Both the position numbers and the translations under genes were made by a program. Below the pieces are notes generated by a model. It was not told where the DNA came from, ran no database searches, and was given only the letters and a program-made list of their open reading frames with translations. Shown here one piece after another: positions 1 through 32,609 of a DNA stretch of 32,609 bases. Each line of letters opens with the position of its first letter. The stretch's first letter is position 1. Origin of the DNA: Betaproteobacteria bacterium (GTDB lineage: Bacteria > Pseudomonadota > Gammaproteobacteria > Burkholderiales > Casimicrobiaceae); assembly GCA_013298045.1 (NCBI GenBank), contig JAAFJI010000010.1, positions 1-32,609 of the forward strand. Direction: 5' to 3'.

Positions 1-101
1 GCGTTTGACACGATTACCTCGGCGAAAAAGTGGCGCGAGAGCGACGCAGGAGCGGCCTGGTTTGTTGGCGCCAAAAGCACGACGTTGATTGCATTCGATG
101 C

Positions 102-626
102 ATGAGCTTTGTCCGCTACGATCTATCGCCTAACGAGGCGCTTGCCACAGCTGCGGCGGCGCTCTACGTCGGGCAGTCGCATCCGGGGCTCATGGCACTG
201 GATGCGCGAACCGAGCGCGCATGCTCGGTGAACTTGATTGAGCGCGCGCCGAAAACCGAATGGCTCTATGCCGGTCTTGAGAGTTATGCCCGCGACGTTA
301 ACCGCGACTTCGATTTCGCAATCGATGGCATCGGCGAGCCTGTACAGTTCATCACCTACCGCGAAGGCGACCACATCGGCTGGCACATGGACACGGGGCT
401 GGGCTCGGCCGCAAGTCGAAAGCTGAGCATCTCGTTGCAGCTAAGCGCCGCAGACGAATACGCTGGTGGCGAACTCGGATTTCCTGATGGCAGCTTCCAC
501 CCTTTCGCGCGACGCTTCGGTGCAACGATCTGCTTCCCATCGTATGTCTATCACCGTGTGAGCCCTGTCACGCGCGGTGTTCGTCGCGCGCTCGTAGCCT
601 GGATACACGGAGCACCGTTTAAGTAG
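102..626 (+). CDS. 2OG-Fe(II) oxygenase (prolyl 4-hydroxylase-like)
   Basis: Non-haem iron dioxygenase that would couple 2-oxoglutarate decarboxylation to hydroxylation of an unknown substrate, probably in the cytoplasm because no signal peptide is seen. With the ATG at 102 the protein has 174 residues. The iron ligands are visible as HMD (H95, D97) and distal H151, and R161 lies ten residues after H151, as expected for the 2-oxoglutarate carboxylate. The double-stranded beta-helix core covers about residues 75-170. An in-frame GTG at 30 would add 24 arginine-rich residues unlike the family, so the ATG at 102 is preferred, although its ribosome site is weak. A stop at 6-8 closes the frame upstream, so the gene is complete. 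It ends 9 bases before the next gene and is probably co-transcribed with it. The fold is sure; the substrate is unknown. Confidence 0.85.
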   Translation: MSFVRYDLSPNEALATAAAALYVGQSHPGLMALDARTERACSVNLIERAPKTEWLYAGLESYARDVNRDFDFAIDGIGEPVQFITYREGDHIGWHMDTGLGSAASRKLSISLQLSAADEYAGGELGFPDGSFHPFARRFGATICFPSYVYHRVSPVTRGVRRALVAWIHGAPFK

Positions 627-635
627 GGGATCATT

Positions 636-1610
636 GTGAGATCGAAGGATCAATTTCCGGTTTATGGGCACACCGCAGATTACTACCAGGAGGCTGTTGA
701 AGTAGAACAGCCACCCGGGTGGGTCGTGTCTACTGGCGAATGGAAAGAATGGTACGACCAGACCTGCTCGGCACTGAGCGAAATCTGGCCCCGACCGAGC
801 GATAACTGGACAGAACAACGGTACTGGCAAGTCACGCAAGCGGATTTGAGTTTGATGCGTCGCTTTCAAGCTAGCCCACACTGGAAGGCCAAAACGGGAA
901 AGTTGTACTTACTCGAAGACGCGAACCAGGACTGGGTAGTGGAGAATTCTAGTAACCAACCGGATAACCAATCGCCAAATGCGCACGTAAAAGTGGTGGA
1001 CTCCCGTTACGGAACCACTTTCGCAATCGAACATCCCCAATCGCCGCTCGGTCTGGCTGGGGAACCCGCCAAGCAAACACTGCTCAACGTGTTTGCGAAG
1101 GGCTATTTGCGCGCCAGCATGAACTTGCACGCGATAAAGCGGGATTTTCAGCGCCCGCGTCCGGCGCTGGCGCAGTTTCTTCTTGACCCGACTCTGCGCT
1201 TGCGTCGGCTCGAACTCACCGCGACGGGTCATACGCCAAGTTTCATCGCAGGTCACACCGCGGAGACGTTGGTCTGCGCAATCCACGTCTTACTTGATAT
1301 CCCAGGTAAATTTACCGATCAAACCGAGGACGGTATCGATGCACTTCTTCAATGGGCCAATGAAGTCGGCGAACGTCGGATCTGGGCGGGTCTTCACTAC
1401 CCGCTAGATAGCCTCGGTGGCTGGGTTTTCGTCACGCGACTCTTGCCCCACGTCTACGAGCGCGACCAGGCGCGCAGGGCGCTCTATTTGCTGGTTCGTG
1501 CGATCGATCGATCGCGTTTGTATAACGACATCAAAAACGACGTCGCGCTCTCGCCGGTGCTAAGAACGCTCTCGGACGCCCGCGCGTACGCTGCGGAAAT
1601 CGTTGCCTAG
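636..1610 (+). CDS. PAP2-superfamily (vanadium haloperoxidase-like) phosphatase
   Basis: Member of the type 2 phosphatidic acid phosphatase / vanadium-dependent haloperoxidase superfamily, 324 residues. All three phosphate-binding motifs are present: K168-x6-R175-P176, then PSFIAGH with H207, then R248-x5-H254-x3-D258, which supplies the nucleophilic histidine and its aspartate. The middle motif carries extra residues compared with the usual PSGH, as seen in haloperoxidase-like members. There are no signal peptide and no obvious long membrane spans, so this is a soluble-type enzyme rather than a lipid phosphatase of the PgpB kind. The start is GTG at 636, supported by AGGGGA at 625-630, which overlaps the stop of the preceding oxygenase gene and implies translational coupling. 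Phosphatase versus peroxidase activity cannot be decided from sequence. Confidence 0.83.
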   Translation: MRSKDQFPVYGHTADYYQEAVEVEQPPGWVVSTGEWKEWYDQTCSALSEIWPRPSDNWTEQRYWQVTQADLSLMRRFQASPHWKAKTGKLYLLEDANQDWVVENSSNQPDNQSPNAHVKVVDSRYGTTFAIEHPQSPLGLAGEPAKQTLLNVFAKGYLRASMNLHAIKRDFQRPRPALAQFLLDPTLRLRRLELTATGHTPSFIAGHTAETLVCAIHVLLDIPGKFTDQTEDGIDALLQWANEVGERRIWAGLHYPLDSLGGWVFVTRLLPHVYERDQARRALYLLVRAIDRSRLYNDIKNDVALSPVLRTLSDARAYAAEIVA

Positions 1611-1767
1611 CCTGAGCCAAGCGAACGGCTGGCGCGGTACGAGTGCGCGTTGCGCCCAGTCCGAGCAAGCCGGGTCACGCCCGAACAAACCGGAGTCGAA
1701 AATGTTGTAACCTCTTTTGGCTTAGCATCGAATTCATCGGTGCTGTTCATTACAAACGGGGCGAAAC

Positions 1768-3921
1768 ATGAAATCAAAACTTGCGATTCTCGCGCTGATC
1801 GCTGCGGCAGTCGTTGCGTTCTTCGTGTTCGATCTTGGGCGTTATTTGACGCTCGATTACTTTAAGGCGCAGCAAGCAACACTCTCGGCCTACGTCGCGG
1901 CCAATCCGCTACAGAGTTCGCTCGCATTCTTTGCCACGTACGTGGCGGTGGCGGCGCTTTCGTTGCCAGGCGCGGCGATTCTGACGCTTGTGGCTGGGGC
2001 GATTTTTGGCTTTTGGCACGGTTTGGTGATCGTGTCGTTTGCCTCTACGATTGGCGCGACGCTCGCGTTTCTCTCATCTCGTTTTCTGCTGCGCGATTGG
2101 GTGCAATCGAAATTTGGCGAACGATTGAAGCCGATCAATGAAGGGGTTACGAAAGACGGGCCGTTCTATTTGTTTGCGCTGCGTCTCGTTCCCCTATTTC
2201 CGTTCTTCGTGGTGAATCTCGTGATGGGGCTCACCCCGATTAAGACGTGGCCGTTTTACTGGGTCAGTCAGATTGGCATGCTCGCCGGGACGGCGGTGTT
2301 CGTGAACGCGGGCACGCAGCTCGCTCAGATCACGTCGCTTAAAGGCATTTTGTCGCCGGCGATTCTGGGATCGTTTGCACTTTTGGGCATCTTCCCGATC
2401 ATCGCGAAAAAAGCGCTCGACTGGCTTCAGGGGCGCAAGGTGTATGCAAAATGGAAACACCTGAAACCGAAGTCTTTTGACAACAACGTGGTGGTCATCG
2501 GTGCAGGATCAGCCGGTCTCGTCACTGCCTATATTGCTTCGGCAGTGAAGGCGAAAGTGACTTTAGTCGAAAAGCACAAAATGGGCGGTGATTGCCTCAA
2601 TACAGGCTGCGTTCCTTCAAAAGCCCTTATCAAATCCGCGAAACTTTTGTCGCACATGTCGCGTGCGAAGGAATTTGGGTTTGAAAGCGCGAGCGCTACG
2701 TGGAACTTCGGCGCAGTGATGGATCGAGTGCATCGCGTGATCGGCGAAATTGAGCCGCACGATTCGATCGAGCGCTACAGCGGCCTCGGCGTTGATTGCG
2801 TGACAGGTACGGCGATGATTACGTCGCCCTGGACGGTGGACGTAACGCTTGAAGACGGTTCGAGGAAAACGCTCACGACGAAGAACATCGTGATCGCCTC
2901 CGGCGCGCGGCCGTTCGTGCCGCCGATTCCGGGATTGAAGGAAGCGGGGTATCTAACGAGCGATACCGTGTGGAATCTCCGCGAATTGCCGAAGCGCCTC
3001 GTCGTGCTCGGTGGCGGACCGATTGGCTCAGAGCTGACGCAGTGTTTCGCACGCTTCGGCGCGCAGGTGTCACAAGTCGAAATGATGCCGCGCATTTTGA
3101 TTCGCGAAGACCCGGAAGTCTCAGAGATCGTGACCAAACGCTTCAAGGAAGAAGGCGTTGCGGTGCTCACAAAGCACAAGGCGAAGCAGGTTGTTGTTGA
3201 AAACGGCGAGAAGATTTTGATTTGCGAACACGAAGGGAAAGACGTTCGCATTGCTTTCGATGAGATTCTGGTTGCGGTCGGTCGCACGGCAAACGTCACC
3301 GGTTTCGGCCTTGAAGAACTGGGCATTCCAACGCGTCCGAACAAAACGATCGAGACGAACGACTACCTACAAACGATTTTCCCGAACATCTTCGCTTGTG
3401 GCGACGTCGCGGGGCCATTTCAATTCACACACACTGCCGCACATCAAGCGTGGTTTGCTGCGGTGAACGCCCTCTTCGGCCGCTTCAAGAAATTCAAAGC
3501 GGACTACCGCGTGATTCCGTGGGCGACGTTCACCGACCCGGAAGTTGCTCGCGTTGGTTTGTCCGAGTCGGAAGCGAAAGAGAAGAACATTCCGCATGAG
3601 GTCACGGTTTACGGCCTCGATGATCTTGATCGGGCGATTGCAGATAGCGAAGCGCATGGGTTTGTGAAAGTCATTACGGCGCCTGGCAAAGACACGATTC
3701 TCGGCGCAACGATCGTCGGTGACCATGCCGGCGACATTTTGGTCGAGTACGTGACCGCAATGAAATACGGTATTGGTCTTAACAAGATTCTCGGAACGAT
3801 TCACACGTATCCAACACTCGGTGAGGCGAACAAGTACGCGGCAGGCGTGTGGAAACGCAATCATCAACCAACCAAGGTGTTGGAATGGGTGAAAAAGTTT
3901 CATGCGTGGGAACGATCGTAA
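1768..3921 (+). CDS. TVP38/TMEM64 (VTT) membrane domain fused to FAD-dependent disulphide oxidoreductase
   Basis: A 717-residue two-part protein. Residues 1-225 hold several hydrophobic segments typical of the TVP38/TMEM64 (SNARE-associated, VTT) family, including the conserved RLVPLFPFF stretch near residue 139. Residues 240-717 form a class I pyridine-nucleotide-disulphide oxidoreductase: FAD motif GAGSAG at 245-250, redox pair C276-x4-C281 in the GGDCLNTGCVPSK context, NAD(P) motif GGGPIGSE, second FAD motif near GDVAGPFQ, and a C-terminal dimerisation domain. At the site where lipoamide dehydrogenases carry the catalytic His-Pro, this protein reads YPTLGE (Y681), closer to mercuric-reductase-like relatives, so it is not a canonical lipoamide dehydrogenase. 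The fusion arrangement is known in proteobacteria, but its substrate is not. Expected location is the inner membrane with the enzyme part cytoplasmic. The ribosome site is weak (GGGGCG). Confidence 0.9.
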   Translation: MKSKLAILALIAAAVVAFFVFDLGRYLTLDYFKAQQATLSAYVAANPLQSSLAFFATYVAVAALSLPGAAILTLVAGAIFGFWHGLVIVSFASTIGATLAFLSSRFLLRDWVQSKFGERLKPINEGVTKDGPFYLFALRLVPLFPFFVVNLVMGLTPIKTWPFYWVSQIGMLAGTAVFVNAGTQLAQITSLKGILSPAILGSFALLGIFPIIAKKALDWLQGRKVYAKWKHLKPKSFDNNVVVIGAGSAGLVTAYIASAVKAKVTLVEKHKMGGDCLNTGCVPSKALIKSAKLLSHMSRAKEFGFESASATWNFGAVMDRVHRVIGEIEPHDSIERYSGLGVDCVTGTAMITSPWTVDVTLEDGSRKTLTTKNIVIASGARPFVPPIPGLKEAGYLTSDTVWNLRELPKRLVVLGGGPIGSELTQCFARFGAQVSQVEMMPRILIREDPEVSEIVTKRFKEEGVAVLTKHKAKQVVVENGEKILICEHEGKDVRIAFDEILVAVGRTANVTGFGLEELGIPTRPNKTIETNDYLQTIFPNIFACGDVAGPFQFTHTAAHQAWFAAVNALFGRFKKFKADYRVIPWATFTDPEVARVGLSESEAKEKNIPHEVTVYGLDDLDRAIADSEAHGFVKVITAPGKDTILGATIVGDHAGDILVEYVTAMKYGIGLNKILGTIHTYPTLGEANKYAAGVWKRNHQPTKVLEWVKKFHAWERS

Positions 3922-3931
3922 CGCAACACGC

Positions 3932-3996
3932 TAGGAGCGCGCTCGCGCGCGAAACGGCGTCTCGTAATGGTTCATTCGCGCGCAAGCGCGCTCCTA
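3932..3996. repeat. REP-like palindromic element (22-bp arms)
   Basis: Two 22-base arms, 3932-3953 and 3975-3996, are inverted copies with one mismatch (C versus T at arm position 13) around a 21-base loop. The arms begin TAGGAGCGCGC, resembling the REP family seen as dispersed intergenic palindromes in many proteobacteria. It starts about 10 bases after the stop of the fusion oxidoreductase gene and could act as an mRNA-stabilising or terminating hairpin. No second copy was noticed in this window. Confidence 0.75.
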
Positions 3997-4058
3997 CCGA
4001 TGCACCTCGTCAACGAGACATAGAAACGAAGAGTTAGCTCTAGTTAAAGGAAACACAA

Positions 4059-4868
4059 ATGAAACACCTACTCAACCTCCTCACCGCGCTAGCCTTCCTC
4101 CTCGCAGGAACCGCCTCCGCCCAATTTGATCAATCACATAAAGCCTTCGACGATCTGCTCAAAAAGCACGTAACCTACGTCGCGAACGGGAACGCCTCGC
4201 AAGTCTCGTACAAAGGTTTCGCGCAAGACCGATCGGCGCTCAAAACCTATCTCGATTCGATTTCCGCAGTGCCCGAATCGACTTATAAATCGTGGAACAA
4301 GAATCAGCAACTCGCGTTTTTGATCAATGCGTACAACGCATACACCATCGAGCTGATTCTCACGAAATACCCAAACTTGAAATCGATTCGCGATCTCGGT
4401 GGCACATTTTCCAAACCGTGGTCGATCAAGTTCATCAATCTGTTTGGCAAAGAGGTGACACTCGACAACATCGAGCACGACATGATTCGCGCCGAGGGTG
4501 TGTTCAACGATCCGCGCATTCATGTGGCCGTCGTGTGCGCCTCGATCGGTTGCCCAATGCTTCGCAACGAAGTGTTTACCGGCGACAAGCTCGACGCGCA
4601 ACTCGAAGATGGCATGAAGCGATTCTTGTCGGACAAATCGCGCAATCGCTACAACGCTGAGAGTAAGAAACTCGAAGTCAGCAAGATTTTCGATTGGTAC
4701 AAAAAAGACTTCACGAAAGGCTACAAAGGCTTTTCGTCGCTCGAAGTGGCACTTGGCAAATATGCCGACCAACTCGCGGACGATCCCGCGGCGCGCGCGG
4801 AAATCAAAGCGGGGAAAGTCGCGATCTCTCACCTCGACTACGACTGGAACCTGAACGATAAAAAGTAG
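4059..4868 (+). CDS. DUF547 domain-containing exported protein
   Basis: A 269-residue protein with a clear N-terminal signal peptide: lysine near the start, a hydrophobic core, and a likely cleavage after the ASA at about residue 21. The mature part matches the DUF547 family, seen in the NAYNAYTIELIL stretch, the HVAVVCASIGCP segment with two cysteines, and the FDWYKKDF segment. The family is common in Gram-negative bacteria and has no established biochemical role. The start is supported by AAAGG eight bases upstream. A second exported protein of unknown function follows 103 bases downstream. Periplasmic location is inferred from the signal peptide only. Confidence 0.85.
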   Translation: MKHLLNLLTALAFLLAGTASAQFDQSHKAFDDLLKKHVTYVANGNASQVSYKGFAQDRSALKTYLDSISAVPESTYKSWNKNQQLAFLINAYNAYTIELILTKYPNLKSIRDLGGTFSKPWSIKFINLFGKEVTLDNIEHDMIRAEGVFNDPRIHVAVVCASIGCPMLRNEVFTGDKLDAQLEDGMKRFLSDKSRNRYNAESKKLEVSKIFDWYKKDFTKGYKGFSSLEVALGKYADQLADDPAARAEIKAGKVAISHLDYDWNLNDKK

Positions 4869-4892
4869 TCACTCTGGCACCGAAGCTCGACT

Positions 4893-4912
4893 CCGTCGCC
4901 GGTTCGCGACGG
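4893..4912 (+). terminator. Possible hairpin after the DUF547 gene
   Basis: A 7-bp stem (CCGTCGC / GCGACGG) with a 6-base loop lies 24 bases after the DUF547 stop. It is followed by a pyrimidine-rich CTCTCTTG rather than a clean T tract, so termination would be weak at best. Confidence 0.3.
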
Positions 4913-4971
4913 CTCTCTTGTGTTTACCGATTCGATTTCACACGCGCTTTGGCTCATGAGATGATTCGCGT

Positions 4972-5793
4972 ATGAATTGCCGCCTCTCTCGTCGCATCTT
5001 TTATTTGCTCGCTTCGTTGATGTGCGCACCGATTACTATCGGCGCAGAAGGCGGGCCAACGCCGCCAACGAGCGCGCCCGGTGCCGCGACCGCCGCTACG
5101 CCACTCGCAACTCAAGCGCCCAAAACAACGAGCGCATCGATCCCGTTGTTCTCTTCGCTCAAGATCGGTGGGGAACTCACCGGGTGGACGTTTCAGCCAT
5201 TGCGCGGCGTGAAAAAGACGACGGTCTACACAGTCGTAAACGATCCGGAAACGAGCGAGCACGTGATCGAGGCGAAAGCGACCTCCGCAGCGGCAGCGCT
5301 CGGCGTGCGACTCGATCTCGATGCGAAACAAACGCCCATGCTGCGTTTTAAATGGAAGGTCGGCAATTTGATCGAATCGAGCGACCCACGCGTTAAAGAT
5401 GGCGACGACTATTCGGCGCGCGTCTACGTCACCTTCGCTAACGATCCAGCGCGATCGACCTTTAAAGAGCGCACCGAAAATGCTTTCTTTCGCACACTCT
5501 ATGGCGAAACACCGCCCCGTGCGGCGCTCTCGTACGTGTTCACGCACAAAGCGAAGACCGGCGAGGTCATCGTGAGCCCCTTCTCTTCGCGGGTAAAGAA
5601 GATCGTCGTGGATGCCGATCCAGCTTCGGTTGGAAAATGGAAAAAATTCGAGCGTGATGTGTACGCCGACTACAAACGCGCGTTCGGCGACGAGCCTACT
5701 CGGATCTCCGGCATCGCGATCATGGTGGATACTGACAATACCGGCGAGACTGCGTCCGCAAAGTTTGGTGACGTCAGCCTCTCTGAAAAATGA
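4972..5793 (+). CDS. DUF3047 domain-containing exported protein
   Basis: A 273-residue protein with an N-terminal signal peptide (arginines, a hydrophobic stretch, probable cleavage near residue 25), then a low-complexity Pro/Thr/Ala linker to about residue 55, then the DUF3047 domain. Domain features visible are the LRFKWKV strand, the DDYSARVYVTF strand and the C-terminal GIAIMVDTDNTG loop, which probably closes a jelly-roll-like carbohydrate-binding or lectin-like fold. No catalytic site can be named. It lies after the DUF547 gene on the same strand, but a possible hairpin separates them. The ribosome site is poor; the ATG at 4972 is chosen because it places the signal peptide correctly. 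Function unknown, probably periplasmic. Confidence 0.82.
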   Translation: MNCRLSRRIFYLLASLMCAPITIGAEGGPTPPTSAPGAATAATPLATQAPKTTSASIPLFSSLKIGGELTGWTFQPLRGVKKTTVYTVVNDPETSEHVIEAKATSAAAALGVRLDLDAKQTPMLRFKWKVGNLIESSDPRVKDGDDYSARVYVTFANDPARSTFKERTENAFFRTLYGETPPRAALSYVFTHKAKTGEVIVSPFSSRVKKIVVDADPASVGKWKKFERDVYADYKRAFGDEPTRISGIAIMVDTDNTGETASAKFGDVSLSEK

Positions 5794-5953
5794 TTTGATA
5801 ACTTAATCGTGCAACGCCCCAAAAGAAATCATTTTAATATTCAAAATTAGATATTTCTATACTAAAGATAATCGCTCCCAAAGATCGATTTCATTGGGCA
5901 TTCAAACGAATAGCTGTTTTGCGCGCGCGGTGCGGGCCAAAATGTTCGACTCG
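5794..5953. other. AT-rich convergent intergenic region
   Basis: This separates the converging DUF3047 gene (plus) and the giant surface protein (minus). It is much more AT-rich than its surroundings. A weak CCCAA/TTGGG dyad lies near 5877-5900. I see no convincing intrinsic terminator for either gene and no ORF. Confidence 0.4.
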
Positions 5954-8900
5954 TCACGGCGTGAGACCGGCTAGATAAAGCTCAACGTCGCCGGCAGTCG
6001 GGCGAAGCGGCGTGAGAGGTATGCCCGCGATAAGTGTGGGACCAGTCAGACCGAGTAGGTAGCGCACAACAAGCAGACCATCGATGAGCGGCTGCACCTT
6101 CCCATCGCCATTCGCGTCGAGCTTCGGGTTAACGTTGATTAAGTACGTTGCGATGTCCGCAGCGCTGCGTGAACCCGTGCCGGTTGATATCGCAGTGCCC
6201 GTGATCCCGAACATCGCTCGCAACGCCATCACGCCATCGGTCGCAGCATCGTACTTCGTCACCGGATTGCTTGCGTCGATATCAAGCGTGGCGACCGTTC
6301 CTGCTGGTGCGAACGTTGCGAGGAGCTCCGTCGTGCCGGTCACGGTGACGGTGCAGTTGCCGACGCCGGTGCAAGCCCCCAACCAGCCGGTGAATACCGA
6401 GCCGCCGCTTGTCACTGGCGTTACCGTCACCAAAGTTCCATTGGAGACCGTTGTCGCACAGTTCGCGGCGCAGCTCAATCCCGCTGTAGCGCTAGTCGTC
6501 GAGCCGGTGCCTGTGCCTGCGAACTTGATCGATACGGCTTCCTGTGGCGGCTCGGGATCGTCATTGGTAATCGTGCCGACGCCTTGGGAGTCGGCGATGG
6601 TCGCGTTGACGGGCGAGGAAAGATTCACAAAGAACGTCTCGTCGCCCTCGAAAACGATGTCGCCATTGATCGTGACGCTAATCGTGGTCGTTGCCGTGAG
6701 ACCGCCGCTCGGAATGGTGCCAGTGCCGGAGGTGGCGACGTAGTCTCCGCTCGAAGCGGTCGCAGTGTCGTCCGCAGTGGCGTAATTGAACGTCGTGCTC
6801 AATGCGGTGTTGCCAGTGCGGGTGACGGTGAAGGTGAGCGTTTGAGTACCAGAGTTGCCCTCGGCAATCGACACATCGTTGATGCTTAACGTCGGCGCAG
6901 GATCGTCGTTAGTGATTGTGCCGACACCTTGCCCGTCGGCAATGGTCGCGTTAACGGGCGAGGAAAGGTTCACGAAGAAAGTCTCGTTGCCCTCAAAGAC
7001 TGTGTCGCCATTGATCGTGACGCTGATCGTGGTCGTGGCCGTTGTGCCGCCACCGGGAATCGTGCCAAAGCCGGACGCGGCGACGTAATCGCCGCTCGCC
7101 GCCGTCGCGGTGCCGTCCGCGGTGGCGTAGTTAAACGTCACCGTCGAAGCAGTCGCGCCGGTACGAGTGACCGTGAAGGTGAGCGTTTGAGTACCCGCGT
7201 TACCCTCGGCGATCGACACATCGTTGATGCTCAGCGTTGGCGCAGAATCGTCGTTGGTGATCGTGCCGACGCCTTGGCCGTCGGCGATGGTCGCGTTAAC
7301 GGGCGAGGACAGATTCACGAAGAAAGTCTCGTTGCCCTCGAAGACGGTGTCGCCGTTGATCGTGACGCTGATCGTAGTGGACCCCGACGTGCCGCCGCCT
7401 GCAATCGTGCCGGTGCCGGAGGCGGCAACGTAATCGCCGCTGGCGACCGTCGCGGTGCCATCTGCGGTGGCATAGTTAAACGTCACCGTCGAGGCGGTCG
7501 CCCCGGTACGGGTGACCGTGAAGGTGAGCGTTTGAGTACCCGAGTTGCCCTCGGCAATCGACACGTCATTGATACTCAGTGTCGCCAAGGGGTTCACCGT
7601 ATGGCTCGCCGTTCCGCTGCTGCCCGTGTAGTTCGCGTCGCCCGCGTAAGTTGCAGTGAGGGTGCGCGCGCCAAGCGTGGTCAGCGTGATGGCGCAGCTA
7701 CCGGCAGCGACCGTTCCGGTGCATGTCTCGGAGCCGCCGCTGACCGTCACGACGACATTCCCGGTCGGCGTCCCGGAACTCGGCGCATTCGGAGCGACCG
7801 TGTAGTTCACGGTGACCGCCGCATTCAAATCCGAAGGATCGGGTAGGTCGCTCGTAATCGTTGTCGTAGTGCTCGCCTGACTGATGGTGAAGGCGGCGGC
7901 GATCGATTGCGAATCGACGACGGCGGTTGCACTTCCCGCACCCACGCTGGTCGCTGTGAAGGTTGCAGTCGCCGTGCCGTTGCTTTGTATCGCCGACTGC
8001 GCTGCGGAAATCGTGCCGCGCACCGGAAGATTGAACGCAATCGGCGTTCCGATCATCGCGTCGAGATTGACGAGCGCGACGGCTGCAGGTGTCGAGTTTT
8101 GCAGAAAATCGGCGGTGAGGGTGCTCGTTTGACCGACCACGAGCGTCGTTGGGGAGGCGCTATACCGCATCGTCAAATAGGGCGCGACGTTGATCGATCC
8201 ACTCGTCGACAACGATCGATCGCAAGGCGCGCTACCCGAGCCCGCGTTGCAGCCCCACCAGTTGTTGGACGCGGTGACGGTCGCGCCAGCGTTGTGGATG
8301 CCACTGCCGCCTCCAGCTCCAGCGAGGTTGCCCGCAATGCGGTTGAACGTAGCGTTGATCGTGCCAGAAAGCGCTGCGATGGCACCGCCCGCCTGTGTAG
8401 TCCCGGTGTCCGCCCGATTGCCAGAAAGAGTCACCTCATTTATCGTGGTCACAGAACTCGCATCTGAGAATATAGACACGCCGCCGCCCCGCGCCTCGGT
8501 CGATCCGGCAGTTCCCTGCGACACGTTATTGATGATCACCGAGTCGTTGTTGATCGTGAGCGAAGGTCCAAGCGAATGGCCGTTAGCCACACCGCCTCCT
8601 CGGCTGCCCGCAACGTTGCCCGAAATTGTGGTGCTGGAGATGGTGATGGCACCTCCAAAGCTGTGACCCACGAAAATGCCCCCGCCCGAGGTGCTGCTTG
8701 TGTTTCCGGAAATCGTTGAATTGGTGATGGTCACGTTATGTGAATCGCCCGCGAGACGCAGACCGCCGCCCGCGCTGGTAAAGCCGGTTGGGATTGGAAG
8801 CGTGCTGTTATTGCTGATCGTGGTATTGGTAACGGTAAAGGTGCCGTTACTGGGCTGCACGGTGTCCATATTCATGCCGCCGCCATACGCGGTGACCGCA

Positions 8901-10741
8901 GTGTTTTGATCGATGACGACACCGGTCATAGAGAAAGTCTGCGCGCCTGTGCCGCACACGTCGATCCCACCGCCAGTGTGAGCGAAGGTTGTGAAGTTAA
9001 GGGCTTGGGCATTGCGACCAAAACGTATCGTCACACCTGAGATCGAAGCATTGATCGGCGTTGTGCAAATGGGATTCACGGCGATCACTTTGTCAATGCC
9101 ATTTGACGTGTTCGTGCCAGCCTGGATGATGGTGGCGGCGCTGCCCGCGCCGATCAGCGAAATGTCGCGGTTTATATCCAGATCGCCCGTCGCGTTGTTG
9201 TCTTCGTTCACGCCGCCAGCGTTCGCGAGCGTCAGCGTGTAAGTGCCGGCAGGCACATTCACCGTATGAGCACCCGCTAACGCGTTAGCTGCGCTGATCG
9301 CTTCGCGCAAACTGCAATCGGCGTTGCAGGTGCCATCGTTGGTGTCGGTAGTTTTCGTTACGTTGAAGGTAGCCAGCGGCACAGAAGGCACCACCGTTGG
9401 TGCTGCAGCACCCTGATTAAGCACGATCAAACTCGGCAACACAAACGCACTCGTTTGCATCGACAGCGCCGCCACTGGCGCTTGGCTCACGCTCACACTC
9501 GCACGCTTGTGTCCGCTACCCTCGTCCGTGAACACATCGATACTTTGGCTCATTGAGTCAACAACGAGAATGTCATCGGCGTACTGATTCGCGAGTCGCG
9601 CGCGCAGCAATTTCGGCGCAGCTCCGATTGCAAGCGGGCTCGAACGACCTGCCGCAGATTCGTAGAAGCGCCACGGCTGAAGGTCGCTACTCGCAATCCG
9701 TTTTTGCTCGGCGGTCGTACTCGAATGCTGCGCGAGGCGCATCGATCGAGATTCCTCCACCGTGAATGGACGCGTGTCGAGTTCACCGCGTGCGGCTACA
9801 TGCAACTTGCCGTCGTCGGCCAAAAGCGCAATCTTGGTCGCGCCACTGCGTTCCCAGATGAAGTCGCCGAGCGTAAACGCGCGGACTTTGAACGCGGTGG
9901 GAAGCGATTCAAACCGTTTGGCATCACGAACTGGATTGGTCGGGGTGTCGCCATAGCGCACGTAAACGCGACCGCCGCTCAACACAACTACATCGCCGGT
10001 CGAATCACGGCTGAGTTTGCCAATCGCGAGTGCCTCAGCTGGGGCTGCAAGCGCTTGCGATACAGGCGCATTCCAGGATTCGCTTGCGAACGTTAACAAT
10101 CGTGGGCCGCCAACGCCAGACACCGCGACCAATAATTTCGGACGTCCGTCTCGCGAATCGAGCTGCCCTGCCGCGAGCGCGTCGACACCACTGCCCAACT
10201 CGATAGGAACGATCGGCGCGAAACCATCTTTACGTCCCGCCAAAAAATAGGCGACAGAATGACCACGCTGCGCAACCACGACATCGACCCGACCGTCGCC
10301 ATTGAAATCGCCGCTGACCAAGAAATCCGGCGCGATCGGAACCGGCCACTCGGTCGAAGCGCTCTCGAATCCTTGCGGGAAGCTACCGCTGCGCACAAGT
10401 GCGAGTGATTCAGGCGTTGAAGGTGCCCACGCTTCTTTGTTACCTCGATGTAGCGAGACGACGCCGCCACGATCCGTCGAATAGCCGCTCAGTAGATCGG
10501 GAAAGCCGTCGCCGTCAACGTCGCCGCCGACCAGACTCAAGGCCTGACGATTCGCCGCGCGCTTTTGATCGCTATCGCTCAATGCGTAGCCATCTTTGAG
10601 CTGGAGTTTGCTGCCTTCGGTTTGCGTTACTCGAACGATGACCTCGGCAGCTGAGGCCACAGGCAGAATCGCCAAGACGGACGCCACGACAGTGAGCCAG
10701 CTCCAACGCGTTCCGCATCCGCGTGCTAATCGCATGTTCAT
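5954..10741 (-). CDS. Giant exported mosaic protein: FG-GAP, CSLREA beta-helix, Ig-like, three Calx-beta, dockerin-like
   Basis: About 1595 residues. The ATG at 10741 is chosen over the upstream in-frame start at 10813 because GGGGGGAAAC lies just ahead of it and it gives a standard signal peptide cleaved after ASA near residue 30. Domains in order: FG-GAP/VCBS-type calcium loops (DVDGDGFPD near 75, DFNGDGRVD near 147) suggesting a beta-propeller; a CSLREA segment near 470 opening a right-handed beta-helix to about 830 with many NNS/SGN turns; an Ig-like domain around 957-1050; three Calx-beta domains around 1050-1395; an InlB-repeat-like segment with paired cysteines; and a C-terminal dockerin-like region with an EF-hand loop DANGDGKV. 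It is likely secreted or surface-attached, calcium-stabilised and adhesive. No sortase or PEP-CTERM anchor is visible. The transcription unit appears monocistronic. Confidence 0.88.
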   Translation of the reverse strand: MNMRLARGCGTRWSWLTVVASVLAILPVASAAEVIVRVTQTEGSKLQLKDGYALSDSDQKRAANRQALSLVGGDVDGDGFPDLLSGYSTDRGGVVSLHRGNKEAWAPSTPESLALVRSGSFPQGFESASTEWPVPIAPDFLVSGDFNGDGRVDVVVAQRGHSVAYFLAGRKDGFAPIVPIELGSGVDALAAGQLDSRDGRPKLLVAVSGVGGPRLLTFASESWNAPVSQALAAPAEALAIGKLSRDSTGDVVVLSGGRVYVRYGDTPTNPVRDAKRFESLPTAFKVRAFTLGDFIWERSGATKIALLADDGKLHVAARGELDTRPFTVEESRSMRLAQHSSTTAEQKRIASSDLQPWRFYESAAGRSSPLAIGAAPKLLRARLANQYADDILVVDSMSQSIDVFTDEGSGHKRASVSVSQAPVAALSMQTSAFVLPSLIVLNQGAAAPTVVPSVPLATFNVTKTTDTNDGTCNADCSLREAISAANALAGAHTVNVPAGTYTLTLANAGGVNEDNNATGDLDINRDISLIGAGSAATIIQAGTNTSNGIDKVIAVNPICTTPINASISGVTIRFGRNAQALNFTTFAHTGGGIDVCGTGAQTFSMTGVVIDQNTAVTAYGGGMNMDTVQPSNGTFTVTNTTISNNSTLPIPTGFTSAGGGLRLAGDSHNVTITNSTISGNTSSTSGGGIFVGHSFGGAITISSTTISGNVAGSRGGGVANGHSLGPSLTINNDSVIINNVSQGTAGSTEARGGGVSIFSDASSVTTINEVTLSGNRADTGTTQAGGAIAALSGTINATFNRIAGNLAGAGGGSGIHNAGATVTASNNWWGCNAGSGSAPCDRSLSTSGSINVAPYLTMRYSASPTTLVVGQTSTLTADFLQNSTPAAVALVNLDAMIGTPIAFNLPVRGTISAAQSAIQSNGTATATFTATSVGAGSATAVVDSQSIAAAFTISQASTTTTITSDLPDPSDLNAAVTVNYTVAPNAPSSGTPTGNVVVTVSGGSETCTGTVAAGSCAITLTTLGARTLTATYAGDANYTGSSGTASHTVNPLATLSINDVSIAEGNSGTQTLTFTVTRTGATASTVTFNYATADGTATVASGDYVAASGTGTIAGGGTSGSTTISVTINGDTVFEGNETFFVNLSSPVNATIADGQGVGTITNDDSAPTLSINDVSIAEGNAGTQTLTFTVTRTGATASTVTFNYATADGTATAASGDYVAASGFGTIPGGGTTATTTISVTINGDTVFEGNETFFVNLSSPVNATIADGQGVGTITNDDPAPTLSINDVSIAEGNSGTQTLTFTVTRTGNTALSTTFNYATADDTATASSGDYVATSGTGTIPSGGLTATTTISVTINGDIVFEGDETFFVNLSSPVNATIADSQGVGTITNDDPEPPQEAVSIKFAGTGTGSTTSATAGLSCAANCATTVSNGTLVTVTPVTSGGSVFTGWLGACTGVGNCTVTVTGTTELLATFAPAGTVATLDIDASNPVTKYDAATDGVMALRAMFGITGTAISTGTGSRSAADIATYLINVNPKLDANGDGKVQPLIDGLLVVRYLLGLTGPTLIAGIPLTPLRPTAGDVELYLAGLTP
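6561..7595 (-). repeat. Three tandem 345-bp repeats encoding Calx-beta domains
   Basis: Three head-to-tail units of exactly 345 bases begin at 6561, 6906 and 7251 (read on the plus strand). Long stretches are identical or nearly so between units, for example the segments encoding TLSINDVSIAEGN and FFVNLSSPVNATIAD. The nucleotide-level similarity implies recent duplication or gene conversion, and the array may vary in copy number between strains. Confidence 0.9.
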
Positions 10742-11128
10742 TTGTTTCCCCCCGGTTTCAACGCTGCGCCGCAAGAATAGCGCCAATTTGTGACTCGTAG
10801 TGGCTAAATACAAATCGCGGGGTAGTCGATAGAAAAAACGGCGATCAATGCCCTATTAATTTCAAGGTATAGAGCATTAAAATTATTTGTTAATAATGAG
10901 TAAAATTGCTATCAAACGCATATTTGATGGGGCTTATAGCGATTTGTATGTAATGCTCTAGCAGTCAGCAACGAAATTCGCGCGAGATGAAAATCGCGAG
11001 CCCACGTTGCAGCTTCGACCCCCACCGCATTGAAGACGATGCCGAACTCGACAGGCGCTGAACCGTTTGTACTGTTCGCAAACAGCGCCAAACGCTCGCT
11101 CGCGCCTCTCAAGCCCGAACTCAACCGA
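10742..11128. promoter_or_regulatory. AT-rich upstream region of the giant protein gene with stacked inverted repeats
   Basis: A 387-base gap between leuA and the giant protein gene. Visible dyads: TAGAGCATTA at 10870-10879 with its exact inverse at 10951-10960; ATTATT/AATAAT at 10882-10897; ATCAAA/TTTGAT at 10911-10928 inside GCTAT/ATAGC at 10908-10940; GCAACG/CGTTGC at 10968-11010 with an inner CGCG pair; GGCGCTG/CAGCGCC at 11054-11089, which could close the leuA transcript. The AT-rich core fits the promoter of the giant gene, but no -35/-10 pair is convincing. An operator or a structured RNA are both possible. Confidence 0.45.
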
Positions 11129-12844
11129 TCACTTGCCGACGACCACGCCTTCTTTTGCGTTCACGCGCGCTGCGTCGCGGTTAAGGCCCGAGAGAATCGC
11201 TTTGAACGAGGCGGTGACGATGTTCGAATCCATTCCGACGCCATGCAACGTCGGACCATCGCCGACGCGCATTTCGATGTACGTGATCGCGGTCGCATTC
11301 GCACCTTGACCGATCGAATGCTCGTGATAGTCCATTACTTTCACCGGTGCGTGCAGTTCTGCCGCAATCGCAGCGACGAACGCATCAATCGGGCCGTTGC
11401 CGATACCTTTCGCGCTGTGCTTCGCGCCGTAGATGCTCACATCGGTGTACACCTCGACCGCTTCCGGTTTCGATGAGTCTTCCGCGAGTTTGTGGGCAAT
11501 GTATTTGTACGGAATGCCGCGCGAGAGATACTCGCTATCGAACACGTTCCAAATGTCGTCCGCCGACATTTCCTTGCCCGTCGTGTCCATCACCTGCTGT
11601 ACGACTTGCGAGAACTCGATTTGCATTCTGCGTGGCAGATCGACGCCGTATTCGCTTTGCAGAAGATAGCTGATACCACCCTTACCCGATTGCGAATTCA
11701 CGCGAATGATCGCCTCATAACTGCGGCCAACGTCCATCGGATCGATCGGCAGATACGGCATGTTCCAAATCTGCGTGTTGTTCGTTTCGCGCGCAGCAAA
11801 CGCTTTCTTGATCGCGTCCTGATGCGAACCCGAAAAGCTTGTGTACACGAGATCGCCCGCGTACGGATGTCGCGGATGCACGGGGAGTTGATTGCAATAC
11901 TCAACCGTTTTCTTGATCTCATCGATATCGCTGAAATCCAAATTCGGATGCACGCCTTGCGAATACATATTAAGCGCAAGATTCACGAGATCAACGTTAC
12001 CGGTGCGCTCGCCATTGCCAAAGATGCAGCCTTCCACGCGATCTGCGCCCGCCATCAAGGCGAGTTCGGCGGCGGCCGTTCCCGTGCCACGATCGTTATG
12101 CGGATGCAAGGAAATCAAGATGCAATCGCGCCTCGCGACGTTGCGACCAATCCACTCGATTTGATCAGCGTAGCAATTCGGCGTGGTGTTCTCAACTGTC
12201 GTCGGCAAATTGATGATGACTTTACGCTCGGGCGTTGCGCCGTACTCTTCGACCACGGTATCGACCACGCGCTTAACAAAATCCATCTCGGTATTCGAAA
12301 ACATCTCCGGCGAGAACTCGAATCGCCACTCGGTTTCCGGATACTTTTTCATGAGCGCTTTGACTTGCCGCACATGCGGAATCGTCATCTGATCGATCAC
12401 TTCTTGCCGCGATAAACCGAAGACCACGTCGCGCATGATCGGCGCAGTCGCGTGATAGAGGTGAAAAATTGCGCGCTTTGCGCCTTTGAGTGATTCGAAG
12501 GTTCTTTCAACAAACGCCTCGCGCGCGGGCGAGAGCACTTGAATCCACACATCATCCGGGATTTGATTTTTCTCGATCAAGAAGCGAACGAAATCAAAAT
12601 CGGTTTGCGAAGCGGATGGAAAACCGACTTCGATTTCTTTGATGCCAACGCGCACGTTCAGTGCGAACATCTTTTTCTTGCGCTCAACATCCATCGGTTC
12701 GATCAGTGATTGGTTGCCATCGCGCAAATCGGTGGCAAGCCAAATCGGTGGTTTGGTGATGGTTTTATTGGGCCAGGTTCGATCGGTGAACGCGAACGGT
12801 TTATACGCGGCGTATTTAGCGGATGGATTTTTGAGCATGGGCAT
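11129..12844 (-). CDS. leuA: 2-isopropylmalate synthase
   Basis: Catalyses the first committed step of leucine synthesis, condensing acetyl-CoA with 2-oxoisovalerate. The 571-residue length and the N-terminal [11 protein letters not shown]-like opening mark the type 2 (longer) LeuA family. The TIM-barrel metal and catalytic motifs are clear: [11 protein letters not shown] near residue 40 and [11 protein letters not shown] near residue 245, which carries the metal-binding histidines. The last 130 residues form the leucine-sensing regulatory domain, so feedback inhibition is expected. Two ATGs lie close together (12844 and 12838); the first is used, with AGG about nine bases ahead. A short Leu-rich ORF with a strong promoter lies upstream and probably controls it. 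pssA lies further upstream on the same strand, an arrangement common in betaproteobacteria. Confidence 0.97.
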
Positions 12845-12986
12845 GGTCGTCAGCCTTGAAATGAATTTCTAAGAGACGTCAGGCGTTTTTAAGAGCTTCT
12901 CATTCACGCATCACGTACCCTGCGCGGGTTTTGCTGTGACTCTGACGTGCGCGAACGGATTGGGGAGTGGGGCTTGCGATGTACTG
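12845..12986 (-). promoter_or_regulatory. leuA leader RNA region with competing stems
   Basis: In the transcript direction, TTCGCGCA can pair with TGCGTGAA (8 pairs, one G-U), while the overlapping ACGTCAG can pair with CTGACGT. The arms interleave, so the two structures exclude each other, as in an attenuator switch. No clean terminator with a U tract is visible, so a translational or Rho-dependent mechanism may apply. Folding was done by eye only. Confidence 0.4.
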
Positions 12987-13088
12987 CTAGCGCAGCAGCA
13001 GGCTCAGCGCGAATAGCGAACGCAGCGCGAGCGAAATCGGCGACAAGGTCGCGGCGAACATGCTCAAAGGTGCGTTGCGGGAAGTCAT
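12987..13088 (-). CDS. Putative leuA leader peptide (33 residues, Leu-rich)
   Basis: A short ORF directly upstream of leuA, starting at ATG 13088 and ending at TAG 12987. Nine of its 33 residues are leucine, and the last ten read LFALSLLLR preceded by S, so several leucine codons are clustered just before the stop. This is the hallmark of amino-acid attenuation leaders. It has no ribosome-binding site; instead a promoter (TTGCGC, 17-base spacer, TATAGT) ends six bases ahead of the ATG, so the transcript would begin at or within a base of the start codon and be leaderless. Between its stop and leuA lie competing complementary segments. That it is translated is inference; no homologue could be searched for. 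Confidence 0.6.
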   Translation of the reverse strand: MTSRNAPLSMFAATLSPISLALRSLFALSLLLR

Positions 13089-13094
13089 AAATGA

Positions 13095-13123
13095 ACTATA
13101 GCGCGGATTGCTGCGTTGCGCAA
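13095..13123 (-). promoter_or_regulatory. Promoter of the leuA leader
   Basis: On the minus strand a -35 box TTGCGC (13118-13123) and a -10 box TATAGT (13095-13100) are separated by exactly 17 bases. The -10 ends six bases before the leader ATG, so the predicted start point coincides with that ATG. Confidence 0.6.
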
Positions 13124-13152
13124 ATGCGTGTTGCTTCCACGAGCCGACCTAG

Positions 13153-14010
13153 TTAAGTACCACCCTGCGTCTCTTGTGAATCGGATGTTTCGGTCTTTGT
13201 GCCGCTCATCCAATGCATGATCCACACAATGTAGCCCGAGGCAAGATAGCAGACAAACAAACCAAAAAGCGCGATCGCCGGTTGCGCCACGGCTACACCA
13301 ATCGCGAGCACAGCAACCGCGAGCGCCGTAAAGGAAACGGCGCGCTTGCTCATTGATTTGAAACTGTAGAACTTCGCGGTCGTCACCATCGAAATGCCCG
13401 CGATCAAAGTCACCGCGAGTGCCCACCAGGCAACCGCCTTGCCTTCGATGTCGTGGTCGTCCATGAGCCAGACAAAGCCCGCAACGATGGCCGCTGCAGC
13501 AGGCGATGGCAAACCGTTGAAGAAACGCTTATCGACGATGCCAATCTGCACGTTGAATCGGGCGAGTCGCAGCGCGGCGCACGCTGCGTAAACAAAGGCG
13601 ACCGCCATTGCAAGGCGATTCGACGGCAGTGTTCGCAACGACCATTCGTAGACGATGAGCGCTGGTGCTGCGCCGAACGACACCATGTCAGCCAAGCTAT
13701 CGAGCTCTGCGCCAAACGCGGTTTGCGTGCCCGTCATGCGCGCAACACGACCGTCGAGGCTGTCCATAATCATCGCGGCGAAAATAAGTCCAGCTGCAAC
13801 ATCAAAGCGCAAATTCATCGCTTGCACAATGCCGAAGAAACCGCAGAACAAACATCCGAGCGTGAATAAGCTCGGCAGCGCGAACATGCCGCGACGACGC
13901 AGTTTGAGTTTTTGCGCAGCGCGCTTCTCGCGCAGCAAATCTTTGCCGTCGTCGAGCACCGCGAATGTGTCGTCGTCGTTGTTTTGCGGAGGTGTTGGAG
14001 CGTTTGACAA
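13153..14010 (-). CDS. pssA: CDP-diacylglycerol-serine O-phosphatidyltransferase
   Basis: Inner-membrane enzyme that makes phosphatidylserine from CDP-diacylglycerol and serine, the precursor of phosphatidylethanolamine. The full CDP-alcohol phosphatidyltransferase signature is present: D83-x2-D86-G87-x2-A90-R91-x8-G100-x3-D104-x3-D108. Multiple hydrophobic helices follow to about residue 265, and a basic stretch (LKLRRRG) precedes the first helix, as in other PssA proteins. The farthest available start is TTG at 14010 without a clear ribosome site; the internal ATG at 13887 would remove the basic segment, so the start is uncertain. leuA follows downstream in the common betaproteobacterial order, but a separate promoter for the leuA leader lies between them. 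Confidence 0.92.
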   Translation of the reverse strand: MSNAPTPPQNNDDDTFAVLDDGKDLLREKRAAQKLKLRRRGMFALPSLFTLGCLFCGFFGIVQAMNLRFDVAAGLIFAAMIMDSLDGRVARMTGTQTAFGAELDSLADMVSFGAAPALIVYEWSLRTLPSNRLAMAVAFVYAACAALRLARFNVQIGIVDKRFFNGLPSPAAAAIVAGFVWLMDDHDIEGKAVAWWALAVTLIAGISMVTTAKFYSFKSMSKRAVSFTALAVAVLAIGVAVAQPAIALFGLFVCYLASGYIVWIMHWMSGTKTETSDSQETQGGT

Positions 14011-14101
14011 GCGTCGTTGGGCGAACCGCGCGCGGTCGCAGATCGTTCAGAGAGCGCTTAGTGTATTCGCGAAATGCGCGATGTGTCTGCGCGCGGTGGA
14101 A

Positions 14102-15049
14102 TTAGACCCAACGAGAGCGAGCAGCCAGCGTGAGCGGGGTCAACATGTCGCCCTCTTTCTCACGCTTCGCGACCAGCGTTTCCTTCGCTTTGCGCAGCGT
14201 TTCTTGTAACGCCGGACCGCGTTTGAGCGCAACGGAGACCGACAATGCGTCGATCAAGGTAAGTTGCGCGAGACGACCGACCATTGGTGAATACACGTCA
14301 GGATCTTCTTCGACATCGACTGCAAGTGCGATGTCCGCGAGTTTTGCCAGTTGCGACGCGCGCGCTGTCACCGCGATCACGGTTGCCCCTGCGCGCTGCG
14401 CGAGTTCGCAGGTTTGAATCATGTCGCGTGTGCGCCCGGTGCGCGAGATCGCGACGACCACATCTTCGTGGGTCAAGAGCGCTGCCGATTGCACTTGCCA
14501 ATGTGGGTCGTTATAGGCAATCGTGTGCACGCCCATTAAGAAAAATTTGTGCTGCGCATCCATCGCAACAACGCCGGAATTGCCGACGCCGTAGAACTCG
14601 ATTTTCTTCGCGCGTGAGAGCGCTTCGGCAGCACGTTCGAAAATTTTGGGATCGACTTGATTGCGCATTGAAATGAGTGTCGCAATCGAGCGGTCAAACA
14701 CTTTCGCAATCACCTCGGCAGCGCTATCCTGCGGCGACACATCGGTGTGCACATAAGGCACGCCGGTCGCGAGACTTTTCGCGAGCGCAACCTTGAACGC
14801 TTTGAAGCCGGTGAAGCCGAGTCCCTGACAGAAGCGCGCAATCGTCGGATCGGTCACGCCCACCGCCTCAGCTAACTCCGCAATCGCCATATGTGCGACG
14901 CGATTGGGTTGCCCAAGCACGTAGCTCGCCACACGTTGCTCGCTCGGTCGCAGATTCAGTCGCACGGCAGTGATGCGCGACAACAGCGCATCGCCTTCGT
15001 GCGATTCTTCTTTTGGTTCTACGACTTTTATTTTTGCGGTGCTTTTCAT
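14102..15049 (-). CDS. hexR: HexR-type transcriptional regulator (RpiR family)
   Basis: Regulator of central sugar metabolism, 315 residues. An N-terminal RpiR helix-turn-helix is visible (AELAEAVGVTDPTIARF), followed by a SIS sugar-phosphate-binding domain (FYGVGNSGVVAMDAQHKF, then VVVAISRTGRTRDM). In Pseudomonas and relatives HexR senses 2-keto-3-deoxy-6-phosphogluconate and represses zwf and Entner-Doudoroff genes. The ATG at 15049 is chosen over an earlier in-frame start because GGAGGAA lies four bases ahead and the upstream residues look unlike the family. zwf lies immediately upstream on the same strand, and a HexR-type palindrome lies ahead of zwf, supporting this assignment over other RpiR regulators. 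Confidence 0.88.
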   Translation of the reverse strand: MKSTAKIKVVEPKEESHEGDALLSRITAVRLNLRPSEQRVASYVLGQPNRVAHMAIAELAEAVGVTDPTIARFCQGLGFTGFKAFKVALAKSLATGVPYVHTDVSPQDSAAEVIAKVFDRSIATLISMRNQVDPKIFERAAEALSRAKKIEFYGVGNSGVVAMDAQHKFFLMGVHTIAYNDPHWQVQSAALLTHEDVVVAISRTGRTRDMIQTCELAQRAGATVIAVTARASQLAKLADIALAVDVEEDPDVYSPMVGRLAQLTLIDALSVSVALKRGPALQETLRKAKETLVAKREKEGDMLTPLTLAARSRWV

Positions 15050-15124
15050 TGTGTTCCTCCAAAACCTATTCCGCCAGGTAAGCGCCGAGTCAATCGGCGA
15101 GCGGGATGCAGTGCGAGGCGGCGT

Positions 15125-15155
15125 CGAGCGACGTGTACTTTTGTACACGAGCTCG
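15125..15155. repeat. Inverted repeat between zwf and hexR
   Basis: A perfect 7-bp dyad (CGTGTAC / GTACACG at 15132-15149) with a TTTT loop is extended by CGAGC/GCTCG after a small internal loop. It may be a hairpin separating zwf from hexR or an operator for hexR. There is no T tract after the stem, so simple intrinsic termination is unlikely. Confidence 0.5.
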
Positions 15156-15216
15156 GCGACAACGAAGCAGCATTTACGCAAAATCGCGCCCGCGCAGCCA
15201 TTGAATCGACGCTTAC

Positions 15217-16665
15217 CTAAACGCCCATCTCCTCATGCCACGCCGTTCCCTCTTTCGCAGTCAACCGACTCGCGGCAGGCGGCCCCCACGTCCCAGCCGT
15301 ATAGCCAATCGGCGCGACGGGATCGTTTTTCCAATGATCGAGCACCGGTTGCACCCAACGCCACGCGGCATCTGCTTCATCGTTACGCATGAAGAGCGTC
15401 GGATTGCCGCGCAGCACATCGAGCAACAAACGCTCGTACGCATCCTGCCGACGCTCGTGAAAGAAGTCTTTGAAATCGAGATCGAGATGCACTTCGCGCA
15501 CACGCATGCCGTCGCCCGGCGCTTTCGCCATCGTGTAGAGCCGCACGTTTTCTTCCGGTTGCAAGGTAATCACCAGGCGATTTGGCGAGAGCGCGCCGGG
15601 GAAAATCGAATGCGGCGGTGCTTTGAAATTGATCACGACCTCGGCGCGACGCTCCGCCATGCGTTTGCCGGTGCGAAGGAAGAACGGAACGCCCGCCCAG
15701 CGCCAGTTGGCGATTTCTGCGCGCAGTGCGACATAGGTTTCGGTGATCGAGGTTTTCGGCACGCCCTCCTCGCTCGCGTACGCAGGAACAGTTTGTCCGG
15801 CGAGCGTGCCACCACGATACTGACCGCGCACAACGTGTTCTCGCAACGATTCCTGCGTCCACGGCTTCAAGCTGCGTACGACTTGCAGCTTCTCGTCGCG
15901 CACTGCATCGGGATCGAGACTAGACGGTGGCTCCATCGCGGTGATGCAAAGCAAGTTGAGCATGTGGTTTTGCACCATGTCGCGGAACGCGCCGGTGTTG
16001 TCATAGAACTCGCCTCGCGTTTCAACGCCGACCGTTTCCGCGATCGTAATTTGCACATCGCGCACCCAGGTGCGATTCCACAAGGGTTCCAACAAAGTGT
16101 TGCCGAAGCGCAGTGCTAAGAGGTTTTGCACCGTCTCTTTACCGAGGTAATGATCGATGCGATAAACCTGCTTTTCGTCGAAGGCTTTGAGCACGACTTC
16201 GTTGATTTCGCGCGAGCTTTGCAGATCGCGGCCGAGTGGTTTTTCGAGGACGATACGCGTCTCGGGCGTATTGAGCCCCGCCGCTTTCAACCCATCGATG
16301 ATTGCAGGAAAGAGCGACGGCCCGACCGAAAGATAAAACACCGTTTGACTCGGTCGCTCATCGAGCGAGCGTTTCATCTGTGCATATTGCGCATGGTTGT
16401 TCACATCGAGCGGAAAATAGGTGAGCCGCGCGAGAAATTTTTCGACGAGCTTCGCTTCGCATTTTTCGGGGACGAAGCGTTGCAGCGCTTCGCCGACTTT
16501 TTGCCGAAATGCGGCATCGTCGAGTTGTTGCCGCGCCGCCGCGATGATGCGACCACTCGCACGTAAATTGCCGTCGGTTTCCGCGAGGAACAGTGCGGGA
16601 TAGAGTTTGCGCAGCGCGAGATCGCCTGTGCCGCCGAAGATGACTAAATCAAACGTTTCGTTCAT
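15217..16665 (-). CDS. zwf: Glucose-6-phosphate 1-dehydrogenase
   Basis: Oxidises glucose-6-phosphate to 6-phosphogluconolactone with NAD(P)+, feeding the pentose-phosphate and Entner-Doudoroff routes. With the ATG at 16665 it has 482 residues, normal for bacterial Zwf. The nucleotide-binding motif FGGTGDLALRKLYPAL lies at the N terminus, and the active-site signature RIDHYLGKE lies near residue 168, with its catalytic histidine and lysine. A farther in-frame start at 16770 is rejected because it would put the HexR-type operator (16715-16729) inside the coding region and add residues unlike the family; however, the ribosome site at 16665 is poor. pgi is divergent and hexR lies downstream on the same strand, so the three form a sugar-phosphate node. 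Confidence 0.96.
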   Translation of the reverse strand: MNETFDLVIFGGTGDLALRKLYPALFLAETDGNLRASGRIIAAARQQLDDAAFRQKVGEALQRFVPEKCEAKLVEKFLARLTYFPLDVNNHAQYAQMKRSLDERPSQTVFYLSVGPSLFPAIIDGLKAAGLNTPETRIVLEKPLGRDLQSSREINEVVLKAFDEKQVYRIDHYLGKETVQNLLALRFGNTLLEPLWNRTWVRDVQITIAETVGVETRGEFYDNTGAFRDMVQNHMLNLLCITAMEPPSSLDPDAVRDEKLQVVRSLKPWTQESLREHVVRGQYRGGTLAGQTVPAYASEEGVPKTSITETYVALRAEIANWRWAGVPFFLRTGKRMAERRAEVVINFKAPPHSIFPGALSPNRLVITLQPEENVRLYTMAKAPGDGMRVREVHLDLDFKDFFHERRQDAYERLLLDVLRGNPTLFMRNDEADAAWRWVQPVLDHWKNDPVAPIGYTAGTWGPPAASRLTAKEGTAWHEEMGV

Positions 16666-16714
16666 AGTTGAAAGCAGTGAATTCGCCGTAATCGTAGCAG
16701 CGTTTGTGCATTTT

Positions 16715-16729
16715 TGTAGTAAAACAACA
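16715..16729. promoter_or_regulatory. HexR-type operator between zwf and pgi
   Basis: The 15-base element TGTAGTAAAACAACA matches a palindrome TGTAGTAAAACTACA at 14 of 15 positions. That resembles the HexR recognition pattern known in proteobacteria (TGTA-rich half sites around an A/T centre). It lies 50 bases ahead of the zwf ATG and 68 bases ahead of the pgi start, so it could control both genes. Confidence 0.6.
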
Positions 16730-16796
16730 AGAAACTCATTGAAAAAACTAACCCCTTCCTCATTAGCCATAATTTATATGGGCAACGAGCGTATTT

Positions 16797-18230
16797 ATGT
16801 CTATTTCAATATCAAGCTTTTTTGCATTTAGTGCGTATCGCAATGAGGCAATGACGCGACATGCGGCTGGTGTAATTTTCGATTTCAGCAAACAAGCGAT
16901 TTCAATCGACGAATTGCAAAGTTTCCGCACGACGCTCACACAGAAGAATGCGCACGACGCGTTCAAACGCCTGGCAGCAGGCGAAATCGTGAACCCCACC
17001 GAAGGCCGCGCCGCGACACACATGCGCGAACGCGACCTTGCGCACACCTCGCGCCATGACGCACTGCGAGCAACGGCCGAGCACATCGCGCGAAGCGGTA
17101 TCGAAACCGTTGTGAGCGTTGGCATCGGTGGCTCCGACTTGGGATTGCGGCTCGCCGATGACGTGTTTCAAGCCTCTGGGCTCAAACAGCGCGTACAACT
17201 TCGTTTCTGCACCGGGCTCGATCCCGTCGAATGGCTACAAGCGGTTGACGGACTCAACCCGGCAAAGACTGCGTTCGTGCTCGCATCGAAATCATTCAGC
17301 ACCTTGGAAACGCTCACGACCGGCGATCGCGCAAAGCACTGGTTGCGCTCTCATGCGACAACACACATGTACGCCGCGACCTCTTCGCCTGCGCGCGCTC
17401 GTGCTTACGGCATCGCGGATGGGAACATCGTCGCTTTCGACGAATCGGTTGGCGGTCGTTACTCGGTATGGTCTGCTGTGAATTTGCCGCTACGTGTGGC
17501 ATACGGCAATGCGCCGGTTGATGCGATGCTCGCCGGGGCGCACGGCGTTGATCAACTGGTTTTGAATGATCAACAATTCGACACTTCGCCCTATATTTCT
17601 GCGCTTTCACGCCATTTCAACAGAAATTCGATCAATATCACCAATAACGTGATCGTCCCATATTCTTGGGCATTTCGTAAATTAGCCGAATATCTTCAGC
17701 AGCTCGTGATGGAAAGCAACGGCAAGCGCGTTTCCACGAGCGGCGCGCCTATTGCGACCGATCCCTGCAGCGCGATTTGGGGTACGGTTGGCACCGCTGC
17801 ACAGCATGCGTATTTCCAGTGGCTGCATCAACATCCCGTAGGCGCGGCGGTCGAAATCATCGCAGTGAAACCAAGCAGCGACGTCGGCTCAAAAGCTCTT
17901 TTCGAAAACGCCGTCGCTCAGTCGCGCGCGCTTGCGTTTGGTCTAGAACCGGATGCAAACGACGCGCTCGGTGACTACAAACGCACGACTGGCAACCGCC
18001 CGAACACATTCATCGGTTTGCCGGATGTTTCGCCTCGCACGCTCGGTGCGCTGCTTGCGCACTACGAAGCCAGCGTGTTCATCGAAGCCTTGCTCAACGA
18101 CATCAACCCGTTTGATCAGTACGGCGTTGAGTACGGCAAATTGCTCGCAAAAGAACTCGCGTGCAGAAACGACAATTCGCGTTTCGACAGCTCGACCAAA
18201 GCGTTGCTTGAGTGGGCGAACGCGCACTAG
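16797..18230 (+). CDS. pgi: Glucose-6-phosphate isomerase
   Basis: Interconverts glucose-6-phosphate and fructose-6-phosphate. The 477-residue protein is shorter than the roughly 550-residue E. coli enzyme, mostly through a trimmed N terminus. Family signatures are all visible: GIGGSDLG near residue 105, VGGRYSVWSAVNLP near 222, the MESNGK active-site glutamate segment, GTAAQHAYFQWLHQ with the catalytic histidine, and FDQYGVEYGK with the late catalytic lysine. The start is uncertain: ATG 16797 has only a weak ribosome site, while ATG 16851 has GAGG placed very close and would begin just before the conserved FDFSKQ segment. It is divergent from zwf and shares the HexR-type operator region. Confidence 0.95.
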   Translation: MSISISSFFAFSAYRNEAMTRHAAGVIFDFSKQAISIDELQSFRTTLTQKNAHDAFKRLAAGEIVNPTEGRAATHMRERDLAHTSRHDALRATAEHIARSGIETVVSVGIGGSDLGLRLADDVFQASGLKQRVQLRFCTGLDPVEWLQAVDGLNPAKTAFVLASKSFSTLETLTTGDRAKHWLRSHATTHMYAATSSPARARAYGIADGNIVAFDESVGGRYSVWSAVNLPLRVAYGNAPVDAMLAGAHGVDQLVLNDQQFDTSPYISALSRHFNRNSINITNNVIVPYSWAFRKLAEYLQQLVMESNGKRVSTSGAPIATDPCSAIWGTVGTAAQHAYFQWLHQHPVGAAVEIIAVKPSSDVGSKALFENAVAQSRALAFGLEPDANDALGDYKRTTGNRPNTFIGLPDVSPRTLGALLAHYEASVFIEALLNDINPFDQYGVEYGKLLAKELACRNDNSRFDSSTKALLEWANAH

Positions 18231-18561
18231 TACACACCATCTACGCTCGCGCCGGATTTTTTTAGAACCCAGGTCGCGCTGCGGAAACCCCCAGATGCAG
18301 CGCAGGTTGGCAAGTGAAACGCCGCGCGTCGATGGTTGCGATTGCCAACGTGCGCTTCACCACCGTGTTCGCCGTCACTGAACCACGCGTACGGTCGCAC
18401 GCCACCGATTTTGGTCGGTCAAACTCATTCAGCCGCTTCGAATAGCAGTTAGAGCGAGCAGCGGATCGCGTGCAAGTGTCGGTCGCGCAGTCTTCTGCAA
18501 CCCATTACTTCGTGGAGGGAGTTCACGGCAGGTGGTGAGTGGCACGCGATATCTTGCTCAA
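18231..18561. other. Convergent intergenic region with two hairpins
   Basis: A 331-base gap between the converging pgi and ridA-like genes. It holds a T7 run soon after pgi (near 18256), a perfect 7-bp dyad GCGCTGC/GCAGCGC at 18276-18303 with a 14-base loop, and an 8-bp dyad GTTGGCAA/TTGCCAAC at 18306-18349. Adjacent GTGAAACGC and GCGCTTCAC are also near-complementary but in swapped order. I see no gene; the hairpins may serve transcript ends. Confidence 0.4.
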
Positions 18562-18954
18562 TCAAGCAACGACAGCCGTCACTTCGATCTCAACCTTGGC
18601 ACGCTTCTCCATCAACGCGGCAACCGCCACACAACTCATCGCGGGAAAGTTGCGTCCCATTACTTCGCGATACACCGCACCGAGCTCTTTAAGTCGCGCG
18701 TTGTACTCGTCGCGATCGATGACGTACCAGGTCATGCGCACCATGTGCTCTGGCGTCGCGTCTGCGCAGGCGAGCACGGCCTTGACGTTTTCTAGCGCTT
18801 GCTTCGTTTGCACAATGAAATCGTCGCTTTCGAATTCTTGCGTTGCGTTCCAGCCGACTTGTCCGCCGACGAAGACTTGCGTGCCTCGCGCGGCGACGCC
18901 ATTGGCGTAGCCCCGCGGGGCGGTCCAGTCTTCGGGTTGCAAAAGCTTGTGCAT
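18562..18954 (-). CDS. RidA family protein (enamine/imine deaminase)
   Basis: A 130-residue member of the RidA/YjgF/YER057c family, which hydrolyses reactive enamines and imines to ketones and ammonia, usually as a trimer. Recognisable parts are the GTQVFVGGQVGWN strand, the QTKQALENVKAVLA helix and the VRMTWYVIDRDEY segment; the C terminus KVEIEVTAVV is typical. The ATG at 18954 is used because GGAAGG lies six bases ahead; a TTG at 18960 overlapping the preceding stop is the alternative. It is the last gene of the aromatic-CoA operon. There it could plausibly hydrolyse the amino-cyclohexene product made from 2-aminobenzoyl-CoA, though that role is inferred from context. Confidence 0.88.
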   Translation of the reverse strand: MHKLLQPEDWTAPRGYANGVAARGTQVFVGGQVGWNATQEFESDDFIVQTKQALENVKAVLACADATPEHMVRMTWYVIDRDEYNARLKELGAVYREVMGRNFPAMSCVAVAALMEKRAKVEIEVTAVVA

Positions 18955-18956
18955 GT

Positions 18957-20576
18957 TCAACCTTCCGCGCGCAATTTGAAGCGCTGCAATTTGCCGGTTT
19001 CGGTGCGCGGTAAGCTTGACCTAAATTCGATCTCGCGCGGATATTTGTATGGCGCGAGCATCGCTTTCACATGGTCTTGCAAGGTCTTCACGAGATTCGT
19101 TTCGTTTGCGTAATTGGGCTTGAGCACGACGAAGGCTTTCACAATCATTCCGCGCTCTTCGTCGGGTTTGCCGATCACGGCGCACTCGGCAACGCAGGGA
19201 TGCTTGAGCAAAGCATCCTCGACTTCGGGGCCACCTACGTTGTAGCCCGAGGTGATGATCATGTCGTCGGCGCGTGCTTGATAGAAAAAATAGCCCTCTT
19301 CATCTTGCATGAACGCGTCGCCCGGAAAGTTCCAACCGTTCTTTACGTAATTCGCTTGGCGCGGATCATCTAAGTATTTGCAACCGGTTGGGCCAATCAC
19401 GGCGAGCCTGCCGACCGTGCCGCGTGGCACCTCGTTGCCGTCGTCGTCAACGACTTTCGCGATGTAGCCAGGAACGACTTTGCCAATCGCGCCGTGACGC
19501 ACTTCCTCCGGCGGCGATGAGATGAAGATGTGAAACATCTCCGTTGCACCGATGCCGTCGATCATCTCGATGCCGGTTGCTTCGCGCCACAACGTGCGTG
19601 TTGCATCGGGGAGCCCTTCGCCTGCGCTTACGGACTTTTTGAGCGTCGGCAACGAAACGTCTTTCGCGAACGCGGCCATTTGTCGGTAAAACGTCGGCGC
19701 GGTGTAGGTGATCGTGGCACCCACATCGCGAATTGTGTGCACCATCGTCTCGGGCGTGTACGGTTTCGATGGGAAGTAAACCGATGCGCCCACGCTCATC
19801 GGAAAGAGCAACAATCCGCCGAGGCCGAACGTAAACGCAAGCGGAGGCGAGCCGATTACGATGTCCTCATGCGTTGCTTTCAACATATGCTTCGGCCACG
19901 CGTTGCAGGCGCAAAGCAAATCGCGATGGGTGTGCAGCGCGGCTTTCGGTTTGCCCGTCGTGCCTGAGGTAAATGCCATCATCGCTACGTCATCAGCGTT
20001 GCTGTCATGCGCAGTGAACATGTCCGATTTCTGCGCGGCGCGCGAACCGAGATCTTCGGGCGAGTCCGGCAAATTGAATACGATCACTTCGATTTTCTCG
20101 TTGCTCGTGAAGATCGCTTGATCGAGCTCGTCGCGCAGCGATGCATCGCAAATCGCGATTGAGGGTTTTGCTTTCTCGATGATCTCGCTCAGCTCTTTTG
20201 CGCGCAGCAAGGGCATCGTCGCGACTGCGATGCCACCGGCCTTCACGATAGCGAGCCAGGATAGCGCCATGCCAATCGAATTGCCGCCGCGCAGGAGGAC
20301 GCGATGACCAGGAATCAGCCCACCGTCTTTGATCAATAAATTCGCGATGCGATTTACCCGTTCGCGTACTTCTTCAAAGGTAAACGTCGCGCGATCGCTG
20401 CGCAGCAAGATGAAATCGCGATAATTTTTCTGCTCACAAGCATCATCCAGCAAAGCCCTGACAATATTGGCATTCGCCGGAAATACATACTCTTTCGATA
20501 AATATACGAATTTCGGCTGTTGCTCAAGTAAAGGTTTTTTTTCGCTAATGTAGTTATCAACCACCAAGGCGTTCAT
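18957..20576 (-). CDS. 2-aminobenzoate/benzoate-type CoA ligase
   Basis: Acyl-AMP-forming ligase, 539 residues, expected to activate an aromatic acid to its CoA thioester with ATP in the cytoplasm. Core motifs: A3 P-loop TSGTTGKPK near residue 205, A5 DGIGATEMF near 340, A8 hinge YQARADDMIITSGYNVGG near 430, and the A10 lysine in LPRTETGKLQR near the C terminus. The sequence style matches the benzoate-CoA ligase branch. Linkage to a two-domain aminobenzoyl/salicylyl-CoA oxygenase points to 2-aminobenzoate (AbmG-like in Azoarcus evansii) or salicylate as substrate. The start has AGAGGGG just ahead, two bases after the acyl-CoA dehydrogenase stop, so the genes are translationally coupled. The first codons are unusually AT-rich. 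Substrate is not provable here. Confidence 0.88.
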   Translation of the reverse strand: MNALVVDNYISEKKPLLEQQPKFVYLSKEYVFPANANIVRALLDDACEQKNYRDFILLRSDRATFTFEEVRERVNRIANLLIKDGGLIPGHRVLLRGGNSIGMALSWLAIVKAGGIAVATMPLLRAKELSEIIEKAKPSIAICDASLRDELDQAIFTSNEKIEVIVFNLPDSPEDLGSRAAQKSDMFTAHDSNADDVAMMAFTSGTTGKPKAALHTHRDLLCACNAWPKHMLKATHEDIVIGSPPLAFTFGLGGLLLFPMSVGASVYFPSKPYTPETMVHTIRDVGATITYTAPTFYRQMAAFAKDVSLPTLKKSVSAGEGLPDATRTLWREATGIEMIDGIGATEMFHIFISSPPEEVRHGAIGKVVPGYIAKVVDDDGNEVPRGTVGRLAVIGPTGCKYLDDPRQANYVKNGWNFPGDAFMQDEEGYFFYQARADDMIITSGYNVGGPEVEDALLKHPCVAECAVIGKPDEERGMIVKAFVVLKPNYANETNLVKTLQDHVKAMLAPYKYPREIEFRSSLPRTETGKLQRFKLRAEG

Positions 20577-20578
20577 TG

Positions 20579-21748
20579 CTACCCCTCTTTCGTATGTGCT
20601 GCGAGGATGCTTTTGCCAACGATCAATTGCTGTACTTCCGTCGCGCCCTCGTAAATTCGCAGCGATCGAATATCGCGATAAAGATGTTCGATCGTCGCGC
20701 CGACTTCAACACCGCGACCGCCATGCATTTGCAACGCCATGTCGATCACGCGCTGCGCGTTCTCCGTCGCCGTCATCTTGGCCATCGCCGCTTCTTGCGT
20801 GGTGCGTGCGCCTTGCGTGTCGCGCAACCATGCTGCGCGATACGTGAGTAGCGCAGCCGCATCAATGAGCGTTGCCATCTCGCCCAACTTCGCTTGCGTG
20901 AGCTGAAAATCGGCGAGCGTTTGTTTGAACATCTTGCGCGTGCTCGCCCACGCGAGCGCTTCCGCGAGCGCGCGACGCGCCATGCCGAGCGCGGCGGCGG
21001 CAACCGAAGCGCGGAAGATGTCGAGCGTTTGCATCGCGAGTTTGAAGCCGCCGTTCACCTCTCCGAGCAACGCGGACTTTGGTACGACGCAATCGGTGAA
21101 GGTGAGTGTTGCGAGTGGATGCGGCGACATCACTTGAATGTGCGTCGAATCGTCGAGTCCCGGCGTTTTTGCATCGACGATGAGTGCGCTGATGCCGCGT
21201 GAACCAGCGTCTGCATTCGTCTTTGCGAATACACAGTAGAAATCCGCGAGTCCGCCGTTGCTGATCCACGTCTTGCAGCCGTTCAACGACCAACCCTGCG
21301 CGGTTTCAACGGCACTTGTCGTCATCGCGGCAACATCCGATCCAGCGTTCGGCTCCGATAGCGCGAATGCTGCGATCTTCTTTCCACTTGCAACATCCTG
21401 CAAATACTTCGCACGTTGTTCCGCGCTTCCCGCGAGCGTGATCGCGCCGGAACCTAAGCCTTGCATGGCAAAAGCGAAGTCCGCGAGTGGCGAGTGATAT
21501 GCAAGGTTTTCACGAAGGATTACGAGCGCGCGCGAATCGAGTTTGTCGAGCATGCCGCCGTCGACCTTCGCAACGCAATAACGAAGCCATTGATTTATTC
21601 CTAGCAACGAAACCCATTCGCGACAGGCGCGACGATCATCCGTTTCGTCGATCACTTGCTTTGGCAACCAATCAGCGAGGCAATTGCCAATCTCTCGATG
21701 AGCGTCATCGAAGAATGGCAGCGACAAGTGTCCAGTCGGAGCGCGCAT
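20579..21748 (-). CDS. Acyl-CoA dehydrogenase
   Basis: FAD-dependent acyl-CoA dehydrogenase, 389 residues, that introduces a double bond between C2 and C3 of a CoA ester and passes electrons to electron-transfer flavoprotein. Recognisable are the FAD-binding FALSEPNAGSDVA segment near residue 130, the GCKTWISNGG segment near 155, and the C-terminal RIYEGATEVQQ with E367 at the catalytic-base position. In this operon it would act on the ring-reduced cyclohexane or cyclohexene carboxyl-CoA made by the upstream oxygenase/reductase. Only two bases separate it from the genes on both sides, implying tight coupling. A general fatty-acid role is less likely given that context. Electron-transfer flavoprotein genes are not in the window. 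Confidence 0.92.
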   Translation of the reverse strand: MRAPTGHLSLPFFDDAHREIGNCLADWLPKQVIDETDDRRACREWVSLLGINQWLRYCVAKVDGGMLDKLDSRALVILRENLAYHSPLADFAFAMQGLGSGAITLAGSAEQRAKYLQDVASGKKIAAFALSEPNAGSDVAAMTTSAVETAQGWSLNGCKTWISNGGLADFYCVFAKTNADAGSRGISALIVDAKTPGLDDSTHIQVMSPHPLATLTFTDCVVPKSALLGEVNGGFKLAMQTLDIFRASVAAAALGMARRALAEALAWASTRKMFKQTLADFQLTQAKLGEMATLIDAAALLTYRAAWLRDTQGARTTQEAAMAKMTATENAQRVIDMALQMHGGRGVEVGATIEHLYRDIRSLRIYEGATEVQQLIVGKSILAAHTKEG

Positions 21749-21750
21749 CT

Positions 21751-22605
21751 TCAGTCGCCTTTGAACACAGGTTTTTGCTTCGCGGAAAATGCCTCATACG
21801 CACGACGAAAATCTTCAGTCTTCATGCAAATCGCCTGCGCCTGTGCCTCGGCTTCGATCGCCATGTCGATCGTCATGCTCCACTCTTGACTGAGCATGTT
21901 TTTGGTCATCGCGTGACCGAACGAAGGACCGTTTGCGAGTTCGCTTGCGAGTGTTTGAGCAGCTACGAGCAGCGCACTCGATTCATGCAAGGCGTTGAAA
22001 AACCCCCATGTCGCACCTTCCTGCGCAGTCATCGCGCGGCCGGTGAAAAGCAATTCGCTCGCACGCCCCTGCCCGATTACGCGCGGGAGCAGCGCGCATG
22101 CGCCCATGTCCGCGCCCGCGAGGCCGACGCGCGTGAAGAGAAATGCCGTTTTTGTATTCGCTGTTGCGAGCCTCATGTCGGAAGCCAGCGCGATCATCGC
22201 GCCTGCGCCCGCACAAACGCCGTCGATCGCTGCGATGATCGGCTGCGGGCAGTGCCGCATCGCTTTCACGAGATCACCCGTCATGCGTGTGAATTCGAGC
22301 AATTCGGGCATCGTCATCTTGGTGAGCGGACCGATGATTTCATGCACGTCACCACCCGAGCAAAAATTGCCGCCCTCACCTGTAACGATGATGCTTTTCA
22401 CATCGGTTGCGTAATTCATTGCGCGAAACAAATCGCGCAGTTCGCCGTACGAATCGAATGTGAGCGGATTTTTTCGGTCAGGGCGATTGAGTGAGATGGT
22501 CGCGACCGCGTCTTTGCATTCGTAACGAAAATGCGTTGCGACGTAGCTCGCGCACGCGTCGAATTGCGGTCGCATTGGATTGTTGGCTGCGATGAAGTGT
22601 TTCAT
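21751..22605 (-). CDS. Enoyl-CoA hydratase/isomerase (crotonase) family protein, atypical active site
   Basis: Crotonase-fold enzyme of 284 residues. The oxyanion-hole segments [12 protein letters not shown] (near residue 85) and [12 protein letters not shown] (near 130) are intact. Aligned by eye with rat mitochondrial enoyl-CoA hydratase, both catalytic glutamates are missing: the GGGCE glutamate is a methionine here and the PE glutamate is an arginine (FLFTR). An aspartate in [13 protein letters not shown] sits where isomerases and some hydrolases carry their key aspartate. A simple hydratase reaction is therefore doubtful; isomerase or ring-opening chemistry fits better. The ATG overlaps the preceding MarR stop in an ATGA, and an acyl-CoA dehydrogenase follows two bases after its stop. 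The exact reaction is unknown. Confidence 0.88.
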
Positions 22606-23078
22606 GCGGAGAGTGCTTCCAATTGTTTTTGATGAGTCTTCACACGACCTAGTAGTTTTGCGAGCGACGCTTGCTCGCTCGCGGTCAGCGACTCAAACGC
22701 TTCCACGATCCACGCCTCATGCGCCTGCGCCATCGCGGCGAACGCCTTGCGACCCCGTGCCGTGAGGCAGACGCGATACGCGCGACGATCGCCTTCGACG
22801 TCGTTGCGTTCAACAAGTCCTTCGGCGACCAATTGATCGGTGATACCTGTGACATTGCCACCAGTCACCATCATGCGCTGGGAAAGCTCCTTCATCAGCA
22901 TGCCGTCGGGTTCGCGTTCGAGTTGTGACATCAAATCGAAGCGTGGCAAGGTTGTGTTGAACTGTTCGCGCAGGTTCGCGCGCACGCGAGACTCGATCAA
23001 CTGTGTGCAAGTAAGAAGGCGTAACCAAAGGCGTAATTCCTCCGGATGTTCGCTATGGATTCGGGCTTCGAGATCCAT
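22602..23078 (-). CDS. MarR family transcriptional regulator
   Basis: Winged helix-turn-helix regulator of 158 residues, dimeric by family. The wHTH covers about residues 35-110: the [20 protein letters not shown] recognition region and the wing [14 protein letters not shown] are clear. It lies inside the aromatic-CoA operon, overlapping the hydroxylase/reductase stop by one base (TAATG) and the crotonase start by four, with GAGGAACG as ribosome site. By analogy with BadR-like and other aromatic-acid MarR regulators it probably represses its own operon and responds to an aryl-CoA ligand. The AT-rich dyads over the operon promoter near 25441-25471 are its likely target. Ligand and operator are inferred. 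Confidence 0.9.
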
Positions 23079-25435
23079 TAGCGTTCCTCTTCGTTGGCGC
23101 TAACCCCAGTTGGTGCAACCATTGCCTGCTGTTTCGCACGCTCGCGATAAAGTTGATCGCGACCGCTCAAATACTGCTTCGGCCACTCAACGTGCCGACT
23201 TTGCAGTTTCGCGGCTTCATGCAATGTCCACGCGGGATCGGCAAGGTGCGGTCGTGCGACCGCACACAAATCCGCGCGCCCAGCGGCGATGATGCTGTTG
23301 GCGTGATCGGCTTCGGAGATCGCGCCGACCGCGATGGTTTTGATGCCGACTTCGTTGCGAATGCGATCGGCGAACGGCGTTTGATACATGCGTCCGTACA
23401 CCGGCTTCGCGGCGCGCGTGGTTTGACCAGAAGACACGTCGACCATATCGGCGCCGGCGTCTTTGAACAGGCGCGCCACGACAATTGCATCATCGGGTGT
23501 GTTGCCGCCTTCTGCCCAATCGTGCGCGGAGATGCGCACGCTCATGGGCTTGTCAGCAGGCCATACGGCGCGCATCGCACGAAACACCTCAAGCGGATAG
23601 CGACAGCGGTTTTCGATCGAACCGCCGTATTCGTCGGTGCGATTGTTTGTGAGTGGGCAGATGAAACCCGAAAGCAAATAGCCGTGCGCGCAGTGCAGCT
23701 CAATCCAGTCGAAGCCTGCGCTCAGTGCGCGTAGCGTCGAATCAATAAACGCTGCCGTCATCGAATCCATATCGGCACGCGTCATCGCTTTCGGTATTTG
23801 GTTTTGCAAGCCGTAGGGCACTTCACTGGCCGCGATCACGGACCAATTATTCGACGATAGCGGTTCGTCAATCTCTTCCCAACCAAGTTGGGTCGAACCC
23901 TTCGCGCCACTGTGTCCGAGTTGCAATGCAATCTTCGCAGTCGAACTCATGTGAACGAAATCTACGATGCGTTTGAACGCGGATTCTTGTTCGTCGTTCC
24001 ACAAACCTGGGCAACCTGGCGAGATACGACCGTCCGCTGTTGGACTCGTCATTTCAACAAATACCATCGCCGCGCCGCCGAGCGCACGAGCGCCCAAGTG
24101 CACGAGATGGAAATCCTGAACGACACCATCGCGCGCCGAGTAGGTCGCCATCGGCGAAACAACGATGCGATTTTTGAGCGTCAAAGCGCGCACGCTGAGC
24201 GGCGTCAACATCGGGTGGACAAGTTTTCCATCGGCAAACCACTGCTCGTAGCCTTCAAGCCATTTCTTGTCGCGCAGGCGTAGATTTTCATGACTAATTC
24301 GCTGCGAACGTGTGAGTAGCGAATAGGCAAATTGCTCAGCATCCATCGCCGTGTAGCGATCCACGTTTTCGAACCACTCAGTCGAATTTCGCGCTGCGTT
24401 TTGAATCTTCAGTACTTCAATTGATCGACGTGCTTCGTAGTTGGCGAGTGTCGCTTCGAGTGTTTGTCCGCGCGAGAACTCTTCCGCCAGATCGATCGCA
24501 TCTTCGAGCGCGAGCTTGGTGCCGGAACCAATCGAGAAGTGCGCCGTATGCGCCGCATCGCCCATGAGCACGATCGGCACGCGCTTCGCACCGATCGGCT
24601 GCCAATGTACCCAGGTTTTGCAGATCACACGCGGGAAGCGTATCCAGATCGCTGAGCCGCGCAGGTGCGACGCGTTCGAAAGCAATCGATGACCATCGAG
24701 GTATTTCGCGAAAAGCTTTTCGCAAAAAGCGATACCCTCTTCTTGGCTCATCGTATCGAGGCCATGCGCCCTCCACACCGCCTCGGGTGTTTCGACAATG
24801 AACGTCGAGGTATCGGCGTTGAACTTGTAGGCGTGCGCCTGAAACCAGCCGTGCTCGGTTTTCTCGAAAGCGAACGTGAAAGCATCAAATGTTTTCTTCG
24901 TACCGAGCCAAACGAACCGGCATTTGCGCAGCTCGATGTCGGGTTGGTACGTCGCCGCGTACCGCGTTCGAACCCTGCTGTTCAAGCCGTCGCTTGCAAC
25001 CACGAGATCGGCACCGTACGTCGCCGCGATCACTTGATCGTCCTCGACGTCGGTATCGAACACCAGGTCAACACCTTGGGTTTGGCAACGCGTCTGCAAA
25101 ATATTGAGCAGATGCTTTCTACCAATTCCGCAAAACCCGTGTCCGCCCGATTTATTAGAACGTGCCTTGTAGAAAACCTCAATATCGTCCCAATGATTAA
25201 ACGCGTCGCCGATCTCTTTTGCTGAGGGTTTGTCGGCGCGCGCTAAGTTCGCGAGCGTTTGGTCGGACAACACCACCCCCCAACCGAAGGTATCAAACGG
25301 TTTGTTGCGCTCAACGACTGTGACCCGCGCGCGCGGAGATCGAGTTTTTATGAGCAAGGCGAAGTAGAGTCCGGCAGGGCCACCGCCGATACATACGACG
25401 TTTTGTGGACTTGATGCGCTTACGCTAGTGTTCAT
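23078..25435 (-). CDS. Bifunctional 2-aminobenzoyl-CoA (or salicylyl-CoA) monooxygenase/reductase
   Basis: A 785-residue two-domain flavoprotein. Residues 10-400 form an FAD aromatic hydroxylase (GGGPAGL at 17-23; [14 protein letters not shown] as second FAD motif). Residues from about 405 form an old-yellow-enzyme domain ([38 protein letters not shown]). This architecture matches 2-aminobenzoyl-CoA monooxygenase/reductase of Azoarcus evansii, which hydroxylates and reduces the ring in one protein; databases also call such proteins salicylyl-CoA 5-hydroxylase/oxidoreductase. The start is placed at ATG 25435 because a promoter (-35 TTGACA, -10 TAAAGT) ends seven bases ahead, which excludes the earlier in-frame starts at 25456 and 25441 and implies a leaderless message. 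It heads a six-gene coupled operon. The ortho substituent of the substrate is uncertain. Confidence 0.92.
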
Positions 25436-25442
25436 TTGCATA

Positions 25443-25471
25443 ACTTTAAATTGCAACTATTTAAATGTCAA
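25443..25471 (-). promoter_or_regulatory. Promoter and probable MarR operator of the aromatic-CoA operon
   Basis: Minus-strand -35 TTGACA (25466-25471) and -10 TAAAGT (25443-25448) with a 17-base spacer. The area holds two TTTAAA palindromes and a TTGCA/TGCAA dyad, suitable for a MarR-type dimer that would block polymerase. The predicted start point falls at the hydroxylase ATG. Confidence 0.6.
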
Positions 25472-25545
25472 CTATCGCGATGCAATCAACTCCCCATGAG
25501 TGAGGCACGCGCGCCGCTGGAACTCGGCTCGTATTCGCAACGCAC

Positions 25546-25573
25546 AAAAAAAGCAGCCCAGGGCTGCTTTTTT
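25546..25573. terminator. Bidirectional intrinsic terminator
   Basis: A GCAGCC/GGCTGC stem (25553-25567) is flanked by a 7-A tract on the left and a 6-T tract on the right, so it can terminate on both strands. It ends the YegP transcript about 20 bases after its stop and insulates the aromatic-CoA operon promoter downstream. Confidence 0.9.
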
Positions 25574-25591
25574 CTCCGACGCTGCAACAAC

Positions 25592-25924
25592 TCAGGTCAT
25601 ATCTTTCACTGTCGCAGATTTGCCGTTGGTTTTGACCGACGCAATGCCGTTGTCGCGACCGTCTTCGCTCGCGTACATCTGGCTCGTGCCAATCACCTGA
25701 TGATTCCCGGCTTTCAGGTTAAACATAAATTTTCCGTTTGATGCGGTTTTGAGTTCATAGCGCGCACCGTCACCGCAGTTGGTTTGCACCGACGCGATTC
25801 CGTTCTCTGCGGAAGCCTTTGCTTGATAGAGTTCGCTAGTCAAAATGGTTTCGCTGTTACCTGCTTTCAAGACGAAACGAAATTGTCCGTCTTTGCTCTT
25901 GCTCAGTTCATACCAACCTGCCAT
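25592..25924 (-). CDS. YegP family protein (DUF1508)
   Basis: A small protein of 110 residues made of two similar halves. Each half holds F-x-F-x-LKAGN, then a TSELY or TSQMY element, then NGIASV-x-TN: the first copy lies about residues 13-50, the second about 64-100. This duplicated pattern is the YegP/DUF1508 family, found widely in bacteria, with no defined biochemical function. The ATG at 25924 is chosen over the longer frame because GAGGAG lies seven bases ahead. It is a single-gene unit followed by a strong terminator. Cytoplasmic location is expected, as no signal peptide is present. Confidence 0.9.
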   Translation of the reverse strand: MAGWYELSKSKDGQFRFVLKAGNSETILTSELYQAKASAENGIASVQTNCGDGARYELKTASNGKFMFNLKAGNHQVIGTSQMYASEDGRDNGIASVKTNGKSATVKDMT

Positions 25925-26093
25925 GTCAATCTCCTCAGTGTTTAACTGCGGGGCTACGTCCGTCGCAGCGCCTGTGCGGATTCTGCAACGCCTCACACAA
26001 AATCACAAGCCCCGCACCGCGAATACCGTTCGTTCGCAGGCTCTACGCGTTCCTACCAACGCAACATTTCTGCGCGTTCGTAACGTAGCGCCA

Positions 26094-26834
26094 TCAGTGC
26101 ATATGCTGTCCGCCGTTAATCGCGATGTTGGCCCCCGTGAGAAACGCAGCCTCGTCGCTTGCGAGATAGGCGACGAGCCCGGCGACTTCTTCGGGCTTAC
26201 CGAGGCGACCCATTGGGATTTGCGGAATGATCTTACTGTCGAGCACGTCCGTTGGAATTGCCATCACCATTTTTGTCCCGATATACCCGGGCGAAATCGT
26301 ATTGACGGTCACGCCTTTGCGTGCGACTTCGAGCGCAAGCGCTTTGCTGAAGCCGTGCATTCCGGCTTTCGCCGCCGAATAGTTGGTCTGGCCGAACGCG
26401 CCCTTCTGACCATTCACCGACGAGATGTTGATGATACGACCCCAGTTGCGCTCAACCATTCCGTCGCAGACTTGTTTGGTCATATTGAAAACGGAGTCGA
26501 GGTTGGTCGACATGACTGCGTCCCAATTCACCGAGTCCATTTTTTTGAAGGTCATATCGCGCGTGATGCCCGCGTTGTTTACCAGCACATCGATCGCACC
26601 GACCTCCTTCACAATTGTCTCCACGCAGGACTTTGCCGATTGGAAGTCAGCGACGTCACAAGCGTAGGCGCGAAAGCCGTATCCCATTTTGTTCATCGAA
26701 TCGAGCCATTCGTTCCAGCTTTTGTTGCCAGGCGAATAGGTGGTCACCACCTTGTAGCCGAGCGCCGCCATCTTGATGCAGATCGCCTCGCCCAAACCGC
26801 CCATACCGCCAGTAATCAGTGCAACTCGCGACAT
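26094..26834 (-). CDS. phbB: Acetoacetyl-CoA reductase
   Basis: NADPH-dependent short-chain dehydrogenase, 246 residues, that reduces acetoacetyl-CoA to (R)-3-hydroxybutyryl-CoA, the monomer for polyhydroxybutyrate. The cofactor loop GGMGGLG lies at residues 9-15, NNAG near 87, the catalytic serine in NISSVNGQKGAFGQ near 139, and YSAAK with the catalytic tyrosine and lysine near 152. The QKGAFGQTNYSAAKAG pattern is characteristic of PhbB rather than FabG. The start has AAGGAG seven bases ahead. It follows phaC by 16 bases on the same strand, so the two genes form a short PHA operon. The beta-ketothiolase gene phaA is not in the window. Confidence 0.96.
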   Translation of the reverse strand: MSRVALITGGMGGLGEAICIKMAALGYKVVTTYSPGNKSWNEWLDSMNKMGYGFRAYACDVADFQSAKSCVETIVKEVGAIDVLVNNAGITRDMTFKKMDSVNWDAVMSTNLDSVFNMTKQVCDGMVERNWGRIINISSVNGQKGAFGQTNYSAAKAGMHGFSKALALEVARKGVTVNTISPGYIGTKMVMAIPTDVLDSKIIPQIPMGRLGKPEEVAGLVAYLASDEAAFLTGANIAINGGQHMH

Positions 26835-26850
26835 TTTGTTTCTCCTTAAA

Positions 26851-28509
26851 TTAGATTTTCTCTAGTACGTATTTTCCCGGTGCCGCACCAAGTTTAGAGG
26901 GCTTTGGTTTTCGCGCGGCGACTTTCTTTCCGGAGCGTTTGGCGAGCCACTCGTACCAATGCGGCCACCAACTACCCACATGTTCCTTGGCTTTTGCGTC
27001 CCAGTCGCCAGCCGACGGCGCGGGCCACTCACTCGTCCAATAAGAGCGTTTTTTGGGGCCTGGCGGATTGACGACTCCCGCGATATGTCCGGACGCGCCC
27101 AAAACAAATTCGACATTGCCGCCCCATAGCTCGGCCGAGGCAAACGCACTTTTCCAAGGCACGATATGGTCCTCGCGTGAGGAGTAGACATAGGAGTCGA
27201 TCATCACTGACGACAAATCGATTGGCGAATCGAGCATGGTCAGCGCGCCGGGTTGCGTCAACTTGTTGTCAAGATAGAAATTGCGCAGGTAATAGAGATA
27301 CATCGAACCCGGCAAATTGGTGGAATCGCTATTCCAGTAGAGCAGATCGAACGGCGGCGGGTCTTCACCCTTTAAGTAATTTTTGACGACAAAGCTCCAG
27401 ATCAAATCATTGGCGCGCAGACTCGCGAACGCTTGCGCAAGCTCTGCGCCGCTCATCAGACCTTTGCTGCCGTCCTCGCCCAACTGTTGTAGGCGCATCT
27501 GGTACGTGCTCTCGCCCAAATACGCCTGGATGTCGCCCGGCTCGGCAAAATCTAGCAGCGTGGTCAGATACGTCGAGCTTTCAACAAACTCTTCTAGTTC
27601 CCCGCGCGAGGCGAGCACGGCGAGCGCGCACGCGAGAATGGTGCCACCAACGCAAAATCCCAACGCGTTGATTGTCTCCACACCAGCGTGCGCACGAACT
27701 TCATCGATTGCGGTCAGCGCGCCCTGTTCCAGGTAATCGTCCCAGGTGGTGGCTTTGAGCGCTTCGGGAACATTGCGCCAGGAGACCAAATACACATCGA
27801 AACCCTGATCCAGCGCATGCCCGACGAACGAATTCTCCGGCTTCAGATCCAGGATGTAGAACTTGTTGATACAGGGCGGCACAATTAGAAGCGGCCGCGC
27901 GTGCACGGCTTTTTGCGTCGGCATATAGCGAATGAGCTCGATCAACTCGTTTCGAAAAACGACTTCGCCGGGTGTGGTTGCGACGTTTTTGCCGACCGCG
28001 AACGCGGCCTCATCGGTCATCGCGATATGACCACGCTCGACATCGTGGACGAGATTTTCAATGCCGCGACGCAGGCTCTCTCCCTGGGTATCAAGTGCTT
28101 TGCGAATCGCCTCCGGGTTGGTCGCGAAGAAATTGCTCGGCGCAATCGCGTCTAACCACTGCTCCAAAAAAAAACGGGCACGATGGCGCTCGCGTTCGTC
28201 AAGCGTTGCGTTCGCAAGCACCTCGCGCCAAAACGCCGCCGTGCGCAAATACTGATCGCGCAGCGCCTGAAAGTACGGCTGCTCATTCCAGGATTCATAT
28301 CGAAAGCGGCGGTCGCTCGCGGCAAGTGCACTCAAATCGCAATTCGGCGCGAACCACTTAGTTGCGGCAGCACGCCACACATCCGGTGCCACCGACGGCA
28401 GCCACCACCAGCCGCGCTCGAGCGCAGGCATCGCCGACGCGCCTGTAGTGTTGCCCTTTGCGCTCCAATGTGCGCCCGGGTTTAAGTTCGTAAAGGTCGA
28501 AAAGTTCAT
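26851..28509 (-). CDS. phaC: Class I poly(3-hydroxyalkanoate) synthase
   Basis: Polymerises (R)-3-hydroxyacyl-CoA into polyhydroxyalkanoate at the granule surface. About 552 residues from ATG 28509, typical for class I PhaC. The alpha/beta-hydrolase box GFCVGG carries the catalytic cysteine (near residue 286). The catalytic aspartate lies in SREDHIVPW (near 446) and the histidine in GASGHIAGVVNPP (near 475). The N-terminal PYFQALRDQYL segment is also typical. An earlier in-frame TTG at 28554 is possible; neither start has a good ribosome site, and 28509 is the first ATG in frame. phbB follows 16 bases after the stop. A small membrane-protein gene is divergent from it. Confidence 0.95.
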   Translation of the reverse strand: MNFSTFTNLNPGAHWSAKGNTTGASAMPALERGWWWLPSVAPDVWRAAATKWFAPNCDLSALAASDRRFRYESWNEQPYFQALRDQYLRTAAFWREVLANATLDERERHRARFFLEQWLDAIAPSNFFATNPEAIRKALDTQGESLRRGIENLVHDVERGHIAMTDEAAFAVGKNVATTPGEVVFRNELIELIRYMPTQKAVHARPLLIVPPCINKFYILDLKPENSFVGHALDQGFDVYLVSWRNVPEALKATTWDDYLEQGALTAIDEVRAHAGVETINALGFCVGGTILACALAVLASRGELEEFVESSTYLTTLLDFAEPGDIQAYLGESTYQMRLQQLGEDGSKGLMSGAELAQAFASLRANDLIWSFVVKNYLKGEDPPPFDLLYWNSDSTNLPGSMYLYYLRNFYLDNKLTQPGALTMLDSPIDLSSVMIDSYVYSSREDHIVPWKSAFASAELWGGNVEFVLGASGHIAGVVNPPGPKKRSYWTSEWPAPSAGDWDAKAKEHVGSWWPHWYEWLAKRSGKKVAARKPKPSKLGAAPGKYVLEKI

Positions 28510-28636
28510 ATACCCAAATGTAGGCGAGGGCAAGACGAATGGCAATACGGGCAAGCATCGGAGCCTTCGACGCGTTGATGCATATCACTATCATGGCGCG
28601 AATTGGGCAACCGCGCATTCGAAAGTTGGGAAGCAA

Positions 28637-28831
28637 ATGCACGTTATCGTTATTGGCTGGCTATACGTCGTTGTCATGATCGCGGTCGTATCCGACTCGC
28701 TGCTCAAGGGATTGATCCGGTTTTTCTTTCTCGGTGCGATTCCGGTGGGACTGTGGATGTGGGTCAGCTTTCGCCGACGGCATCGCCGCAGCGAGGCAGC
28801 AAACGAATCCGTCGATCAACCGAGCGAATGA
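28637..28831 (+). CDS. Small membrane protein (64 residues)
   Basis: A 64-residue ORF starting at ATG 28637 with GGGAAG just ahead. Residues 3-20 and about 27-45 are hydrophobic helices (IVIGWLYVVVMIAV and FFFLGAIPVGLWMWV), followed by a basic patch FRRRHRR and a polar acidic tail, predicting two inner-membrane spans with a cytoplasmic C terminus. The style resembles short unnamed membrane proteins recalled from other betaproteobacteria, but this could not be searched. It is divergent from phaC with about 125 bases between. Function unknown. The longer in-frame extension upstream lacks a ribosome site and overlaps the phaC start region. Confidence 0.65.
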   Translation: MHVIVIGWLYVVVMIAVVSDSLLKGLIRFFFLGAIPVGLWMWVSFRRRHRRSEAANESVDQPSE

Positions 28832-29247
28832 GTAAGGTGAGACCATCGCCCAGTCGGAATGGATCGTTTCGTACTGGTCGCGCGCGGCGGCATAAGTCGA
28901 GTCGCAAACCCAACCGCACAGGAGCGGTCGTCAGGTGCCCCAGCCGACTATGTGCCAGCGCAGATTCGATAACTTCGGTGGGTTCCCATTATTAAATAGA
29001 GCTTTCGCTGATTTATCAAATAAAGTAACTAGATTAAAAACTAGACGATAAGCCATCTTTAATCTGGCAAAGCTGGCACAAGCGGAATCCGCTACGAGAT
29101 CGAACCCCTCATGTGCAGCTACGCTATGCGAACAGGATAGCGTTCGCGCAAAGCGAAGCCTAGATGCACGCAATCTAAGCAGGAATCCTACGATAACGAC
29201 GCCAGGTCGTCACACGCAACCCGTTACGGTCAAATGCCGCGCGTGGT
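28832..29247. other. Intergenic region with AT-rich core, no gene seen
   Basis: A 416-base gap between the small membrane protein and the ZIP gene. The central part (about 28985-29065) is markedly AT-rich and holds an exact 8-bp inverted repeat AGATTAAA/TTTAATCT (29031-29038 and 29058-29065). A short AGCGGA-A-TCCGCT palindrome follows at 29081-29093. Short ORFs on both strands show no recognisable protein and no ribosome site. A degraded gene or small RNA cannot be excluded. Confidence 0.35.
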
Positions 29248-30078
29248 CTAGTGTGCGCCGCCGTGCAAGAGTGAATGCATCAGCACGACCATCAACACAC
29301 CGAGTCCAATCATGAGCATTTGCTGCGCCGTGTCTCGGATAGAGAATTTTCGATGCAGTGTCGGGATGAGATCGGCGACGGCCACATAGAGCATCGATGA
29401 GGCGGCAAACGCGAGCACCGGCGTGACATAAGCCTGAGCTTGATCTAGCGCGAAATAGGCGATAACGCCGCCGACCACCATCGCAAGGCTCGACAACATG
29501 TTGTAGAGAAACGCTTTCTTGCGCGAGTAGCCGGAATGCAACAGCACGAAAAAGTCGCTCACTTCCTGCGGGATTTCATGGGCGATGACGGCCACTGCGG
29601 TGACCACGCCGAGCTTGAAATCGGCCAAGAATGCGGCGGCAATCACGACGCCATCGGTCGCGTTATGCAGCGAGTCGCCGATCAGCACCATCATCCCGCT
29701 GCGACCCCGATCGTGCGTGTGACCATGCGCGTGGTGATGATGGTGATGATGATGCGGATGCGAGGCGTCGTTTGCTGCCGAGCCATCCGTCGGCGGCGGC
29801 GTGAGCTCGCCGTGCGAATGACGCCAGATCACCAGCTTTTCAAGAAAGAAAAAGAAAAGCACGCCGCCAAGCACCCAGGCCATCAGCGAACTCGGAACAA
29901 CTCCATCAGAGAGCGCATGCGGCAGGATGTCAAGAAACACCACGGCGAGCATTGCTCCGACGGAGAACGCAACCCAGCGCTCAATCGACTGGAGCTTCGC
30001 CCACAGCGCAATCGCAGCGACGCTGCACGAGGCGAGACCGCCGATCAAGGCGGCGATGATGATGTAGAGCAGCGTCAT
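29248..30078 (-). CDS. ZIP family divalent metal transporter
   Basis: Inner-membrane transporter of the ZIP family, 276 residues with about eight hydrophobic helices. The metal-path signatures are present: HNATDG in helix 4 and HEIPQE in helix 5. Between helices 3 and 4 (about residues 106-122) lies a loop with eight consecutive histidines plus HAHGHTHD, a typical metal-sensing or buffering loop. Zinc is the most likely substrate, with iron or manganese possible. It stands alone, divergent from the TRAP transporter genes; no Zur or Fur box was recognised upstream. The ribosome site is weak. Confidence 0.93.
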   Translation of the reverse strand: MTLLYIIIAALIGGLASCSVAAIALWAKLQSIERWVAFSVGAMLAVVFLDILPHALSDGVVPSSLMAWVLGGVLFFFFLEKLVIWRHSHGELTPPPTDGSAANDASHPHHHHHHHHAHGHTHDRGRSGMMVLIGDSLHNATDGVVIAAAFLADFKLGVVTAVAVIAHEIPQEVSDFFVLLHSGYSRKKAFLYNMLSSLAMVVGGVIAYFALDQAQAYVTPVLAFAASSMLYVAVADLIPTLHRKFSIRDTAQQMLMIGLGVLMVVLMHSLLHGGAH

Positions 30079-30417
30079 GGAGCTTTGAAACCGCGCAACT
30101 AGCAGCGGTATGCCGGGTGGTACGCGAATAGAGAAGCGCGCAACCCCGTATTGTAGAGAAGCGTATCCGGTTCGGTATTTCTCGGTTTGTCAATCCTCCA
30201 CGCAACGAAAAATATCGAAATTGGCGAGATCGGCGAGATGACGCCGACACGTCGTTTTTGTGTCTCATTTAACGCTAATTCGAATGCGCGTCCATGCGGG
30301 CGCGCGGGTTAGCCCTGAAGACGAATGAACGGCGCACTCGCACAATATATTCCGAGCGGTGAAATCCATTTCCACCGATTTCAATCAATTCAACGCAAGC
30401 AATAAAGGAGCCGTACG
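30079..30417. promoter_or_regulatory. Divergent regulatory region, ZIP gene / TRAP operon
   Basis: A 339-base gap feeding two divergent units. A possible -10 TATATT (30346-30351) is followed by a dyad GGTGAAAT/ATTTCCACC at 30358-30376 with one extra base in the right arm, a candidate operator ahead of the TRAP binding-protein gene. The ribosome site AAAGGAG lies seven bases before its ATG. On the minus strand a TTGACA occurs near 30190 but no matching -10 was found. No ORF of note. Confidence 0.4.
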
Positions 30418-31530
30418 ATGACACAGGAGAGCGTCGCCACCCGTCGTAAATTTTTGAAAGCCGCAACGATCGCGGGCGGTGCCGTGGTCGGTGCCGCGCC
30501 GATGGTGAGTATTGCGCAAACACCCACCACCTTCCGATGGCAATCGACTTGGCCGGCGAAGGATATCTTCCACGAGTACGCGCTCGATTTCGCCAAGCGT
30601 GTCAACGACATGTCGGCCGGACGTTTGAAGATCGATGTGTTGCCTGCCGGTGCCGTGGTGAAAGCGTTCGACCTGATCGACGCAGTTTCGAAAGGTACGC
30701 TCGACGGTGGTCACGGCGTGCTTGCCTACTGGTACGGCAAGAACTCTGCGATGGCGTTGTGGGGATCGGGTCCTGCTTTCGGCATGGATCCGAACATGGT
30801 GCTGGCCTGGCACGAATACGGCGGCGGTAAAGCGCTGCTGGACGAAATCTACAAGGGTTTGAACCTCGACGTGCAGTCGTTCGTCTACGGCCCGATGCCG
30901 ACGCAGCCGCTCGGCTGGTTCAAAAAGCCTGTCACCAAAGTCGAGGACTTCAAGGGGCTCAAATACCGCACGGTTGGTCTCTCGATTGATATCTTCACGG
31001 CGATGGGCGCGGCGGTGAATGCGCTTCCGGGTGCGGAAATCGTGGCGGCGATGGATCGCGGCTTGCTCGATGCAGCCGAGTTCAACAATGCATCTTCTGA
31101 CAAGCTGCTCGGCTTCCCTGATGTGTCGAAGGTTTGTATGCTGCAATCCTTCCATCAATGCTCCGAGCAGTTCGAAATTCTCTTCAATAAAACGAAGTAC
31201 AACGCGCTCTCGGCAGAGTTGAAAGCAATCATCGCGAGCGCGGTGTCTGCATCCTCGGCAGACATGAGCTGGAAGGCGATCGATCGCTACTCCCAGGACT
31301 ACATCGAACTGCAAAAAGGTGGTGTTAAGTTCTACAAAACGCCAGACGCGATCCTTCAAGCGCAGCTCAAAGCGTGGGACGAAATCACCAAGAAAAAAGC
31401 CGGTGAAAACGCACTGTTCAAGAAAGTGCTTGATTCGATGCAGAAATTCGCAGAGCGTGCTTGCCGTTGGCAGAACGACACCTTGGTCGACTACAAGATG
31501 GCATTCCGCCACGCGACTCGCAAAGTGTAA
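30418..31530 (+). CDS. TRAP transporter substrate-binding protein (DctP family)
   Basis: Periplasmic solute-binding protein of a tripartite ATP-independent transporter, 370 residues. The N terminus carries a twin-arginine signal (TRRKFLKAA followed by a hydrophobic glycine/alanine stretch, likely cleaved near residue 34), so it is probably exported folded through Tat. The DctP fold is shown by the WQSTWPAKD opening, the GLKYRTVGLSIDIF segment with the conserved carboxylate-binding arginine, and QSFHQCSEQFEILFN. The sequence leans toward the TakP-like group that binds 2-oxo acids or lactate, but the ligand is not provable. Permease genes follow on the same strand after a hairpin that would lower their expression. 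Confidence 0.93.
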   Translation: MTQESVATRRKFLKAATIAGGAVVGAAPMVSIAQTPTTFRWQSTWPAKDIFHEYALDFAKRVNDMSAGRLKIDVLPAGAVVKAFDLIDAVSKGTLDGGHGVLAYWYGKNSAMALWGSGPAFGMDPNMVLAWHEYGGGKALLDEIYKGLNLDVQSFVYGPMPTQPLGWFKKPVTKVEDFKGLKYRTVGLSIDIFTAMGAAVNALPGAEIVAAMDRGLLDAAEFNNASSDKLLGFPDVSKVCMLQSFHQCSEQFEILFNKTKYNALSAELKAIIASAVSASSADMSWKAIDRYSQDYIELQKGGVKFYKTPDAILQAQLKAWDEITKKKAGENALFKKVLDSMQKFAERACRWQNDTLVDYKMAFRHATRKV

Positions 31531-31545
31531 GTTTAATTAACAACT

Positions 31546-31582
31546 AAAGCCCTCGACGCCATGTGCGTTAAGGGCTTTTTTT
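31546..31582 (+). terminator. Terminator/attenuator within the TRAP operon
   Basis: The stem AAAGCCCT / AGGGCTTT (31546-31553 and 31571-31578) encloses an inner ACGC/GCGT hairpin and is followed by a T tract to 31582. It lies 15 bases after the binding-protein stop. Such a hairpin lets the periplasmic protein be made in excess over the permeases, or ends the first transcript altogether. Confidence 0.88.
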
Positions 31583-31767
31583 GTGATTAGTAGTCTTCCG
31601 CTTTATACGATGGATCGCATTGACGTCATATTTTGCGGGGCTTAAACGCGCGTAGTTGTGAATAGCACAGCTGGAGCAATGCCTGCTGCGACCGGCTGCG
31701 GCGCGGATCGGGTACCAAAACACGGAAACGCAGACAAATCGGGTTCGAAATTCAGGGAATGAGTGAC

Positions 31768-32370
31768 ATGCAAAAACTTTTATTGGCGGTAGATCGGTTG
31801 TCCACACGTATCGGTCAACTTTGCGCGTGGGCGATCGTGCTGCTCACGCTCATGATCGGTTGGGAGGTGTTCAATCGCTACCTGCTTTCGAATCCGCATC
31901 CGTGGGTCATGGACGCGAGCAACATGCTCTACGGTGCGCTCTTCATGATGGCCGGAGCGTACACGCTCTCGAAAAACGGTCATGTACGCGGCGATGTCCT
32001 CTACGGTTTTTTCGAACCCCGTACGCAAGCCCTGTTCGATCTCATTCTCTACATCCTGTTTTTCATCGGTGGCGTGGTCGCCCTCGTCTACGCGGGCTGG
32101 GACTTTTTTCAGACCTCGTGGGCCCAAGGTGAGCGCTCCTCGATTGCGGCCGATGGTCCGCCGATTTATCCGTTCAAGGCGATTATTCCGATTGCGGGCG
32201 CGCTCTTACTGCTGCAAGGCATCGTCGAGATCATTCGCTGCATTGTGTGTTTGAAAGAAGGCGATTGGCCATCGCGCGATCAGGACGTTGAAGAAGTCGA
32301 CGTCGATAAGTTGAAGGCGATGGTTGGACAACACGAAGCGGCCAATAGCGCCACGAACGGAGCGCGCTAA
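31768..32370 (+). CDS. TRAP transporter small permease (DctQ family)
   Basis: Small membrane subunit of the TRAP transporter, about 200 residues with four predicted helices (LCAWAIVLLTLMIGWEVF, NMLYGALFMMAGAYTL, LILYILFFIGGVVALVYAG, and IIPIAGALLLLQGIVEII). The NRYLL after helix 1 and the SKNGHVRGDVLYG segment are typical of DctQ. ATG 31768 is favoured because AGGGA lies at 31754-31758, properly spaced; the in-frame ATG at 31759 directly abuts that site and would add three residues. It is followed two bases after its stop by the large permease. The C terminus is acidic and polar, unlike many DctQ proteins, and may be a cytoplasmic tail. Confidence 0.92.
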   Translation: MQKLLLAVDRLSTRIGQLCAWAIVLLTLMIGWEVFNRYLLSNPHPWVMDASNMLYGALFMMAGAYTLSKNGHVRGDVLYGFFEPRTQALFDLILYILFFIGGVVALVYAGWDFFQTSWAQGERSSIAADGPPIYPFKAIIPIAGALLLLQGIVEIIRCIVCLKEGDWPSRDQDVEEVDVDKLKAMVGQHEAANSATNGAR

Positions 32371-32372
32371 TC

Positions 32373-32609
32373 ATGAAAGTCAAAAAAGAACTCTGGTTTG
32401 GCCTCATCATCATGGCGATGATCGCTATTCCGAGCATCGTACTAATGCCATGGGGCTCGATGTCTCTTGGGCACTACGGTTTGCTGATGCTCTCCCTCGT
32501 AGTCGTTGCCATCATGCTCGGCTTTCCAACGGCGTTTACGCTCATGGGTATGGGCGTGATCTTCGCATTCATCGCGTACTACGCCGCACGTGGAGGCGAC
32601 GTGAAAACG
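32373..32609 (+). CDS. TRAP transporter large permease (DctM family), partial
   Basis: Starts at ATG 32373, two bases after the small permease stop, and runs off the window end after 79 codons. The translated part shows two hydrophobic helices (FGLIIMAMIAIPSIVL, then LLMLSLVVVAIMLGFPTAF followed by LMGMGV), and the LGFPTAF motif is typical of the DctM N terminus. This is the transport channel subunit that uses a sodium or proton gradient. It is truncated by the window edge, not broken. Confidence 0.88.
   Translation, partial: MKVKKELWFGLIIMAMIAIPSIVLMPWGSMSLGHYGLLMLSLVVVAIMLGFPTAFTLMGMGVIFAFIAYYAARGGDVKT

Follow-up and report, generated by a model that had tools for sequence, protein, structure and literature searches.

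A putative leaderless leader open reading frame with clustered leucine codons upstream of leuA in Casimicrobiaceae and other Burkholderiales

Organization of the leuA locus

The DNA analysed here (hereafter the window) is a stretch of 32,609 nucleotides from a Betaproteobacteria bacterium (GTDB order Burkholderiales, family Casimicrobiaceae; GenBank assembly GCA_013298045.1, contig JAAFJI010000010.1, positions 1 to 32,609). The relatives of its LeuA likewise point to a betaproteobacterium. Its minus strand carries leuA downstream of the codirectional pssA, and the features of this region are listed in Table 1. The -35 and -10 boxes of a candidate promoter are separated by a spacer of 17 nt, and six nucleotides (TCATTT) lie between the -10 box and an ATG at position 13088. 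The open reading frame (ORF) opened by this ATG encodes MTSRNAPLSMFAATLSPISLALRSLFALSLLLR, which contains nine Leu residues, four of them among the C-terminal six (LSLLLR). The Leu codons are mostly CTG and are not rare. A leader ORF with codons for the product amino acid clustered near its stop, ahead of a biosynthetic gene, is the arrangement by which attenuators are recognized, and this arrangement is found here. When the coordinates were re-read, the promoter geometry and the composition of the ORF given in a preliminary description of this DNA proved to be right.

Table 1. Features of the leuA upstream region and flanking genes
Feature	Position in the window	Strand	Basis
pssA, codirectional upstream neighbour	13153..14010	-	TIGR00473 5e-35, above cut-off (NCBIfam)
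-35 box TTGCGC	13118..13123	-	sequence; TTGA/TTGC clustered 31-34 nt before the leader ATG of relatives
-10 box TATAGT	13095..13100	-	sequence; TAnnnT at 6-8 nt in 55/78 order-level ORF-bearing regions
Leader ORF of 33 codons, predicted to be leaderless (AUG at +1)	12987..13088	-	sequence, shuffles, conservation
Leu cluster (LSLLL, codons 28-32)	12993..13007	-	sequence; near-stop Leu runs in 121/176 leuA upstream regions
Hairpin 1, Leu codons with stop-codon region	12984..12998	-	registers CUGC-GCUA-GCAG or CUGCU-GCGCU-AGCAG
C-rich, G-poor linker after leader stop	12962..12972	-	base composition
Hairpin 2, stem 12957-12948 / 12910-12901	12901..12957	-	covariation in clade A
Crossing stem 12948-12942 / 12882-12876 (ACGTCAG/CTGACGT)	12876..12948	-	clade-A comparison
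Candidate leuA Shine-Dalgarno AAGG	12854..12857	-	sequence
leuA, long-form 2-isopropylmalate synthase	11129..12844 (ATG at 12844)	-	NF002991 8.7e-255, TIGR00970 8.4e-229, both scores above cut-off (NCBIfam)

Two absences pointed out in the preliminary description were borne out: no Shine-Dalgarno sequence precedes the leader ATG in the window, and a scan of the minus strand from 12700 to 13400 for terminator-like sites found none and no U-tract. A consensus scan of the same interval also gave no sigma-70-like site; its threshold (9 of 12 matches) is stricter than the score of the window promoter, and the promoter call rests on conservation. Among 5000 dinucleotide shuffles of positions 12845-13152, an ATG-initiated ORF whose last six residues include at least four Leu appeared in 11, and such an ORF together with a -10-like box 5-8 nt upstream appeared in none.

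Some other features of the assembly were observed. A protein of 1619 residues with three Calx-beta stretches, an Ig-like domain and FG-GAP repeats is encoded at 5954-10813 (minus strand), and a HexR-like regulator, whose best match is below the curated cut-off, adjoins zwf at 14102-16770 (minus strand). The assembly also contains, at the end of a contig (G000:C250:1866-3167), a second leuA fragment whose protein is 89% identical to that of the window; it may reflect a strain mixture or a second copy.

Conservation of the leader ORF

Upstream regions of long-form leuA were collected from genomes of the genus, the family and the order and from named genomes; duplicates, loci without a LeuA anchor and loci with less than 250 nt upstream were dropped, which left 176 regions. 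An ORF was counted when it was on the sense strand and had at least four Leu within seven residues inside its last 14 codons. Such an ORF was present ahead of leuA in 121 of the 176 regions, compared with none of the 176 on the antisense strand and a mean of 6.25 (range 1-10) in 20 dinucleotide shuffles. These counts pass a check proposed in the preliminary description, whether the Leu codons are conserved among relatives. The 55 negative regions (22 among the 100 order-level regions) have to be read against a strict test, which misses L003, the closest relative in LeuA (its leader ends LRSLLR), and L009 (ending ALLLRSQRK). With these two assigned by eye, all 13 genomes of the window's genus that have a readable upstream region (of 17) carry such an ORF. 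Furthermore, the share of CTA among the near-stop Leu codons is 0.57 in group II (14 sequences) and 0.62 in group III (18 sequences), versus 0 in three other groups; Leu is kept while its codons change, and thus it is the amino acid, not the DNA, that is conserved.

These comparisons bear on two other views of the ORF. It might encode a small hydrophobic protein that has a separate function and is not a sensor, as some relatives carry long Leu-rich ORFs and peTrpL of Sinorhizobium meliloti, in the part of the report consulted (PMC7298713), is an attenuator peptide that acts in trans; however, conservation in the relatives is confined to the Leu run and the C-terminal residues, beside leuA, and does not extend along the peptide, and we consider this view very improbable. 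Still less probable, to the point that we give it hardly any weight, is that leuA simply has a plain promoter and a long untranslated leader in which the ORF arose by chance. Folding of the whole leader is no better than that of its own shuffles (z 0.01), as such a leader would allow, but the shuffling results, the sense-antisense comparison and the conserved spacing between promoter and ATG (see below) all stand against chance.

Conservation of the predicted leaderless layout

For the position of the promoter we used the order-level set, 100 regions that are part of the 136 order-level genomes with a match. The ORF was present in 78 of them, belonging to 34 genera. A TAnnnT box ending 6-8 nt before an in-frame ATG was found in 55 of these 78 (20 genera), and in 47 of the 55 a TTG precedes the box, with 15-19 nt as spacer. 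In ten control windows of three offsets each, the box occurred in 0 to 6 of the 78 regions, and therefore the layout expected of a leaderless message is conserved. An independent count over 78 regions that contain just one in-frame ATG, in which a box required at least 4 of 6 matches and offsets 0 to 49 were scanned, gave 35 boxes at 6-8 nt versus 10 at the other 47 offsets; in these regions TTGA or TTGC was found 52 times at a distance of 31-34 nt from the leader ATG, on its upstream side. A Shine-Dalgarno core preceded 4 of 78 leader ATGs versus 39 of 78 leuA starts, where leuA had more chances because any nearby ATG was counted. In the window's genus the box lies at 6-7 nt in 12 of 13 regions, L015 having neither the box nor the promoter spacing. 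The box is missing from 23 order-level regions, and seven of these, in a Burkholderiaceae/Alcaligenaceae-like group, were seen by eye to have TTTGACT 7-8 nt before the ATG, outside the box count. In the named and other regions (76, including Actinobacteria and Alphaproteobacteria), the box was found in 13 of the 43 that have the ORF.

The promoter geometry and the absence of a Shine-Dalgarno sequence both fit a leaderless mRNA, and the transcript is predicted to start at the leader AUG (position 13088). Taken with the conservation of the Leu run, the comparisons strongly support a predicted leaderless, Leu-rich leader ORF of the attenuator type before leuA.

Several searches and observations concern other leaders. 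A class-wide pattern search over 369 genomes, mostly of other orders, found nothing and is uninformative. A crude pattern for leaderless leaders of the Trp type gave 13 matches in 64 genomes of the family versus 22 in a backwards control, and these candidates were rejected. At some loci (L018, L059, L067, L170, L186, L194, L203, L219, L226 and L032) an ORF with a Leu run lies about 210-350 nt before leuA and is followed by a second element, of a different type, with a stem resembling GGTTGCC...GGCAACC, which by eye may represent tandem leaders. At L066, L072, L084, L091, L107, L220 and similar loci, the leader tail is P(I/T)GC(R/L)A and a conserved RNA, GTGGCAG..CGGCAGCC..GCCAC, precedes leuA; these loci are Burkholderiaceae/Alcaligenaceae/Oxalobacteraceae-like, and those scanned gave no Rfam match.

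RNA structure downstream of the leader

The CTGC/GCAG core of hairpin 1 is paired and invariant in all five sequences of the window's clade (clade A), and a similar hairpin lies at the same place in all 8 sequences of the sister clade (group B), all 23 of group C and all 8 of group D, which belongs to a different genus of the same family. The pairs of hairpin 1 hardly vary and so say little about covariation. Between positions +4 and +28 past the stop, mean C and G contents are 0.45 and 0.10 in clade A, 0.61 and 0.15 in group B and 0.47 and 0.15 in group C; the linker of group D is T-rich.

Farther downstream, hairpin 2 has changes on both sides in 5 of its 10 pairs among the five clade-A sequences, with 88% of cells paired. 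A script that chooses the best arms, and is therefore biased towards pairing, found 8 to 10 of the 10 pairs in each of the five. The crossing stem (GTCAG...CTGAC) is present in all five as well, and five of its six counted pairs are invariant. For hairpin 2 and the crossing stem together, 90% of cells are paired versus 26-48% in slid controls, and their covariation score was reached by none of 500 shuffles. The preliminary description had called for a covariation check on the stem arms, and in the window's clade hairpin 2 came through it. It had also spoken of two mutually exclusive stems: two conserved stems there are, but they cross and share one base, and since both are conserved in clade A they may be either mutually exclusive or parts of a pseudoknot. 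In clade B a nested hairpin occupies the position of hairpin 2 and covaries as well. A consensus fold of the 23 group C sequences kept hairpin 1 only, and hairpin 2 in that group was set aside as unsupported by the alignment. Neither the window nor any of 20 related loci matched an Rfam 15 family at the gathering score.

A possible attenuation mechanism

On the comparative evidence, the elements present at the locus are the putative promoter, an AUG at the expected start, the Leu cluster, hairpin 1 and the covarying hairpin 2. The best reading of these elements, and one that we hold to be probable, is ribosome-mediated leucine attenuation of leuA from the leaderless leader ORF. RNA polymerase would start at the leader AUG and a ribosome would begin on this 5' AUG. 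When Leu-tRNA is scarce, the ribosome would stall in the Leu run and open hairpin 1, and the polymerase would proceed into leuA; when leucine is ample, the ribosome would reach the stop and depart, and transcription would end before leuA. The preliminary description had taken the locus for an attenuator; the comparisons bear out a predicted leaderless, Leu-rich leader ORF, but folding with a ribosome mask gave no clear switch.

We lean slightly towards a final step at the level of transcription. The U-tract by which the transcriptional class is recognized was found neither in the window nor in any of the five clade-A members, and termination in this clade would thus need Rho or another aid. 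A T-run or U-tract does accompany the final hairpin in 8 of 8 sequences of group D, which gives the clearest picture of an attenuator, and in 10 of 14 of group II. In L142 of group D, one change in each of three segments leaves the leader-end:arm and arm:arm pairings both intact, a compensatory pattern seen in this single case.

One form that the final step might take in the window's clade, and hence a sub-case of the preferred reading, is attenuation by Rho, in which Rho, once the ribosome has come off at the stop, would bind the C-rich stretch beyond it and terminate transcription ahead of leuA, unless stalling at the Leu codons or folding of the RNA prevents it. The clade lacks a U-tract, the 60-nt stretch with the most C over G among those searched begins 3 nt past the stop (26 C, 10 G), the linker is C-rich and G-poor in groups A, B and C, and a mechanism of the Rho type is proposed for mycobacterial cys leaders in the available portion of PMC1262725. 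However, C-richness suits Rho but is not a test of it, the linker of group D is T-rich, and we found no step at which a stalled ribosome would block Rho; we regard it as possible but doubtful.

Folding gave little help with the switch itself. As proof of a switch, folding of the single sequence was abandoned in view of the z value above, and folding with a ribosome mask was equivocal: the probability of hairpin 2 was about 0.31 in the free RNA, 0.67 when the mask represented a ribosome stalled at the Leu run and 0.05 when it represented one at the stop. A hairpin that is more probable at the Leu stall than at the stop has the wrong sign for a terminator. The model allows nested pairs only, so that the crossing stem cannot be represented in it. 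In duplexes between leader and arm, a sequence's own arm was no better than arms swapped within the group (A, B and C), a control in which the hairpin-2 script picked different hairpins in a number of rows (L013, L027, L144 and L145 among them). Leader:arm covariation was not significant either, being reached by 250 of 500 shuffles in group B and 101 of 500 in group D. Also counting against the attenuation reading are the use of CTG, not a rare codon, for most leader leucines, the regions in which no ORF was counted and the absence of the promoter spacing in L015.

Alternatively, attenuation might be translational, the RNA hiding the start of leuA until a stalled ribosome frees it, similar to the leaderless cysteine leaders of mycobacteria; the accessible text of PMC9031893 cites leaderless attenuators that control translation further downstream, and the Shine-Dalgarno region of leuA is unpaired with a probability of only 0.43-0.48. 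This value, however, is the same over five ribosome states, and in the window 56 nt separate hairpin 2 from the ATG of leuA. Pairing of the Leu run with the Shine-Dalgarno sequence or start of leuA, of the LEU-element type, was tried and rejected, as it was not above shuffles in groups A, B, C or D. Translational attenuation is thus unlikely in our view.

Relation to known leader peptides

The leu leader of enterobacteria has a ribosome-binding site. This leader and LeuL of Epsilonproteobacteria resemble the window in having Leu codons towards the end of a leader peptide ahead of leuA, but epsilonproteobacterial leaders were sought through an upstream ribosome-binding site according to the portions consulted of PMC6123439 and PMC3847290. 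LeuL in Epsilonproteobacteria is also described in PMC11955535, and PMC6123439 describes leader peptides before branched-chain genes as known from Gram-negatives broadly, as far as these texts were available.

The preliminary description called a leaderless leader unusual, and this was overstated. LeuL1 of Streptomyces lividans is a leaderless, Leu-rich leader directly before leuA, with no typical Rho-independent terminator noted in the part of PMC8079986 consulted, which also shows leaderless leader peptides ahead of further Streptomyces genes. It differs from the window in its length of 15 residues, in being actinobacterial and in having a start from RNA-seq, compared with a predicted start here. 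The LEU element of Actinobacteria (PMC1262725, available portion) likewise has a leader ORF with a Leu run before leuA, a proposed conserved pseudoknot and no obvious terminator, but in its base stem the Leu run is paired to the Shine-Dalgarno sequence of leuA, a pairing that was not above shuffles here. Among proteobacteria, the attenuator RNA of S. meliloti trpL begins at the leader ATG; it serves tryptophan, and a regular terminator is described for it (PMC7298713, in part). The mycobacterial polycysteine attenuators, as cited in the accessible parts of PMC9031893 and PMC13236596, are leaderless small ORFs with a run of cognate codons, but they respond to cysteine and act by translational attenuation. 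A leaderless leader peptide also precedes ilvB of Corynebacterium diphtheriae in the text available of PMC5784534.

Leaderless leader peptides are thus already known, including before leuA. In the literature searched, which was mostly without subscription papers and supplements, we found no leader ORF of a betaproteobacterial leuA. Leaderless messages are reported from Burkholderia and Cupriavidus, with no leader peptide terms in the accessible portions of the reports (PMC4603805, PMC9045368, PMC7563307), and in Cupriavidus 4.67% of primary start sites are of this kind (PMC7563307).

Implications

Leaderless starts are usually treated as marginal in betaproteobacteria. Tentatively, and at less than even confidence, we propose that across the order leaderless initiation is a selected part of leuA attenuation, in which the first ribosome would have to begin on the 5' AUG as this emerges from the polymerase and would thereby set the coupling required by the switch, and that the readout in clade A would be a crossing stem or pseudoknot without an intrinsic terminator, a layout that we did not find described for proteobacteria in the literature searched. 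Because a ribosome-binding site can be added to such a leader and the effect measured, the system offers a clean test of the role of leaderless initiation in attenuation. Gene finders that rely on ribosome-binding sites would miss leaders of this kind. Our results suggest that a large group of betaproteobacteria may place leuA under leucine control from leaderless messages.
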